Both the position numbers and the translations under genes were made by a program. Below the pieces are notes generated by a model. It worked only from the letters and a program-made list of their open reading frames with translations. It ran no database searches and was not told the DNA's origin. Positions 1 through 64,000 of a stretch of DNA of 64,000 bases are shown here, one piece after another. The number at the start of each line of letters is the position of its first letter. Positions within the stretch are counted from its first letter, which is position 1. Source of the stretch: Rhodothermales bacterium (GTDB taxonomy: Bacteria > Bacteroidota > Rhodothermia > Rhodothermales > VXPQ01); NCBI GenBank assembly GCA_951812345.1, contig OX638295.1, forward strand, positions 878,759 through 942,758, given 5' to 3'.

Positions 1-2
1 AT

Positions 3-1565
3 GTCCTGATCGGCATTGGAATGGTGCTGGTCGGGCTTGCGGCGGGCATTTTGTGGGTACTGGTCACGGGGGGCGACGATCCCGCTCTTTCCGGGGAAAC
101 GCGCGTGGTGGAGCGTGTCCAGTTGGGCCGTCCGCATACGGCCTCGGACATTCCGGTTACGGATTCGCTGGAACGACTGCCTGACGTCGCCGCCCTGAAT
201 CGGGTGTTTCGCCAGGTAGCCGACCGGGTTACGCCTTCGGTGGTTTACATAGAGGTGGAGGCGCCCTTTGCAGGAGACCGGTATCACGATTTCGACGATG
301 AAGATCGGGGCTTTTTCCGGAGAGATCCGTCGCAGGAAGCGGTAGGGAGCGGCGTGTTGATCAGCCCGCAGGGGTATGTGGTGACGAATCACCATGTGGT
401 GGAGCGTGCCGAGCGCGTCCGGGTGACGCTTTCCGATAAGCGCGCGTTCGACGCCCGGATCGTGGGCGCCGATCCCTCCACGGATCTTGCCGTGCTTCAA
501 ATAGAAGGAACCGAGGAACTTCCTGCGATCCTGTTCGGCGATTCCGACGGGTTGCATGCGGGCGAGTGGGTGCTTGCCGTGGGCAATCCGTTCCGGCTTA
601 CTTCCACCGTTACGGCGGGGATCGTCAGCGCGACGGGCCGCCAGGTAAATATCATCGAGGACGATTTCGGAATCGAGGATTTCATTCAGACCGATGCGGC
701 TATCAACCCCGGCAATTCGGGAGGGGCCGTCGTTAATCTGAACGGCGAGCTGGTGGGTATCTCCACGGCCATCGCCACCGAAACCGGGTCGTACGAAGGC
801 TACGGATTTGCGGTCCCCGTCAACCTGATGGCGCGGGTGGCCGGCGACATCATCGAGTACGGAGAAGTGCAGCGAGGGTATCTGGGCGTGCGTATTCAAA
901 CCGTGGATGCGGTCCTGGCGCGTCAGCTCGGCATGGATCGGATTCGCGGCGTATATATTGCCGGCGTGGCGAATAACGGCTCGGCGGCGCTTGCCGGCAT
1001 GCGCGACGAGGATGTCATCCTGTCGGTGGACGACCGCACCGTGAATGCTTCCAACGAGTTGCAGAGTATGATTGCCCGCAGACGTCCGGGAGATATGTTG
1101 GTCGTGCAGGTGTGGCGGGATGGGGATGTTCGCGAACTCCCTGTGGAATTGCAGCCGCGGGACGCTCCCGCGTATACGGCATGGTTCAGCCAGTTTGAAA
1201 GGCAACCGCGTCTGCCTGAAGAGTCTCCTGTTCCCGAACCGCCCTCTAACCCGGGAGAACGCGAGAGCATCTATGCGTTGGGGGATTGGGGTATTGGCCT
1301 GCGGGAGCTTACCGCGGAGGAGGCCAGCGATTTCGACATAGAGGAAGGGGTGTACGTGGCTTGGGTAGAGCACGGTAGTCCGGCGGGTGAGGCCGGGTTG
1401 CCGAGGGATGCGGCGATCGTGCAGATCGAGGGGATGGATACAGGCTCTCCCGGTCAGGCATTGCGCGCATTGAGCCGGGCGGCCCGTTCCGGAGAATGGG
1501 TGCTCGTCAAGGTGCGCCGGCGCGACGGCAGCGCCGCGTTTTACGAAATGGAAGTTCCCCGGTGA
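3..1565 (+). CDS. HtrA/DegP-type periplasmic serine protease, 5' truncated by window
   Basis: Trypsin-like serine protease of the HtrA family, expected to degrade or refold damaged envelope proteins. The frame is open to the left edge of the window, so the true start lies outside; the visible N-terminus is a hydrophobic membrane anchor or signal segment. Counting from the first in-frame Met (position 21), the triad is visible: H125 in TNHHVV, D155 in STDLAVLQ and S233 in NPGNSGG. Two PDZ-like segments follow: one near residues 270-375 with YLGVRIQ, and a second C-terminal one near 415-510. The linker between them is proline-rich. aroC starts 14 bp downstream on the same strand. The family assignment is secure; whether this is DegP, DegQ or DegS cannot be said. 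Confidence 0.93.
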   Translation, partial: VLIGIGMVLVGLAAGILWVLVTGGDDPALSGETRVVERVQLGRPHTASDIPVTDSLERLPDVAALNRVFRQVADRVTPSVVYIEVEAPFAGDRYHDFDDEDRGFFRRDPSQEAVGSGVLISPQGYVVTNHHVVERAERVRVTLSDKRAFDARIVGADPSTDLAVLQIEGTEELPAILFGDSDGLHAGEWVLAVGNPFRLTSTVTAGIVSATGRQVNIIEDDFGIEDFIQTDAAINPGNSGGAVVNLNGELVGISTAIATETGSYEGYGFAVPVNLMARVAGDIIEYGEVQRGYLGVRIQTVDAVLARQLGMDRIRGVYIAGVANNGSAALAGMRDEDVILSVDDRTVNASNELQSMIARRRPGDMLVVQVWRDGDVRELPVELQPRDAPAYTAWFSQFERQPRLPEESPVPEPPSNPGERESIYALGDWGIGLRELTAEEASDFDIEEGVYVAWVEHGSPAGEAGLPRDAAIVQIEGMDTGSPGQALRALSRAARSGEWVLVKVRRRDGSAAFYEMEVPR

Positions 1566-1579
1566 TTTTGTAGGATCCT

Positions 1580-2779
1580 ATGATTCGTTTTCTTACTGCA
1601 GGAGAATCGCACGGCGAGGCGCTCGTGGGGATCGTCGAAGGAATGCCGGCGGGCGTACCGCTTGCCTCCGAAGATATTGACCGCCAACTGGCCCGGCGCT
1701 GGCAGGGCTACGGGCGGGGAGGCCGGTCGAAGTTCGAACGGGACCGGATACATATCTATTCCGGCGTGCGATTTTCCAGAACAATGGGAAGCCCCATCGG
1801 ATTGCGCCTCGACAATGCGGCCTATACAAAGGACCGGTCCGGATGGCCCGAGGTGATGGCTTTGACCGGCACGGGAGAAGGCGTGGAGAAGGTGACGCTG
1901 CCGAGGCCGGGCCATGCAGACCTGGCCGGCTTGCAGAAGTACGGCTTCGACGATATCCGGCCTGTCATCGACCGGGCCAGTGCGCGCGAGACGGCCATGC
2001 GCGTGGCGTGCTGCACTATTGCACGGCAATTTCTGGCCCAGTTCGGTATCGAGGTGGGCAGCCATGTGCTGCGCATTGGGGAAGTGGGACAGCAGGGGTA
2101 TGCGTCGGATGTGGTAGAGAAACTGCTCGCCGAAGGAGCGGAGAAGGTGAGCGAGGCCGCCGATGCAAGCGAAGTGCGCATGCTGGACGAGGCGCTCACT
2201 CGCCAGTGCATCGAGCATATCGATGCGACGAAACAGCAGGGCGATTCGCTGGGCGGCGCGTATGAAGTGATCGTATCGGGCGTTCCTCCGGGACTCGGTT
2301 CGTATGTGCACTGGGAGCGGCGGCTCGACGGGCGCCTGGCCCAGGCCATTCTGTCCATTCAGGGCCAGAAGGCGGTCGAGGTCGGCGACGGAGTGGGCGG
2401 CTCGGCGCGTCCGGGATCGCGGGTACACGATCCTATCGTCGGCGACAGGGAGGGGTATTCCCGGCGCACCAATCATGCAGGCGGCGTGGAAGGCGGTATG
2501 TCCAACGGCATGCCCATCGTGGTCCGCGGCTACATGAAGCCCATTCCTACGCTCATCAAGCCGCTCGATACGGTGGATGTGGCTTCGGGCGAAGCGCAGC
2601 CGACCCGGTATGAGCGGAGCGACGTCACCTCCGTGCCGGCGGCCTCGACCGTTGCCGAGGCTACGGTGGCGCTGGTGATCGCAAATGCATTTCTGGAAAA
2701 GTTCGGCGGAGACAGCCTGTCGGAGATCCGGGCCCGCTACGACGCCGAAGTCGCCGGGTCAGGCCGGACAGGACAGTAG
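1580..2779 (+). CDS. aroC: chorismate synthase
   Basis: Converts 5-enolpyruvylshikimate-3-phosphate to chorismate using reduced FMN, the last step of the shikimate pathway. The start MIRFLTAGESHG is the canonical N-terminus containing the GESHG signature. Further family motifs include GRGGRSKFERD near residue 50 and DPIVGDREGYSRRTNHAGG, then GGMSNGMPI, in the C-terminal half. At 399 residues it is slightly longer than the usual 350-390. It sits 14 bp after the protease gene with only a weak AGGA ahead of the ATG, so cotranscription is likely. No other aromatic-pathway gene is in the window. Confidence 0.97.
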   Translation: MIRFLTAGESHGEALVGIVEGMPAGVPLASEDIDRQLARRWQGYGRGGRSKFERDRIHIYSGVRFSRTMGSPIGLRLDNAAYTKDRSGWPEVMALTGTGEGVEKVTLPRPGHADLAGLQKYGFDDIRPVIDRASARETAMRVACCTIARQFLAQFGIEVGSHVLRIGEVGQQGYASDVVEKLLAEGAEKVSEAADASEVRMLDEALTRQCIEHIDATKQQGDSLGGAYEVIVSGVPPGLGSYVHWERRLDGRLAQAILSIQGQKAVEVGDGVGGSARPGSRVHDPIVGDREGYSRRTNHAGGVEGGMSNGMPIVVRGYMKPIPTLIKPLDTVDVASGEAQPTRYERSDVTSVPAASTVAEATVALVIANAFLEKFGGDSLSEIRARYDAEVAGSGRTGQ

Positions 2780-2857
2780 ACAAGCAGAGGAAAGAACGTA
2801 TATTCCGGGCGGATATTTCGAGAAGCGCACGGAGCATTTTATCTGTCCGAAATAACG

Positions 2858-5530
2858 ATGTCAACGAAGGAAACGTCCCGCAAGGAGCAAGTCGACCGCA
2901 GTACGGCGTACCGCCCCGACGAGATCGAAGCCAAATGGTATGCCTGGTGGGAAGGGAACAACCTCTTCCGGGTCGAGCCGAATTCCGGCAAACCTCCGCA
3001 TGTCATTGTCATGCCGCCCCCCAATGTGACCGGTGCGCTGCATATGGGGCATGCGCTGCAGGATACTATTCAGGACGCCGTGACGCGCCTCCGGCGCATG
3101 CAGGGCTACGAAGCGCTCTGGATGCCGGGCATGGATCATGCCGGCATTGCCACGCAGAATGTCGTGGAGCAGCAGTTGGCCAAAGAGGGCAAAACCCGCC
3201 ATGATCTCGGCCGCGAGCGTTTCGTCGAACACGTTTGGGCGTGGAAGCACGAATACGGCGGCAGGATTCTGGAACAGAAACGTCGTCTCGGAGACTCGTG
3301 CGACTGGAGCAGAGAGCGGTTTACGATGGACGAGGGCTTCACGCGAGCGGTGCAGGAAGTGTTCGTGCGTCTGTATGAACAAGGGCTGGTCTATCGGGGG
3401 GATTATCTGGTCAACTGGGACCCGGAAAACCGGACAGCCCTGTCCGACGAGGAAGTGGACAATGTGGAGCGGGAAGGACACCTGTGGTATATCGATTATC
3501 CGCTGGCGGACGGTTCCGGCGCGATTACGATCGCCACGACCCGCCCGGAAACCATGCTGGGGGATACGGCGGTCGCCGTACATCCCGACGATCCGCGTTA
3601 TACCGACCTGATCGGGAAGAAGGTGGTGCTTCCGCTTGCGGGCCGGGAGATTCCCGTGATTGCGGACGAGTATGTCAAGATGGATTTCGGCGGCGGGGCG
3701 CTGAAAGTTACGCCCGGCCACGACCGGAACGATTTCGAGATCGGGCGGCGGCACGGCCTTGAGATCCTCAATGTGATCGGGCCCGACGGCGCGATCAACG
3801 AGCAGGGAGGACCGTACGAGGGCATGGATCGTTTTGCCGCCCGTGACCGCATCGTGGCGGACCTGGAGGCGGAGGGGCTCCTCGTCAAGACGGAGCCCAT
3901 GAAAGGCACGATCCCTGTGTCGAGCCGGTCCAAGGCGATCATCGAACCCCTTATTTCCCGGCAGTGGTTCGTGAAGATGACGCCGCTGGCCGAACCGGCT
4001 ATCGAGGCGGTTCGCTCGGGGAAGGTCGCGTTTCATCCGAAGCGTTGGGAGAACGAATACTTCCGGTGGATGGAAAACATCCGGGACTGGACCATCTCAA
4101 GGCAGCTCTGGTGGGGGCACCGCATCCCTGTCTGGTATCATACCGGCGAGGACGGCAGGATCGACGAACGCCGCGGGTATGTCGTTTCGGTGGATCAACC
4201 TGCTCCCGACATGGTGCAGGACGAGGATGTGCTCGACACCTGGTTTTCGTCGTGGTTGTGGCCGTTCGCCACACTGGGATGGCCGGAGAAGACGGAAGAC
4301 CTTGCGTATTTCTACCCCACGCAGGTGCTCGTATCCGGGTACGACATTCTTTTCTTCTGGATCGCCCGCATGATCATGGCGGGGTGCCGTTTCATGGGCG
4401 AACCGCCCTACAGCGACATCTTCATTACGGGGATGATCAAGGACAAGCAGGGGCGCTGGATGTCGAAAAGCCTCGGAAACGGCATCGATCCGCTGGATAT
4501 GATCGACCGGTACGGCGCCGACGCCGTCCGCTTCTCACTGGTCATCCTGTGCGCCCAGGGGCAGGACATCCGGCTGGATCCCACGAAATTCGAGATGGGC
4601 CGCAATTTTGCGAACAAGATATGGAATGCGTTCAAGGTGTTCGGACGGTTCATGGAGGCAGGGAAAACGTACCGCCGGGCGCGCTCTTTCGAGGAACTGG
4701 AACTGGTGGAGCAGTGGATGATGCACCGGCTGCACGCCGGGATCGGGGAGGTGAACGAGGCGTTGGCGCGTTATCGCCTCAACGAGGCCCTGGGCCGGAT
4801 ATACGATCTTTTCTGGAAGGATTACTGCGACTGGTATCTCGAACTGATCAAGCCGGCGCCCGGTGAGGAGCCGGACGAGGAAACGCTGGCGCTCGCTATC
4901 GAACTCTACGATGCGATGATCCGGCTGCTGCACCCCTTCATGCCGTTCATCACCGAGGAGTTGTGGGCGCAGTTGCAGACCCGGGAGGAGGGAGACTGCT
5001 GTATGACGGCGCCCTGGCCTGAGCAGGACCTTTCCCTGATGGACCGCGACGCTGCGGCTACGTTCAACCTGATACAGGATGTGGTGTCCGGCATTCGCAC
5101 CATCCGAAGCGAATACAGGGTGGCGCCCGGTGCGGAGATCGAGGCGCTGGTACATGTTTCTCTCGATGCGGAAGCAATTGGCGCGGCGTTGGCGGCGCAC
5201 AGGGACTATTTCCGCAAGCTGGCCCGCGTGCATACCCTGACCGTGGGCAGCGATCTGGCCCGTCCGGCCGGCGCCGCCTCCTATGTGGCCGGCCCGTGCG
5301 AGGCGTTCGTTCCGCTGGCGGGGATCATCGATCTCGATGTGGAACGCGAGCGCCTGCAAAAGGAGGTCACGCAAAAGGAACGTTTTCTCGACAGCGTGCG
5401 GCGGAAGTTACAGAACGAACAATTCGTTACGAGAGCGCAGCCCGAGGTGGTCGAACGGGAGCGCAGAAAGGAACAGGACGCTGCCGCAGACATCGCCCGC
5501 CTGCGAAAGAACCTCGAATATCTTGGGTAA
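2858..5530 (+). CDS. valS: valyl-tRNA synthetase
   Basis: Class I aminoacyl-tRNA synthetase charging tRNA-Val in the cytoplasm, 890 residues, the normal length for ValS. The HIGH-type motif is LHMGHAL at residues 61-67 after PPPNVTGA, and the KMSKS-type loop appears as GRWMSKSLGNG around residue 530. The CP1 editing domain lies between them (TTRPETMLGDTAVAVHP). The C-terminal tail is a charged coiled coil (about residues 825-885), the tRNA-binding arm typical of ValS. The start MSTKETSRKEQ follows a 78-bp spacer after aroC. No T-box or other leader structure was recognised upstream. Confidence 0.97.
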   Translation: MSTKETSRKEQVDRSTAYRPDEIEAKWYAWWEGNNLFRVEPNSGKPPHVIVMPPPNVTGALHMGHALQDTIQDAVTRLRRMQGYEALWMPGMDHAGIATQNVVEQQLAKEGKTRHDLGRERFVEHVWAWKHEYGGRILEQKRRLGDSCDWSRERFTMDEGFTRAVQEVFVRLYEQGLVYRGDYLVNWDPENRTALSDEEVDNVEREGHLWYIDYPLADGSGAITIATTRPETMLGDTAVAVHPDDPRYTDLIGKKVVLPLAGREIPVIADEYVKMDFGGGALKVTPGHDRNDFEIGRRHGLEILNVIGPDGAINEQGGPYEGMDRFAARDRIVADLEAEGLLVKTEPMKGTIPVSSRSKAIIEPLISRQWFVKMTPLAEPAIEAVRSGKVAFHPKRWENEYFRWMENIRDWTISRQLWWGHRIPVWYHTGEDGRIDERRGYVVSVDQPAPDMVQDEDVLDTWFSSWLWPFATLGWPEKTEDLAYFYPTQVLVSGYDILFFWIARMIMAGCRFMGEPPYSDIFITGMIKDKQGRWMSKSLGNGIDPLDMIDRYGADAVRFSLVILCAQGQDIRLDPTKFEMGRNFANKIWNAFKVFGRFMEAGKTYRRARSFEELELVEQWMMHRLHAGIGEVNEALARYRLNEALGRIYDLFWKDYCDWYLELIKPAPGEEPDEETLALAIELYDAMIRLLHPFMPFITEELWAQLQTREEGDCCMTAPWPEQDLSLMDRDAAATFNLIQDVVSGIRTIRSEYRVAPGAEIEALVHVSLDAEAIGAALAAHRDYFRKLARVHTLTVGSDLARPAGAASYVAGPCEAFVPLAGIIDLDVERERLQKEVTQKERFLDSVRRKLQNEQFVTRAQPEVVERERRKEQDAAADIARLRKNLEYLG

Positions 5531-5634
5531 GTCGGAGTTTCCCCCTGCTTTTCAGGCATATCCGACGGAAAACTTGTATACCGCCGGAAAGGGAGATATG
5601 TTAAGAAGCGCAAAAAATTTTAAGGGAAGATGCC

Positions 5635-7191
5635 GTGCCTGATCGAAGTTATATAACCCGTACCGCCCTGATCGTAGCCCTTGGGGGCTTTCTGATGGGC
5701 TTTGACGCCTCCGTCATATCCGGCGTCGTCGGATTCATCGAGACGCAGTTTACCCTGACCAAACTGGAGCTCGGATGGGCTGTCAGTTCGTTGACTCTTA
5801 CGGCCACACTGGCCATGATGGTGGCCGGCCCGTTGAGCGACGCCCTCGGGCGTCGGCGGGTGCTGTTTTTCGCCGCCGTACTGTATGCCGTGTCGGCGAT
5901 CGCTTCCGCGCTGGCGCCTTCTTTCTGGTTTCTGGTGGCGGCCCGCATGATCGGGGGGTTCGGGGTAGGGGCCTCGCTCATCATTGCCCCGATGTATATC
6001 GCCGAGATTTCGCCTCCGGCCGTGCGGGGGAAGCTGGTGTCGTTCAATCAATTGAATATCGTGATCGGCATCTCGGTGGCGTTCTTTACGAATTACCTCG
6101 TACTGCTGCTGGGGCAATCGGACATGGCATGGGCGGAGGCGCTTCGCTTCGGCCCCTGGAACTGGCGCTGGATGCTGGGTCTGGAGACGCTTCCCGCCGT
6201 GCTCTACTTCTCGTGCCTCTTCTTCGTGCCGGAAAGTCCTCGCTGGCTGATCATGCGGGGACGGGAGGCGCTGGCGCGGCCCATCATGATCCGGGCCAGC
6301 GGCGAGGGACGCGCGGACGAGGAGATTCAAGCTGTAAAAGCGAGCATCGCCAGTGACGCCGGCAAGGTAAAAGCGCCCCTGCGCGAGTTGTTCGCTCCGG
6401 CCCTTCGCCTGGTATTGCTTATTGGCGTCGTCGTGGCTGTCATCCAGCAGATCACCGGCATCAATGCGGTGTTCTTCTACGCGCCGATGATCTTCGAGCA
6501 ATCCGGCATCGGCACGAACGCGTCGTTCATGCAGGCCATTCTGGTCGGCTTGACCAATCTGGCTTTTACCGTACTGGCCATATTACTCATCGACCGCCTC
6601 GGGCGCAAGCCGCTGCTCGCCGTCGGGCTGGGCGGCGTCACCGTGTCCATGCTGATGCTGGCGTTCGGATTCTTCCAGGCGAGTTATACCCTTACCCCGG
6701 ACGCCATCGCTTCGCTGCCGGAAGATGTCCCGTCCGCGGCGCTCGAATCCATGGCCGATCGGACGTACGATTCCGACGTGGCCTTCAAGACCGCCGTGGC
6801 CGATGCGCTTGGCGAAGAGGCCGCTCAACAGCACGAAAGTACGCTGGTCACAGCCGCTATCGACATCAACCCCGGGCTGATCCTGGCGGGCATCCTCGCC
6901 TTCGTCGCCTTTTTCGCGGTGTCGATCGGACCGGTGATGTGGGTGCTCTTTTCCGAACTGTTCCCCAACCGCATTCGCGGTCTGGCTATTTCCTTCGTGG
7001 GCCTGATCAACTCCGCCGTGAGTTTTACGGTGCAACTCGTGTTTCCGTGGGAATTATCCCAGATCGGCAGCGCCCCGACATTCCTGATTTACGGTCTGTT
7101 CGCTGCCGTCGGATTCATTTTCGTCATGGCGGTGCTGCCGGAAACGAAAGGAAAATCGCTGGAGGAACTGGAAAAAATTCTTGTGAAATGA
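5635..7191 (+). CDS. MFS sugar porter (sugar:H+ symporter family)
   Basis: Inner-membrane major facilitator of the sugar porter family, about 12 transmembrane helices. Family signatures visible: GRRRVLFF after TM2, PESPRWL before the central loop, QQITGINAVFFYAP in TM7 and DRLGRKPLL after TM8. The start is GTG, supported by a GGGAAG ribosome-binding site 5-10 bases upstream. An odd feature is a hydrophilic insertion of about 60 residues between TM9 and TM10 (rich in A, D, E), which should face the periplasm. It is followed by the glycosidase and deoxysugar genes, so a role in importing a released sugar such as fucose is plausible, but the substrate cannot be read from the sequence. Confidence 0.9.
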   Translation: MPDRSYITRTALIVALGGFLMGFDASVISGVVGFIETQFTLTKLELGWAVSSLTLTATLAMMVAGPLSDALGRRRVLFFAAVLYAVSAIASALAPSFWFLVAARMIGGFGVGASLIIAPMYIAEISPPAVRGKLVSFNQLNIVIGISVAFFTNYLVLLLGQSDMAWAEALRFGPWNWRWMLGLETLPAVLYFSCLFFVPESPRWLIMRGREALARPIMIRASGEGRADEEIQAVKASIASDAGKVKAPLRELFAPALRLVLLIGVVVAVIQQITGINAVFFYAPMIFEQSGIGTNASFMQAILVGLTNLAFTVLAILLIDRLGRKPLLAVGLGGVTVSMLMLAFGFFQASYTLTPDAIASLPEDVPSAALESMADRTYDSDVAFKTAVADALGEEAAQQHESTLVTAAIDINPGLILAGILAFVAFFAVSIGPVMWVLFSELFPNRIRGLAISFVGLINSAVSFTVQLVFPWELSQIGSAPTFLIYGLFAAVGFIFVMAVLPETKGKSLEELEKILVK

Positions 7192-7199
7192 TCTTCTTC

Positions 7200-7217
7200 G
7201 GAGCCTTTGGCGGCTCC
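7200..7217 (+). terminator. short hairpin after the sugar porter
   Basis: GGAGCC-TTTGGC-GGCTCC forms a perfect 6-bp stem with a 6-nt loop, 9 bp after the porter stop. No T-run follows, so it would be a weak or factor-dependent terminator at best. Confidence 0.3.
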
Positions 7218-7247
7218 ACGCGGATCGACACCATACCCTCTTTATTA

Positions 7248-7260
7248 GGATACTCTGATC
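7248..7260 (+). repeat. GGATACTCTGATC intergenic motif, copy 1
   Basis: Exact copy of a 13-bp sequence that recurs through the window; 30 bp upstream of the GH2-like lipoprotein start and in the same orientation. The following bases (AAAACC) are shared with the copy at 62325. Confidence 0.6.
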
Positions 7261-7290
7261 AAAACCATACATGCCGTCCCGGCAAATATC

Positions 7291-8631
7291 ATGAAATCAT
7301 CGCATTGCTCCATCGCGGGCCTGTTGCTGGCTGTCCTTGTTTTTTCGGGATGCCGGTCGAGTGCGGAAACCCCTTCCGCCGAAGGGCCGGTCAAGATGGA
7401 ACTGCGGCAGGTAGACGGCCGCTATGAACTTTTCAGGGATGGGGAGCCTTTTTACATCCACGGCGCGGGCCTTGAATTCGGCGATATAGAGCGATTGGCG
7501 CAGCACGGGGCCAATTCGTTCAGAACATGGCGTACGGACAACGGACGCGATACGGGCGACGAGGTGTTGCGCCGGGCCCATGAGGCGGGTCTGGTGGTTA
7601 CGATGGGCCTGGAGATCGCTCGGGAGCGCGAGGGCGAAGGACGGGGATTTTTCGGATTCGACTACGACGACGAAGAGGCTGTGGCGGAGCAACTCGAACG
7701 GATTCGGGCCGAAGTCATGCAGTACAAGGACCATCCGGCGTTGATCATCTGGGGCATCGGCAACGAACTTAACCTCGGCGCAACCAATCCCCGCGTCTGG
7801 GACGCCGTCAACGACATCTCGAAAATGATTCACGAGATCGATCCCAACCACCTGACCACCACCATGCTGGCGGGGATATGGCAGGAGCTGGCCGACGACA
7901 TACAAACACGAGCCCCCGATCTGGACCTGATCAGCATTCAGATGTATGCGGATATCGAAAATCTGCCCCGGTACATCGAAGAAATCGGATGGGAAGGGCC
8001 GTTCATGGTTACCGAGTGGGGCGCTACGGGCCACTGGGAGGTTCCGAGCACGCCCTGGGGGGCGGCCCTCGAAAACAACAGTTCCGTTAAGGCCGACGAT
8101 TACCTGAGGCGCTACCAGACCGTTATCGAACCCATGCGGGACCAGTGCGTGGGATCGTATGTTTTTCTGTGGGGGCAGAAGCAGGAGCGAACGCCGACCT
8201 GGTACGGCATGTTTTTGCCGACCGGAGAAGAGACCGAGACGATTGACGTAATGCATTACGTATGGAACGGGGCGTGGCCGGAGAACCGGAGCCCCCGTCT
8301 GGAGCAGGCTCTGCTTGACGGAAAGGAAGCGCGCGAAGGCATTTATCTTCACCCCGGACAGTCGTACGCGGCCCTGGTCTCGTCCGTCGATCCGGATGGC
8401 GATGCGCTGCGGTACGAATGGGAGGTGCGCCGCGAGAGCACGGCGCAAAGCACGGGAGGCGACGACGAGGAGGTTCCCGAACATATAGCAAACGCACTGG
8501 ACCGCGTGGATGCCCCGGAGGTCACGCTGACGGCGCCCGCCGAGGAAGGCGCGTACCGTCTCTTTGTCTATGTGTATGACGACGAAGGGCACGCTGCCCA
8601 CGCCAATATTCCCTTCTACGTCGAGTCGTAA
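7291..8631 (+). CDS. GH2-like TIM-barrel glycoside hydrolase, predicted lipoprotein
   Basis: Predicted exported lipoprotein (signal peptide ending in the lipobox VFSGC, cysteine near residue 21) with a catalytic TIM barrel related to glycoside hydrolase family 2. The acid/base glutamate is probably in IIWGIGNELNLG (about residue 155) and the nucleophile in VTEWGATGHW (about residue 240). A C-terminal immunoglobulin-like beta domain (about residues 350-446) may bind carbohydrate or act as a spacer. The usual GH2 N-terminal sugar-binding domains are absent, so this is a short derivative. The next gene starts 2 bp after the stop, implying cotranscription. Substrate unknown. Confidence 0.8.
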   Translation: MKSSHCSIAGLLLAVLVFSGCRSSAETPSAEGPVKMELRQVDGRYELFRDGEPFYIHGAGLEFGDIERLAQHGANSFRTWRTDNGRDTGDEVLRRAHEAGLVVTMGLEIAREREGEGRGFFGFDYDDEEAVAEQLERIRAEVMQYKDHPALIIWGIGNELNLGATNPRVWDAVNDISKMIHEIDPNHLTTTMLAGIWQELADDIQTRAPDLDLISIQMYADIENLPRYIEEIGWEGPFMVTEWGATGHWEVPSTPWGAALENNSSVKADDYLRRYQTVIEPMRDQCVGSYVFLWGQKQERTPTWYGMFLPTGEETETIDVMHYVWNGAWPENRSPRLEQALLDGKEAREGIYLHPGQSYAALVSSVDPDGDALRYEWEVRRESTAQSTGGDDEEVPEHIANALDRVDAPEVTLTAPAEEGAYRLFVYVYDDEGHAAHANIPFYVES

Positions 8632-8633
8632 CC

Positions 8634-11600
8634 GTGAGTGCATCCCGTGGGAGTCGCAAGCCCCCGGCTCCGCCGCCGGGGGCGCCCGTTTTTGCGGGAG
8701 CCGCCCCTGTGCGGCATGTGGATGGACCGGTCACCGGTGCGTTCGTCGAACTGGACGGCGAGACCTTCTACAAGATCGGACGGTGCGACCAGTTGCCCCC
8801 TTTCTTCATGTCGATGGTCAGCGATGGCGATCACTGGCTGTTTGCATCGAGCAATGGGGCGCTGACGGCGGGCAGAGGAACCGCCGAGCAGGCGCTCTTT
8901 CCCTATTGCACGGACGACAATATCCACGATGCGCAGGATCAGGTGGGCGGGAAAACGATCCTGCTGGTGGAGCGGCAGGACGGACACGCGCTGTGGGAGC
9001 CGCTTTCGGATCGGTATCGGGGAGCGTATGCCGTCGAGCGTAATCTGTACAAGAGCCTGTACGGACACAAGATTCGCTACGAGGAAATCAATCGCGACCT
9101 CCAGTTGGTCTTTGCGTATACCTGGGCCAGCAGCCAGCGATTCGGTTTTGTCAAGCGGTCGGCGCTTCGCAATATCGGCTCCGGGCAGGTAGGGGTGCGG
9201 GTTCTTGACGGGATCCGGAATATTCTGCCCTACGGAGTTCCCCAGGTTCTGCAAGCCGACCGCAGCAACCTGGTGGACGCCTACAAGAAGAGCGAATGGT
9301 ATGGCCCGGCGGGCCCGGCCCTGTTCGTATTGAGTTCCATCCCGGTGGATAAGCCCGAACCGAGCGAGGCGCTCATGGCTACGGCGGCATGGTCGGTGGG
9401 GCTGGAGGCCGAGGCGCACCTCTTGTCTTCGGCCCAGCTGGACCGCTTCCGGCAGGGAGCGTTCGTGGAACAAGAAGAGGATGTGCGGGGTATAAAAGGG
9501 GGCTTTTTTGTGCAAGCTTCATTCGACGCGACGCCCGATACCGAGCATGTCTGGTATATCGTCGCCGACGTCAAACAGGGGCCGGACGATGTGGTGGCGT
9601 TGCGGGCTTTGTTGAACGACCCCTCCCGAGGAAGCGCAGATATTATCTCGCTGATAGACCAGGACGTCCGGGAAGGGGGCGAGCGGCTGGCCCGTCTCGT
9701 GGCTGGCGCCGATGGGTTGCAGGGTACCGCCGAGCCCATGATGGCGGCGCGGCACTTCTCGCACGTGATGTTCAATGTGATGCGGGGCGGGGTGTTCGTC
9801 GGCAATGGCCTGGTGTCTCGCTCCGACCTGGCGTCCTTTCTGCAGCGTCGCAACAGTTCCGTGGCCACCCGGCATGAGGCATGGATCGCCGGGCTTCCCG
9901 ACCGGATGCCGGTCAATGGGTTGCTTGCGGAAGCGGCGTCCCTGCACGATCCGCAGATGGAGCGCCTGTGCCACGAGTACCTGCCGCTTACGTTTGGACG
10001 CCGCCATGGCGATCCGAGCCGTCCGTGGAATCGTTTCGCCATCGACACACACAACGAGGACGGCTCGCGCAAAATCGCCTACGAGGGCAACTGGAGGGAC
10101 ATTTTCCAGAACTGGGAGGCGCTGGCCTTTTCGTACCCGGAATATGTCGAAAGCATGGTCTGCAAGTTCGTCAATGCGTCGACGCCCGACGGATACAATC
10201 CCTACCGCCTGACGCAGGACGGCATCGACTGGGAGGTGCTCGACCCCAACGATCCCTGGTCCTACATCGGGTACTGGGGCGACCACCAGGTGGCCTATCT
10301 GCTTAAACTGCTCGAATGCTCCCGCGCGCATCACCCCGGCAGGCTGGAGGAGTTTCTTGCGCGGAAGATATTCGCCTACGCGGATGTGCCGTACTGCATC
10401 CGACCGTATCGCGAGATGCTGGACAATCCCCACGAAACGATCGATTTCGATCACGAGTCGGCGGCGCGCTCCACCCGGCGCGTTGCGCAGATCGGGGGGG
10501 ATGGCAAGCTCGTTCCGGGTCCCGACGGCAATGTGTATCTGGTTAATCTGGGCGAAAAATTGCTGGTGACGCTGCTGGCCCGGCTGACCGGCTTCATTCC
10601 CGGCGGCGGCATCTGGATGAACACGCAGCGCCCGGAGTGGAACGACGCGAATAATGCGCTCGTGGGGTACGGCGTATCCATGGTTACGCTGTGTTATGTG
10701 CGGCGTTTTACGAGTCTCGTCGCGGATATCTTCGCCGATCTGCCACACGAAACCATCGAAATTTCCGAAGAAGTGGCCGGTTTTATGGAGGCGATTTCCA
10801 AAGCGCTCGGCCGGTACGAACATCTTGCGGCCGGGATCTGGACCGACGAGGATCGGAAGACGGTGATGGACGCGCTGGGCGAAGCGGGGAGCGCGTATCG
10901 CGGCAAGATATACGAGGATGGATTTTCCGGCGAGGCGCAGGCCGTGCGACGCGATGCGGTGCTGACATTGCTTGGGCGCGCTTCGGCGTTTGCGGAGCAC
11001 AGTATCCGGGCCGCCCGGCGCCCCGACGGGTTGTTTCACGCCTACAGTCTGATGTCGGTTACGTCTCCGAAGACGGTGGCGCTCCGGTCCATGTACGCCA
11101 TGCTGGAAGGGCAGGTCGCGGTGCTGAGCGCCGGAACGCTTTCGGGCAGGGAGGCGCTCGAGGTGTTATCGACGCTGAGGGACGGGCCGCTGTATTGCCC
11201 GCGCCGGAATACGTATCTCCTGTACCCTGATCGCACGCTACCCCGGTTTACCGAAAAGAACCGTATCGACGCCGGGCGTGTGGAGGAGATCGCGCTGCTC
11301 CGGTCGCTGGCCGGTACGGGGGATTGCCGGTTGATCGTGCGGGACGAGGAAGGAGGGTGGCATTTCAACGGCGCCTTCCGCAACGCGGACTCCGTAAAAG
11401 CCGCGCTTGGAACCTTGCGGCGGGAGGGGTACGCCGAGGCGGTCGAACAGGATGGGGACGCGGTGCTTGCCCTGTTCGAGGACGTGTTCGACCACCGCTC
11501 GTACACCGGGCGCTCCGGCACCTTCTTCGGATACGAGGGCCTGGGAAGCGTGTACTGGCACATGGTGTCCAAGTTTTTGCTTGCAGTGCTGGAGTGTTTT

Positions 11601-12155
11601 CGGGCTGCGGAAGACGCCGGGGAGGACATGGCGGTGCAGCAGGCCCTGGCCGAGCAGTACTACGCCATTCGCGGGGGATTGGGCATGCACAGAACGCCGG
11701 AGCAATTCGGAGCCTTCCCCTCCGATCCGTATTCGCATACGCCGGCGCATGCGGGAGCACAGCAGCCGGGCATGACCGGGCAGGTGAAGGAAGATATCCT
11801 GTGCCGCTGGGGAGAGTTGGGGGTGATGGTCCGGGACGGAAGGATACATTTCCGTCCCACGCTGCTGCGCCGCTCCGAATTTCTTACGCATCCAGCCGAA
11901 TTCCGCTGGTACGATTCGGACGGGCGCCTTCGGACGCTGGAACTCCTGCCGGGTATGCTGGCCTTCACCTGTTGCCAGACGCCCTTGGTTTATCGCGTGG
12001 CTGAACGGGCCAATATCCACATGACGGACCGGGGCGGCGCCACCCGTATTCTGGACGGATCGACGCTCGACCGCTCCTCGAGCGAAAGCATATTCCGCCG
12101 CGAGGGAGCGATCGATACGGTCGAAGTAGCCCTGTCGCCGGGATTGCAGGCGTAG
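8634..12155 (+). CDS. very large conserved-looking protein of unknown function, sugar-region
   Basis: 1173 residues, starting at GTG two bases after the GH2-like gene, so almost certainly translated from the same message. No signal peptide: the N-terminus is proline-rich and hydrophilic, hence probably cytoplasmic. The middle has many aromatic and acidic motifs of the kind seen in alpha/alpha-barrel carbohydrate enzymes (GNWRDIFQNWEAL, then DPWSYIGYWGDHQ, and PEWNDANNALVGYG around residues 665-680). I could not assign it to a named family; resemblance to GH94-type glycoside phosphorylases is only a guess from the layout (N-terminal beta region, central helical barrel). Codon use matches the neighbours. 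Confidence 0.75.
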   Translation: MSASRGSRKPPAPPPGAPVFAGAAPVRHVDGPVTGAFVELDGETFYKIGRCDQLPPFFMSMVSDGDHWLFASSNGALTAGRGTAEQALFPYCTDDNIHDAQDQVGGKTILLVERQDGHALWEPLSDRYRGAYAVERNLYKSLYGHKIRYEEINRDLQLVFAYTWASSQRFGFVKRSALRNIGSGQVGVRVLDGIRNILPYGVPQVLQADRSNLVDAYKKSEWYGPAGPALFVLSSIPVDKPEPSEALMATAAWSVGLEAEAHLLSSAQLDRFRQGAFVEQEEDVRGIKGGFFVQASFDATPDTEHVWYIVADVKQGPDDVVALRALLNDPSRGSADIISLIDQDVREGGERLARLVAGADGLQGTAEPMMAARHFSHVMFNVMRGGVFVGNGLVSRSDLASFLQRRNSSVATRHEAWIAGLPDRMPVNGLLAEAASLHDPQMERLCHEYLPLTFGRRHGDPSRPWNRFAIDTHNEDGSRKIAYEGNWRDIFQNWEALAFSYPEYVESMVCKFVNASTPDGYNPYRLTQDGIDWEVLDPNDPWSYIGYWGDHQVAYLLKLLECSRAHHPGRLEEFLARKIFAYADVPYCIRPYREMLDNPHETIDFDHESAARSTRRVAQIGGDGKLVPGPDGNVYLVNLGEKLLVTLLARLTGFIPGGGIWMNTQRPEWNDANNALVGYGVSMVTLCYVRRFTSLVADIFADLPHETIEISEEVAGFMEAISKALGRYEHLAAGIWTDEDRKTVMDALGEAGSAYRGKIYEDGFSGEAQAVRRDAVLTLLGRASAFAEHSIRAARRPDGLFHAYSLMSVTSPKTVALRSMYAMLEGQVAVLSAGTLSGREALEVLSTLRDGPLYCPRRNTYLLYPDRTLPRFTEKNRIDAGRVEEIALLRSLAGTGDCRLIVRDEEGGWHFNGAFRNADSVKAALGTLRREGYAEAVEQDGDAVLALFEDVFDHRSYTGRSGTFFGYEGLGSVYWHMVSKFLLAVLECFRAAEDAGEDMAVQQALAEQYYAIRGGLGMHRTPEQFGAFPSDPYSHTPAHAGAQQPGMTGQVKEDILCRWGELGVMVRDGRIHFRPTLLRRSEFLTHPAEFRWYDSDGRLRTLELLPGMLAFTCCQTPLVYRVAERANIHMTDRGGATRILDGSTLDRSSSESIFRREGAIDTVEVALSPGLQA

Positions 12156-12254
12156 CGGCGGCGGCAGGCTGCCCATGACGATAGCGCCGTCGAATTGCCG
12201 CTTTATCTCTTCCGGTTCCCGGCGTAAGGCCGTATCTTGCGCTTTCGCGCCGGG

Positions 12255-12315
12255 CGCTTCCGGATATGGATGCGCAATGTCTTGTCGCTTCCGGATATGG
12301 ACGCGCAATGTCTTG
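12255..12315 (+). repeat. imperfect 30-bp tandem repeat, two units
   Basis: Unit 1 (12255-12284) and unit 2 (12286-12315) both read CGCTTCCGGATATGGA[T/C] then GCGCAATGTCTTG, one mismatch in 30. They lie in the 206-bp spacer ahead of the aldolase gene. Confidence 0.8.
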
Positions 12316-12361
12316 CGCGATATGCCCCGGTTCTAATCCGAAAATTCAGCCCGTTCAGCGT

Positions 12362-13021
12362 ATGTCCGCCGTACACCGCCGTGAAGCGATTCTGAAGCGT
12401 ATCCTTGCCTCCGGCGTGGTGGCTGTGGTGCGTTTGCCTGATGCTGCGCATGTGCTCCGCGTCGTGGACGCTATCCGGGAAGGAGGGGTTACCGCCATTG
12501 AAATCACCATGACGACCCCGGGCGCCTTGCAGGCGATCGCGGAGGTGGCGGGGAGTATGAGCGATGTCGAGATCGGGGTGGGTTCTGTGCTGGATGCGGC
12601 GGGTGTGCACCGGGCTGTCGACGCCGGGGCGCGATATGTGGTGAGTCCGGTGTACAAGAAGGAACTCATAGACGCCGCGCACGAACGGGGGGCACCTGTG
12701 ATGCCGGGCGCTTTTTCTCCCACGGAAATCCTCGAAGCCACCGAAGCAGGCGCCGATGTGGTCAAGGTGTTTCCTTCCGGCGTGGTGGGGATGTCGTATT
12801 TCAAGGCGGTGCTGGCGCCCATGCCTCACCTGAAATTGATGCCGACCGGGGGCGTATCCCCGGAGAATGCGGGCGACTGGATCCGCGCCGGGGCCGTCGC
12901 AGTGGGCGTAGGGTCTTCCCTGCTGGACAAGCAGGCCATCGCAGAAGGTAACTTCGGCAAACTGACGGAAAACGCGCGCGTGCTGTGCCGGAGCGTTGCG
13001 GAAGCGAAAAAGGAGGGATAA
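12362..13021 (+). CDS. eda: KDPG/KHG-type aldolase (2-dehydro-3-deoxy-phosphogluconate aldolase family)
   Basis: 219-residue class I aldolase of the KDPG/KHG family, which cleaves 2-keto-3-deoxy sugar acids or their phosphates to pyruvate plus an aldehyde. Visible family features: VVAVVRLPDAA (active-site Arg region), AIEITMTTPGAL with the catalytic Glu, the Schiff-base lysine in DVVKVFPSG and the TGGVSPENAGDWI phosphate-binding loop. I chose the ATG at 12362 because the upstream in-frame extension is the tandem-repeat spacer and aldolases of this family begin near this point. Among deoxysugar genes it may act on a 2-keto-3-deoxy acid rather than on KDPG; the sequence does not decide that. 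Confidence 0.92.
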   Translation: MSAVHRREAILKRILASGVVAVVRLPDAAHVLRVVDAIREGGVTAIEITMTTPGALQAIAEVAGSMSDVEIGVGSVLDAAGVHRAVDAGARYVVSPVYKKELIDAAHERGAPVMPGAFSPTEILEATEAGADVVKVFPSGVVGMSYFKAVLAPMPHLKLMPTGGVSPENAGDWIRAGAVAVGVGSSLLDKQAIAEGNFGKLTENARVLCRSVAEAKKEG

Positions 13022-13068
13022 GGCGAGATCCGTTTAAACTTTTCCTGAAACAATATTCCACCGATTCC

Positions 13069-14535
13069 ATGTTTGCTTCGATGCCTGACACCATGCGCCA
13101 TCCGGCGTTTTTCGCGTTTCGATTCCGATCGCTTGCCATGCGCTGCCTGGCCTGTACTGCATTTTTCCTATGCCTGACGGCATGTTCCGGGCGTCCGGCG
13201 GCGGCGCAGGGGGATCGTCCTCCGAACGTGGTGCTGATCTTTGCGGACGATCTCGGCTACGGCGATATCGGGGTGTACGGGCACCCCACGATCCGCACGC
13301 CCAATCTGGACCGCATGGCGGCGGAAGGGATGAAGTTCACCCAGTTTTATGTGGGCGCTTCGGTATGTACGCCCAGCCGGGCTGCGTTGCTGACGGGCCG
13401 TCTGCCGATCCGGAGCGGGATGGCCAGCGACCGGCGCCGGGTGCTTTTCCCGGATTCCAAACTGGGCCTGCCGGCGCGCGAAATTACGATAGCGGAAGCG
13501 CTCAAGGAGGCCGGGTACGCTACGGGCATCGTAGGGAAGTGGCATCTCGGCCATCTCGAACCGTTTCTGCCGACCAACCACGGCTTCGATTCCTACTACG
13601 GGATTCCCTATTCCAATGACATGGATCGCGTGGCAGGCGGCGAATGGCAGGAAATATTCTGGGAGCCGAAATTCGAATACTGGAATGTGCCGCTGCTGCG
13701 CGATACGGAAGTCATCGAGCGCCCGGTTGACCAGGAAACGATCACCCGTCGGTATGCGCAGGAGGCCGTGGCCTTCATCCGCGACCATGCCGGGGAGCCG
13801 TTCTTCCTGTACCTGGCGCACACCATGCCGCACACGCCGCTTTTCCGAAGCGCCGCGTTCGCCGGTCATAGCAAGGCGGGGCTCTACGGGGACGTGATCG
13901 AAGAGATCGACTGGAGCGTAGGGCAGGTCATGCAGACGCTCGAAGAAGAGGGCATTGCGGAGAACACGCTCGTTTTCTTCACGAGCGACAACGGTCCCTG
14001 GCTGATTTTCCGGACGCACGGCGGTTCGGCGGGGCTTTTGCGGGACGGCAAGGGCACCACCTACGAGGGAGGCATGCGGTCGCCTGCGCTTGCATGGTGG
14101 CCTGGCACCGTACCGGCGGGAGCGGTTAATTCGGCGCTTGTGACGGCGATGGATGTGTTTCCTACGGTGCTCGGCATGGCGGGCGTGCCGGTTCCGGACG
14201 ACCGCACGATCGACGGGATGGATATTGGGAATATTCTCCGGGGAAGCGACGAGGACGCCCACGACATGATTCTGTACTACCGGGGTACGCGCATTTTTGC
14301 TGCGCGGGTGGGGCCGTGGAAAGCGCACTTCATCACGCAGCGGGCTTACATCGGGGACGATCCTGTATCCCACGATACCCCGATTCTGAATCATCTGGAA
14401 CACGATCCGTCCGAGCGGTTCGATGTGTCCGCAGAGCACCCGGAGGTGCTGGAAGGGATTGCGGCGCGTGTGGCGGAACATCAGGCCGGACTGGACCCTT
14501 GGCCGACCCAACTTGACGCCCGCATCGAAGAATAG
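13069..14535 (+). CDS. type I sulfatase, predicted lipoprotein
   Basis: Formylglycine-dependent arylsulfatase-fold enzyme, 488 residues. Metal ligands sit in VVLIFADDLGYGD; the cysteine converted to formylglycine is C100 in CTPSRAALLTGR, the exact CxPSR signature. Later motifs GKWHLGH and FFTSDNGP are also typical. The N-terminus carries a signal peptide with a lipobox-like LTAC, so it is probably a periplasmic or surface lipoprotein. The start is uncertain: ATG at 13069 gives a long n-region, and the ATG at 13138 would leave only the core signal peptide; neither has a ribosome-binding site. Activity needs a maturase not present in the window. Likely desulfates a polysaccharide. Confidence 0.9.
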   Translation: MFASMPDTMRHPAFFAFRFRSLAMRCLACTAFFLCLTACSGRPAAAQGDRPPNVVLIFADDLGYGDIGVYGHPTIRTPNLDRMAAEGMKFTQFYVGASVCTPSRAALLTGRLPIRSGMASDRRRVLFPDSKLGLPAREITIAEALKEAGYATGIVGKWHLGHLEPFLPTNHGFDSYYGIPYSNDMDRVAGGEWQEIFWEPKFEYWNVPLLRDTEVIERPVDQETITRRYAQEAVAFIRDHAGEPFFLYLAHTMPHTPLFRSAAFAGHSKAGLYGDVIEEIDWSVGQVMQTLEEEGIAENTLVFFTSDNGPWLIFRTHGGSAGLLRDGKGTTYEGGMRSPALAWWPGTVPAGAVNSALVTAMDVFPTVLGMAGVPVPDDRTIDGMDIGNILRGSDEDAHDMILYYRGTRIFAARVGPWKAHFITQRAYIGDDPVSHDTPILNHLEHDPSERFDVSAEHPEVLEGIAARVAEHQAGLDPWPTQLDARIEE

Positions 14536-14539
14536 TTAA

Positions 14540-14552
14540 GGATACTCTGATC
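14540..14552 (+). repeat. GGATACTCTGATC intergenic motif, copy 2
   Basis: Exact copy, 5 bp after the sulfatase stop and 11 bp before the ATG of the SDR gene, in the orientation of that gene. Confidence 0.6.
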
Positions 14553-14563
14553 CTGACCAGAAT

Positions 14564-15370
14564 ATGAATCAGCCTGCTTCGGATATGTGGGAGGCGAATT
14601 GCCCTGGCGCGCGGCTTGCAGGTCGTACGGCGGTGGTGACCGGCGCGGCTTCAGGCATCGGGAAAGCTACGGCGGAGTTGTTTGCGCGGGAAGGCGCCCG
14701 CGTGGCCCTGCTGGACGTGAACGAGGAAGCAGGCAGGGCGCTGGCCGACGACCTGGGCTCGTCTGCGGCTTTCTATGCCTGCGATGTGTCCGACGGGGAG
14801 GCCGTGCGCGAAACCTTCCGGGCTATCGCCGGGGACCTGGCTCCTGTAGATGTGCTGTTCAACAATGCCGGCGTGTCCCATGTCGGCACGGTGGCGACGA
14901 CCGCCGAAGAGGATTTCGACCGGGTCTACCGGGTCAACGTGAAGGGCGTGTACCATTGCCTCCAGGCCGCCGTGCAGGGGATGTGCGGGCGGGGAGGCGC
15001 TATCGTGAACATGGCTTCGACCGTGTCGACCATCGGTATCCCGGATCGTTTCGCCTATTCGATGAGCAAGGGCGCTGTGCTGACCATGACCCTTTCCGTA
15101 GCCTGCGACTATCTGCAGGAGGGCATACGGTGCAACGCCATTGCTCCTGCCCGCATTCACACCCCGTTCGTGGACGGGTATCTCGCCGAAAATTATCCGG
15201 GCAGGGAGCAGGAAATGTATGACCGGCTGGCCGCAGCGCAGCCCATCGGCAGGATGGGAACGCCGGCAGAAGTGGCGGAGCTGGTGCTGTACCTGTGCTC
15301 GGATGCGGCGGCATTCATTACCGGGGCGCTTTTCCCCATAGACGGGGGGACGATCTTGCTTCGCCCCTGA
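14564..15370 (+). CDS. SDR-family dehydrogenase, likely 2-keto-3-deoxy-L-fuconate dehydrogenase
   Basis: Classical short-chain dehydrogenase, 268 residues, with the NAD-binding TGAASGIGKATAE motif, LLDVNEE after beta-2 (an acidic residue favouring NAD), NNAGVSHVG, and the catalytic YSMSK with a preceding serine (NMASTVS). The C-terminal FPIDGGTI is usual for the family. It lies 31 bp before a fumarylacetoacetase-family hydrolase and near fuconate dehydratase. In the known non-phosphorylative L-fucose pathway an SDR oxidises 2-keto-3-deoxy-L-fuconate to the 2,4-diketo acid, which an FAH-family enzyme cleaves. That specific role is inferred from context. Confidence 0.85.
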   Translation: MNQPASDMWEANCPGARLAGRTAVVTGAASGIGKATAELFAREGARVALLDVNEEAGRALADDLGSSAAFYACDVSDGEAVRETFRAIAGDLAPVDVLFNNAGVSHVGTVATTAEEDFDRVYRVNVKGVYHCLQAAVQGMCGRGGAIVNMASTVSTIGIPDRFAYSMSKGAVLTMTLSVACDYLQEGIRCNAIAPARIHTPFVDGYLAENYPGREQEMYDRLAAAQPIGRMGTPAEVAELVLYLCSDAAAFITGALFPIDGGTILLRP

Positions 15371-15401
15371 ATTGTAATCATCGACCATTATCTGTTATCC
15401 G

Positions 15402-16307
15402 ATGCGACTTATTCGATTTGGTTCGCTCGGCGCCGAAAGGCCGGGCCTCTTGCTCCCGGACGGAACGCGCGTGGACGCCTCCGCCGCAGCTTACGACTAC
15501 GACGAAGCATTTTTCGCCGGGGATGGCATTGCCCGGCTGCGCACATGGCTGGAGGAGGGCAAGGCCGCCGATGCGCCGCGCGTCGATGAAACCGTGCGTC
15601 TTGCGCCGCCGGTAGCCCGTCCGAGCAAGATTATCTGCATCGGACTGAATTACCACAAGCATGCGCAAGAATCGAAGATGGCCGTGCCGGAGGAACCCGT
15701 GTTGTTCATGAAGGCGAGTTCGTCGCTCAGCGGGCCGTTCGATCCCATTATCCTGCCGCGCGGTTCGAGAAAAACCGACTGGGAAGTCGAACTGGCCGTG
15801 ATTATCGGACGCCGGGCGAAGTATGTATCGGAAAGCGAGGCGCTGGACTACGTAGCGGGGTATTCGATCATGAACGACGTTTCCGAGCGGGCATACCAGA
15901 TCGAGCGGGGCGGACAGTGGGTGAAGGGCAAGAGCTGCGACACCTTTTCTCCGCTCGGCCCGGCACTCGTCACCCCGGACGAGATCGCGGATGTACACGA
16001 TCTGGATATGCGGCTTGCGGTCAACGGAGAGGAGATGCAGCGCAGTTCGACCGCGGATATGATCTTTTCCGTTCCCGTGCTCGTCAGCTACGTGAGCCGT
16101 TTCATGACGCTGCTTCCGGGAGATATTCTTTCCACCGGTACGCCGGAGGGGGTCGGTCTGGCCATGACGCCCCCGAGGTATCTGAGGGTGGGTTATGTCG
16201 TGGATCTGGAAATCGAGCAACTGGGAGCAATGCGGCAGGAAGCGGCGCCACCCTGGGCGCCTATTGGGAGGCCCTGGAATCCGGAGGAGGCGCAACCGTC
16301 TTCTTAA
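15402..16307 (+). CDS. fumarylacetoacetate hydrolase family protein (diketo-deoxysugar acid hydrolase)
   Basis: 301-residue FAH-fold hydrolase. Family signatures: CIGLNYHKHAQES in the middle, the metal-binding glutamates in DWEVELAVIIGRRA, and STGTPEGVG near the C-terminus. FAH enzymes cleave carbon-carbon bonds of beta-diketo acids with a divalent metal. Together with the adjacent SDR and fuconate dehydratase it fits 2,4-diketo-3-deoxy-L-fuconate (or -rhamnonate) hydrolase giving pyruvate and L-lactate; this is inference. The DCC-family gene begins one base after its stop. Confidence 0.88.
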   Translation: MRLIRFGSLGAERPGLLLPDGTRVDASAAAYDYDEAFFAGDGIARLRTWLEEGKAADAPRVDETVRLAPPVARPSKIICIGLNYHKHAQESKMAVPEEPVLFMKASSSLSGPFDPIILPRGSRKTDWEVELAVIIGRRAKYVSESEALDYVAGYSIMNDVSERAYQIERGGQWVKGKSCDTFSPLGPALVTPDEIADVHDLDMRLAVNGEEMQRSSTADMIFSVPVLVSYVSRFMTLLPGDILSTGTPEGVGLAMTPPRYLRVGYVVDLEIEQLGAMRQEAAPPWAPIGRPWNPEEAQPSS

Positions 16308-16308
16308 C

Positions 16309-16761
16309 ATGGATCCCATGGACGATCCCCGCCCCGTTATCCTGTTTGACGGCGAGTGCAACTTCTGCAACGCAACCGTTCGATGGACCGCAAAGCGGGA
16401 CAAGCGCAAGCGACTCCATTTTGCGCCTCTCCAGTCTCCTGCGGCCCGCCGCATTATCGCGTTCGCCGATCCCGGAATTGATTTTGAAGCGCTTCCCGAC
16501 AGCGTGGTGTTTGTGGACGAAGACGGCATCCATACCGATTCTACCGCCAACCTCCGCATCGCCCGACACTTGCGCTTTCCCTGGTCCCTGCTCGTCCTCG
16601 CACAGATTATTCCCCGGTCGCTGCGAGACGCGGCCTATCGCTTGTTTATCCGTAACCGCTATCGCTGGTTCGGTCGAAGCGATGCGTGCCCTGCCCCTCC
16701 GCCCGGCCTTGCCGCTCGCTTTCTGGACACGGAGGCATATCCTGGTGTGGATGACGAGTGA
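16309..16761 (+). CDS. DCC-family thiol-disulfide oxidoreductase-like protein (DUF393)
   Basis: 150-residue protein with the defining DCC/CxxC motif at the N-terminus (VILFDGECNFCNATVRW). The rest of the chain shows the family's usual features: a charged helix (DKRKRLHFAPLQS), then SVVFVDEDGIHTDS and RNRYRWFGRSDACP near the end. The ATG at 16309 immediately follows the FAH stop, so the two are cotranscribed. Function of the family is poorly defined; redox or electron-transfer roles are suggested. A tRNA on the other strand lies 79 bp downstream. Confidence 0.85.
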   Translation: MDPMDDPRPVILFDGECNFCNATVRWTAKRDKRKRLHFAPLQSPAARRIIAFADPGIDFEALPDSVVFVDEDGIHTDSTANLRIARHLRFPWSLLVLAQIIPRSLRDAAYRLFIRNRYRWFGRSDACPAPPPGLAARFLDTEAYPGVDDE

Positions 16762-16840
16762 CGGGGGAACTGAGATGTGCTGTTCTGCAAGGTCGCGTAT
16801 AAGGTACGTGCGCTTACCTCGCCTGTTTGCCCCGGCGGAC

Positions 16841-16916
16841 TGGTGGAGCCAAGGGGAATCGAACCCCTGACCTCTACAATGCCATTGTAGCGCTCTACCA
16901 ACTGAGCTATGGCCCC
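16841..16916 (-). tRNA. tRNA-Ala (anticodon GGC)
   Basis: Read on the minus strand this 76-nt segment folds as a complete tRNA with encoded CCA. Acceptor arms GGGGCCA and TGGCTCC pair and include the G3-U70 wobble pair that is the alanine identity element. The D loop has AGCTCAGTTGGTAGAGC, the anticodon stem CTACA/TGTAG encloses ATGGCAT with anticodon GGC, and the T arm contains GGTTCGATTCC. It decodes GCC alanine codons. Confidence 0.98.
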
Positions 16917-16945
16917 GTATCGGCAGGCAGTACGGCAGCGAGTAA

Positions 16946-18238
16946 CTATTGTTTCCAGGCTGCTCCTCCCGGATACTCGTACCGGTCGAGCGAAGTCGGG
17001 TGCATTTCGATACTATAGCCGGGGGTTTCCGGCGCCACATAGTTTCCGTCCCTGATCGTTACGGGATGGACAAAGTGTTCGTGCAAGTGATCCACATATT
17101 CCAGCACGCGGTGCTCCAGGCTCCCGCTCACGGCTACATAATCGAAGATGGAGAGGTGTTGTACATATTCGCACAGGCCGACCCCTCCGGCATGGGGGCA
17201 CACCGGTACGCCGCATTTTGCGGCCATGAGCAGCACCGCCAGCACCTCGTTCACACCGCCCAGGCGGCAAGCGTCGATCTGACACGCGCCGATAGCGTCC
17301 GCCTGTAGAAATTGCTTGAACAGGACGCGGTTCTGTGCATGTTCTCCGGTCGCCACGCGAATGGGCCGGAGCGCTGTGGCGATAGCGGCGTGGCCCAGCA
17401 CGTCGTCCGGGCTGGTCGGCTCCTCGATCCAGTACGGATCGAACTCCCGCAAGCGGTTCATATGGCGAATCGCCTCGTCCACGTCCCAGTACTGGTTCGC
17501 ATCCATCATCAGGATACCGTCCTTCCCGATCTCTTCCCGGATAATGCGTGCCCGCCGCCGGTCGTCCTCGATGTTTGCGCCGACCTTCTGTTTGAAGCGG
17601 GTCCACCCCTGCGCAACGCCCTCGCGGCATAGATTGCGAAGCTTTTCGTCAGAGTAGCCCAGCCAGCCGGCGCTGGTTGTATAGGCGGGGTAGCCGTTTT
17701 TGCGCAAGTGGTGGAGCCGAGAGGCACGGGAAGGTTCGAGTGACCGCAGCATATACGTCGCCTCCTCCGGCGTAATCAGGTCGGTGACGTACCGGAATTC
17801 GATGCACGCCACCAGCGTCTCCACAGGCATATCCAGCAGATATTGCCACAGCGGTTTTTCATCGCAGCGGGCCAGCAGGTCCCATACGGCATTGGTGATG
17901 GCCGCCGTGGCAAGGTGGATTACTCCCTTTTCCGGTCCCAGCCACCGCATCTGACTGTCCGAAGTCAGGCGCCGCCAGAACCCCAGCATGTCTTCGCGGA
18001 TTTCGTCTATGGTCCGTCCCTCGACAAGCGGCGCAAAGGCCCGGATCATCGTGACCACGATCTCCGTCCCGCGGCCGCAGGTGAACGCAAGGCCGTTGCC
18101 CTGGAGACCGTCCTGATCGGTGTGGAGGGTTACGTATGCGGCGGAGTAATCGGGATCGACATTCACCGCATCCGATCCGTCCAGCATCTTCGAGGTGGGG
18201 AATCGGATGTCCCGGGCTTCTACGTGGGTAATGCGCAT
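16946..18238 (-). CDS. L-fuconate dehydratase (enolase superfamily)
   Basis: 430-residue enolase-superfamily enzyme matching L-fuconate dehydratase: N-terminal MRITHVEARDIRFPTSKM, SDAVNVDPDYSAAYVTL, then the barrel with the Lys pair (RFKQKVGA), metal ligands in MMDANQYW, YWIEEPTSP and ATGEHAQNR, and the catalytic histidine region CPHAGGVGLCEYVQH. It dehydrates L-fuconate to 2-keto-3-deoxy-L-fuconate. The ATG at 18238 was chosen because it begins at the conserved N-terminus; an in-frame extension upstream is not family-like. It is transcribed away from the DUF5916 gene across a 277-bp divergent spacer in which I saw no clear promoter. The tRNA-Ala follows 29 bp downstream. Confidence 0.93.
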   Translation of the reverse strand: MRITHVEARDIRFPTSKMLDGSDAVNVDPDYSAAYVTLHTDQDGLQGNGLAFTCGRGTEIVVTMIRAFAPLVEGRTIDEIREDMLGFWRRLTSDSQMRWLGPEKGVIHLATAAITNAVWDLLARCDEKPLWQYLLDMPVETLVACIEFRYVTDLITPEEATYMLRSLEPSRASRLHHLRKNGYPAYTTSAGWLGYSDEKLRNLCREGVAQGWTRFKQKVGANIEDDRRRARIIREEIGKDGILMMDANQYWDVDEAIRHMNRLREFDPYWIEEPTSPDDVLGHAAIATALRPIRVATGEHAQNRVLFKQFLQADAIGACQIDACRLGGVNEVLAVLLMAAKCGVPVCPHAGGVGLCEYVQHLSIFDYVAVSGSLEHRVLEYVDHLHEHFVHPVTIRDGNYVAPETPGYSIEMHPTSLDRYEYPGGAAWKQ

Positions 18239-18515
18239 GGAACGAGGGGTGTGCTTTTTGTGAGGGAGTAAAGAATGGGCGGTTCCGGGCTGTGGTTCCG
18301 AGTACTGTGCCGGGGGACGCACAATAGAACAGCGCTGAAGTACAAGCGCATGACGAGCTTAAAAACTTCCGCATCAATCCGCGCAAGGAATTTTTCAGGC
18401 GCCTTTGCTTGTAATGATTAAAGAACCCGAACGTAAGTCAGACGAATACTATATTTAGAGATTGCCCCAATTCTTGTAAAGCGCCCCCATTTTGATTTCT
18501 CGTCCGCATCCTGCG

Positions 18516-20789
18516 ATGAAGCGCCTTCCCGGTTTCGCCTTGCTGCTGGCCGGGTGCGTGCTCGCAGGCTTGCCGGCCCCGGCGTTTGCCCAGGAATCCA
18601 CAAATGACGAGTCTCCTGTTCTGCAAGCGCATCGGCTTGCCGATGACGACCGGATCGACCTGGACGGACGGATCATAGAGGATGCCTGGAATCAGGCCAT
18701 TGCGATCACCGATTTCACGCAACAGGAGCCGGTCGAAGGGGGCAGTCCTTCATATCCCACGGAAATACGGGTCGTCTACGACGAGGACCGGTTGTACATC
18801 GGCGCCATTCTGTACGACGATCCCGAAGGCATCATTGCCTATCAGAAGCGGCGCGACGCATTCCTGTACACCGACGACCGGTTCATGTGGATACTGGACA
18901 CTTTCCAGGACGGGCGCACCGGGTATTTTTTCGAGACGAATCCCAACGGCATGCGGGGCGACGCGATCCTTATTGGAGGCAGCGAGTCGTTCTTCAGAAG
19001 CGGCGGCCGCGCGTGGAACGGCATCTGGGACGTACGCACGGCCCGGCGGCCTGACGGGTGGTCCCTCGAAGTCAGTATACCTTTCCGGACCCTGAACTTC
19101 GATCCCGGCTCAGACGAATGGGGGATCAACTTTCAGCGCACGATCCGGCGCACCAACGAAGAAATACTGTGGCGGGGGTGGCGCCGCAACGAAGGACTGC
19201 TGCGCCCCATCTACGCCGGCCGCCTTGTCGGTCTCCGGGATATGTCTCAGGGGATCGGGCTCGAGGGGGTCCCTTCCGTGATCGGGAGTTGGCGCAACGT
19301 TCTCGATTCCGCGGACGTCTATAGCACGACGTACCCCCGCGATATCAGTCTGGACCTCAATTACAGCGTCACGCCCAGCCTGCGCGCATCCCTATCGTTC
19401 AATACCGATTTTGCCGAGGTCGAGGCGGATCAGCGGCGCGTGAACCTGACCCGCTTCCCACTTCGTTTCCCGGAGCAGCGCGGGTTCTTTCTGGAAGGCG
19501 CCGGTATTTTTTCCTTCGCCCCGCGCAGTGACCCTACCCCGTTCTTTTCGCGCAACATTGGCCTGGTGAGCGGGCGGCCTGTTCCCATCGACTACGGGGT
19601 CCGCATGACGGGGCAGGTCGGTCGGACCGATGTGGGATTCTTTCAGGTAGGCGTCGGCGACGATCGGTACCATGACGAAGACGGGGAAGAGGTGGCGATT
19701 CCTTCCGAACAGTTTACCGTGGCCCGTGTCCGGCATCCCATTTTCGAACAGTCTACGATCGGGGCCATCTATACGCGCCGCGCCACCTCGGAAGACCCGA
19801 CGGGTTTTGCCCCCGAAACCGGGCACACGTTCGGCGTGGATATGCAACTCGCCACCCGGCACTTTTTCGGGGATAAAAATGCGGAACTCGAAGTCTTTGC
19901 CGTAGGAAATTCCAACATCGATCCGAATACGGATAAATCGTTGAACGATTTGACCGCGCGCGGCCTCCGCTTCAACTTTCCCAATGACATCTGGTCCGGC
20001 CACATTTCCTATCGGGAGTTCGGCGCCGATTACCGTCCACGGGCGGGTTTTGTGCAGCGCAACAATTTCCGTCGCGTCGAGCCGCGCATAAACTGGATGC
20101 CCAGGCCCGCCAGGATCAAGCAGATACGGCAGCTTGGCTTTGGCGTGCAATACCGGCATCTGGTCGCGATGGACACGGGCATTCCCGAGGAACGGGAGTG
20201 GGAGGTGGAACTTCTCGGGATTGAGTTTGAAAGCGGCGATAACGTGTCCATCGACTTTACGCGGCGCTTTGAAGAACTCAACCGCACATTTAGGCTCAGC
20301 GACAGGATAGAGGTTGTTCCCGGTGGCTATACGGTGAGCCGGTATTCCGTCAGGGGATACACCGCGGGCAGGAGGAAAATTTCCGTATTCGGGAGCATAG
20401 ACTGGGGAGATTTCTGGGGCGGTTCCAGCAAGGAGTTTTCCATCCGCATGACGTTTCGTCCGAACGCCGGTATAAGTATCGGGACCAACGTCGGGTACAA
20501 CGATGTGTCGATGCCCCAGGGCGATTTCACCGCCAATGTCTATGAACTCGAAGCCGACTGGGACCCGACGCCATCCGTTTCCACCAAGCTGCAGATCCAG
20601 TATGACGAGGTCAGCGACCTGATAGGCCTTTTTGCGCGTTTGCGATGGATCGTAAAGCCGGGCTCGAACATCTTTCTCGTGTATCGACACAACTGGCGGA
20701 ATATGGGCGCCGACCTGTTTGAAAACCGCGATCTGATGACGTTGTCGCGGGGCGCTTCGTTCAAACTCAACTACACTTACCGGCTTTAA
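18516..20789 (+). CDS. DUF5916 outer-membrane protein with N-terminal CBM9-like domain
   Basis: 757 residues starting with a signal peptide (MKRLPGFALLLAGCVLAG, cleavage after AFA-QE). The N-terminal third (DRIDLDGRIIEDAWNQA, then TEIRVVYDEDRLYIGAILYD) is the CBM9-like sugar-binding module usual in DUF5916 proteins. The rest alternates polar and aromatic residues as expected of an outer-membrane beta barrel and ends in an aromatic-rich strand (LNYTYRL). Function is not established; location among sulfatases suggests binding or passage of carbohydrate at the surface. The ATG at 18516 is chosen over one eight codons upstream because it starts the signal peptide. Confidence 0.85.
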   Translation: MKRLPGFALLLAGCVLAGLPAPAFAQESTNDESPVLQAHRLADDDRIDLDGRIIEDAWNQAIAITDFTQQEPVEGGSPSYPTEIRVVYDEDRLYIGAILYDDPEGIIAYQKRRDAFLYTDDRFMWILDTFQDGRTGYFFETNPNGMRGDAILIGGSESFFRSGGRAWNGIWDVRTARRPDGWSLEVSIPFRTLNFDPGSDEWGINFQRTIRRTNEEILWRGWRRNEGLLRPIYAGRLVGLRDMSQGIGLEGVPSVIGSWRNVLDSADVYSTTYPRDISLDLNYSVTPSLRASLSFNTDFAEVEADQRRVNLTRFPLRFPEQRGFFLEGAGIFSFAPRSDPTPFFSRNIGLVSGRPVPIDYGVRMTGQVGRTDVGFFQVGVGDDRYHDEDGEEVAIPSEQFTVARVRHPIFEQSTIGAIYTRRATSEDPTGFAPETGHTFGVDMQLATRHFFGDKNAELEVFAVGNSNIDPNTDKSLNDLTARGLRFNFPNDIWSGHISYREFGADYRPRAGFVQRNNFRRVEPRINWMPRPARIKQIRQLGFGVQYRHLVAMDTGIPEEREWEVELLGIEFESGDNVSIDFTRRFEELNRTFRLSDRIEVVPGGYTVSRYSVRGYTAGRRKISVFGSIDWGDFWGGSSKEFSIRMTFRPNAGISIGTNVGYNDVSMPQGDFTANVYELEADWDPTPSVSTKLQIQYDEVSDLIGLFARLRWIVKPGSNIFLVYRHNWRNMGADLFENRDLMTLSRGASFKLNYTYRL

Positions 20790-20853
20790 GAACGGCCCCT
20801 TGTCGAAACGCCCTGCAGCCGGTATCATTAGGGGCGATGATCCTTTTCTGTAT

Positions 20854-22413
20854 ATGGCTATGGCTATAGTGAAATTCCTGTTTTTCCGCACCCTGCGGAC
20901 GCTGGCGATCTTCCTTGCTGCTTTCCTGGCGTTCCCGGCCGCTGCCCAGGACACAGGCGCCGCCGATCCGCCGGAGAAACCCAATATTCTCTTCATCCTG
21001 ACCGACGATCAGGCGCCGTGGGCGCTGGGTGCGGAAGGCCATGCGCTTGCCGAGTCTATGGGGCATGCCCTGGCAAGCGATCCCGAAAACTTCGCCGTGC
21101 TTGGTGCGGGTCACCCGGATCTGCGCACGCCCCACATGAACCGTCTCGCGGCTGAAGGGGCCTTTTTCAGCAATGCCTTTGTGGCAACGCCCGTATGCAG
21201 TCCGTCGCGGGCTGAACTCATGACGGGCCGCTACGGCTCGGAAGTGGATATATGGGACTGGATCAATCCTCAGCGGGAGGTTGGCCACGGGCTGAACCCG
21301 GGCCTTCTCACCTGGGTCGATTTGCTGAACCAGGAGGGTTATGAGACGGGGCTTGTCGGCAAGTGGCACCTTGGAACACAGGATCGGTATCATCCCACCA
21401 CGATGGGGTATGACCATTTCTTCGGATTCCGCAGTGGCGGTAACACCCCCCGCGATCCCGTCCTCGAAGAAAACGGCGTAACGGGAACGCATGAAGGATT
21501 CACCCAGGACATCCTGACGGATCAGGCCATCGGGTTTCTCCGGGAACACCGGGAAGGTCCTTTCATGCTGTCGCTTCACTATCGGGCGCCGCACGCCGCC
21601 TGGCTGCCCTTGCCAGAGGAAGACTGGGCGCCGTACGAGGGACTCGATCCCGTCCTGCCCAATCCCGATTATCCCCTGCTCGACACGGAACGCCTGCACC
21701 GCTATATGCCCGAGTATCTTGCGGCGGTGGCCAGCATCGACCGTAACCTGGGGCGCATTCTCGATGTGCTCGACGAACTCGGGCTTACAGACGACACTAT
21801 TGTCGTCTTTACGTCCGACCATGGGTACAACATGGGCCATAACGGGATGTGGCACAAGGGGAACGGACACTGGATCCTGACCGATCCGCCGCCGGGGACG
21901 TACCACGTGCCGGAGGGGCAGCGTCCGAACATGTACGACAATTCGCTGAAGGTGCCGCTGCTTGTCCGGTGGCCGGGGATCACCGCGCCCGGCACCGTCG
22001 TGGAGTCGATCGTAAGCAATCTCGACTGGTACGCGACGCTTGCCGAGATGGGCGGAGCCGATGTGCCTGCCGGCGTACTGCTACGGGGGCGCAGTTTCGC
22101 GCCGCTGTTACGAGGCGATACGCCGGAAGACTGGCCTACCGAATTTTATGCGGAGTATTCCACGCATCACCAGTCGTGGACCCACATGCGCGCGTATCGA
22201 ACCCCCGAATGGAAACTGGTCCGCGACCTGCTCGATGAACGCCGCGACGAGTTGTTCAATCTGGTGGAGGATCCTGCCGAAAGCGTGAATCTCATTGCGG
22301 AAGACACGCCGGAAGTCCGCGCCGCGATCGAGTACCTCGACGCCCGTCTGGTGGAGCGCATGACCGAGATCAACGATCCGGTGCTGCCTCTTGCGGCGCG
22401 GTTGAACCAATGA
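20854..22413 (+). CDS. type I sulfatase, exported
   Basis: 519-residue sulfatase. After a Sec signal peptide (cleavage near AAA-QD) come the metal-binding NILFILTDDQAPW, the formylglycine site C115 in VCSPSRAELMTGR (exact CxPSR), GKWHLGT and FTSDHGYNMGHNGMWHKG. The ATG at 20854 is preferred over an upstream TTG because the signal peptide begins there. Compared with the first sulfatase it has an insertion of about 20 residues between the metal motif and the CxPSR site. The next sulfatase follows after a pyrimidine-rich spacer. Substrate is unknown, presumably a sulfated glycan. Confidence 0.92.
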   Translation: MAMAIVKFLFFRTLRTLAIFLAAFLAFPAAAQDTGAADPPEKPNILFILTDDQAPWALGAEGHALAESMGHALASDPENFAVLGAGHPDLRTPHMNRLAAEGAFFSNAFVATPVCSPSRAELMTGRYGSEVDIWDWINPQREVGHGLNPGLLTWVDLLNQEGYETGLVGKWHLGTQDRYHPTTMGYDHFFGFRSGGNTPRDPVLEENGVTGTHEGFTQDILTDQAIGFLREHREGPFMLSLHYRAPHAAWLPLPEEDWAPYEGLDPVLPNPDYPLLDTERLHRYMPEYLAAVASIDRNLGRILDVLDELGLTDDTIVVFTSDHGYNMGHNGMWHKGNGHWILTDPPPGTYHVPEGQRPNMYDNSLKVPLLVRWPGITAPGTVVESIVSNLDWYATLAEMGGADVPAGVLLRGRSFAPLLRGDTPEDWPTEFYAEYSTHHQSWTHMRAYRTPEWKLVRDLLDERRDELFNLVEDPAESVNLIAEDTPEVRAAIEYLDARLVERMTEINDPVLPLAARLNQ

Positions 22414-22560
22414 CGATGTTTTCCTCGCCTTTTGTCGTTTTTCCTGATTTTTTCTGTTTTCCCCGCATTTTATCATTCCCCCTGAATTTTTTTGTTTTTC
22501 TTACTTTTTATCATTTTCCCCGTTTTTTTCCGTTTTCCCCGATTCACTCGAACTTTCCAC
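22414..22560 (+). repeat. pyrimidine-rich low-complexity spacer with 38-bp periodicity
   Basis: Nearly all T and C on the plus strand for about 145 bp, built of TTTTTCC/TTTTCCCC runs. TATCATT at 22471 and 22509 begins two imperfect 38-bp units. It separates two sulfatase genes; no promoter was recognised within it. Confidence 0.7.
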
Positions 22561-24333
22561 ATGATGCGCTTTTCTCCCCTGTTTCTCGTTCCGCTGCTTC
22601 TTTTTGCAGGATGCGCTGCTCCTTCCGGCGATACGCCTCCGAACATCATCCTCGTCATTACGGATGACCAAGGCTACGGGGATTTCGGATTCACGGGCAA
22701 CCCGATTCTCCAGACGCCCAACCTGGATGAACTGGCGACAGAGAGCGTTCAGGTCAACCCGTTTTATGTCAGCCCGGTGTGCGCTCCCACGCGCGCCTCG
22801 CTCATGACGGGGCGGTACAACTACCGGACGCGCGTCGTCGACACCTGGCTGGGCCGGGCTATGATGGACCCGGACGAGATCACGGTGGCTGAATCGCTGC
22901 AGGGCGCCGGCTATGCCACGGGTATCTTCGGCAAGTGGCATCTTGGGGACAACTACCCCATGCGCCCGCAGGATCAAGGGTTCGAAGAGGCGCTTGTACA
23001 CCGGGGCGGGGGGATTGGCCAGCCGTCGGATCCGCCCGGTGCAGAAGGGGCCTACACCGATCCGATTTTGCTGCGCAATGGCGAACTGGAGCAAATGACC
23101 GGGTACTGCACCGACATTTACTTCGACGAGGCCCGCCAGTGGATGGAAAACGAACATGCGGCGGGACGACCCTTCTTTGCCTACATCGCTGCCAATGCAC
23201 CCCATTCGCCGTACCACGATGTGCCGGAGGACCTGTATGCGTACTATATGGACCAGGACCTGTCCCCCGCGATGTTTCCGCAGGAGGCCGGACACCCGCT
23301 GCCGGAAGAGAACGATCCGGATCGCCTCGCCCGCATATTCGCCATGATCGACAACATCGACGACAATATGGGGCGGCTCACGACCTGGCTCGACGAGGCG
23401 GGTCTGGCGGAGAACACGCTGGTCATGTTCATTATCGATAACGGCCCGAACACGCGTCGCTACGTGGCGGGCATGCAAGGCATGAAAGCCGGGGTGCATG
23501 AGGGAGGCATCCGCTCGCCGCTTCTGGTGCGCTGGCCTGCGCGGCTTACTCCGGGACGCATCGACGATCACATTTCGGCGCATATCGATCTGATGCCCAC
23601 CATGCTCGATGCGGCAGGGGTGGCGCTCCCGAACGACCGCGCGATCGACGGGGAGAGCCTCTTGCCGGCGTTGCTGGGCGAGGAAGCGGATCAGGGCGAT
23701 CGCATGCTTGTCCTGCAAACGCACCGCGGCAATGCGCCGGCCCGCTACCATCATGTTTCGGTGCGCACGCCGCGCTGGAAACTGGTCAACGGCAGCGGGT
23801 TCGGGCTGGAGGCGCTTCCGGAAGACGGCCTGGCGTTCGAATTGTACGACATGCTGGAGGATCCGTACGCCCTTGCGGATCTGGCCGACGAACGTTCCGA
23901 CGTCGTGGAGGACCTGAAGGCGCGCTACGATGCCTGGTTCGACGATGTAAGCAGCACCCGGCCCGATAACTATGCTCCCCCGCGCATTCATGTCGGCACG
24001 CCGCACGAAAACCCGACGGTGCTGACCCGGCAGGACTGGCGCTTCATACAGGGAGGATGGAGCCGCAACGCACAGGGGTTCTGGTTGCTGGACGTCAAGG
24101 GCGAAGGGATCTATGACGTGCTGGTGCGGTTCGACCCCTCCGATAAACCGCTGACCGTGCTGCTCCGGGCGGGCGATATGGAGTACTCCGTGGAGGCCGC
24201 GGCAGGGGAGGGCATCGTACAGTATAAAGGTCTTTCCCTGCCTGCGGGGCCGATCCGGCTTGATGTTTCTCTTGAAGAACCGGACCTCGTGCGGGGTCCT
24301 CATCAGGTTGAAATCATGCATCGTCTCGACTGA
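22561..24333 (+). CDS. type I sulfatase with C-terminal accessory domain, predicted lipoprotein
   Basis: 590 residues. Lipoprotein signal ending in LLLFAGC (C18), then NIILVITDDQGYGDFG metal ligands and the formylglycine site C74 in VCAPTRASLMTGR, i.e. CxPTR instead of CxPSR, a permitted variant in the family. GKWHLGD and FIIDNGPNTRR follow. After the sulfatase fold, about residues 480-590 form a beta-rich appendage (GFWLLDVKGEGIYDVLVRF) that the other two sulfatases in the window lack. Translation start at the ATG pair 22561. thrA begins 13 bp after its stop, but the functional break suggests chance proximity. Confidence 0.92.
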   Translation: MMRFSPLFLVPLLLFAGCAAPSGDTPPNIILVITDDQGYGDFGFTGNPILQTPNLDELATESVQVNPFYVSPVCAPTRASLMTGRYNYRTRVVDTWLGRAMMDPDEITVAESLQGAGYATGIFGKWHLGDNYPMRPQDQGFEEALVHRGGGIGQPSDPPGAEGAYTDPILLRNGELEQMTGYCTDIYFDEARQWMENEHAAGRPFFAYIAANAPHSPYHDVPEDLYAYYMDQDLSPAMFPQEAGHPLPEENDPDRLARIFAMIDNIDDNMGRLTTWLDEAGLAENTLVMFIIDNGPNTRRYVAGMQGMKAGVHEGGIRSPLLVRWPARLTPGRIDDHISAHIDLMPTMLDAAGVALPNDRAIDGESLLPALLGEEADQGDRMLVLQTHRGNAPARYHHVSVRTPRWKLVNGSGFGLEALPEDGLAFELYDMLEDPYALADLADERSDVVEDLKARYDAWFDDVSSTRPDNYAPPRIHVGTPHENPTVLTRQDWRFIQGGWSRNAQGFWLLDVKGEGIYDVLVRFDPSDKPLTVLLRAGDMEYSVEAAAGEGIVQYKGLSLPAGPIRLDVSLEEPDLVRGPHQVEIMHRLD

Positions 24334-24346
24334 TCCGAATCCTCCC

Positions 24347-26815
24347 ATGCCCTCTGAACGCCCCGTTTACATACATAAGTTTGGCGGCACTTCCGTGGCG
24401 ACGGCGGAGCGCATTCGGCGGGCAGTCGATCTCGTATCGGCCGAAGACCGCGACGGTTTGCGCATCGTGGTGGTATCTGCGCTGGGCGGGGTGACGGACA
24501 CGCTTCTCGAAGCGATCGATCTGGCCATTGCGCGCGCCGGCAACCATGGCGATGTCCTTCGCGAACTCGGGACGCGGCACCTCGCTGTCGCGGATGCTCT
24601 GGCGAGCGATGCGGAGAGAGCTTCCCTTCGGGGATTGCTTGAGGCCAGAATGCTGGAACTCACCGAACTTCTTGATGGCGTGTATCTGCTTCGGGAATGT
24701 ACGGATCGGGCTCGCGACGCCATACTCGGTTTGGGAGAGCAGTTATCCGCCCCGATAGTGGCCGCCGCCTTTCGCGCGGCGGGTCAGGATGCAGAAGCCG
24801 TGGACACCAGGGACATCATTTGCACGGATGCCTCGTTCGGGGAAGCAAATGTACTATTCGACGAGACCAATAAACGGGTTCGCGCCCGTTTCGCCTCTTG
24901 GGAAAAGGGTGATATTCTGGTGGCGACCGGGTTCATTGCGTCCACGGTGCGCAAGGTGTCGACTACCCTGGGCCGTTCGGGGAGCGATTATACGGCCACG
25001 ATTATCGGGGGCGCTCTCGGGGCGGAGCGGGTCACGATCTGGACCGACGTGGATGGGGTGCTCTCTTCCGACCCCCGGTTGGTGCCGGAAGCTTTCGCAC
25101 TCCCCAGGTTGAGTTACCGGGAAGCGGCGGAACTCGCCTATTTCGGGGCGGAAGTGCTGCATTCCCGTACGATGCGTCCCTTGCTTCCGCAAAACATCCC
25201 TCTTTGCATTCGGAATACGCTGAATCCATCGGCGCCGGGTACCCTTATTTCGAAGGATACGACGACGATGGAGGGGCATGTCAAAGCCATTACCACGATC
25301 CGGGATGTTGCGGTGGTTATGCTGGAGGGAACAGGGCTCGCAGGGATACCGGGCATTTCCGCGCGTGCGCTGACGGCGCTGGCTGCCCGCAACATCAATG
25401 TGTTTTTGATCGCACAGGCTTCGTCGGAGCAGAGCCTTTGTGCGGTGGTGCCGTCCGGGCACGCTGAACTTTCCGCCAGTCTGGTTCGGGAAGAGTTCGA
25501 ACTCGAACTGGTTCGGGGCGATGTGGCTCGTGTATATACCATGGGGCAATGCGCCATCGTATCGGTGGTGGGAGACAATATGCGTCAACGCCCGGGTCTG
25601 GCCGGTCGCATGTTTTCCACGCTGGGGCGCGATGGGGTCAACGTGCTGGCTATTGCGCAGGGAGCCTCGGAGACGAACATTTCGGCGGTCGTGTCCGATG
25701 CGGAGGGAAAACACGCCGTACATGCCCTGCACGATGAATTCGCGCTGTTGCGGCACCGGGTGCATATCTTTCTTATCGGCGCCGGCGTGGTAGGGCGGGC
25801 GCTGTTGAGGATGCTGGAAGCTCAACAGGAAATGCTTCTGCATAGTCTCAGGCTGAACATCCAGCTCGTGGGGCTTGCCAATACCAGGAAAATGGCCTGG
25901 GACGTGGAGGGCATTCCCTTTGCCCATGCTGTCGAGGCGTTGGAAAATGGAGGGCAGGGAGGAATCGATGCCGTGATGGATCAACTCCAGGCAGGACGGT
26001 TGCACCGGATGATGGTCATCGACGCCACGGCTTCCGAGCAAGTAGCTTCGAAATATCCTGAGTTGCTGTCGCGCTCCATATCGATCATCACACCCAACAA
26101 GCGCGCCAATACGCAAGATCAGGCGTTCTACGAAGAACTGTTAAGCACGGCGCACCTCCGGCAGGTCCCGTATCTCTACGAGACGACAGTGGGTGCGGGG
26201 TTGCCGGTGATTTCCACGTTGCGCGACCTGATCCGAAGCGGCGACCGGGTGATACGGATCGAGGGCGTATTTTCGGGGACGCTGGCCTTTATCTTCTACA
26301 GCATGGCGATGGGGATGAAGTTTTCCGAGGCCGTTCGCACCGCCCGCGAGAAGGGCTATACGGAACCGGATCCGAGGGAAGATTTGCAAGGAGAGGATGT
26401 GGCGCGCAAGATTCTCATTCTGGCCCGGGAGACAGGGCTTCAGGTCGAACGCAGTGACATTGAGGTCGATTCGCTGGTGCCGCCTGCCTTGCGTGAGGTC
26501 CCGCTGGACGAGTTCATGGAGCGCGCAACCGAATTGGATGCCGTATGGAAAGAACGTATCGAGGAAGCTGCCGGTGCAGGGCAGCGTTTGCAGTACATTG
26601 GACGCATGGAGGAGGGGCGGCTGAGCGTGCAAACACGGCGTATCGAACAGGGTTCACCGTTTGCGCGGCTCGACGGCAGCAATAACATGGTCGTGTATAC
26701 GACGGAACGCTACCTCGATAATCCGCTTGTGGTGCAGGGGCCGGGCGCCGGGCCTGAGGTGACGGCTGCAGGTATTCTGGCCGACCTGATCAAAGCTGCG
26801 GAACTGGGGGCCTGA
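24347..26815 (+). CDS. thrA: bifunctional aspartokinase / homoserine dehydrogenase
   Basis: 822-residue fusion catalysing the first and third steps of the aspartate pathway to threonine, methionine and lysine. Residues 1 to about 290 are aspartokinase (VYIHKFGGTSVATAE at the start, GRSGSDYTA, and WTDVDGVLSSDPR). Two ACT regulatory segments follow (about 310-460, with MRQRPGLAGRMFSTL). Homoserine dehydrogenase starts at HIFLIGAGVVGRALL (about 475) and contains ITPNKRANT and GTLAFIFYSM. The ACT domains imply allosteric control, in this family usually by threonine. The ATG at 24347 gives the standard N-terminus. dapB and dapA follow on the same strand. Confidence 0.97.
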   Translation: MPSERPVYIHKFGGTSVATAERIRRAVDLVSAEDRDGLRIVVVSALGGVTDTLLEAIDLAIARAGNHGDVLRELGTRHLAVADALASDAERASLRGLLEARMLELTELLDGVYLLRECTDRARDAILGLGEQLSAPIVAAAFRAAGQDAEAVDTRDIICTDASFGEANVLFDETNKRVRARFASWEKGDILVATGFIASTVRKVSTTLGRSGSDYTATIIGGALGAERVTIWTDVDGVLSSDPRLVPEAFALPRLSYREAAELAYFGAEVLHSRTMRPLLPQNIPLCIRNTLNPSAPGTLISKDTTTMEGHVKAITTIRDVAVVMLEGTGLAGIPGISARALTALAARNINVFLIAQASSEQSLCAVVPSGHAELSASLVREEFELELVRGDVARVYTMGQCAIVSVVGDNMRQRPGLAGRMFSTLGRDGVNVLAIAQGASETNISAVVSDAEGKHAVHALHDEFALLRHRVHIFLIGAGVVGRALLRMLEAQQEMLLHSLRLNIQLVGLANTRKMAWDVEGIPFAHAVEALENGGQGGIDAVMDQLQAGRLHRMMVIDATASEQVASKYPELLSRSISIITPNKRANTQDQAFYEELLSTAHLRQVPYLYETTVGAGLPVISTLRDLIRSGDRVIRIEGVFSGTLAFIFYSMAMGMKFSEAVRTAREKGYTEPDPREDLQGEDVARKILILARETGLQVERSDIEVDSLVPPALREVPLDEFMERATELDAVWKERIEEAAGAGQRLQYIGRMEEGRLSVQTRRIEQGSPFARLDGSNNMVVYTTERYLDNPLVVQGPGAGPEVTAAGILADLIKAAELGA

Positions 26816-26852
26816 TGGCAGGGCGAACGAACATACAGCCTCAATAAAGACT

Positions 26853-27611
26853 ATGCGAATAGCATTGGTTGGCATGGGACGGATGGGTGAGGCGGTGAGT
26901 GAACTCGCCGCAAGGCGCGGCCACGAGATCGCGGCCCGGTTCGACGAGTACATCGACCGGTACCCGTCCTTGCCCGATGCCCTGGAACTGCCCGATGGCC
27001 TGGAATCCACCGACGCAGTCATCGATTTTACCCTTCCCGATGCGGCGCCGGAGAATATTGAACGGTATTGCCGGTGGGGTCTTCCCGCCGTGATCGGCAC
27101 GACCGGCTGGTATGACCGGCTCGACGAAGTGCAGGCGCTGGTGGACAAGCACGACGGTTCCATCCTCTACGCCCCGAATTTTTCCATCGGCGTGGCCTTG
27201 CTTGCGCGGGCCGTCCGCTCCATCCTGCCGCTTCTTGACGAGTTGCCGGAATACGATGTTTCCGTCCACGAATCCCATCATATCGGCAAGGCCGACAGCC
27301 CTTCCGGTACGGCGCTCATGCTGGGCGATCTGATTGTGGACGGTCTCGACAGAAAACGTCGTATCGAAACCGAAACGCAACACGGGCGCATCGACGCGCA
27401 TGCGCTGCACGTAACCTCGTCCCGGCTGGGCGGCGTGGTCGGCAAGCACGACATTTCGCTCGACAGCCCATTCGATACCCTGACGTTTTCGCACGAAGCG
27501 AAAAACCGGCGCGGTTTTGCGTTCGGCGCGGTGCGGGCCGCCGAGTGGCTTCCAGGTCGGAAAGGACTTTTTACGCTGGACGATCTGCTGGCCGAATGGC
27601 TCGGATCATAA
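26853..27611 (+). CDS. dapB: 4-hydroxy-tetrahydrodipicolinate reductase
   Basis: 252-residue NAD(P)H-dependent reductase of the lysine and diaminopimelate pathway. N-terminal nucleotide-binding MRIALVGMGRMGEAV, the conserved FSIGVALL, the catalytic ESHHIGKADSPSGTA, and a C-terminal domain ending in the family-typical GLFTLDDLL. It lies 37 bp after thrA and 65 bp before dapA, forming a lysine/DAP cluster. A hairpin with a T-run lies between dapB and dapA. Confidence 0.96.
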   Translation: MRIALVGMGRMGEAVSELAARRGHEIAARFDEYIDRYPSLPDALELPDGLESTDAVIDFTLPDAAPENIERYCRWGLPAVIGTTGWYDRLDEVQALVDKHDGSILYAPNFSIGVALLARAVRSILPLLDELPEYDVSVHESHHIGKADSPSGTALMLGDLIVDGLDRKRRIETETQHGRIDAHALHVTSSRLGGVVGKHDISLDSPFDTLTFSHEAKNRRGFAFGAVRAAEWLPGRKGLFTLDDLLAEWLGS

Positions 27612-27619
27612 TGCGCACC

Positions 27620-27647
27620 GGCGCATAATGCGACGGGCGCCTTTTTT
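27620..27647 (+). terminator. possible intrinsic terminator after dapB
   Basis: GGCGC and GCGCC (27620-27624 / 27637-27641) can pair around a 12-nt loop and are followed by TTTTTT. The stem is short, so it may be only an attenuating hairpin between dapB and dapA. Confidence 0.4.
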
Positions 27648-27676
27648 CACCAGAACCATCATACCATAGCACAGGC

Positions 27677-28567
27677 ATGGGCGATTTTCTTTTTACCGGC
27701 ACCGGAACGGCCCTCGTTACGCCGTTTACCCCGGATGGAGAACAGATTGATTCCGAGGCGTTTTGCCGCCACATGGACATGCAGATCGCCGGAGGCGTCG
27801 AGGCGCTTGTCGTACTCGGCACGACCGGCGAGAACGCCACAATCTGGCCCAAAGAGCGCGAGAAACTCGTGATCGAGGCCATCGAACACGTGGATGGACG
27901 CGTACCCGTCATTGTGGGTACAGGCAACAACTCCACGAGCGAGAGCATCGTCTTTTCGAAGCAGGCGGAAGATGCTGGCGCCGACGGCCTGCTTGTGGTG
28001 GGGCCATACTACAACAAACCGACGCAGGCGGGCTTCAAGGCCCACGTACATGCGATTGCCGCAGGGACGGATTGCCTGATCGTACTGTACAATGTGCCCG
28101 GTCGCACCAGCTTCAACATTCTTCCGGACACCATTCTCGAACTGGCGCACGAAATCCCCTCTGTGGTTGGTATCAAAGAGGCGTCGGGAAGCATTGCGCA
28201 GATAGGCGACCTGCTTGCGGGTCGCCCCGATCATCTGGCTGTGTATTCCGGCGACGACGAAATGACGTTGCCGCTGGTTGCGATGGGCGGACATGGCGTG
28301 ATTTCCGTGGTTGCCAATGTATTGCCTGCGGCGTTCTCGAATCTGACTCGTGCGGCGCTGGAAGGCCGCCTCGACGATGCGCGTCAGGGACATTTTGATC
28401 TGCTGGAAGCCATGCGGGCCTGTTTCTACGAGACGAATCCGATCCCGGTCAAAGCCATGCTGGCGGAAATGGGGCGGATGGACGGTCGGCTGCGCCTGCC
28501 TCTGGTCGGGATCACGGAGCAGACGCTTCCGCGCGTGATCGAGGCGTTTGGTCCGCATTTAGGGTAA
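27677..28567 (+). CDS. dapA: 4-hydroxy-tetrahydrodipicolinate synthase
   Basis: 296-residue class I aldolase condensing pyruvate and aspartate semialdehyde. Visible residues: GTGTALVTPF at the N-terminus, GTTGENATIW, the tyrosine in LYNVPGRTSFN, and the Schiff-base lysine in VVGIKEASGSI. The late NPIPVKAML motif is also conserved. Standard length. Its stop is 5 bp from the stop of the convergent mreD-like gene. Confidence 0.97.
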   Translation: MGDFLFTGTGTALVTPFTPDGEQIDSEAFCRHMDMQIAGGVEALVVLGTTGENATIWPKEREKLVIEAIEHVDGRVPVIVGTGNNSTSESIVFSKQAEDAGADGLLVVGPYYNKPTQAGFKAHVHAIAAGTDCLIVLYNVPGRTSFNILPDTILELAHEIPSVVGIKEASGSIAQIGDLLAGRPDHLAVYSGDDEMTLPLVAMGGHGVISVVANVLPAAFSNLTRAALEGRLDDARQGHFDLLEAMRACFYETNPIPVKAMLAEMGRMDGRLRLPLVGITEQTLPRVIEAFGPHLG

Positions 28568-28572
28568 TCCCG

Positions 28573-29049
28573 TCAGCGCGTTCTCGTCATGAAGAGTGTG
28601 GCCAACCCTGCGAGGGCGGCGGTGTAGAGCGAGGAACCAAGCCAGACGCCGGTGACGATGGATATGTTTTTCGTGCTTGCGGCCAGCGCGATGAACAGGG
28701 CAAACAGCCCGTTGTGCAATAGCGCCACGGCGAGGCTGCCGACGAAAATGTACGAGGGGATTACCGGGAAGCTTTCTCGTTCGGTGTGCTGGAAAAGTCC
28801 CATGAGATAGCCTATCACCGTTTTCACGAACATCTGAATGCCCCATGTTCCATACAGGGCATCCATAAAGAACCCGCTCGCAAACCCCGTAAGGGCTCCG
28901 TACCGCCGACCGAGTTGCATGCCCGTCCACGCTACGTACAACAGCACGGCGTCCGGCCAGGCATTCCACAAATGGAGTCGTCCCAGAACAAGCCATTGCA
29001 CCGCAATAATCAGGGCGCCGACGAGAATGTGAGGAAGCAATGAGGGCAT
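28573..29049 (-). CDS. MreD-like rod-shape-determining membrane protein
   Basis: 158-residue protein with about five transmembrane helices and little else, in the pattern of MreD (WPDAVLLYVAWTGMQLGRRYGALTGFASGFFMDALYG resembles the conserved region with the small-residue and FMD motif; only part is quoted in spirit). MreD links the elongasome to the membrane. mreB and mreC are not here, but the gene follows the dacB-like endopeptidase with a 12-bp gap on the same strand, so a cell-wall role is coherent. Assignment rests on topology and a few motifs. Confidence 0.7.
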   Translation of the reverse strand: MPSLLPHILVGALIIAVQWLVLGRLHLWNAWPDAVLLYVAWTGMQLGRRYGALTGFASGFFMDALYGTWGIQMFVKTVIGYLMGLFQHTERESFPVIPSYIFVGSLAVALLHNGLFALFIALAASTKNISIVTGVWLGSSLYTAALAGLATLFMTRTR

Positions 29050-29061
29050 GCAGGCGCCGGA

Positions 29062-30546
29062 TTACGATGGGGAAGAGGAGGCGGCCAGTTCCATGACGAG
29101 GCGGTCGATCGTTTGCGTGATTCGATAGGACGGCCCCGAGCAGTTGTTGGCGAAGACAGCGAACGCCAGCGTTTGTCCGTCCTGTGTCGTAACGTAGCCG
29201 CTCAAAGACCGTACGAATTCAAGGGAGCCTGTTTTGGCCCGGACGGGCACCCGGTTCAGGCGGTAGCGAAGCGTGGACCCTCGCTCCCCACCTCTGGCAA
29301 GCGAAGCAAGAAATGCCTCGCGCTGTTCGTGCCCGTGCATGTAGGTCAACAGGTTGCCCATGGCGCGCGGCGTAATCATGTTCTTGCGGGACAACCCCGA
29401 TCCGTCACGAACTTCGATGTCTCCCGTTGCGGCTCCGGCTCGTCTCAATAGTTGTTTGATGCGATTTTCCGCACCTTGCGCAGAGCCGTTGGAAGCATAG
29501 GTCCGGAAGACCTGCTCTGCATAGAAATTATTGCTTTCCTTGTTGACGATATGCAGAATGTCCAGTAATGGAGGGGATACATACACGAATAAGGGCTGCT
29601 CCGTATCGTACCGGAAATTGTTCAGGTCGTCGATGTCTACCGGTTCGCCTTGCACCTCGATGCCTTCTTCGCGCAGGTATTGTACAAAGGTAGTGACAGC
29701 AAAGGCCGTGGGATTCGCTACGGGGACCCCGATCGTTCCGTTATACGTGCGGGGGAGGCTTCCTTGCAGGGTAATACGTTCCTTTCTGAAGTCCCGGTGG
29801 GTAGTTATGGCGATGCCCCGCCGCCGGTTGGCCGTGACCATCCGGTTCCGGAAATCCAGAAATCCGTCGGGACGCATACTGACCCGGGCGGGACGCCCCG
29901 GGGAGCCGGCCCGGATATGCACCAGGACGACATTGTCATTGTATGCGAGGCCGCTGATGCTTATACCCACCTCGCGGCTGGCGCTCGACGTGACAAAGTT
30001 GATATCCCAGCCTTCGGCGTACGACTGATCGTCGAAGGCATTGTCATCTCCTACGATACGCCCCTCGATCCGCGTGATGCCCATGCTTGCCAGATCCCTC
30101 GCCCATGTTCTGAGCGGATCCCCGCGGCGGATATGTTCACTTCCGAACGTGGGGTCACCTGAGCCCCGCAACACGAGATCGCCTTTCAGGATGCCTTCTT
30201 CCACCTGTCCGTCGAAATACAGCACCGTGCGATACCGGTAATCGCTGCCGAGGGCGTCGAGCGCAGCGGCCGAAGTGAAAATTTTCTGATTGGATGCGGG
30301 GAGAAAGGCGTTCGAGGCGTTGTGCTCGTACCAGGTTTCGCCGGTTTCGACATGCTGCACATACACGCCCCAGAAAGCGTTCTGCGAGATAGTTCCATTG
30401 AGAATGGTATCAAGGTCCGGCGGCGGGCTGGTAGGGGCCGTTGCGAGTGCAAGGGCGATGACTGCTGCCGGCAGGGTTGCAAGGCGGCGGCGTTTCGTAG
30501 CTGGTATATCGTTCACGATGTTTCGCATAAGGGATCGCAAGGACAT
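29062..30546 (-). CDS. dacB: D-alanyl-D-alanine carboxypeptidase/endopeptidase, PBP4 family
   Basis: Periplasmic class C penicillin-binding protein trimming or cleaving peptidoglycan cross-links. The three active-site motifs are visible: SxxK in PASNQKIFTSAAALDALG, SxN-type in DGSGLSRKN, and KTG in VRAKTGSLEFV. The N-terminus is a basic, hydrophobic signal segment. An ATG at 30597 would extend it by 17 residues and leave only 18 bp to the divergent DUF3098 gene; the ATG at 30546 (or 30528) leaves room for promoters, hence my choice. Likely cotranscribed with the downstream mreD-like gene. Confidence 0.9.
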   Translation of the reverse strand: MSLRSLMRNIVNDIPATKRRRLATLPAAVIALALATAPTSPPPDLDTILNGTISQNAFWGVYVQHVETGETWYEHNASNAFLPASNQKIFTSAAALDALGSDYRYRTVLYFDGQVEEGILKGDLVLRGSGDPTFGSEHIRRGDPLRTWARDLASMGITRIEGRIVGDDNAFDDQSYAEGWDINFVTSSASREVGISISGLAYNDNVVLVHIRAGSPGRPARVSMRPDGFLDFRNRMVTANRRRGIAITTHRDFRKERITLQGSLPRTYNGTIGVPVANPTAFAVTTFVQYLREEGIEVQGEPVDIDDLNNFRYDTEQPLFVYVSPPLLDILHIVNKESNNFYAEQVFRTYASNGSAQGAENRIKQLLRRAGAATGDIEVRDGSGLSRKNMITPRAMGNLLTYMHGHEQREAFLASLARGGERGSTLRYRLNRVPVRAKTGSLEFVRSLSGYVTTQDGQTLAFAVFANNCSGPSYRITQTIDRLVMELAASSSPS

Positions 30547-30615
30547 GGAACCTGAATGCACCTGTGGGGTTCGCCTTGACAGTACGTTTTGATACATATC
30601 CTGTTCATGGTATAA

Positions 30616-30903
30616 ATGGCAAAGCCTTCCGGACGACGACGTACCCCGCAGGCCCGCAGGTCGCGCCGCAGTGTGCGCATGGTGTTTCGCCGCAGGAATT
30701 ATCTGCTGCTCCTGATTGGCGTGGCTGCGGTTGTGCTGGGATACGCTATGATGCGTATCGACAACCAGGTGGAAGGGTTCATTTCGCTGTACATTGCCCC
30801 CCTCATTATTCTGGGCGGATATCTGGAGATCATCTGGGCCATTCTTGTGCGGCCGGAAGAGGAGAAAGATTCTCCGAAAAAATCCCGGTCCCCCGCTCGA
30901 TAA
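30616..30903 (+). CDS. small DUF3098-type membrane protein
   Basis: 95 residues: a strongly basic N-terminus (about 14 Arg/Lys in the first 28 residues), two transmembrane helices (about 29-46 and 57-74) and a charged tail. Length, two-helix layout and the VVLGYAMMR ... APLIILGGYLEIIWAI pattern match DUF3098, a small family of Bacteroidota-like genomes with no known function. Divergent from dacB, convergent with namZ. Confidence 0.75.
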   Translation: MAKPSGRRRTPQARRSRRSVRMVFRRRNYLLLLIGVAAVVLGYAMMRIDNQVEGFISLYIAPLIILGGYLEIIWAILVRPEEEKDSPKKSRSPAR

Positions 30904-30924
30904 ACGGCCGGCCGCCGGTTCGCC

Positions 30925-32277
30925 TCACGGATAAAGCAAATATCCCGCGCGCAACTCGCGAAAGGCGAGCACCTCGTGTTCCCACGATGCGATGACGGTT
31001 TCGGGCGATGCCCCTTGCCGCAGCATGCTCAGCAGGCGTTGCGTGCCGGCAAGCCGGGCCATTCCTCCGGGGCGGTTCACCAACTCTTCCAGCGTATTCG
31101 ATGCAGCCTGCTGTCGGAATACATTGAGGACATGTATTCCGGTTTCTACCGGCCGGAATGCTTGTTCGTCGATAAGGACGTAGCGAATCCCCTCCAGTGT
31201 TTGCCCTTCCAGTTTCGGGTGGGAAGCCATGCCCGGTATGCTTTCCGGAGTGAACACGATGGCCTCGAACCGCACGCCGGCGAGTCCCTGCATGTTGAGC
31301 GAATCGGCCGCCGCCCGTCCGTCAAGCCAGGGGGCCCCGACCTGCACGAAAGGCTGCCGGGTGCCTCGTCCTTCACTGGCCGACGTGGCCTCGAAAAGGA
31401 CGGCGCCGGGATACACGAGCGCCGTTTCGAAGTCCGGGATATTGGGACTGGGCGGAATCCAGGGCAGCCCGGTGTCGGGCCAGAACATGTCTCGTCGCCA
31501 CCCTTCCATTTCCACGACATGAAGATTCAACCCGTCGAGTCCTTCCATCATGGATTCGTCCCGGATCATGCGGGCCAGTTCCCCCACTGTCATGCCGTGG
31601 ACCATGGGGATGGGGTACTGCCCCACGAAGGACGTATGCTCCGGCTCGAGCACGAAGCCCGACACGTAATCTCCTCCCAGCGGGTTGGGGCGATCCAGCA
31701 CGACGAACGGGATCTCCTGTTCGGCCGCTGCCTGCATGGCCAGCCCCATCGTTGAAATGTACGTATAGAAGCGGGCCCCGATATCCTGAATGTCGAATAC
31801 CAGCACATCGGCGCCGTGCAGCATATCCGGGGTCGGTTTGCGCGTTTCCCCGTAGAGGCTGTACACCGGTACGCCGGTGCGTTCGTCTCGCCCGTCGGCG
31901 ATTTTTTCTCCGGCGTCGGCCGTGCCGCGCAGGCCGTGTTCGGGGCCGAAGAGCGCCGTAAGCTCCACGTTCGGGGCGGCGGCGATCAGGTCGATCAGAT
32001 GTGTCGTGTCGACGCGGGCGGTGTGGTTGACCACCAGGCCGACGCGTTTCCCGTCGAGCAGGTCGAACCCGCGCTCCGCCAGCGCCGCCGCTCCTGTTTT
32101 AACGGGCGGCGCCTCTGCCGCCTCGGAGGGCGCTGAGGCAGAATCGGAGCGTTCGGCGGGGTTGCCGCACGCCGAACAAAAAAGCAGCGCGGCGAGCATG
32201 CCGGGGTACAGGACGTTACGCCCCGTTCGCCACCAGTTCGCGTTCGCAGAAGAAATAGCCGGCCTCGATGGTTCCAT
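30925..32277 (-). CDS. NamZ-type exo-beta-N-acetylmuramidase (DUF1343), predicted lipoprotein
   Basis: 450-residue DUF1343 protein; members of this family (NamZ) release MurNAc from peptidoglycan fragments. Typical motifs: [54 protein letters not shown], and [13 protein letters not shown]. The N-terminus has a lipobox FCSAC. The start at 32277 provides arginines ahead of the hydrophobic stretch but overlaps the end of ndk by 62 bp; the ATG at 32199 avoids overlap but leaves only a 10-residue leader. Coexpression with ndk is likely either way. Confidence 0.88.
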
Positions 32278-32641
32278 TGGCGACGGAATCGGATCCGTGA
32301 ACGATGTTTTGTCCCTTGTTGTCCGCAAAAGCGTGGCGGATGGTGCCTTCCGCCGCTTCCGCCGGGTCGGTGGCGCCGATCAATGCGCGAAAATCTTCCA
32401 CGGCATTCTCTTTTTCCAGCACCATCGGGACGCATGGACCGCTCGACATGAACTCCGTCAGTTCGTCGAAGAACGGACGTCCCTTGTGTACGGCGTAAAA
32501 CCCTTCGGCTTCCTTCCGGGTGAGTTGCTGCATCCGCAGGGCGCGCAGGACGAATCCGGCTTCCTGAATGCGACGAATGACTTCTCCGACAAGGCCCTTG
32601 CGGACGCAATCGGGTTTCAGAATGGCAAGCGTGCGCTCCAT
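32216..32641 (-). CDS. ndk: nucleoside diphosphate kinase
   Basis: 141 residues, the usual length. Begins [16 protein letters not shown], contains HKGRPFF, and the active-site histidine in QNIVHGSDS close to the C-terminus. It transfers the gamma phosphate of ATP to nucleoside diphosphates. Its 3' end overlaps the likely start of the namZ-type gene. Confidence 0.97.
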
Positions 32642-32723
32642 AAGGTATACGGTGAATCGGATAAAACGTGCGTAGGGGTGCGTGTGTACGGACTGTCTGT
32701 AAAGAACGGCAGCAAGCCTTCGG

Positions 32724-33782
32724 TCAGGCCGGATCGGATGCTACATGCCGTTCGGCGTGGTAGGACGATCGCACGAGGGGGCCGCTTTCGACATGATCGA
32801 TGCCTTTGGCTTCGCCGACGATCTTGTACTGTGCGAATGTGTCCGGGTGGACGAATTCCTCGACGGGCAGATGCATGCGCGTGGGTTGCAGATACTGCCC
32901 GATCGTCATGACGTCCACCCCGTTCGCCACGAAATCGTCCATCAGGTCGAACACCTCGGCTTCCGTTTCGCCCAGCCCGACCATGATGCCGCTTTTCGTG
33001 CGCAATCCTGCTTCCTTCGAGATGCGAAGCACCTCGAGCGATTGCCGGTAATCGGCTTGCGGGCGGACGCGGCGGTAGAGGCGCGGGACCGTTTCCACAT
33101 TATGATTCATGATATCCGGGCGGGCGTCGATGACCTGTTGCAAGGCCTGCCGGTCGCCCCGGAAATCGGGGATCAGCACTTCGACCGTACAACCTTCTCG
33201 TGCTTCGCGGATTTTACGGATTGTTTCTGCGAAGATCGGTGCGCCGCCGTCTTTCCGTTCGTCGCGGTTGACACTCGTCACGACGGCATGATTCAGCTCC
33301 ATGAGGCGGGCCGCCTCGGCGACGCGGTCCGGTTCGTCCCAGTCCAGGCCCTCCGGCGGGCGGCCCGTCATCACGGCGCAGAAGCCGCACGAACGGGTGC
33401 ATACGTTCCCCAGGATCATGAAGGTGGCCGTGCCTGCGCTCCAGCATTCCCCCATATTGGGGCATCGCGCGCTCTGGCAGACCGTGTGCAGGTTGTGGTC
33501 CTCGATGATGCGGGCCACGTTCCGGTAGGTGGGGCCGTACGGGAGCTTGACGCGGAGCCAGTCGGGGCGGCGGCCCCGGGTATTGGCAATGTCCGGCTGC
33601 TCTACTACCGGGAGTTCGAACATGCCCGGATCGCCGTCGCCGGAAGAGAAAAGCGGCTCCTTCTTCACCCGTTCGAGTCGGATGTCACCGGGGCGCCTGG
33701 GCTTTTCTGTGGATGGGCGGGGCATGGAACGGGAAAGGGCGCGTACGTTGACGGGGTGGCTTCCGGAATGAATTCCGTTCAT
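32724..33782 (-). CDS. lipA: lipoyl synthase
   Basis: Radical SAM enzyme inserting two sulfurs into protein-bound octanoate. Two iron-sulfur cluster motifs are visible: [12 protein letters not shown] (auxiliary cluster) and CTRSCGFC (SAM cluster, CX3CX2C). The C-terminal RSSYHAE provides the conserved serine ligand. The 352-residue reading from 33782 has a GGAG ribosome-binding site 9 bp upstream but is about 30-40 residues longer than usual at the N-terminus; ATGs at 33725 and 33623 are alternatives. No lipB or 2-oxoacid dehydrogenase gene is adjacent. Confidence 0.96.
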
Positions 33783-33860
33783 AAATTCTCCGATGCAGGA
33801 ATACGGTTGATTGCCCGATCGGATCCCCCGGAATCCTTAATGGCGATGGTATGTAGCAAG

Positions 33861-33873
33861 GGATACTCTGATC
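33861..33873 (+). repeat. GGATACTCTGATC intergenic motif, copy 3
   Basis: Exact copy 64 bp upstream of the lysine transaminase. The next ~25 bp (CTTCGATCAGCGCTTC region) also align with the sequence following the copy at 62325, so it looks like a longer element end. Confidence 0.6.
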
Positions 33874-33937
33874 AAGTCTACTTCGATCAGCGCTTCCCAA
33901 GAGGATCAATGCTTTTTGCACCCGTTCGCCTATCTGC

Positions 33938-35284
33938 ATGAATAGTGCGGCTTCAAACACCGTGTCCCCCCACCAGGACGTACGGCGTATTCTGTCGGAG
34001 CATTTGCTGGTGAGCGGCATGACGCCCCTTGTGCTGGACATGCAGCGCAGCCGGGGGGTACATCTTCGCGATGCGGCCACGGGCAAGGAATATCTCGACT
34101 TTTTCGGATTCTTCGCCACCAGTGTGCTGGGCATGAACCATCCCGCCCTCGTTGAGGACGCGGATTTTCGGGAGCGTTTGCTGGAGGCGGCGCTCCACAA
34201 AGTCACGAATTCGGATATAGCCACCGTGCATATGGCTCGGTTCGCCCGGACGTTCGGCCGGGTGGCGATTCCGGAGTACCTGCCCTATGCGTTCTTTATT
34301 TCCGGCGGGGCGGCGGCCGTCGAGAATGCCCTGAAGGCGGCGTTCGACTGGAAGGTTCGCAAAAACAGGGCGAAGGGCCGCCGGGACGGACTCGGGAGGC
34401 GGGTGCTGCACCTGGAACAGGCGTTCCATGGACGCTCCGGATACACGCTTTCGCTCACCAACACGGCGGATCCCAACAAGACCCGGCACTTTCCTATCTT
34501 CGATTGGCCGCGCATACCGAACCCGAAAATCGTTCATCCGCTGGATGCGCATCTCGAAGAAGTCGAGCGGGCCGAGGCTGTTGCGCTCGACCGGGCCCGG
34601 GAGCATTTTATGGCGTACGGAGACGATATCGCCTCCGTGATCGTCGAACCCATTCAGGGGGAGGGGGGAGACAATCACTTTCGCCCGGAATTTCTTGCCC
34701 GGCTGAAGGAATTGGCCCACGAGAACGACACGCTGCTCATCTTCGACGAAGTACAGACCGGCATCGGCATTACCGGGCGGTTCTGGGCGCACCAGGCGCT
34801 TGGCGTGCGTCCCGATCTGATTGCATTCGGAAAGAAGACCCAGGTCTGCGGCGTGCTGGCCGGTCCGAAAATGGACGAGGTGGAAGATCATGTATTCCGC
34901 TTGCCGGGCCGCATCAACTCGACCTGGGGCGGCAATCTCGCGGATATGGTCCGCTTCGACCGGATCCTGGAGGTGATGGAGGAGCAGGATATCGTGAGCC
35001 GGGTGGACGGGCTGGGGGCGCATCTGCTCACGCGCCTGCAGGAACTGGCTGCCGTGCATCCCTCTATCGGCAATGTTCGGGGCCGGGGTCTGATGTGCGC
35101 TTTCGATCTGCCCGATTCGGACGTGCGCGCCGCCTTTCTCGACGCGTGTTACGAGGCCGGACTGGTTATGCTGGGTTGCGGGGCTTCATCCGTGCGCTTC
35201 AGACCGCCGCTTATCGTCACGACGGACGAACTGGACCGGGGGATAGACCTCATCGATACGGCGCTGCGGAAGATGGACCGGTAG
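33938..35284 (+). CDS. lat: L-lysine 6-transaminase
   Basis: 448-residue class III PLP aminotransferase; the overall sequence matches L-lysine epsilon-aminotransferase (MTPLVLDMQRSRGVHLRD, FGFFATSVLGMNHPAL, EPIQGEGGDNHFR, and IFDEVQTGIGITGRFW). The PLP lysine is in AFGKKTQVCG. It removes the epsilon-amino group of lysine onto 2-oxoglutarate, giving aminoadipate semialdehyde. It stands alone, convergent with gyrA across a 326-bp spacer. A GGATACTCTGATC copy lies upstream. Confidence 0.93.
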   Translation: MNSAASNTVSPHQDVRRILSEHLLVSGMTPLVLDMQRSRGVHLRDAATGKEYLDFFGFFATSVLGMNHPALVEDADFRERLLEAALHKVTNSDIATVHMARFARTFGRVAIPEYLPYAFFISGGAAAVENALKAAFDWKVRKNRAKGRRDGLGRRVLHLEQAFHGRSGYTLSLTNTADPNKTRHFPIFDWPRIPNPKIVHPLDAHLEEVERAEAVALDRAREHFMAYGDDIASVIVEPIQGEGGDNHFRPEFLARLKELAHENDTLLIFDEVQTGIGITGRFWAHQALGVRPDLIAFGKKTQVCGVLAGPKMDEVEDHVFRLPGRINSTWGGNLADMVRFDRILEVMEEQDIVSRVDGLGAHLLTRLQELAAVHPSIGNVRGRGLMCAFDLPDSDVRAAFLDACYEAGLVMLGCGASSVRFRPPLIVTTDELDRGIDLIDTALRKMDR

Positions 35285-35358
35285 ATGGGTCCTGATCGCT
35301 GGCCTGTTTCCACGATTCCCCACGATTTTCCGCAACGGATCGCTTCGTGTGCGGAGGC

Positions 35359-35440
35359 GCCTGCCGCACTGCTTCGTCATTCCTTGCCAGCGCGCCCTTC
35401 TCAGTCTCTGGGCTTTGCGGAGGTAATCGGAGTGATCTAT
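35359..35440 (+). repeat. diverged partial copy of the 62321-62582 repeat element
   Basis: Aligns with 62500-62580 at roughly 80 percent identity by eye: shared GCCTGCC, TGCTTCGTCATTCCTTGCC, CTCAG-CTCTG-GCTTTGCGG and a degraded right end TAATCGGAGTGATCTAT against TAATCAGAGTATCCTAT. Confidence 0.75.
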
Positions 35441-35457
35441 GCAAAATATGCATAGAT
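35435..35457. repeat. 9-bp perfect palindrome with 5-nt loop
   Basis: ATCTATGCA-AAATA-TGCATAGAT. It starts at the right edge of the 35.36-kb repeat copy. It could be a bidirectional terminator stem for lat and gyrA, although no T-run follows on either side. Confidence 0.6.
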
Positions 35458-35610
35458 ATACCCCGAATTATGCAGAATTCGTATAGTTCGGATCGCCAGC
35501 CCTCGAAACCCCATTATTCGGAACCCGGATCGTCCAGCCTCCGACTATGCGGAGCCCATATCGTGCGGACCGCAGCAGGAGGCTATGCACAGGAAATCGC
35601 GCCTGATCCG

Positions 35611-38190
35611 TTACTCGTCCTTCGCGTTTTCCACTTCTCCTCCTTCTCCTTCCTCTTCTTCCTTGCCGTTTTCCTCTACCACAAGGCGGGTGACGTCGGC
35701 GATGGCGTCTCCTTCCTTCAGGTGAATGAGGCGGACGCCCTGCGTATTCCGGCTCAGCACCGAAATGTCGCCTACATTCATGCGGATCATCAGGCCGTTC
35801 TGAGTCACGATCATCAGGTCGTCGTCGCCCACCACATCCCGGATGGCTACAAGCGGTCCCACCTTTTCCGTCGTTTTGAGCGTGATGCGGCCCATGCCGC
35901 CTCGTCCCTGCGGCGTGTAATCCTCCATGCGGCTGCGCTTGCCGTAGCCGTTTTTGCTGATCGCGAGAATTTCGCGCTCCGCGTTTTCCACCACGACCAT
36001 CCCGACCACGTCTTCATCCTTGCGTAGCGAAATGCCTCGCACGCCGCGCGTGTCGCGCCCCATGGGCCGGGCTTCCTTTTCGTCGAAGCGAATGGCCTTG
36101 CCGCCCGACGAAGCCAGAAACACATGGGCGTCTCCGCTTGTCAGCCGGGCCTCGATCAGCTCGTCTCCTTCCACGACGGAGATGGCGATGATTCCCGACC
36201 GCAACGGGCGTTTGAAGGCTTCCAGCGCCGTCTTCTTCACCAGTCCCTTGCGCGTGGCCATCATGACGTAATGCGTTTTGCGGAACGCCTCGTCCTTGAA
36301 CTGCGCTTTCGGCACCGCGAGGACGGCTCGTACGCGGTCCCCCTGGTCGATCTGTATCAGGTTACGGATCGATCTGCCTTTGGCGGTGCGCGATCCGTCC
36401 GGTATCTCGTAGACGCGCAGCGAGTAACACTGACCGTGATCGGTGAAATACAGCAGGTAATCGTGCGTGGACGAGACGAACATGTGCTCGACATAATCCT
36501 CGTCCCGCTTTCCGGTCCCTTTCATACCGATGCCGCCTCGTCCCTGCTGGCGGTATTCGGCCAGGGAGGTCCGTTTGATCAGCGCCTGGTGCGAGATGGT
36601 AACGACCACCTGCTCCTCTTCGATCATGTCCTCCATCTCGAAATCGCCCCCGCCCATCTTATCGATTTCCGTGCGCCGCTCGTCGGCGTACTTGTCCCGG
36701 ATATCGAGCAACTCGTCCTTGATGATCTGCATGCGCAGACCGCGTTCGGCGAGAATGTTCTCGAGGCGGTCTATTTCTTCGAGGACATCCCGGTATTCCT
36801 GTTCGATCTTCTGGCGTTCGAGGCCCGTCAGGCGGCTCAGCCGCAGCGCAAGGATGGCGTCGGCCTGGAGCTGCGTGAGCGAGAACATGGAACCGTCCGC
36901 GGGCGGCAAGCCGAGCCGTTCGAGCTGCGCTGCCGTCAACTGCTCCGGATAGACCCCTTTCATCAGGTTGGCGCGGGCCGTATCCGTATCGTCCGAATGG
37001 CGGATGATCGTAATGACCTGATCGAGATGGTCGAGCGCGATCGTGAGGCCTTCGAGGATGTGCGCCCGTTCCTTCGCCTTGCGCAGATCGAACCGGGTGC
37101 GCCGCTCCACGATCTCGTGCCGATGCCTCACATAATGCTGTATGGCGTCTTTCAACGTGATGATCTTCGGGCGCCCGTTCACCAGCGCCACCATATTCAC
37201 GCCGAAGGACTGCTGGCACTGCGTGTATTTGTACAGCTGGTTCTGCACGACGAGCGGCATCGCGTCGTTTTTTATCTCGACCACGATGCGCAGGCCGTCG
37301 CGGTCGGATTCGTCGCGCAGGTCGCTGATGCCCTCGATGCGCTTTTCCTTGACGTAATGGGCGATTTTCTCGAGCAGCGAACTCTTGTTGACCTGGTAGG
37401 GGATTTCCGTAATGATGAGCGCGTCCCTCCCGGGTCGAATTTCTTCCTCGTGCATTTTGGCGCGCATTACGATACGGCCGCGGCCTGTCTGGTACGCTTC
37501 GCGCACGCCCGCGTAGCCGTAGATGATGCCGCCTGTCGGAAAGTCGGGCGCCGGCAGGTGCTCCATCAGGCCATCGATATCGATGGCGTCGTCGTCGATA
37601 TAAGCGATGACGGCGTTGACCGTTTCCTTCAGATTGTGCGGAGGGATTTTCGTGGCCATGCCCACGGCAATGCCGTCGGAGCCGTTCAGGAGCAGATTGG
37701 GAATCGCCGCGGGCAATACGGACGGTTCCTCGAGGGAGCCGTCGAAGTTCTCCTGAAAATTGACCGTTTCCTTCTGGATGTCGCGGAGCATTTCCTCCGC
37801 GATGCGCGTCATCCGGGCCTCCGTGTACCGCATGGCGGCGGCGGCGTCCCCGTCGATCGAGCCGAAGTTGCCCTGTCCGTCGACGAGCGGAGACCGCATG
37901 GAGAAACCCTGGGCCATGCGCACCATGGTGTCGTACACCGAGCCGTCCCCGTGCGGGTGGTACTTTCCGAGCACTTCCCCGACCACGCGGGCGCTTTTCT
38001 TGTAGCTGGACCCCGCGGTCAGGCCCAGATCGCTCATGCCGAACAGCACGCGCCGGTGTACGGGCTTGAGGCCGTCGCGGATGTCCGGCAACGCCCGGCT
38101 AACGATCACCGACATCGAATAATCGATGTAGGAGGACTTCATTTCCTCCTCGATATTGATCGGGATGATCCGCGAGTCGTCCTGTTCCAT
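35611..38190 (-). CDS. gyrA: DNA gyrase subunit A
   Basis: 859-residue type IIA topoisomerase subunit that breaks and rejoins DNA during negative supercoiling. N-terminus [23 protein letters not shown] is standard; the catalytic tyrosine is in [11 protein letters not shown] (about residue 124). The quinolone-resistance region reads [17 protein letters not shown]. The C-terminal beta-pinwheel follows; its GyrA-box position reads QGRGGIG rather than QRRGGKG. The very C-terminus is acidic (runs of Glu). Divergent from the methyltransferase gene. Confidence 0.97.
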
Positions 38191-38447
38191 ATAGGTTACG
38201 TACCGGTTGGAATTGCTTCGATGCTTCCCGGGGAATTCCAGAGAAGACCCTATCCTGATAAAATACGAAATTTGCCCCTGGATTGCAACTTTTCGGCGTC
38301 TTCCAAAAACTTCACAAGTCTTTGATATGCAAGGAATTAATGGAAAATTTCGTGAAGGGGTTATGGGGGAGGTCGGGAAATTGTCTGAATGTAAGATCGA
38401 AGGGATGGCTGAGTACTTTTTGTCCCTCGTGAGACGTTTCTTTTTTC

Positions 38448-38476
38448 TTGACTTCTGTGTCTTTATGTGCTATTAT
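38448..38476 (+). promoter_or_regulatory. sigma70-type promoter of the EcoRII-like methyltransferase
   Basis: TTGACT (38448-38453), exactly 17 bp, then TATTAT (38471-38476). This is a near-consensus proteobacterial-style promoter rather than the TTTG/TAnnTTTG pattern of Bacteroidota. It ends 20 bp before the ATG at 38497. Confidence 0.75.
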
Positions 38477-38486
38477 GTCACATAAA
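38462..38486 (+). promoter_or_regulatory. palindromic operator overlapping the -10 box
   Basis: TTTATGTG (38462-38469) and CACATAAA (38479-38486) form an 8-bp inverted repeat around a 9-nt centre containing the -10 hexamer. The downstream methyltransferase has an N-terminal helix-turn-helix; in M.EcoRII/M.SsoII-type enzymes that region is known to repress its own promoter through an inverted repeat. Autorepression here is inferred. Confidence 0.65.
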
Positions 38487-38496
38487 TTCCCAGCGA

Positions 38497-39780
38497 ATGA
38501 GTTTTATCATGCAATCCTCTCCGGCAGAAAACGGTTTTGCGCAACTACGGGAGCAGACTGGCTTGTCGGTTCAGAAACTGGCCAGGGAGATAGGCTTTTC
38601 CGCTCGGACGGTGTACCGCTGGGAGCGGGGTGAAACCTCTCCCCGCAAGGTAGTCATCGAACGCATGCAGAATCTTGTCCGGGAATCATCCCCCGGATAT
38701 TCAGGGCAACCGACCTTCAGATTCATTGACTTGTTTGCCGGCATAGGGGGATTGCATCGCGGCTTCGAGCCGCTTGGAGGAAAGTGCGTGTTCACATGCG
38801 AGTGGGATCGTTTCGCACAACTCACCTACAAGGCCAATTATACATGTGATCACGAGATTGCCGGAGATATAAAGGAAGTAGACGTCGATGCAATTCCGGA
38901 GCATGACCTGCTGCTGGCCGGTTTTCCCTGCCAGCCCTTTTCGATCGCCGGGGTATCCAAGAAAAATGCGCTGAATAAGCCGCACGGTTTTCGTTGCGAG
39001 GCGCAGGGGACGCTTTTTTTCGATGTGGCCCGGATTATTGAAAGACACCAGCCCCATGCGTTTCTTCTCGAGAACGTCAGGAATCTGGTAAACCATGACA
39101 GGGGGCGGACGTTTGGCGTTATTCGCAGGACATTGACGGAGGAGTTGGGGTACCGGATTCGCTGGAAAGTGCTGGATGCCCGCTCGTGGGTACCGCAGCA
39201 TCGCAAGCGCATTTTCATTGTCGGGTTTCGCGAGGACAACGGATTCGATTTCGACGACTTCTATTTTCCCGATCCGCTCACGGGACCTCGGCTGGATTCC
39301 GTTTTGCATCCGGAAGATGGTAGCGAGGCTGCGGAAGATCCGTATACGGTTGAGCCCGACGCCAGCGTTTCGGACAAGTATACCCTTTCCGATCATTTGT
39401 GGAACTATCTTCAGCGTTACGCCGAGAAGCATCGCGCCGCCGGGAACGGGTTCGGCTTCGGGCTGGTCGGTCCGCAGGATACCTCGCGCACGCTCTCGGC
39501 CCGTTACTACAAGGATGGATCGGAGATTCTGGTGAAACAGGAGGGGCGAAATCCTCGCCGCCTCACGCCGAGGGAATGCGCCCGGCTTATGGGTTTCGAC
39601 AACCCCGGAGAGAGCCGGTTCGTTATTCCGGTTTCCGATACGCAGGCGTACAGGCAATTTGGCAATGCCGTGGTCGTGCCTTGCGTGGAAGCGGTTGCGC
39701 GGCACATTGCGCCCTGGATCGACGTTGAAGTGGACGGGTACAGTACATTGCGCCAACGAAAGCTACGCCTCTTTGGCTGA
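38497..39780 (+). CDS. DNA (cytosine-5) methyltransferase with N-terminal HTH, EcoRII/Dcm-like
   Basis: 427 residues. Residues about 15-62 form an XRE-like helix-turn-helix (LSVQKLAREIGFSARTVYRWE), and the methyltransferase follows: motif I FIDLFAGIGGLHRGF (76-90), the catalytic cysteine C145 in GFPCQPFS, motif VI LENVRNL, and motif IX/X LTPRECARLMGF with QFGNAVVVPC. Partnered by Vsr and an EcoRII-type nuclease, it should methylate the inner C of a CCWGG-like site and protect it; the exact site is inferred from the partners. The HTH probably makes it its own repressor. Start could also be the ATG at 38509. Its 3' end overlaps vsr by 8 bp. Confidence 0.93.
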   Translation: MSFIMQSSPAENGFAQLREQTGLSVQKLAREIGFSARTVYRWERGETSPRKVVIERMQNLVRESSPGYSGQPTFRFIDLFAGIGGLHRGFEPLGGKCVFTCEWDRFAQLTYKANYTCDHEIAGDIKEVDVDAIPEHDLLLAGFPCQPFSIAGVSKKNALNKPHGFRCEAQGTLFFDVARIIERHQPHAFLLENVRNLVNHDRGRTFGVIRRTLTEELGYRIRWKVLDARSWVPQHRKRIFIVGFREDNGFDFDDFYFPDPLTGPRLDSVLHPEDGSEAAEDPYTVEPDASVSDKYTLSDHLWNYLQRYAEKHRAAGNGFGFGLVGPQDTSRTLSARYYKDGSEILVKQEGRNPRRLTPRECARLMGFDNPGESRFVIPVSDTQAYRQFGNAVVVPCVEAVARHIAPWIDVEVDGYSTLRQRKLRLFG

Positions 39781-40240
39781 TATTGTCGACAAGGCCACTC
39801 GAAGCCGCATGATGGCCGGTATCCGGGGCAAGGATACCCGGCCTGAAATGACGATCCGTCGCATGCTTCATGCACTCGGGTTTCGCTATCGGCTCCATGA
39901 TCCAAAACTGCCGGGCAAGCCGGATATGGTTTTTCCCGGCTGCCGCGCCGTGATTCTTGTTCATGGATGCTTCTGGCATTGCCACGATTGCCATCTGTTC
40001 AAATGGCCTGCTTCACGGGCCGATTTCTGGCGGCAAAAAATCACAAGGAACCGGGAAAAAGACGCTGAAACCATGAAAGCCCTGACAGCGGAGGGGTGGC
40101 GGGTATTGACGATCTGGGAATGTGCGCTCAAGGGACGTACCAGGCACCCGGTTGACGAGGTGGTGCGAAAGGCCGCTCGCTGGCTGCGATCCGACAACCG
40201 TTGTGAAGAAATACGAGGACGGGAGGATGATGGGGAGTGA
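39773..40240 (+). CDS. vsr: very short patch repair endonuclease Vsr
   Basis: 155-residue T:G mismatch endonuclease that nicks beside mismatches produced by deamination of 5-methylcytosine. I place the start at the TTG at 39773: it gives MADIVDKATRSRMM, the family's classic N-terminus, whereas the first ATG (39809/39812 region) would delete it. Catalytic and zinc motifs visible: LPGKPDMVFP (Asp), VILVHGCFWHCHDCHLFKWP and VLTIWECALKG. The start lies inside the last codons of the methyltransferase, so the two are translationally coupled. The stop is 25 bp from the stop of the convergent nuclease gene. Confidence 0.93.
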   Translation: MADIVDKATRSRMMAGIRGKDTRPEMTIRRMLHALGFRYRLHDPKLPGKPDMVFPGCRAVILVHGCFWHCHDCHLFKWPASRADFWRQKITRNREKDAETMKALTAEGWRVLTIWECALKGRTRHPVDEVVRKAARWLRSDNRCEEIRGREDDGE

Positions 40241-40265
40241 TTTGGCGAATAATAACTATTTGCGG

Positions 40266-41495
40266 CTACTCGCCTGTGCGGGCGTTTACGTATCGAATGA
40301 ATTCTTCAAGATTCCATAGCCAAGCCTGTTGGCCATCCGTATAAGTGTCCTGAAACGATTGCGGCACAACGAGTTGCAGGTTTGAATTTTCCATCTGGGT
40401 TGTCTGTGCCTCGGATATTCCCAACTCAAGCGTCAGAAGGTGTTTTCTCGGTATCTTCGACGCTTCGGTCAAAACCTGCCTCCAGCGATCCTTGCAGGTG
40501 GACTTGGCCCCGAGCATGGTCAGGTATGAATAATCGGTGTCAGGGGCGGCCCGATAGGCTTCCTCACTGGGAAACAGAAAGTCCGGTTTGTGCTTGTTCT
40601 CGGTCACGGCGCCACGGACGTACGCAATATTGCAGGACCGAAACACTGCTTCCAGATGATTTTCCAGAGAATAACCCATACGCGACTTTCTTCTGTTCTG
40701 GACACTCAGCGAGAACTTGATGAACCCGTCCACGTCGGTTCCATCTTCATTATGGAATCCCTCCTCGATTCGCTCCGAAACGATCCGTCGTTCAAGTCGC
40801 AAGAACAACGCTTTCTCATGAATCAGCCAATCTACAAGTGCTGCATCGGGATCATCCTCCGCCTTTACTTCGGGCAGGGTCATGCGCGCAAGCTTCGAGA
40901 ATTCCACTGTTCCCGGAAACTTCGTACCGAACTGCTCAATGATACTGTCAAGTTTATCCGCATCCGGCTCCTTGAACTCGATCCCGATCTCGTCAAGGAT
41001 GAAACGTGCGGCTCTGCCCAATTCGGTTTCGTCGTCCGCGAATTTCCGTGACACAAAAGATTGCCCGGTCGGGTTCAAGCCGAACAGCAAGGACAGTTGC
41101 CGTTCACTGGCCGAGCTTTCGGGAGCAACGATGAAGTACAGAAGCCCGTCGTTGTCCATCGCCAGAAACAACGTGTCACCTTCCCCCATCGCCTCCGTGA
41201 CCGAATTGGATGTATAGTAGAGACGCCATTCCGGATCCCGATCAGCCTTCTGTTTGCGTGCATCGTAGTGAGTCGCCTTGCCCTCTACCGTAAAGCCGTT
41301 CTGATCCTGTCCCAGCCAGACATATACCACCTGAAAACGGCGATGAACCTCGCCAAGAAACTGCTCCCGCATGGCCTGCGTAGTGCCGACTTCGTGCTGG
41401 TTTGATCTTTTAGGTTCTGCATCCACGGCGGACAGGCGCTTTACGCCTATCCCTGCGAAATAGTCACGCAACTGTCCACGTCTCATCGGTGTCAA
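40266..41495 (-). CDS. EcoRII-type restriction endonuclease
   Basis: 409 residues, close to the 404 of EcoRII, so both the N-terminal effector-site domain (about 1-190) and the C-terminal catalytic domain (about 230-409) are present. The catalytic part shows ENHLEAVFRSCNIAYVRGA, P304-D305 in HKPDFLFPS, K331 in MLGAKSTCKDRW, and the conserved KHLLTLELGISEAQT and LQLVVPQS. EcoRII cleaves CCWGG and needs two sites. Arranged tail-to-tail with vsr. The upstream 530 bp carry its promoter, not recognised by me. Lower GC than the housekeeping genes. Confidence 0.92.
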   Translation of the reverse strand: MTPMRRGQLRDYFAGIGVKRLSAVDAEPKRSNQHEVGTTQAMREQFLGEVHRRFQVVYVWLGQDQNGFTVEGKATHYDARKQKADRDPEWRLYYTSNSVTEAMGEGDTLFLAMDNDGLLYFIVAPESSASERQLSLLFGLNPTGQSFVSRKFADDETELGRAARFILDEIGIEFKEPDADKLDSIIEQFGTKFPGTVEFSKLARMTLPEVKAEDDPDAALVDWLIHEKALFLRLERRIVSERIEEGFHNEDGTDVDGFIKFSLSVQNRRKSRMGYSLENHLEAVFRSCNIAYVRGAVTENKHKPDFLFPSEEAYRAAPDTDYSYLTMLGAKSTCKDRWRQVLTEASKIPRKHLLTLELGISEAQTTQMENSNLQLVVPQSFQDTYTDGQQAWLWNLEEFIRYVNARTGE

Positions 41496-42025
41496 GTATC
41501 CAGTGTAGCCCCTGTGATTCGTCTTGCAGGAATTTAATGAACAATAAGGCGTCTTTCCCTGATTTCAGCAAAGGAGCGGTTTGAAACTCTTGGGAAATAA
41601 GGGAAGATTTGGGATGCCTGGGCGGATTTTGGCGGAATACAAGGTGTGCGGTTCCGATCTTGTTCCGACGCAATTAACCCAAGGGTGCGCATGTCATGAC
41701 GCACACGCAGAGCCCACGGGTCTTCGTTCAGGGTGAAGGTCGCTCTTTCCGCCATGCGCGGCGACAGCACGTTTGGTGAGCTCGCTTGGCTCGAATGATC
41801 CGTTTTTACTCCTTTTCGAGTAATTTTTATGGGAATCAGGCATGGGTGGTATGAAACAAACTCTCTGAAGCACTTTTGCATATCCGTTATTGCATACATG
41901 TCTCTGGAAGAGTGAAACCGTTTTCTTCAGAACAAAATTTGTCGTTGATCCGTATACTAAAAAGATAGAAACTGGGCCAAACCAGCGCCAACTTATCCAC
42001 CTTCAACAACGAACCTGAGCAAAAA
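41496..42025. other. 530-bp spacer where base composition shifts, possible decayed ORF
   Basis: Divergent spacer between the restriction endonuclease and the AT-rich gene. A 121-residue minus-strand reading (41534-41899) has no recognisable motif and mixed composition, and I do not call it a gene; it may be debris of an insertion. From about 41800 rightwards the sequence turns AT-rich and must hold the promoter of the gene at 42026 (TATACTAAAAAG near 41957 is a possible -10 region). Confidence 0.4.
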
Positions 42026-43105
42026 ATGCCTCACATACTTGCAGACGAATACCAGCAAAAATGCCCTATTTGGGGCACACCGGCACATGTCTCAGATTAT
42101 AATGGACATGTAAAAAAAGTTGTATCTCCACGTGTAGCAGTTCCATATTTAGTACATCGACTTGAGTTATTAGATGGAATGTTTGAATACATAGCCGATG
42201 ATGATGACCAACACAGAGCAAAACTTACAACAATGATTATTGACAAATCCAAAGAAGCAGGGTTACATAATGTTAGTGATAATTATGTCAGTCAAGCAAA
42301 GGAACAATCACTTCTTAAAGTTTCAAAACGTACAAATAGACTTCTTAAATATCTTGTTAACAAATCGGAAGAAAATTTAATAGGATATGAATTACATATT
42401 AATCCTGATAATCTTCAACAGGATATGGTACATTATTCTTTACATAAATATCTTAGCAGTGATGAATATATACAAAGTGTAAAAACATGTTATGAGGCAC
42501 TTGCATGGTCAGAATCAAGCACGTTACAAGAGCTTGGTTTCCTGATTGGGCAGTTGGAAGCTGCAAAATTAGTAGAAATTGTCAAAGTTTATGATCAAGG
42601 ATTATCATGCAAAGTAACACATCAAGGGTATCTAAAAACAGAACAGAATATTGTTAATAAGGATTCCTCGCAAGCCTTTGTTGCAATGTGGTTTGGTAAT
42701 GATAACGAAAGTATAGAAGAAATGGACAATCTGTACGATCATGGCATTGAGCAGGCTGTTAAAAATACTGGATATCAAGCATTGCGGATTGACAGGAAAA
42801 AAGATGTTGATAAAATTGACGATGAAATTATTGCAGAAATACGACGCTCTCGTTTTTTAATTGCGGATTATACGCATGGGTTAGATGGTGCTAGGGGTGG
42901 AGTCTATCATGAGGCCGGTTTTGCAGAAGGGTTGGATATTCCTGTTATTCGTTCATGTCGGAGTGATCAATTAGGCGATTTACATTTCGACATAAGACAG
43001 TATTACCACATCAAATGGGAAACACCTGAACAATTGAGACAAGAGCTTGAAGATAGGATACGTGCGCGGATAGGGGAAGGCCCTGAGATTGGTAAAGCCA
43101 GATAG
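42026..43105 (+). CDS. AT-rich protein with C-terminal nucleoside-2-deoxyribosyltransferase-like domain
   Basis: 359 residues. The N-terminal 200 are unrecognised: a CPIWGTPA stretch at 13-20, then a helical region and a winged-helix-like end. Residues about 215-345 match the nucleoside 2-deoxyribosyltransferase/TIR-like Rossmann fold found in several defence proteins: QAFVAMWFG, GYQALRIDRK, DEIIAEIRRSRFLIADYT, and GGVYHEAGFAEGLDIPVI with E296 as probable catalytic glutamate. Such domains act on nucleotides or NAD-type ligands. Codons are strongly A/T-ending, unlike every neighbour, so it is a recent arrival. It could be an abortive-infection effector; no partner is certain. Convergent with the methyltransferase operon. 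Confidence 0.75.
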   Translation: MPHILADEYQQKCPIWGTPAHVSDYNGHVKKVVSPRVAVPYLVHRLELLDGMFEYIADDDDQHRAKLTTMIIDKSKEAGLHNVSDNYVSQAKEQSLLKVSKRTNRLLKYLVNKSEENLIGYELHINPDNLQQDMVHYSLHKYLSSDEYIQSVKTCYEALAWSESSTLQELGFLIGQLEAAKLVEIVKVYDQGLSCKVTHQGYLKTEQNIVNKDSSQAFVAMWFGNDNESIEEMDNLYDHGIEQAVKNTGYQALRIDRKKDVDKIDDEIIAEIRRSRFLIADYTHGLDGARGGVYHEAGFAEGLDIPVIRSCRSDQLGDLHFDIRQYYHIKWETPEQLRQELEDRIRARIGEGPEIGKAR

Positions 43106-43231
43106 ATCAGCAGCCGTTTGTGTGGTATTCTATCATTCCTCCAAAAAAGAGAGAAATTAGGCTCAGAACGGCTTGTAAACCAAAGAGTGCAAGCAAACTG
43201 GAAGACACATCTGGATGGAGGTGGAGAATAT

Positions 43232-44275
43232 TTAGATACAAAAAGAGTTGGCATGCAGTCTAAGAATATGTTTACCAATTCGTTCTGCAAACCTGACTGG
43301 TACAGCATTGCCTATCTGCATAGCGATATTTTTGCTGGCCCCGAAAAATTCGTACCGATCAGGAAAGGATTGCAAGGCGGCTGCTTCTCGTAACGATATA
43401 GCCCGATTTTGGTTGGGATGTCCATATCGCCCATTAGATATACTGTTGCACCGCCCAGTGAGGGTAGGAGCAGGTCTATCCCATGCCATTCTTCCGTAGA
43501 CATCGGTATGGCCTTTGTAATTTCCCTTGTGACACTTCAGTATCAGGTCTTCTGGCCAAGATCTCCGATCTCCACCGTCGTGGGGTGTCTTACGAAGGCG
43601 TTCGAGGTTCAGTGCACTGATGGGTGCAGCTACGTGATTTGGTACTTCAGGGTCGGATTCTCCAGCAGAAATTTCGGGGAAGTGTGCAATGGCCTCGCGT
43701 ACAGTCTTGAACGTGCGCAGGGAATTTCCGTGACTTGGAGAAGGCAGTAGAAGCGGATTGTCATTCCGCGTGGCAAGTAACACAAGGCGACGACGCTGCT
43801 GAGGAACCCCATAGTATTTGGCATCAAGTATGCCGAATACGCACCGGTAGTCGTTTGTTTTCAGTGTTCTGATAAATCGGCGAAATGTGCTGAATCCTCC
43901 TATTCTGGCGATGCCGGGGACATTTTCCATCAACACGTATCCTGGCAATACGGCTTCCACAAGCCGTCCAAAATGCCACAACAATGTGGCATCTGGGCGC
44001 CGCCTATTGCCTCTTCGGTGGGCACTGAATGACTGACATGGGGCACATCCGGCAAAAAGAAAATCATTGCCTTTTCTTAATGGATTCTTCAGGCCCAAAT
44101 CTTGCGGGGCCATCTTTCGTATGTCTTTCTGAGAAAACTTCACACCTGGATTGTTGTATTCATAGGTACGACGGCAATGCTCGTCGTAATCGAATCCCTG
44201 CATGACATTTATTTCCGCGTCCAGAAGACCGCGGGTTAGTCCACCGGCCCCACAGAAAAAGTCAAAGGCTTTCAT
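43232..44275 (-). CDS. DNA (cytosine-5) methyltransferase, third gene of kinase-receiver operon
   Basis: 347 residues with a full set of C5-methyltransferase motifs: I FDFFCGAGGLTRGL (4-17), catalytic C80 in GCAPCQSFS, VI LMENVPGI, VIII QQRRRLVLLA, then a target region and IX/X ISLREAAALQSFP with QIGNAVP. Only distantly like the first methyltransferase in the window. No HTH extension. Its ATG overlaps the stop of the receiver gene (ATGA, 4 bp), so the two are translated together. No cognate nuclease is adjacent in the operon, making it either an orphan regulator or the modification arm of a system whose restriction arm is the kinase/receiver pair or the convergent gene. Confidence 0.93.
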   Translation of the reverse strand: MKAFDFFCGAGGLTRGLLDAEINVMQGFDYDEHCRRTYEYNNPGVKFSQKDIRKMAPQDLGLKNPLRKGNDFLFAGCAPCQSFSAHRRGNRRRPDATLLWHFGRLVEAVLPGYVLMENVPGIARIGGFSTFRRFIRTLKTNDYRCVFGILDAKYYGVPQQRRRLVLLATRNDNPLLLPSPSHGNSLRTFKTVREAIAHFPEISAGESDPEVPNHVAAPISALNLERLRKTPHDGGDRRSWPEDLILKCHKGNYKGHTDVYGRMAWDRPAPTLTGRCNSISNGRYGHPNQNRAISLREAAALQSFPDRYEFFGASKNIAMQIGNAVPVRFAERIGKHILRLHANSFCI

Positions 44276-45384
44276 GATGTTGTTTCCCCCTCTTCTCCGA
44301 TGTCTTCTACGATTTCCTTAGCCCACTTTAGAGTATTTCGATCTGGTAGGCCTGGCCGACAAGCAATCTGCATATATGCCCATGCTATCATTTCCCTGAA
44401 GGGACTGTCGATGGAAGCTACGCGATGAAACTCTTTATCAGAATCCTTGTCGCCGATTTTGCCAATAGATATCATATCCAGATTTCGTAAATTTGCCGCC
44501 ATGGTAGGAATATGTTTTTCCAGAGCGGGAAAAGGAATAATGGAACCTTGGTATCCTTGGTTTAGCAATGCCCTAGGTAGATCACCTTCCATTTCGTCCA
44601 GTTTAGTTTTCCATAAAGTCGTTGACTTGAGACCAACCTTCATAGAACAACACTTGGCAACTAAAACATCCTTTACCTTCGGCTTGCGCCCTATGGATAC
44701 GAGATCACAGGATGGACTAAGAACTACACGAAAGGCATTGGGCTTATTGCAATCCGCTCCCTTCTCCATGAGCAAATCACCCATCTGAATATTGTTGCTT
44801 ATCGGGGGAAACAGATACAATTCCCAAGGAGCAAGTTTGGCATCACCCCCTAACGGTTCGTCCATCAATGCGGCAATGCGCCGTCTTCCAGCGCGCTTGA
44901 TCTTCTCAATGCGTTGCCCAGAGTCGCTGAAGGTTTCAAAAGCATAAGGTGCAATATCTTTCATTACTCCGGCAAAGCACTTGCGAAGTTCCTGCTCCGC
45001 TTCTTGGATTACTTCCACATGTGAACGAAACATTTCGATTGTCGAACATAATTTATCAATAGTTTTTCCTCCTTTATCTATGTTCTCCACAAAGGGATTA
45101 GAAAGGTATTCATTGCCCTGAATTCGACCCGAATAAGCAGAATACACTATTACAGGGCAGAAGTGATCCTTCCATATAAAATCGAGTATTTCACAGCCAC
45201 TCATATCGCCCATGCTAGATTCGCTAGACGCGAGGTCAAGTATCACGATGTCAGGACGAAAAGTGCAAATGGTGTCTTTGGCTTCATTAAATTCACATAC
45301 TTCAGAAGTTGCACTCATCCGAGTAATTCTTTTACGAATGGGTTCTATAGCATCTGGCTGATCTTCAATAAATAATACTTTCAT
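44272..45384 (-). CDS. receiver-domain protein with unrecognised C-terminal domain
   Basis: 370 residues. Residues 1-115 are a response-regulator receiver with all key positions: E7-D8, phosphoacceptor D50 in IVILDLAS, S82 in VYSAYS and K104 in IDKGG. A helical linker follows (about 115-175). The C-terminal domain (about 185-350) is not a DNA-binding domain I know; it contains FRVVLSPSCDLVSIG (about 218-232) and VLVAKCCSMKV, which could form a metal or catalytic site. It begins 19 bp after the kinase stop and overlaps the methyltransferase by 4 bp. It probably receives phosphate from the kinase encoded upstream, and its C-terminal domain would be the output. Confidence 0.85.
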   Translation of the reverse strand: MKVLFIEDQPDAIEPIRKRITRMSATSEVCEFNEAKDTICTFRPDIVILDLASSESSMGDMSGCEILDFIWKDHFCPVIVYSAYSGRIQGNEYLSNPFVENIDKGGKTIDKLCSTIEMFRSHVEVIQEAEQELRKCFAGVMKDIAPYAFETFSDSGQRIEKIKRAGRRRIAALMDEPLGGDAKLAPWELYLFPPISNNIQMGDLLMEKGADCNKPNAFRVVLSPSCDLVSIGRKPKVKDVLVAKCCSMKVGLKSTTLWKTKLDEMEGDLPRALLNQGYQGSIIPFPALEKHIPTMAANLRNLDMISIGKIGDKDSDKEFHRVASIDSPFREMIAWAYMQIACRPGLPDRNTLKWAKEIVEDIGEEGETTS

Positions 45385-45403
45385 CGCCTGTACCTTTGGG
45401 GTT

Positions 45404-47605
45404 TTATTTATTTTTCTTCAATGGCAGATCGAAGGCGAATAAAGCACCTTTTTTATTACCGAGATATTGGGTTGACATTTGCCCTTTGTATGCAGCAACT
45501 ATTTCCGAAGCCACAGTGAGACCCATGCCGATACCACCAGGCTTGCTTGTTACACCAGGCCAGAAAATTTCCTCCAATTTTTCTTTTTCAATACCCGGGC
45601 CGGTATCTCGAACACTCACTTGGACACGGTCCGTATCATGAATTGGGGTGACAAGAAATGTTAGTTCTCTGTCGATTTTGGAAACATCGCTCATCCAATA
45701 AATGGCATTCGTCAGAAGGTTCAGAATAATTGCATCTAATTCACCTGGATCCACTGCGACCTCGGTTGTCGAATCGGGAACATTACACCGGATGCCCTTG
45801 CTTCGGATGTTATTTTTGTGAAGTTCCAGACACTCTCGGATTTGTTCTTCAAGAATCGATGGCCTTTTTCGCCGACTAAAAGTGCGGCTTGCCAACGGGG
45901 CAAAGGTGTTGGAAAGATGCTCAAGTGCATCGACGGCTTTATCGGCATGTTTGAATTCGTCTTCAAAATCCGCGTCCTTGAAAGGAGTGAATCTTCTTTT
46001 GACGAAATCAAGCAAACTACCGAAGGCGATTGTTCTATTCCGAATTTCATGTACCAGCATGTTAGCAATAGTTCCCACAGTCGCAAGGCGGCTGTAGTAT
46101 ACAAAATGTTTCTGAAGAGTCTTGGATGTTGATGTAATAGAATCGATATAATCCTCGGTTACAGAGACGATTTCCGATGTATCTGCACCTTGCTCCGAAA
46201 GGGCTGTTATTTTTTCCAGAATATCTCCGCTCGACAATTTCCCGAATAAATCCTCCAGCGGCCTTTCATTGCTTGGTTTTACTCGATCTGTATCACGTTC
46301 CACCTCAAGAAGGGTCACGATGGCCTTCAGGATTTCTTCGAATTCACCCACTTCGAGGCATTGAGCAAGCCGCTCTCTGTCGCTTGTGTCCTTGATTTCT
46401 GCATTCTCTTGTGCGGAAATTGAAACGTATCCCACGATCTGGCTAGTACTTAGTCGTGTTCCGATTCTACTGATACGCCTGAGGTCAAGACCCAACCAAT
46501 CGCGTACATTTTCGGATTTCGGAAGTACGAGAATCCCATCTCGATATACGGAGATGCCTTTATGGGCTCGAATTGCTTTTCGGATCTGGTTCTTTTGTAG
46601 ATTGAAGCGTCTGGCTATTTCCGATGTGTCGTTCGTAGCAATGTCCCACGTCCTGATCTCGAAATCAAATGATCCACAATGTGCCGTTGCAGGATCATAG
46701 GGATAACGCGTACGCTCTTGAATAAGTTCGTAGATCCGCTCCCAAGGATAATGTACTTTTTTGTCTCTGGGGGCATTCCCTTCAATTGGGGCATAACGGT
46801 ATGTTCCTTGAACATTCCCTCTTTTGTCGACATGGCCTCGAATACTGTATTTCGGCCTAGATAAGAATTCGAGAGATGATATCTCCACTTCTTCTATTTT
46901 GGCTTGACCCTGACCGGGGTGCGAAAGAAATATTCTAAAGTCACCTACACCCGAAAATGGCGAGATCAGGCGCGCAAGGTTCTCCTCCAAGTCATATATA
47001 CGATTTATATCCCATGGCCTTGACAGACCATAGATGCGGAGACGAGTACCAGACGAAAAGGGTGGTTCATCGGTATAACCTTTGCATTCGACAAAGCTGT
47101 CCGAAATATTTTCTCCCTCCGACATACCAGACCAATTGACAGACACCTCCCAACAGTTACCGTCAGGAGCCTTCGTCAGCATCTTAAGGCGTTGTCCAAG
47201 CCGTGCTGCGGAGAGTCGTCCGAGGCCCTTTTCACCGGCGACTCGGCGTTGTTTGCCGCCTTTTCTGGCGAATGGATTTTGCGTCTTGTACGGAGTGGCC
47301 ACAACACACCAGACATCTTCGATGATTTGCTTGGTCATGCCGTGCCCATCGTCCTCAATTTCCAGATAAAATCCTTCTTTCGGATCGTTGTCGAATCGTA
47401 AATGGACGGTCGATGCAAAAGCGTCGTATGAGTTTTTCACCAACTCGATGACAGCCACCACATCATTGGTCACCAGATCAGCACCTAACGCAGCGAATAC
47501 ACGCGGATGCATGCGAAAAGGTATACGCTCTGGCTCGTTCAATATGGATGCTACCTGTGCCATTGCCAACTGTCGTGCAAATACCAAACTATCCCAAAGT
47601 ACCAT
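45404..47605 (-). CDS. dual GHKL protein: MORC/Hsp90-like ATPase fused to histidine kinase
   Basis: 733 residues. N-terminal GHKL ATPase: E54 and N58 in AVIELVKNSYDA, D86 in DDGHGM (85-90), and the lid EKGLGRLSAARLG (125-137). A transducer-like S5 region follows (about 345-415: ISVYRDGILVLP, DWLGLDLRR, RLSTSQIVGYV, and DTSDRERL). Then a complete histidine kinase: H519 in LVHEIRN, N-box NLLTNA (629-634), G1 DTGPGI (667-672) and G2 GIGMGL (691-696). No transmembrane segment, so cytoplasmic. The ATG at 47605 is used; 47563 is the alternative. First gene of an operon with the receiver and methyltransferase, divergent from the TonB receptor by 69 bp. MORC-like ATPases are known in restriction-modification neighbourhoods; this fusion is unusual. 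Confidence 0.88.
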   Translation of the reverse strand: MVLWDSLVFARQLAMAQVASILNEPERIPFRMHPRVFAALGADLVTNDVVAVIELVKNSYDAFASTVHLRFDNDPKEGFYLEIEDDGHGMTKQIIEDVWCVVATPYKTQNPFARKGGKQRRVAGEKGLGRLSAARLGQRLKMLTKAPDGNCWEVSVNWSGMSEGENISDSFVECKGYTDEPPFSSGTRLRIYGLSRPWDINRIYDLEENLARLISPFSGVGDFRIFLSHPGQGQAKIEEVEISSLEFLSRPKYSIRGHVDKRGNVQGTYRYAPIEGNAPRDKKVHYPWERIYELIQERTRYPYDPATAHCGSFDFEIRTWDIATNDTSEIARRFNLQKNQIRKAIRAHKGISVYRDGILVLPKSENVRDWLGLDLRRISRIGTRLSTSQIVGYVSISAQENAEIKDTSDRERLAQCLEVGEFEEILKAIVTLLEVERDTDRVKPSNERPLEDLFGKLSSGDILEKITALSEQGADTSEIVSVTEDYIDSITSTSKTLQKHFVYYSRLATVGTIANMLVHEIRNRTIAFGSLLDFVKRRFTPFKDADFEDEFKHADKAVDALEHLSNTFAPLASRTFSRRKRPSILEEQIRECLELHKNNIRSKGIRCNVPDSTTEVAVDPGELDAIILNLLTNAIYWMSDVSKIDRELTFLVTPIHDTDRVQVSVRDTGPGIEKEKLEEIFWPGVTSKPGGIGMGLTVASEIVAAYKGQMSTQYLGNKKGALFAFDLPLKKNK

Positions 47606-47674
47606 TTTCGCCGTCTCGGGTTTCCCATCCAAGGCATCCCCCCGGAACCTTTCCCGGTGCTGCGCGAAAATAAG

Positions 47675-49984
47675 ATGCCCTCTCTTTTTCCTGCCATGCC
47701 GTTGCGGCGACCGCTGTCCATGCGTATTCCGTATTGTATCCTGCCGGCGCTTCTGTCTGTAGCGATTGCAGGAGCAACGTTCGCTCAGGATACCGTTCAG
47801 GATAGCGCCTCGCTCAGCGGATATGTCCGCGACGCCACTTCCGGGGAAACCCTGCTGTTGGCGAATGTGCGGGTCGAAGGCACGTCGATCGGCGCCGCCA
47901 CCAACAACTCGGGGTACTACACGGTAACGAACATCCCGCCGGACTCCTTGACGGTTTCGGTGTCCTACATCGGGTATCGCACCGAACGCGTCGAACTCGA
48001 ACTGGCCCCGGGCGAGCAGCGCCGGCTGGATGTCGAACTGCTTCCGGAAGAGCAAGCTATCGAGGAAATCACGGTCACCGGAGAGCGGGAGGAACTGTAC
48101 GAGGCCCGAAAGGTCGGCGTACAGCAGCTCCAGACGCAGCTCATCAAGTCGCTTCCGGCGCTCCTGCAGCCGGATGTCTTCCGATCCCTGCAACTATTGC
48201 CCGGCGTGAAGGCGTCCTCGGATTATTCCAGCGGTCTCTATATCCGGGGCGGCGGTCCAGACCAGACGCTCATTCTCCTCGACCGCACCACCATCTACAA
48301 CCCGTCGCACTTCTTCGGCGTGTTTTCGACGTTCAACCCGGACGCCATCAAGGATGTGCGGCTCTACAAGGGCGGATTTCCTGCCGAGTACGGCGGGCGT
48401 CTGGGATCGGTCGTCGATATCTACAACCGGGACGGCAACCGGCGTGAATTCGACGCCGGCCTCAGCATCGGTTTGCTTTCTTCGCGGGCGATGGTTGAGG
48501 GGCCGTGGAGCCGGGGTTCCTATATGCTGGCGATGCGGCGGTCCACCGTCGAGCCGCTATTGCACTTTTTGCGCAAGGCCGGGACGGAGGGTATTCCGGA
48601 CGCGTTTTATTTTGTGGACGTGAATGGGAAATTCAATTTCGATCTATCGAACAGGGACTTCGTTTCGCTTGCGTTCTACGCCGGGCAGGATGTGCTCGAT
48701 ATCGAAATCGTGGAAGATGCGCTGGCGAGTATCCGGTACGGGAACAGGACGCTGAGCGTGAACTGGACCCATCTTTTTTCGCAGGAGCTCTTTTCCAACT
48801 TCACGTTCACGGGATCCCGGTATTTCAACACGCCGATGATCGAACTCGCGGCCACGCCTATCGAGAACGAGAATACGGTAGACGATATTTCCGTCAAGGG
48901 CGATTTCGAATATATCCCCGGCGGGAATATGTCCGCGAAGGCCGGTTTCTGGTCGGGATTTCTGACCTTGCGTTTTCGCACGGATTTCAACGAGGAAACG
49001 GCGATCAATTGGCGTACCCGGAGCGTGTATACCTCCGCGTATGCGCAGGCCAGCTGGCGCCCGGCGCCCCGCATGACCATCGAAGGCGGCATCCGGGGCA
49101 ATTATTTCGAGGAAGGCGGGTTTTTCCGGGCGTCGCCCCGCCTGTCGTTCGAATACGAACCGACGCCGGCTTTGCGGCTTCAGGCCGCCTACGGGCGGTA
49201 CTACCAGTTTCTTACGCTCATAACCAGCGAACTTGTACCGGGATTCGACACCTGGCTGGCCACCGGAGAGGGGGTACGCCCTTCGCACGGCAATCAGGCC
49301 GTAATCGGCATGAAGCATATCTCGCCGTTCGGCTTCAATCTGGATGTGGAGGCCTATTACCGCACGATGGAAAATCTCTTTGAATGGGATCCTTTCATAC
49401 AGGACGTGGGGGGGCTGGACTATGCCGAGTTGTTTCGTGTCGGGGACGGCCGTGCCTATGGCCTTGAAACGACGGTGCAGCGCGCGCAAGGGCGCCTGAA
49501 CGGGTTTGTGGCCGGCACGCTGAGCCGGACCGAGCGGCGGTTTCCGATCGTCAACGATTTCAGGTTCTATCCGCCCAAATACGATCGGACGCTGGACGTG
49601 AAGACGGTGGTCAATTTCGAAATATCGCGCGCTTTCCGGGCCAGCGCCGTCTGGGTCTATGCGACCGGTCAGGCCTATACCGAACCGTTCGGACAATACC
49701 GGCTCGTGAATTCGCCGTTCGATTCGGACTGGTCGAATGTACTGGTGACGGAATACAACAATCGCCGCCTGCCCGCCTATCACCGGCTGGATCTCGGCGT
49801 TTCCTGGCAGACCACACTGTTCGGGGCAGGCTTCGAGCTGCAAGCGCAGGTGCTCAACGCATACAACCGGCGCAATATCTGGTTTTATTTCTTCGATTTC
49901 ACCGATGCGGAGGATATCGTACGCAACGACATACCGCAGATTCCCGTGCCGCTGCCGAACATCTCGTTCACTTTCGATTTCTGA
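47675..49984 (+). CDS. TonB-dependent outer-membrane receptor with carboxypeptidase-regulatory-like domain
   Basis: About 769 residues. After a signal peptide (RIPYCILPALLSVAIAG, cleavage near FAQ-D) comes a CarboxypepD_reg-like beta domain (SGYVRDATSGETLLLANVRV), then the plug (LYIRGGGPDQTLILLD, VRLYKGGFPAEYGGRLGSVVDI) and a 22-strand-type barrel ending in an aromatic strand (ISFTFDF). It imports a ligand using TonB energy. The DUF4249 lipoprotein gene starts one base after the stop, a pairing typical of Bacteroidota-like genomes. ATGs at 47696 and 47720 are alternative starts. Confidence 0.92.
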   Translation: MPSLFPAMPLRRPLSMRIPYCILPALLSVAIAGATFAQDTVQDSASLSGYVRDATSGETLLLANVRVEGTSIGAATNNSGYYTVTNIPPDSLTVSVSYIGYRTERVELELAPGEQRRLDVELLPEEQAIEEITVTGEREELYEARKVGVQQLQTQLIKSLPALLQPDVFRSLQLLPGVKASSDYSSGLYIRGGGPDQTLILLDRTTIYNPSHFFGVFSTFNPDAIKDVRLYKGGFPAEYGGRLGSVVDIYNRDGNRREFDAGLSIGLLSSRAMVEGPWSRGSYMLAMRRSTVEPLLHFLRKAGTEGIPDAFYFVDVNGKFNFDLSNRDFVSLAFYAGQDVLDIEIVEDALASIRYGNRTLSVNWTHLFSQELFSNFTFTGSRYFNTPMIELAATPIENENTVDDISVKGDFEYIPGGNMSAKAGFWSGFLTLRFRTDFNEETAINWRTRSVYTSAYAQASWRPAPRMTIEGGIRGNYFEEGGFFRASPRLSFEYEPTPALRLQAAYGRYYQFLTLITSELVPGFDTWLATGEGVRPSHGNQAVIGMKHISPFGFNLDVEAYYRTMENLFEWDPFIQDVGGLDYAELFRVGDGRAYGLETTVQRAQGRLNGFVAGTLSRTERRFPIVNDFRFYPPKYDRTLDVKTVVNFEISRAFRASAVWVYATGQAYTEPFGQYRLVNSPFDSDWSNVLVTEYNNRRLPAYHRLDLGVSWQTTLFGAGFELQAQVLNAYNRRNIWFYFFDFTDAEDIVRNDIPQIPVPLPNISFTFDF

Positions 49985-49985
49985 C

Positions 49986-50900
49986 ATGCGCTCGACATTT
50001 GCATGGATATTCGTTCTTGCGGCGACCGTCTTTGCGGCGGCGTTATCCGGTTGCGATACCGTCGATCCGCCGGCGTTCGAGGAAGAGATCGTTGTGGAGG
50101 GCTATCTCGAAGCCGGACAACCTGTCGGCTACGTTACCGTGAGCCGGACGCTCCCGGTCAACGAAACCTACGATCCTGCTGTCCAGGGTGTGCCGGGCGC
50201 TTCGGTGCGCATCGAGCTCCTCGAAAATGACGGCAACGGCGTTGAGGCGTCCTGGGACCTGTTTGCCCCCGAACCGGCTTCCGGGCGGTACCGCATGCGG
50301 GAGGTAGTGGACGTGTTGCCGCTCCGGACGTACCGCCTCGTCGTGGACGTTCCCGGAGCCGGAACGGTCACGTCGGAAACGACGGTACCCGCCCTTTTCC
50401 GTTTTGTGGACAAGGAAGAACGCACGTTCGTGTACGATGCAGGCGAAGCGCCCCTGTTCGAGATTACGGAGCCCTTTTATCCCGGTCGCCAGAGCATTTT
50501 TCTGATCACCACGGTTTCGCTCGAACCCGATACGACGAATCTGACCCCGTTCGCTGACGCCATCGGCGAAGACCTTTTTACGCTTCGCGAGACCGTGTCG
50601 CCGCCTTTGAACGGCGCCAATTTCGACCGGACGCCGAGCGGCGGGATGCACATCCGGTATCCGTGGATCGGGCTGGCCTTTTATGGGCTCAACGAAATGC
50701 GGATTCAGGCGATCGACGACAACGTGTTCGATTTTGTGCGTTCGAACTCGGTGCAGCAGGGGGGCGAGGGCGGCGGTTCGACATTATCGCCGGGCGAAGT
50801 GCCTAATGTGATCGATCACGTGGAAGGCGGGCGCGGCCTGTTCGGCAGTTTCGCAACCGCCTCCATACGGTTTCGAGTGCTGCCCAATCCGGACCGGTAG
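49986..50900 (+). CDS. DUF4249 lipoprotein, partner of the TonB receptor
   Basis: 304 residues with a lipoprotein signal (lipobox AALSGC). Beta-rich protein with EEIVVEGYLEAGQPVGYVTVSRTLPVNE at the N-terminus in the DUF4249 manner (a beta-sandwich thought to be surface exposed). The gene directly follows the TonB-dependent receptor, with which DUF4249 genes are regularly paired; a role in ligand capture is inferred. The 245 bp downstream contain the Hsp20 terminator. Confidence 0.85.
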   Translation: MRSTFAWIFVLAATVFAAALSGCDTVDPPAFEEEIVVEGYLEAGQPVGYVTVSRTLPVNETYDPAVQGVPGASVRIELLENDGNGVEASWDLFAPEPASGRYRMREVVDVLPLRTYRLVVDVPGAGTVTSETTVPALFRFVDKEERTFVYDAGEAPLFEITEPFYPGRQSIFLITTVSLEPDTTNLTPFADAIGEDLFTLRETVSPPLNGANFDRTPSGGMHIRYPWIGLAFYGLNEMRIQAIDDNVFDFVRSNSVQQGGEGGGSTLSPGEVPNVIDHVEGGRGLFGSFATASIRFRVLPNPDR

Positions 50901-51063
50901 CGCCGGAGTGCCACATCTTTAAAGCGGTCTGTTGGTTTGGGCTGCTTCTCGTCCGAAGACATTGTCCAGGATGCCCAGCGCCGCGCGCCGCGTGTACATG
51001 CGCACCGCTCGTTCGAGTCGATCTCTTTGCTGTGCGGTGAACCATACCTATGTGTGCGTACGC

Positions 51064-51097
51064 AAAAAGCCCGCACGGGATGGTCCCGCGCGGGCTT
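51064..51097 (-). terminator. intrinsic terminator of the Hsp20 gene
   Basis: Stem AAGCCCGC-A-CGGGA / TCCCG-C-GCGGGCTT with a TGG loop: 13 pairs and one mismatch, followed on the minus strand by TTTTT. It lies about 50 bp beyond the Hsp20 stop. Confidence 0.85.
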
Positions 51098-51145
51098 ATG
51101 CATGGTTTCGCCGGCCGGAGCCGGTCGGTTGTGTTGTGATCCGCG

Positions 51146-51622
51146 TTACGATACCGCGATGCGGTGCGGACGGCTGGCCTCCTCCTTCGGAATGCGGATG
51201 GTCAGCACCCCGGCTTCGTAGGAAGCTGCGATACGTCCACCGTCGCTGGTCGCCTTAGGCAGGCGGTACGAGAAACCGAACTTTCCGCGGACCCTGTCGG
51301 CGCGCACCGGCTTCTCGCTCTCATCGGGGGCGGGAATCTCCCGTTCGCCGCGCACGGTCAGCACGTTCTCCTGCCAGTGGATGTCGAACGCGTCCCTGGT
51401 CATGCCGGGCGCGTCCGCGTGCAGGACGTATTCCTGCTCCGATTCGGCGATGTCCACGCGCGGGGACCAGTTGACCGCATCCCCGTCCGGGGAGCAGCAG
51501 TCCGTGTCGGTGCAGATGTTTCCGAGGTTTCTCGTGGGGAAAAAATCCTGAAAGAGCCGGTCGATCTCGTGCTGCATAGTGTGCAACCCGCTGACCGGCG
51601 TAAAGCGTACGAGGCTATTCAT
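51146..51622 (-). CDS. small heat shock protein, Hsp20/alpha-crystallin family
   Basis: 158-residue ATP-independent holdase. The alpha-crystallin domain (about 50-150) shows SPRVDIAESEQEYVLHADAPGM, NVLTVRGERE, the G-x-L-type GVLTIRIPK near the end and a short IxV-like tail (RIAVS). The start at 51622 is fixed by a strong GGGAGGT ribosome-binding site (51628-51634) six bases upstream. The N-terminal arm contains a CTDTDCC cluster. No CIRCE operator was seen upstream; an intrinsic terminator follows the gene. Confidence 0.95.
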   Translation of the reverse strand: MNSLVRFTPVSGLHTMQHEIDRLFQDFFPTRNLGNICTDTDCCSPDGDAVNWSPRVDIAESEQEYVLHADAPGMTRDAFDIHWQENVLTVRGEREIPAPDESEKPVRADRVRGKFGFSYRLPKATSDGGRIAASYEAGVLTIRIPKEEASRPHRIAVS

Positions 51623-51797
51623 GATGTACCTCCCAAGGGGATGGTGGGTTGGTTGCGTGAATGTTGTCTCTCTGTTGATCAAATGCCGTGCCGATGCGAA
51701 AAGTATGACAAAATGGCATATATTTCTTGCCGCTGTGCATTTCACCAAAGTGGATTTTCCCAACCCCAGGGCACGGGTTCAATTCGGGGTTTTGCTC

Positions 51798-51805
51798 TAT
51801 CTTTG
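51798..51805 (+). promoter_or_regulatory. possible Bacteroidota-type -7 element
   Basis: TATCTTTG matches TAnnTTTG and lies 40 bp before the start of the SDR gene at 51846. No convincing -33 TTTG at the expected spacing, so this is tentative. Confidence 0.35.
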
Positions 51806-51845
51806 ATCCGACTTCCAAACGTCCTTCAACCCTTCAAAAAAACTC

Positions 51846-52907
51846 ATGCAAATCGACGCATCTTCCCCGGTCATGGTCACCGGCGCCACCGGATATGTGG
51901 CCGGATGGATTGTCAAATATCTTCTTGAAGCGGGCGTGACCGTGCATGCGCCGGTGCGGGATCCGGGCAATGCGGACAAACTGCACTACCTGAACAGGAT
52001 TGCAGAAAGCACGCCGGGTACGATCAAATACTTCAAGGCGGATCTGCTCAGCGAGGGGTCTTACGCGGACGCGATGGCCGGCTGTTCGATTGTCTTCCAC
52101 ACCGCCTCGCCTTTCCGGCTCGGGGTTGCGGATCCCCAGAAAGAACTGATCGACCCAGCGCTACTCGGCACCCGGAACGTACTGGAAGAAGCCAACCGCA
52201 CGTCCAGCGTGCAGCGTGTGGTGCTTACCAGCAGTTGCGTCGCGATATACGGCGACAGTGCCGATCTGGCCCAAACGCCCAACGGAGTCTTCACGGAAGA
52301 GATATGGAATACCACCTCAAGTATTGTCCACCAGCCGTATTCCTTCTCGAAAACGGTTGCCGAGAAAGAGGCGTGGAAGATCGTCGGGGCGCAGGCCCGG
52401 TGGAGACTGGTCGTCATCAATCCCTCGCTGGTGCTGGGACCGGGAATCAGTCCCCATGGCACCTCCGCGAGTTTCGATCTGGTCCGTCAGTTTGGGGACG
52501 GCACCTTTAAAATGGGGGTCCCGGATATGCATCTCGGAGCGGTCGATGTGCGCGATCTGTCCCGGGCGCATATCGCCGCCGCCTACCTGCCCGACGCCGA
52601 GGGGCGTCACATCGTATCAGGCCACAATACGACCTTCACGGAGATGGCCGGAACGCTGATCGACAAATATGGCAAAGACTATCCGATTCCGCGGCGGGCC
52701 ATGCCCAAGTGGTTGACCTGGCTCATGGCGCCCGTGGTCAACAAAGACATTACGCGCAAAATGGTGTCCCGGAACATGGGCCTCCCTTGGATAGCCGACA
52801 ATTCCAAGAGCAAACGCGCTCTGGGTATGACGTACCGGCCGCTGGAAGAGTCCATGACGGACTTCTTTCAGCAGATGATAGACAGCGGGGCGTTTGGGGA
52901 GGGGTGA
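51846..52907 (+). CDS. extended SDR, NAD-dependent epimerase/dihydroflavonol-reductase-like
   Basis: 353 residues. N-terminal VMVTGATGYVAGWIVKYLLE is the nucleotide-binding Rossmann motif; the catalytic Tyr-Lys lies in PYSFSKTVAEKEAW and is preceded by the conserved LTSSCVAIYG serine stretch. Overall pattern (HTASPF, GTRNVLEEA, VVINPSLVLGPG) fits the dihydroflavonol reductase/cinnamoyl-CoA reductase-like group that reduces carbonyls with NADPH; bacterial substrates are mostly unknown. Its last 158 bp overlap, tail-to-tail, the apparent 3' end of the opposite-strand DUF6263-like gene. Confidence 0.88.
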   Translation: MQIDASSPVMVTGATGYVAGWIVKYLLEAGVTVHAPVRDPGNADKLHYLNRIAESTPGTIKYFKADLLSEGSYADAMAGCSIVFHTASPFRLGVADPQKELIDPALLGTRNVLEEANRTSSVQRVVLTSSCVAIYGDSADLAQTPNGVFTEEIWNTTSSIVHQPYSFSKTVAEKEAWKIVGAQARWRLVVINPSLVLGPGISPHGTSASFDLVRQFGDGTFKMGVPDMHLGAVDVRDLSRAHIAAAYLPDAEGRHIVSGHNTTFTEMAGTLIDKYGKDYPIPRRAMPKWLTWLMAPVVNKDITRKMVSRNMGLPWIADNSKSKRALGMTYRPLEESMTDFFQQMIDSGAFGEG

Positions 52908-53886
52908 GGGGGCGGATTCCGTATAGCGCGTGGGGGCGAGCTACGGCGCTCTGCTGAGCGTACCCGATGTCGTTGTCTCCATTGAAATGGATATAGACAT
53001 TGGGGGGGGCGTCAATCGACTGACCGTCCACCTGCGGCATTTCCATGACCATGTCGGTATTCATGGTCATGTTCGTGCTGTAGGCGACGGTCAATCCGGT
53101 TGCCTCGTCGAGTTCGTACGAGCTTTCAAGCGCACCCGACAGGTTCTCGAATTGCATCTCGACGCCGGGCATGTTTGGAGTACCCGGTAGATTGAACCCG
53201 GCGTTATCCGAGTCGGACAGGGTTCCCGCAGCTTCGATGGTCGCCGAACCGTCGCTGCGGTCAGCCAGCGTGTATGTCGTTCCGAACTCGATTCCGAGCG
53301 CGCTCACCGAGTTCGTCCAAGTGTCTCCGATTGCCACCGGATGATCGGGCATCGAGAGACCGTCCTGCCCGATCATCTGTTTCATCTGCTCTTCGCCGAA
53401 GTTCTCCTCGAGGAACAGGCTTGTCATGGCGCGAATCTCGTCCGGTGCGTCCGTCCGATCCAGCATTGTCTCCATCATCGAATCGAGTCCGTCGAATTCA
53501 ACTATCTCGCCGTCACGGGTCATCACCATTGTGAACGTCACCCCGACCATCCCCTGATAGAGATCGTTCAGGTCGAACGGGGCCTGGTCCAGGCCGGGCA
53601 TTCCACCCATCTCCGCCGACGCGGCCGTAGTCGTGTACCGCATGGCCACCGTGTCGTCGGCGACCGCCTCGAACACCACATCGTGGTCCATATGCACGGT
53701 CATTATAATTTCGATGTCCATGCCCTGTGTTCGAGTTTGCGACCGAGTCTCCATCGTCATTGAGCCCTTGTAGCGGACTCCGGGTTCCGGGTCAAGCCGG
53801 TAGACGAAATCCTGGGCGCTGCAAGCGGTCGACATAAGAAGCGTTGCGGCGATGCAGAGTGTCGCCGGGGAATTGCGTCGGGGCAT
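52750..53886 (-). CDS. exported DUF6263-like protein with extended C-terminus
   Basis: 378 residues with a signal peptide (ATLCIAATLLMSTACSA, possible lipobox). Beta-rich body (FVYRLDPEPGVRYKGSMTMET, then TFTMVMTRDGEIVEFDGLD and PDHPVAIGDTWTN) resembles DUF6263 proteins, of unknown function. Start at 53886 is supported by GGAGGAACC eight bases upstream. The natural domain seems to end around residue 315; the following ~60 residues (rich in P, S, R, C) are read antisense to the SDR gene and look like non-coding translation, implying a lost stop codon. Membership in DUF6263 is a moderate-confidence recognition. Confidence 0.75.
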   Translation of the reverse strand: MPRRNSPATLCIAATLLMSTACSAQDFVYRLDPEPGVRYKGSMTMETRSQTRTQGMDIEIIMTVHMDHDVVFEAVADDTVAMRYTTTAASAEMGGMPGLDQAPFDLNDLYQGMVGVTFTMVMTRDGEIVEFDGLDSMMETMLDRTDAPDEIRAMTSLFLEENFGEEQMKQMIGQDGLSMPDHPVAIGDTWTNSVSALGIEFGTTYTLADRSDGSATIEAAGTLSDSDNAGFNLPGTPNMPGVEMQFENLSGALESSYELDEATGLTVAYSTNMTMNTDMVMEMPQVDGQSIDAPPNVYIHFNGDNDIGYAQQSAVARPHALYGIRPLTPPQTPRCLSSAERSPSWTLPAAGTSYPERVCSWNCRLSKGGPCSGTPFCA

Positions 53887-54092
53887 CCTGGTTCCTCCGA
53901 TGTTTCTGATTTTCGAGACGGTAGTCCGGATCAATGCTGAGTCGGATGTTTGGCGAATACAGTTTATGGAAGCAAAAGTATCGTGAAAATCAGCCTGAAT
54001 GTCAAACGGCGGGCAAGCAAGGCCGTTTCGGGCTGCTACTCCACCAATCTTCCCTGAAACTGTCAGGCTGCTCCCGCCATTATTCCCCCTCA

Positions 54093-55787
54093 CTAAGCAA
54101 ACCAGTGCAGAATCTTTCGGTCCTTTCTGGACACCGTGTCTTTCCTCAACCGCTCCCGCGCTTCCAGCACTTTCTCCACGATGATTTCGAGGTTCTCCCG
54201 GTCTACGAACGGGGACATGATATAGGATTTCAGGGCCACGACGGGTTCCCCGTAGATGGTGTGCCGGTAGCAATCCGTCAGGGAAAGCAACACGCCCCGG
54301 CCCGCCATGGCCTCCTCGTGCACATACGCCGAGACCTTCCGGTTGTAGTCGTTGTATGCGAGCAGGGCGTCCCGGCAGGCGGGGTCCGTGAATTCCTTCC
54401 GCCTGTTCGTGAAGGTCGCAAACGCCTCCTTACCGGGAGGGTATACCCGGAACAGCGTGACCGGTCCGTAATTATCCCGGTTCAGCACGATAATGCCTTC
54501 GTGCCCTTCGAGATGCTCCCGCAGGAGTTGGGCCATTTCCACGAGATGCCCTATCAGGACGCGTATGCCCTGCACGCCGAGCAAGCGGTAATTGGCGAGC
54601 GCCGCCATGGGACCCGTCGCCGCCCGGGATGTCTCCAGCGTGTACATCCCCGGCTTGTATTTCCCGAATTGATAGAGATACGGCATCTGCTCCCGGTCGC
54701 GTTTCAACAACCGGAGGTCTTTGTAGTCCTTGACGAGCACGAGGCTGGATATGTAGGGTGTAAAACCGGTCTTGTGGAAATCCACGCCCACGGAGTCGGC
54801 GAGCGGCAGCTCCCGTATCCGCCGGCATGCGCCCGCGAGCGCCCGCAGGGTGCGGGGCCGGAAGCCCAGCTCATTCTTCTCGAAATCGTAGTCGTTGAAG
54901 ACCGACCAGGCCCACCCGATCACGGCATCGGCGTGCACATGCGGGCGATAGGGGAGATCGAACTCATCGACCAGCCTGTCCCGAAGCGCCACGATAGCCT
55001 GCAGATCGTCCACGCCGAAGGCATCGGTGCTGCCCATCGTCGCAATGAAGGCTGCGATCTTTTTGCCGTCCTGCAGCGCCGTGCGCGCCGCTTCCTCGAG
55101 CAGGTGCAGGTCGATTTCGTTTTCGGGTGTGGTGGGAATGGAAACCACATGATCGGAACCTATGCCGACCCATCCTGCAATGCTGTACGCGCAGTAATGG
55201 CCTGTGTCCGCCACAAACACCACAGCCTCTTCGGACAATCCGCGGCGCAAGGTTCCCGGGCAGGCCTTTTCCAGCCCGATCCGGATTCCGTACATCGATG
55301 TGCCGGTGCCGCCGAACGTGAACACGCCGGCGGCCTCTTTCTGATCGTATCCGATCAGCCCGGCAGTGATGCCGGCGGCCTCGACCTCGGCCAGCGCAAA
55401 GAGCCGGCTGTGTTCGTCCCAGCCCAGGTTCGGGTTGTGCAGCGCGGCGAGCAATACCCCGATCACGCTGGGAATGGAAGGCGGGCAAATGACGTTTTGT
55501 TGCGTGCGCGGATGCCCGACAACCGTCATGCCCCGCAGGTAGCTTACGAGTTCGGACGCTACTTCTTCCACCGAGGACATGTCCTGGGGCAACTCGGCGT
55601 GTCTTGCCTGCTCGTAGTCGGGTTCGACGACGGCGCCGAGCATCGGCAAGTGCATTTTCAGGGCATCCACCTGATTCAGCGCATTCATGAACGAATGCAC
55701 GAGATACGAATCGTGAATCCGGTCGGAAGTCGGCTGGGGAAATGCGAGCCGTATATCCTTGATAATTTCTCTATAAGGCGCAGCCAT
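54093..55787 (-). CDS. group II PLP-dependent amino acid decarboxylase
   Basis: 564-residue pyridoxal-phosphate decarboxylase of the glutamate/aromatic/2,4-diaminobutyrate group. Motifs: HPRTQQNVICPPSIPS near 90, the glycine-rich FTFGGTGTSMYG, PHVHADAVIGWAW (Asp and His contacting PLP), and the Schiff-base lysine in SVGVDFHKTGFTPYIS. The C-terminal small domain follows. Substrate cannot be assigned; the sequence is most like diaminobutyrate or tyrosine-type enzymes. The 206-bp region beyond its stop separates it from the DUF6263-like gene's start; nothing was recognised there. Confidence 0.88.
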   Translation of the reverse strand: MAAPYREIIKDIRLAFPQPTSDRIHDSYLVHSFMNALNQVDALKMHLPMLGAVVEPDYEQARHAELPQDMSSVEEVASELVSYLRGMTVVGHPRTQQNVICPPSIPSVIGVLLAALHNPNLGWDEHSRLFALAEVEAAGITAGLIGYDQKEAAGVFTFGGTGTSMYGIRIGLEKACPGTLRRGLSEEAVVFVADTGHYCAYSIAGWVGIGSDHVVSIPTTPENEIDLHLLEEAARTALQDGKKIAAFIATMGSTDAFGVDDLQAIVALRDRLVDEFDLPYRPHVHADAVIGWAWSVFNDYDFEKNELGFRPRTLRALAGACRRIRELPLADSVGVDFHKTGFTPYISSLVLVKDYKDLRLLKRDREQMPYLYQFGKYKPGMYTLETSRAATGPMAALANYRLLGVQGIRVLIGHLVEMAQLLREHLEGHEGIIVLNRDNYGPVTLFRVYPPGKEAFATFTNRRKEFTDPACRDALLAYNDYNRKVSAYVHEEAMAGRGVLLSLTDCYRHTIYGEPVVALKSYIMSPFVDRENLEIIVEKVLEARERLRKDTVSRKDRKILHWFA

Positions 55788-55853
55788 ATCTTACCTCCTC
55801 TCTTTTATATCACAATACTCCGCCGGGAAAAATTCAACCGGCGCCCTCTTATG

Positions 55854-55865
55854 GGATACTCTGAT
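55854..55865 (+). repeat. GGATACTCTGAT intergenic motif, copy 4
   Basis: Lies between two minus-strand genes. Here the motif is followed by ATCC, so GGATA-CTCTGA-TATCC is itself a small hairpin. Confidence 0.55.
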
Positions 55866-55938
55866 ATCCTTATGTATTGTATACGAAAACGGGTTCCCGA
55901 TAGATGCGGGGGAGAGAAGAATTTGTGGTCGGTCAGCG

Positions 55939-56757
55939 TCAGAGATAATACCTGAGTCCGACCGTCATGACCCAGTTCTGCATGTTGCCCACATTGAAAT
56001 CGCTTGTAAACGGCGTAACGCCGTCGGAGCGAACCGGGTCATGATCCCGGATTTGCGTCCAGAGTTTGCCGCTGTCGTCGAAACCGCCGGAGCGTATCCA
56101 GCGCACCTTTGCGCCGATTGAAACATGGTCGCGCAGCGCGTAATCAATACCTCCTGCCACTTGGAATCCCAGGCCGGTGCTCGCCAGTTCGGCGTCTATG
56201 TGGCTGAGCGTGCCCGCAGCGGCCAGTTGCCACGGTTCCGGTCCCAGATCGCTTCTTCGCAGGAATCTGCCCGAGTAGTGCATCGTCGTCGAGGCCATAC
56301 CCACGCCGCCCCCGATATAGGGCGTCAAGCGCGAGCCGGTCCGCAGATCGTACCAGGCGTTGAGGAAAACATGATGGGTGCTCAAGTCATAGATACGCTC
56401 CGAAGGCGGATCGTTCGCATCCCATTCGCTGCTCTTTTGAGCAAGGGGGTCGTCGCCGCCCGGTCCGAGGGGAATGCGCCGGTCATCCGAACCCTGGCGG
56501 CGGTGGAGATATTCCGCCTCGAGGCGCAGTCCGTTGCCAAGGGTATACCCCAGCGCCGCACTGCCGGTGAAGCCTGCGCCGGGGGTGAATACGTTTTCGA
56601 TCGTTGCTCCGTCCTTGGGGCCGGTGTTGTTGTACGCCGGATCGGGGGCGGGTGCGACGGTACCGGATATATCCTGCGCCAGAACCGTTTGGACAGACAA
56701 CCCGCCGATTGCGAGCAGGCAGCAGGCGATTTTTGCTATGGTGCGGATGGAAGGAAT
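55939..56757 (-). CDS. outer-membrane beta-barrel protein with apparent ATT start
   Basis: About 272 residues ending in a classic barrel terminus (VMTVGLRYYL). Internal strands SAALGYTLGNGLRLEAEYLH, THHVFLNAWYDL, and TPYIGGGVGMA resemble OmpW/Opacity-like porins. A normal signal peptide (RTIAKIACCLLAIGG, then VLA-QD) precedes the mature part, but no ATG, GTG or CTG begins it; the leader aligns codon for codon with that of the next gene, placing the initiator at ATT (56757). A TTG at 56700 is the only common alternative and would cut the signal peptide in half. The gene begins at the upstream gene's stop codon, so coupling is likely. Confidence 0.75.
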   Translation of the reverse strand: MPSIRTIAKIACCLLAIGGLSVQTVLAQDISGTVAPAPDPAYNNTGPKDGATIENVFTPGAGFTGSAALGYTLGNGLRLEAEYLHRRQGSDDRRIPLGPGGDDPLAQKSSEWDANDPPSERIYDLSTHHVFLNAWYDLRTGSRLTPYIGGGVGMASTTMHYSGRFLRRSDLGPEPWQLAAAGTLSHIDAELASTGLGFQVAGGIDYALRDHVSIGAKVRWIRSGGFDDSGKLWTQIRDHDPVRSDGVTPFTSDFNVGNMQNWVMTVGLRYYL

Positions 56758-57209
56758 TACTCCACCGTCACGGTGATTTTCTCCGACATTACCGGCGCAT
56801 CGTGGGGAATATGGTTTTTGTCCCCAACCAGTAGTTGCAGGGTGTACACGCCCGGTTCGAGCTCAAGGGTCGTTTCGGTCTGGCCCATGCCGAAGTGGAG
56901 ATGGGTTTCGTCGGTAGGGATAGGCATGTTCACAGGGGGCAGTTCTTCCGCATTGACCAGCAGGTGATGGTGCCCGGTGTCCGGGTAATCGATGCCTGCG
57001 GGGGCCACGCCCATGCCTTTCAGGCCGAATACGACATGTACTTTGCCGCCCTCGATCATGGCGCCGTCTTCGGGGCTGATGATATATACCGAAGCGCCTT
57101 CGGGCGCAGCGGTGCGGGGTATGTCCTGCGCGAAGGCCGCTTGCGAAAGGAGTCCGCCGGCAGCGAGCAGGCAAAGGGCGATTTTGGCGGTGGAGCGAAA
57201 GGAAGTCAT
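56757..57209 (-). CDS. exported DUF4399 protein
   Basis: 150 residues. Signal peptide (STAKIALCLLAAGGLLSQ, cleavage AFA-QD) then a single DUF4399 domain: SPEDGAMIEGGKVHVVFGL, GMGVAPAG, DTGHHHLLVN, THLHFGMGQTETTLEL and PGVYTLQLLVGDKNHIPH. Many conserved His and Asp residues suggest metal binding; function unknown. The ATG at 57209 starts the signal peptide. The stop codon touches the start of the outer-membrane protein gene, whose leader is a near copy of this one. Confidence 0.9.
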   Translation of the reverse strand: MTSFRSTAKIALCLLAAGGLLSQAAFAQDIPRTAAPEGASVYIISPEDGAMIEGGKVHVVFGLKGMGVAPAGIDYPDTGHHHLLVNAEELPPVNMPIPTDETHLHFGMGQTETTLELEPGVYTLQLLVGDKNHIPHDAPVMSEKITVTVE

Positions 57210-57576
57210 GGCGTAGTAAGGTTTCGGAATGAGATCGTCCAGGATATTGCAGGATCGACTGGCCGGGTATCTATGAAAGAGAAAGAAGCGTTTCCGGTTC
57301 CCTTGCTTCATGCCCGGGCAGCAGCGATCGGGGGCGTTGGCTTACTATCTCCGTTCGTTGGAATTCCGCCTGCCGGGCGGTGTTTCCGACGCATTCATGG
57401 ATGTACGCATACGAACATTATGCCGAGATATCCGCGCACTTCATACAGAGGTCCACCCACGATTGACCACCTTGCGACCGGCTCATGTCGCCGCCACAAT
57501 CACAGTGTGCGCCATTTCCTGCCGGTGCAGTTTACCGAGGCGCTGCGTTATCGGCGCGAACCGCGATCCGCCGGCC
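57210..57576. other. 367-bp spacer holding a duplicated gene tail
   Basis: Between the class IV aminotransferase stop and the DUF4399 start, both minus strand. Apart from the tail duplication at 57483-57575 I see no gene, promoter consensus or hairpin. Confidence 0.5.
57483..57575 (-). pseudogene. tandem remnant of an aminotransferase C-terminus
   Basis: Directly after the class IV aminotransferase stop, a shifted frame reads RFAPITQRLGKLHRQEMA then HTVIVAAT and stop, paralleling the gene's own end RIGAMTQRLSGLYREETA then RSGVVVVE and stop. About 30 codons, roughly half identical. It is either a decayed partial duplication or the leftover of a replaced second copy. Confidence 0.6.
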
Positions 57577-58479
57577 TTATTCCACCACCACAACCCCGCT
57601 GCGTGCGGTCTCCTCCCGGTACAGGCCGGAAAGGCGCTGCGTCATAGCCCCGATGCGTCCATCGCCGATCCTCCGTCCGTCGAGCTGCGTAACGCCCGCC
57701 AGTTCGCCCATCGTTCCGGTGCAGAACATTTCGTCCGCGCTGTATGCTTCCGTCAGGGAGAGATTCCGCACGTCGGATGCGATGTCGTGCGCCGCGCACA
57801 ATTCCAGCACGACCTGCCGGGTGACGCCTTCCGGGCAGGCATGGGTATGCCCTGTCAGCACGACCCCGTTCTTCACCAGAAAGATATGCGTGGCATTCGT
57901 TTCGGCAATGAATCCGCTGCGATCCAGCATCAGTGCATCGTCCGTTCCCGCTGCATTTGCTTCCGTTTTGGCCAGGATCGACTGGAGCAGATTCCCGTGG
58001 TGAATCTTCGGGTCCAGGCAGTCGGGCGAAAACCGCCGGATAGAGCTCGTTATGAGCGACAGCCCATCGGTCTGGTACACGGGGGCCTTGTATTCGGCAA
58101 GCACGATCAGCGTCGGGCCACTCTGGTTCAGGCGCGGGTCCATACCCGATGTGATTTTCACCCCCCGCGTCAGCGACAGGCGGATGTGCACCCCGTCCCG
58201 CATGCCGTTGGCCTCCAGCGTACGCCGTACTTCCTCGATGATTTCCTCGTGCGAGGGGATGACGGCAAACGCCAGCGCCTGCGCTGACGCTTTCAGCCGG
58301 TCGAGATGTTCGATAAGCCGAAAGATGCGCCCCTCATACAGACGGAGTCCTTCCCATACGAAATCTCCGCCCTGTACCGCACTGTCGAACGGGCTGACGC
58401 CCGCCTTGTCGCGGGGCGCCAGCGCGCCGTCGATATTGACAAGGATATTTCGGTTGCGTTCGTCGAAGGTCTGGAGCAT
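57577..58479 (-). CDS. class IV (branched-chain/D-amino-acid type) aminotransferase
   Basis: 300-residue fold-type IV PLP enzyme. Conserved parts: GGDFVWEGLRLYEGRIFRL near residue 37, RLSLTRG, the PLP-lysine segment CLDPKIHHGNLLQ, and DRSGFIAETNATHIFLVKNG followed by CTGTMGELAGVTQLDGR. Likely transaminates branched-chain or related amino acids; the exact substrate is open. Its ATG is one base after the stop of the sulfotransferase-like gene (TGATATG), so the two are coupled. Confidence 0.88.
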   Translation of the reverse strand: MLQTFDERNRNILVNIDGALAPRDKAGVSPFDSAVQGGDFVWEGLRLYEGRIFRLIEHLDRLKASAQALAFAVIPSHEEIIEEVRRTLEANGMRDGVHIRLSLTRGVKITSGMDPRLNQSGPTLIVLAEYKAPVYQTDGLSLITSSIRRFSPDCLDPKIHHGNLLQSILAKTEANAAGTDDALMLDRSGFIAETNATHIFLVKNGVVLTGHTHACPEGVTRQVVLELCAAHDIASDVRNLSLTEAYSADEMFCTGTMGELAGVTQLDGRRIGDGRIGAMTQRLSGLYREETARSGVVVVE

Positions 58480-58480
58480 A

Positions 58481-59308
58481 TCAGGCGGTGATCCGGTTGC
58501 GGTGCAATGCTTCGTACAGGGGGCGGCAGGTTTCGACAAGGGCGTGCAGTGCCTCCGGGATCTCCCGATTTCCCGGGGGGCGGGATCGGAATCCCGTCGA
58601 GGTAGCCACTTGATCGTACCAGTGAGGAGCCCAGACGCCGTCTTCGGGTCGCAGCCCAGGCGCCCAGGAGAGCATGGACGGAGTCCAGGGTACGCCGAGC
58701 GCCGCACAGAGTTTTTCGAGCACGCCGGCCGGGTTCTCCAGCACATCCCGCGCGTCGATTACGGGCGCCGGGCGACCGAACTCTTCCGTCACGCGCCGGT
58801 ACAGGGCGCATTGGTTCGGCAGGCCGGTATCGTCCGGTCCGGGATTCTCCGTAATGCGCGCGAGCGACATGGCCATCTCTGCCGGATCGCGGATCAGGAA
58901 GGCATGGGTCAGCCGTTCCAGCCAGGGCCCCTCCATTTCCGGAAGCAGATGATGCGCCATGTGTTTCTGGTAATGAATGTACTTCCGCACGGGCGCATCC
59001 CGATTTTCTGTCCCGCCGCGCTCCTCGGCCTCGTGGCAATTCGCCCCCTCGACAGGGCCTTCTTCACTGTCCGCTTCGCCGGTCAACTGCGCCGCCACCT
59101 TGCGCCAGTCCGTTTCGCAGCGCGCAATGATTTCGTCGCGTCCGGGGTGCGCGGCGCCGGTTTTCAGCAGATAATGCGCATACAGCGGTTCGTCCGTCAC
59201 GACCGTATCGCCGCGGGCTTCCCATGCGCGCATCAGCGCCGTGGAAATGTTGCGCGGCCCCGACCACATCGCAATGCGGACGACAGAATGTTCGGGCGAA
59301 GCGTTCAA
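58481..59308 (-). CDS. sulfotransferase-like P-loop protein
   Basis: 275 residues. The N-terminal IAMWSGPRNISTALMRAW is a PAPS-type phosphosulfate-binding loop; THAFLIRDPAEMAMSL provides the 3'-phosphate contact region. A hydrophilic acidic insertion (about residues 78-108, with many Glu and Gly) interrupts the fold and is probably a surface loop. The family is usually annotated as sulfotransferase without a known substrate. It starts two bases after a GGATACTCTG motif (59311-59320 on the same strand) and is coupled to the class IV aminotransferase, suggesting a joint pathway. Confidence 0.8.
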   Translation of the reverse strand: MNASPEHSVVRIAMWSGPRNISTALMRAWEARGDTVVTDEPLYAHYLLKTGAAHPGRDEIIARCETDWRKVAAQLTGEADSEEGPVEGANCHEAEERGGTENRDAPVRKYIHYQKHMAHHLLPEMEGPWLERLTHAFLIRDPAEMAMSLARITENPGPDDTGLPNQCALYRRVTEEFGRPAPVIDARDVLENPAGVLEKLCAALGVPWTPSMLSWAPGLRPEDGVWAPHWYDQVATSTGFRSRPPGNREIPEALHALVETCRPLYEALHRNRITA

Positions 59309-59310
59309 GG

Positions 59311-59320
59311 CAGAGTATCC
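59311..59320 (-). repeat. GGATACTCTG intergenic motif, copy 5
   Basis: Minus-strand copy ending two bases before the ATG of the sulfotransferase-like gene; preceded by TTTTAA as in copy 2 (TTAA). Confidence 0.5.
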
Positions 59321-59326
59321 TTAAAA

Positions 59327-60541
59327 TTAATCGAGCGTTACCTGCGTAACGTGTCCCGTTTGCTTGTTTTTCAGGATGCGGCGCGTCGTGCCGTCGGGCA
59401 GCACTTCTTCCTTGATGATAACATGCCCGTCCACCTCGCGTACGGTCGGCGCCACCCTCGGATGCGGTTTTTCCGCTCGCCAGTCGTCCAGCACGACCTC
59501 TTCCCATTGCCTCGATTTCGCCGATTTGTAACAGGCGTCGAGGACCGCATTGACTACGTATGCATCGTAAAACGTTTCCATCGGTTCCCGGCCTGCCTCC
59601 GCCGCCTCGAACATGTCCTGAAACATGTCCGTGTAGCCGAGCGCTTTTGCTTCGTCGCCCACCGGGAACAGCCACCCGCTGGGCGTTTCGACTTTCTCGG
59701 CCACGTAGCTGCCCGTTTCGCCCGAGGTAAACATCTCGAACCCGGTGCGTAGCCAGTGGTTGAGCCAGATCGTGCCCTCTGTTCCGGCCACCTCGTCGCG
59801 CAGGTCCATGCCGCCCCGGAACGCCCAGCTTACCTCGATCTGCCCGACTGCCCCGCTTTCGAAGCGGATGAGCGCTACGCCGTGATCCTCTGCATCAATG
59901 GGGTGGACGAGCGTGTCGGCCCAGCACATGGCTTCTACCGGGCGGTTGTTTTTGCCCACGAAATTCCGGACAATTTCGATCGTGTGGCACCCCATGTCGA
60001 TCAGCGCGCCGCCGCCCGCCTGTTCGATGTCCCAGAACCAGGCGCTGTGCGGCCCCGGATGCGTTTCACGGGAGCGCACCCACAAAATGTCTCCCAGTGC
60101 GCCTTTCTGCACGCTTCGGATGGACTTGAGCGTCTTGGGGGTATACACGAGGTCTTCGAGATACCCGTGAAATACGCCGGCTTCCTCGACCATGGCCAGC
60201 ATGCGTTTTGCCTCGGCGGCGGTCCGGCCCAACGGTTTCGTACACAGGACGCCTTTGCCGGCGTCTGCCGCCAGCCGGACGCATTCCTCGTGCAACTGGT
60301 TGGGAAGGCCGATGATCACCATGTCCGTTTCGGGATGCCGGATCGCGGTTTCCAGATCGTCGGTATGATGGGCGATGCCCCATTCTCCGGCGAAGGTCTC
60401 CGCCCGCTCCGCGCTGCGCGAAAACACGCTGCGGATGCGGTCGCGCCCCCGGCAACCGTTGACGGCCTGTGCATAGAACATGCCGATCAGGCCGGTTCCG
60501 AGCAAAGTGATGGAGGATCCTTTGGGGGTAGTGTCTGTCAT
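59327..60541 (-). CDS. Gfo/Idh/MocA-family oxidoreductase
   Basis: 404 residues. N-terminal [17 protein letters not shown] is the NAD(P)-binding motif, [14 protein letters not shown] stands for the family EKP segment, and the C-terminal domain carries [18 protein letters not shown] with the catalytic-site histidine. These enzymes oxidise or epimerise sugars, inositols or sugar acids. It precedes the sulfotransferase-like gene by 18 bp on the same strand. A sugar substrate fits the rest of the window but is not shown. Confidence 0.9.
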
Positions 60542-60655
60542 GGCGGTTTAAGAATTTGCTGTCAAACGCCGGCCCGACCGGGCATACGTCCGGACGGGCG
60601 TGATTTCTTTCATAGCAGGTGTAAGGAACGGTAGGCGTAAAGCGGGCCAGTCTTC

Positions 60656-60892
60656 CTATTGCGGTTTTTCGAAAGGGGACGACGGCGCCTGGGTATCCCC
60701 GGCATTCTTCAGGTATTCGTGCAGGGCTTTATGGTATGAAACCAGTTTATTTCCGATCTTTATTTGTTCGTCCAGCCGTTTCTTGATACCAAAGATCGCA
60801 AAGGGAAGAAGCGTCCAGAGTATGGCCAGAAAAACAAGAAAGATGGAAAAAATAACCGTAAGCCAGGCTGCGCCGGTAAGCAGATCTTCCAT
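60656..60892 (-). CDS. small membrane protein of unknown function
   Basis: 78 residues: one long hydrophobic region (about 8-36, one or two helices: WLTVIFSIFLVFLAILW), then an amphipathic charged helix (IKKRLDEQIKIGNKL) and a polar tail. No family recognised. It lies 114 bp upstream of the Gfo/Idh/MocA gene on the same strand. Coding potential is judged from the membrane-plus-coil pattern only. Confidence 0.6.
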   Translation of the reverse strand: MEDLLTGAAWLTVIFSIFLVFLAILWTLLPFAIFGIKKRLDEQIKIGNKLVSYHKALHEYLKNAGDTQAPSSPFEKPQ

Positions 60893-61032
60893 GGTGGGCG
60901 TTGTCTCGTTGGATATGAAGCAGATCGCCCCAATCTACCGACGGAGCCATTGACGCGCAATGAGCGCGCGGACGGATTATCTGGCCGTCGCATCCCGTAC
61001 AATTTTTTTCGATCCGCTTTCCAGGATATCCT

Positions 61033-62325
61033 GTGCGCATTCACAGCAAGCAAATAATAGCCGAGAAACGTGCCGAAGTGCTTGTGGTGGGCAGCGGCTC
61101 CGCCGGGGCCGCCACCGCCATCGCCGCCGCAAAGACCGGCGCGGACACGCTGCTCGTTGAGCGATACGGTTTCATGGGCGGCGTCAGCACCCAGGTGCTG
61201 GATACGTTCTATGGATTCTATACGCCGGGCAGCTCCCCCCGAAAAATCGTAGGCGGCGTACCGGATCTCGTCGTGGACGCCCTGAAAAAACGCGGGGCCA
61301 TGCTCATCCGCCCGAATACCTACGGGGCGGGCGACGGTGTGACCTACGACCCTGAAACGCTCAAGATGGTCTGGGAGTCGCTGGCGCTCGAAGCCGGGGT
61401 GCGGCTCCTTTTTCACACCTTTGTCATGGATGTCCTGATGGAGGGCGCCCGTGTGGCGGGCGTGGTGGCGGCCACCAAGCGGGGCTGGTTCGAGATCCGC
61501 GCCGACTGCATTGTGGACGCCACCGGCGATGCGGATGTGGCTGCCTGGTCCGGCGCACCGTACGAAGGCCCCGACGAAGGGCCCGTGCAATCGCTCACGA
61601 CCACCTTCCGCATGACCGGCGTAGACGACGCCAGAGCCCGTGCCGTGCGTAAGGATGCATTGCATGCCCTGCTGGCGCAAGCCGCCGAATCCGGCAAGTA
61701 CGACCTGCCGCGCCGCGAAGGAAGCATCCACATTACGCCGTACCCCGGCGTAATGGCCACCAATATGACCCGCGTAGGCGATGTAGATGCCACCGATCCC
61801 GAACAACTGACCCGCGCCGAGGTCGAAGGCCGCCGGCAGGCCATGGAGTACGCCCGTTTTCTGCGCGATTTCGTGCCGGGGTACGAGCATGCTTTCCTGA
61901 CCGACTTCAGCAACCAGATCGGCGTGCGGGAAAGCCGCCGCATCCGGGGCGTCTACCGGCTGACGAAAGAAGATGTGCTGGCGGCCCGCAAGTTCGACGA
62001 CGCGATTGCGCAGTGCGGGGCGCCCATCGAGGAGCATCATTCCGGGCGCGACACGCATTGGGAATACCTTCCGGAAGGCGCAACCTACGACATACCGTAC
62101 CGCTGCCTGTTGCCGCAACTGGTGGAGGGGTTGCTTGTGGCGGGCCGGTGCCTGTCCGCAGAGCACGACGCCCATGCTTCCGTGCGCAGCATGGGGCAGT
62201 GCATGGCGATGGGACAGGCTGCGGGCGCGGCGGCGGCGTTGTCCTGCCAGGGAGAGACCCTGCCGCATGCGTTGCCGGTCGACACCCTGCGGGAGCGGCT
62301 CGCCGGGATGGGCGCCGTATTATAG
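61033..62325 (+). CDS. FAD-dependent oxidoreductase
   Basis: 430-residue flavoprotein starting at GTG. N-terminal AEVLVVGSGSAGAATAIAAAKTG is the FAD-binding Rossmann motif, followed by LLVERYGFMGG (ribose-binding acid and the GG of this subfamily), DCIVDATGDADVAAWSGAP and near the end LLVAGRCLSAEHDAHASVRSM for flavin pyrophosphate. It resembles the PF12831-type oxidases found in sugar- and lactone-related clusters. Its stop codon TAG is part of the left inverted terminus of the 62321-62582 element, so the last residues may have been altered by that insertion. Confidence 0.88.
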   Translation: MRIHSKQIIAEKRAEVLVVGSGSAGAATAIAAAKTGADTLLVERYGFMGGVSTQVLDTFYGFYTPGSSPRKIVGGVPDLVVDALKKRGAMLIRPNTYGAGDGVTYDPETLKMVWESLALEAGVRLLFHTFVMDVLMEGARVAGVVAATKRGWFEIRADCIVDATGDADVAAWSGAPYEGPDEGPVQSLTTTFRMTGVDDARARAVRKDALHALLAQAAESGKYDLPRREGSIHITPYPGVMATNMTRVGDVDATDPEQLTRAEVEGRRQAMEYARFLRDFVPGYEHAFLTDFSNQIGVRESRRIRGVYRLTKEDVLAARKFDDAIAQCGAPIEEHHSGRDTHWEYLPEGATYDIPYRCLLPQLVEGLLVAGRCLSAEHDAHASVRSMGQCMAMGQAAGAAAALSCQGETLPHALPVDTLRERLAGMGAVL

Positions 62326-62582
62326 GATATTCTGATCAAAACCGCTTCGCTCAGCGCGTCACGTTCGCGCGGATAGGACGTTATGACTCCATCGTTGGAA
62401 TTAGCAAAAAACACTGCGGATTCGGGGCGTCGAGGACGTGATGCGCCCTTCGGGAGGCTGCGAGAAGCACGCTGGCCGTGTCATTCCTCATTATGTGGGG
62501 CCTGCCACATTGCTTCGTCATTCCTTGCCAGCGCACCCCTCTCAGCCTCTGAGCTTTGCGGGCTTAATCAGAGTATCCTATA
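62321..62582. mobile_element. 262-bp MITE-like element with 19-bp terminal inverted repeats
   Basis: Left end TATAGGATATTCTGATCAA (62321-62339) and right end, read inverted, TATAGGATACTCTGATTAA (62564-62582) match at 17 of 19 positions. If the outermost TA is excluded, the element is flanked by TA on both sides, as for IS630/mariner-type insertion. The ends are the same GGATACTCTGAT motif seen elsewhere. The interior has no gene; its right third is repeated at 35359-35440. It fills nearly all of the 305-bp gap between the flavoprotein and phosphotriesterase-family genes. Confidence 0.65.
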
Positions 62583-62630
62583 GATCGGGAATACCTGAAT
62601 GATGTCTGATTCTATACTTCTTGCATCGCC

Positions 62631-63569
62631 ATGCCGATGATCCAGACCGTCCAGGGACCGATCGAAGCCGCTGACCTGGGCGTGTGTTACGGTCATGAGC
62701 ATCTGCTAAGTACCCCTCCGGACTCGTCTCCCGAAGAGATGGATTTCGTACTCGACGACGAGGACGCCGCCGCCCTCGAAATGCGGAGTTTCCGCACGGC
62801 CGGGGGATCGGCTGTGGTGGAAATGACCACCCCGGATTATGGTCGGGACGCCGCCGGCCTGCGCCGTATCTCCGAGCGGACGGGCGTGCATATCGTGTGC
62901 GCCGCCGGATACAATAAGGATCCGTTCTCGGCCCCCTTCGTCAACGGAGTATCCGTCGAGAAACTCACGGAGCGTTTCGTGCGGGAAATTGTCGAGGGCA
63001 TCGACGGCGCCGGCATCCGCGCCGGCCTGGTCAAGGCGTCCTCCACGCTCGACGAAATCAGCCCGGTTGCGGAAAAAGTGTTTCGCGCAGCCGCCGCTGC
63101 GCATCTCCGGACCGGCGCACCCATTTCGACGCATACCGAGGCCGGAACGATGGCGCTCGAACAGGTCCGCCTGCTGGAATCCGCCGGAGTCGATCCGCGG
63201 CGCGTTGTCATCGGACATATGGATCGCAAGCTGGACCTGTCGTATCACCTCGAGGTGGCTTCCACCGGTGCTTTTCTCGGATACGACCAGATCAGCAAGG
63301 TGCAGTATTACCTGGATCGGGAGCGGGCCGAGGCGATTGCCCATCTTGTCGACGCCGGACACGGAAGCCAGATACTCCTTGGGGGAGACCTGGCCCGTCG
63401 TACCTACTGGCCTGCCTGGGGCCATGCCGAAGGCCCCGGATTTGCCTATATCCTGAAAGGGTTTGTCCCGCGTTTGCGGGAGATCGGCGTAAGCGAAGCA
63501 GCGGTCGACGACCTGCTGACAAACAATCCGGCAAGGGCGTTTGTGTTTTCGGGGACGGAAAGGTTCTGA
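62631..63569 (+). CDS. phosphotriesterase-family metal hydrolase (probable lactonase)
   Basis: 312 residues of the PTE amidohydrolase family. Metal ligands: CYGHEHL near residue 22 (HxH), the bridging lysine in AGLVKASS, histidines in STHTEAG and VIGHMDRK, and the final aspartate in LLGGDLARR. Bacterial members mostly hydrolyse lactones; a sugar-acid lactone would fit next to the flavoprotein and the deoxysugar genes, but that is inference. Start ATG at 62631 directly after the repeat element, so its promoter may be supplied or disrupted by the element. Confidence 0.88.
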   Translation: MPMIQTVQGPIEAADLGVCYGHEHLLSTPPDSSPEEMDFVLDDEDAAALEMRSFRTAGGSAVVEMTTPDYGRDAAGLRRISERTGVHIVCAAGYNKDPFSAPFVNGVSVEKLTERFVREIVEGIDGAGIRAGLVKASSTLDEISPVAEKVFRAAAAAHLRTGAPISTHTEAGTMALEQVRLLESAGVDPRRVVIGHMDRKLDLSYHLEVASTGAFLGYDQISKVQYYLDRERAEAIAHLVDAGHGSQILLGGDLARRTYWPAWGHAEGPGFAYILKGFVPRLREIGVSEAAVDDLLTNNPARAFVFSGTERF

Positions 63570-63659
63570 GGTAGCGCAGGCGGCTCGTTTTTCTTCGATA
63601 TTGATTGCAATGCAATCATTTTGTAGTTTTGTAATCAATGAAAACGAAAAGGGGTTGGT

Positions 63660-63902
63660 ATGGCGAGCATCACGATTCGTAATCTCGACGACGATGTAAA
63701 AACGCGTCTTCGCAAGCAAGCGGCCGGGCATGGACGCTCGATGGAAGAAGAAGCCCGCGTGATCCTGCGCGAGGCGGTCGAGCGCAAGGAAGGACCGGCC
63801 AATCTGGCGAGCGCCATTCGCGCCCGCTTTGCGCCTTTGGGCGGCGTGGAACTGGAGCTGCCCCCACGCGAACCCATGCGCGAACCGCCCCGATTCGGTT
63901 GA
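63660..63902 (+). CDS. FitA/StbC-like ribbon-helix-helix antitoxin
   Basis: 80 residues. ASITIRNLDDDVKTRLRKQAAGHGRSMEEEARVIL is the FitA-type ribbon-helix-helix that binds operator DNA; the proline-rich tail (LPPREPMREPPRFG) is the kind of segment that wraps around and blocks a PIN toxin. Seven bases separate it from the PIN toxin gene. An AT-rich region with ATTGATTGCAATGCAATCA-like symmetry just upstream (about 63598-63620) is a possible autoregulatory operator. Confidence 0.92.
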   Translation: MASITIRNLDDDVKTRLRKQAAGHGRSMEEEARVILREAVERKEGPANLASAIRARFAPLGGVELELPPREPMREPPRFG

Positions 63903-63909
63903 GGCGGCA

Positions 63910-64000
63910 ATGATTCTGCTCGACACCAATGTGGTTTCCGAGTTGATGCGTCCGTCGCCGCATCCTGTTCCGGAGGCTTGGGTCGCAAGACGGGCGGCAG
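63910..64000 (+). CDS. FitB/VapC-type PIN-domain toxin, 3' truncated by window
   Basis: Only the first 30 codons are in the window: MILLDTNVVSELMRPSP is the PIN-domain start, with the first catalytic aspartate (D5) and the SELMRP signature of FitB-like toxins, which are RNases. It follows the antitoxin by 7 bp, the usual toxin-antitoxin layout. Confidence 0.88.
   Translation, partial: MILLDTNVVSELMRPSPHPVPEAWVARRAA

Follow-up and report, generated by a model that had tools for sequence, protein, structure and literature searches.

The window analysed here is a 64,000-nucleotide stretch of the genome of a Rhodothermales bacterium (contig OX638295.1, positions 878,759 to 942,758), and within it three minus-strand genes encode, in close succession, a histidine kinase (HK), a response regulator (RR) and a DNA methyltransferase (MTase) (Table 1). 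The gap between the HK and RR genes is +19 bp and that between the RR and MTase genes is -4 bp; the coordinates and spacing given in an earlier note on this DNA were confirmed.

Table 1. Coordinates of the trio, the island that carries it and the neighbouring genes
Feature	Position in window	Strand	Description
HK	45404-47605	minus	GHKL ATPase (paraMORC-like, HATPase_c_3), middle region, H-box with H519 and histidine-kinase ATPase; 733 aa
RR	44272-45384	minus	Receiver, residues 1-125 (D50), and predicted C-terminal MazF/CcdB-fold output domain, ~197-345; 370 aa
MTase	43232-44275	minus	C5-cytosine DNA methyltransferase; 347 aa
Acquired island	38369-47630	none	9.26 kb; flanked by the region upstream of gyrA and by the gene of a TonB-type receptor
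Dcm-like MTase with HTH	38467-39780	plus	Neighbouring EcoRII-type restriction-modification (R-M) set
Vsr	~39770-40240	plus	Neighbouring EcoRII-type R-M set
EcoRII-C nuclease	40266-41495	minus	Neighbouring EcoRII-type R-M set
TIR-like gene	42026-43105	plus	359 aa; same island

The trio and its island

The locus is a defence island that has been acquired, at a site of variable content, as indicated by its absence from same-genus genomes, its base composition and its content of R-M and TIR genes. The segment 38369-47630 is missing from one genome of the genus whose flanks are 95-96% identical to those in the window, and also from a second whose flanks are mostly ~92% identical; its G+C content is 0.48, against 0.60 for the flanks, and the kinase is present in one of six genomes of the genus. 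The defence-island setting proposed earlier therefore holds, with an EcoRII-type R-M set and a TIR-like gene as its other contents. In place of the island these two genomes carry other DNA, 2.3 or 1.85 kb long (L141 12806-15101 and L142 14337-16189), with a protein of 291-292 aa common to both. Given the other genes at this site, the gyrA-TonB interval appears to be a hot spot for insertion.

The Dcm-like methyltransferase of the island is 50% identical to E. coli Dcm, and the first 230 residues of the EcoRII-C nuclease have no Pfam match. Because the EcoRII-C, Dcm and Vsr genes make up a complete R-M unit by themselves and are rarely found near the kinase, in a few loci only, we did not adopt them as parts of the trio. 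The trio itself holds no cognate nuclease, the nearby EcoRII-C and Vsr being paired with the second, Dcm-like methyltransferase. The TIR-like gene was likewise rejected as a fourth component, as it is in none of the relative loci. The C-terminal part of its product matches a PADLOC model for TIR effectors (E 2.5e-11), with a weak match to Nuc_deoxyrib_tr as well, the G+C content of the gene is 37% against 60% for the flanks, and it is probably a stand-alone defence effector.

The kinase carries two GHKL modules, HATPase_c_3 (residues 50-162, E 1.5e-18) and, towards the C-terminus, HATPase_c (619-730, E 1.9e-22). By motif inspection both are intact, the first with E54/N58, DDGHGM at 85 and GEKGLGR at 124, the second with an N box at 629-633, G1 (DTGPGI) at 667 and G2 at 690-696, and H519 lies within LVHEIRN. 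A simple hydropathy scan found no hydrophobic segment of transmembrane strength (maximum 1.53 over 19 residues), in keeping with the cytoplasmic dual-GHKL kinase described before. Homology to relatives begins near residue 15, so the start may be at 47563 (719 aa) instead of 47605; no clear ribosome-binding site precedes either of the two. The receiver of the RR is near-canonical, with E7, D8, D50, S82 and K104 all present, D8 and D50 invariant and K104 kept in 80% of 55 aligned homologues, and its best Pfam match is PF00072 at 29.3 bits against a cut-off of 30.2. The expectation that the kinase and receiver residues are intact was thus borne out. The methyltransferase has all the C5 motifs (PCQ, ENV, QRRR, REAA and GN), and in this respect the trio resembles a type II R-M system from which the cognate nuclease is absent.

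A kinase-centred neighbourhood

A search with the RR yielded few relatives, and a kinase profile was needed to gather the family. It retrieved 529 relatives in GTDB genomes, the best 80 of which were kept, together with 38 in viral contigs, and 117 kinase loci were chosen without regard to neighbours from these best 80 of 529 and the viral contigs. The kinase is directly followed by a gene on the same strand in 108 of the 117, and that gene carries the RR output domain in 78 of the 108, of which 68 were recognised by a profile built from 40 of the same sequences that this count covers and 10 by a [T/S]PxCD motif alone. C5 methyltransferases are concentrated around the pair, their density falling ~23-fold from 1.61 per 10 kb in the nearest 2.5 kb to 0.07 at 2.5-8 kb, and that of Vsr falls likewise, from 0.93 per 10 kb to 0.05 further out. 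Among the loci with an RR output gene and enough flanking sequence, a C5 methyltransferase is near in 51 of 64, any methyltransferase in 56 and Vsr in 32; N6/N4-type enzymes take the place of C5 in some kinase subclades. The trio therefore recurs in other genomes, and the claim of a two-component circuit tied to DNA methylation is upheld at the level of conserved gene neighbourhood.

The kinase of the window belongs to a clade of 11 (SH-aLRT 100) that spans Bacteroidota, Planctomycetota, Chloroflexota, Actinomycetota, Myxococcota and Thermodesulfobacteriota as well as viral contigs. The gene order in this clade is mostly Vsr-HK-RR-MTase, with methyltransferases most like that of the trio. In one viral contig a phage terminase gene adjoins the quartet, so the unit is mobile and in part phage-borne; members of the wider kinase family are carried on plasmids and phage contigs.

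Two further arrangements were seen among the relatives. In one subclade (L058, L065, L106, L108, L114 and L119) the RR is short, at ~210-240 aa, and consists of the receiver only, and a conserved gene of ~190 aa is also present, directly after the RR in L114; here the output function may reside on a separate protein. In L021 a gene for a base-excision glycosylase of the HhH-GPD type (7233-7949), a family found in five loci, lies between the methyltransferase and the kinase, which fits repair of deaminated methylcytosine, like Vsr elsewhere.

The earlier note had suggested either phosphorylation-gated restriction or sensing of the methylation state. In the first case the kinase and RR would turn on a nuclease upon the entry of foreign DNA, such as Vsr in most close relatives or EcoRII-C in the window. 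Vsr does adjoin the kinase in most of the closest clade, and EcoRII-C, Dcm and Vsr are found not only in the window's island but also near the kinase in L042, L053, L070, L083 and L084. However, Vsr is present in only half of the well-flanked loci, and its known role is the nicking of T:G mismatches. The EcoRII-C of the window is paired with a Dcm-type methylase of its own and can be understood without the trio, which in turn has no nuclease domain, and the predicted output domain of the RR described below is of another kind. We therefore regard gated restriction as improbable; the evidence on methylation-state sensing, which is more favourable, comes from the fused kinases considered later.

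The system had been put forward as undescribed, and in this it was mistaken. Bellieny-Rabelo et al. (2021; PMC8011034) described the neighbourhood as the HEF_HK/Response_reg_2 system (PF19191, PF19192). In that paper the kinases have the architecture HATPase_c_3, HEF_HK and HATPase_c, 91.6% of them are linked to Response_reg_2 proteins, and the neighbours include C5 methyltransferases, Vsr and EcoRII-C; its authors suggested a connection with paraMORC ATPases and with the control of R-M. The available portion of the text assigns no output domain and no further domain to the RR, and reports no EcoRII-N reader. The window shares with that system a soluble kinase, as judged by the hydropathy scan, with HATPase_c_3, an H-box and HATPase_c, adjoining a receiver protein and with a C5 methyltransferase near, and differs from it in retaining a near-canonical receiver. 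PF19191 has no match in the window HK at E<=1 and none in the genome, PF19192 has none in the window RR, and the two were therefore rejected as the family of the window clade; in the wider family they match 4 of 51 kinases and 3 of 104 RRs, respectively. Three loci with true PF19192 proteins read MTase-HK-RR, with a methyltransferase of the same type as that of the trio (E 1e-77 to 1e-82). Their RR ends have a GD...CxxCD...RxG pattern in common with the window family, and a profile-profile comparison of the C-terminal regions (P 6.6e-5, probability 64%) provides moderate evidence of relationship, so that by sequence the 2021 family seems to share the RR output domain. The window clade is most aptly described as a sister to the HEF_HK/Response_reg_2 system that is missed by its Pfam models. 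As to whether the genes match a named defence family, the neighbourhood is thus published, while PADLOC-DB 2.0 has no system-naming model over the kinase or the RR (weak partial matches to REase_II at 24 bits and SduA at 15.9 bits) and assigns the trio methyltransferase to the general models MTase_II and DruM.

The N-terminal GHKL ATPase of the window HK, with its motifs intact and its C5-methylase and Vsr neighbours, also recalls the paraMORC ATPases, of GHKL type, that Iyer, Abhiman and Aravind (2008; PMC2292703) described in R-M operons. The window unit differs in having neither helicase nor nuclease, and has in addition a histidine-kinase core and a partner with a receiver, neither of which appears in the 2008 paper.

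The output domain of the response regulator

The most informative part of the trio, which the earlier note did not identify, is the C-terminal region of the RR. No Pfam family and no known DNA-binding domain were found in it, and a structure search with the whole RR returned matches to the receiver only, for which reason the C-terminal part was modelled by itself, using the C-terminal 240 residues together with 40 relatives (pLDDT 92, pTM 0.81). All of the top 50 Foldseek matches of this model in the PDB are MazF (probability 0.99-1.00), and the top 50 of VIA-align likewise consist of MazF and CcdB structures, with Z up to 10.5 and rmsd 2.4-2.6 over 100-101 residues; in a viral structure library the model found endoribonuclease and PemK-like matches at E 1.4e-3 and 1.5e-3 only. 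A profile-profile comparison with MazF gave P 5.5e-4 over 101 columns, which is not strong, compared with 0.017 or worse for eight unrelated control profiles, and the other RR subfamilies gave no sequence support for the link. As a prediction, then, a MazF/CcdB toxin fold for the output domain has good support, and this predicted fold is new here.

Sharing the fold does not extend to MazF-type RNase activity, which is not supported. None of 40 RR members scanned matches the Pfam PemK/MazF family, no clear counterparts of the catalytic Arg and Thr of MazF could be read by eye from the sequence alignments, and no antitoxin gene adjoins the RR. The resemblance to MazF/PemK and CcdB lies in the predicted fold, here with a receiver attached. 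The domain nevertheless has strongly conserved residues: in the homologues P224 and C226, within a PxCD motif at 224-227, are invariant, and Y190, G202, D227, R343, G345 and P347 are nearly so. Judged from this conservation, the invariant PxC has, together with Asp, Arg and Gly residues that are nearly invariant, the appearance of a functional site.

These observations bear on the main rival of the alarm that we favour, namely a regulatory circuit in which the phosphorylated RR would control the expression or activity of the methyltransferase and neighbouring R-M genes, with the barrel acting only as a platform for binding nucleic acid or protein. Two-component systems usually regulate transcription, and such a circuit would accord with the strong association with methyltransferases and R-M genes and with the lack of recognisable MazF catalytic residues. 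Control of R-M is also what the 2021 authors suggested (PMC8011034). On the other hand, the RR has no known DNA-binding domain, and the apparent functional site at PxC speaks against a mere platform. We consider such a regulatory role rather unlikely.

Detocs is a further two-component system, whose output is a phosphorylase domain. Like Detocs, the trio pairs a histidine kinase with a receiver in the context of defence, but it has no phosphorylase-type output, the predicted MazF/CcdB-fold domain and the methyltransferase standing instead; the distinction from Detocs drawn at the outset was sound.

Site readers on kinases and a possible alarm

Evidence on what the kinase might sense comes from relatives in which an EcoRII-N domain lies N-terminal to it, in L076 (Flavobacterium, E 3e-17) and L087 (a Chitinophagaceae MAG, E 1.5e-17). 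Scanning 397 genomes of the family to which L076 belongs, we found nine with EcoRII-N-like sequence, three in frames of kinase length and five of nuclease length, and among them two further fusions, L169 and L170, each followed by an RR. In all four fusion loci the EcoRII-N kinase comes directly after a Dcm-type methyltransferase, and the methyltransferases in L076 and L087 share 52-53% identity with E. coli Dcm and have its target-recognition block. On the kinase tree the fusions fall at three or more separate positions, L053 being a further, weaker case. Among the nuclease-length frames, L171 is an ordinary EcoRII-N/EcoRII-C enzyme with Dcm and Vsr next to it. As this is the usual partnership of EcoRII-N, the four relatives resemble an EcoRII-type R-M system (Dcm-like methyltransferase, EcoRII-N/EcoRII-C nuclease and Vsr) and differ from it in having a kinase and receiver protein instead of the nuclease part, as if such a system had exchanged its nuclease for a kinase. 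These four loci are new here, and in a search of open-access papers no system came to light that combines EcoRII-N with a histidine kinase, or MazF with a receiver and abortive infection. We infer by analogy with EcoRII that the EcoRII-N of the fused kinases reads CCWGG, the site that the Dcm-type methyltransferase is expected to mark, and it is here that the suggestion of methylation-state sensing gains support. The domain could also be regulatory or specific to those loci, and most kinases of the family, that of the window included, have no fused DNA reader.

Other N-terminal extensions were observed on kinases of viral contigs. Those of L104 (7611-7994) and L109 (7611-7991) match no Pfam family and are perhaps another DNA reader; L095 (7356-7988) and L096 have a related extension, and the Duganella kinase L053 seemingly carries both the latter and an EcoRII-N-like part.

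Over gated cutting we favour, as a tentative reading, a methylation-checking alarm that switches on the toxin-fold output. Its computed basis is the gene set, the intact motifs, the conservation and mobility of the unit, the predicted output fold and the EcoRII-N fusions beside Dcm-type methylases; from these we infer a trigger in unmethylated sites, phosphotransfer and a toxic output. The MTase would mark the cell's own sites, and the soluble GHKL kinase would detect the cognate site when unmethylated, whether on incoming phage or plasmid DNA or upon loss of the methylase. As the window kinase has no fused reader, it would have to sense DNA through its GHKL or middle region or through a partner. 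The kinase would then autophosphorylate at H519 and pass the phosphate to D50 of the RR, whose MazF/CcdB-fold domain would be released or activated, and the cell would be slowed or stopped. The whole would amount to an R-M system that, in place of cutting, signals to an effector of toxin fold.

The same parts would serve equally for post-segregational addiction or the keeping of an epigenetic state, where loss of the cell's own methylase is punished and phage are not the target. Carriage on plasmids and phage contigs would suit such a role, and R-M systems are known for this behaviour, which is discussed in the 2021 paper (PMC8011034); the defence-island setting in the window speaks against it, and we think it a distinctly unlikely primary function. 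For the methylation-checking alarm, a broader form can be offered more hesitantly: a widespread R-M-like immunity in which a DNA-site-reading histidine kinase stands in for the nuclease and, on encountering foreign or unmethylated DNA, imposes cell arrest by a phosphorelay to a MazF/CcdB-fold effector, with the methyltransferase as the antidote.

In conclusion, the observation of a kinase, receiver and methyltransferase unit is confirmed and its interpretation partly supported, the locus being a variant of a known, functionally unexplained neighbourhood. If the proposed mechanism is true, it would join three strands of bacterial biology, namely the recognition of self by methylation as in R-M, two-component phosphorelay and toxin-type abortive infection. 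It would also provide the first function for the kinase-receiver-methylase neighbourhood that the 2021 paper reported in hundreds of bacterial strains without giving it a mechanism.
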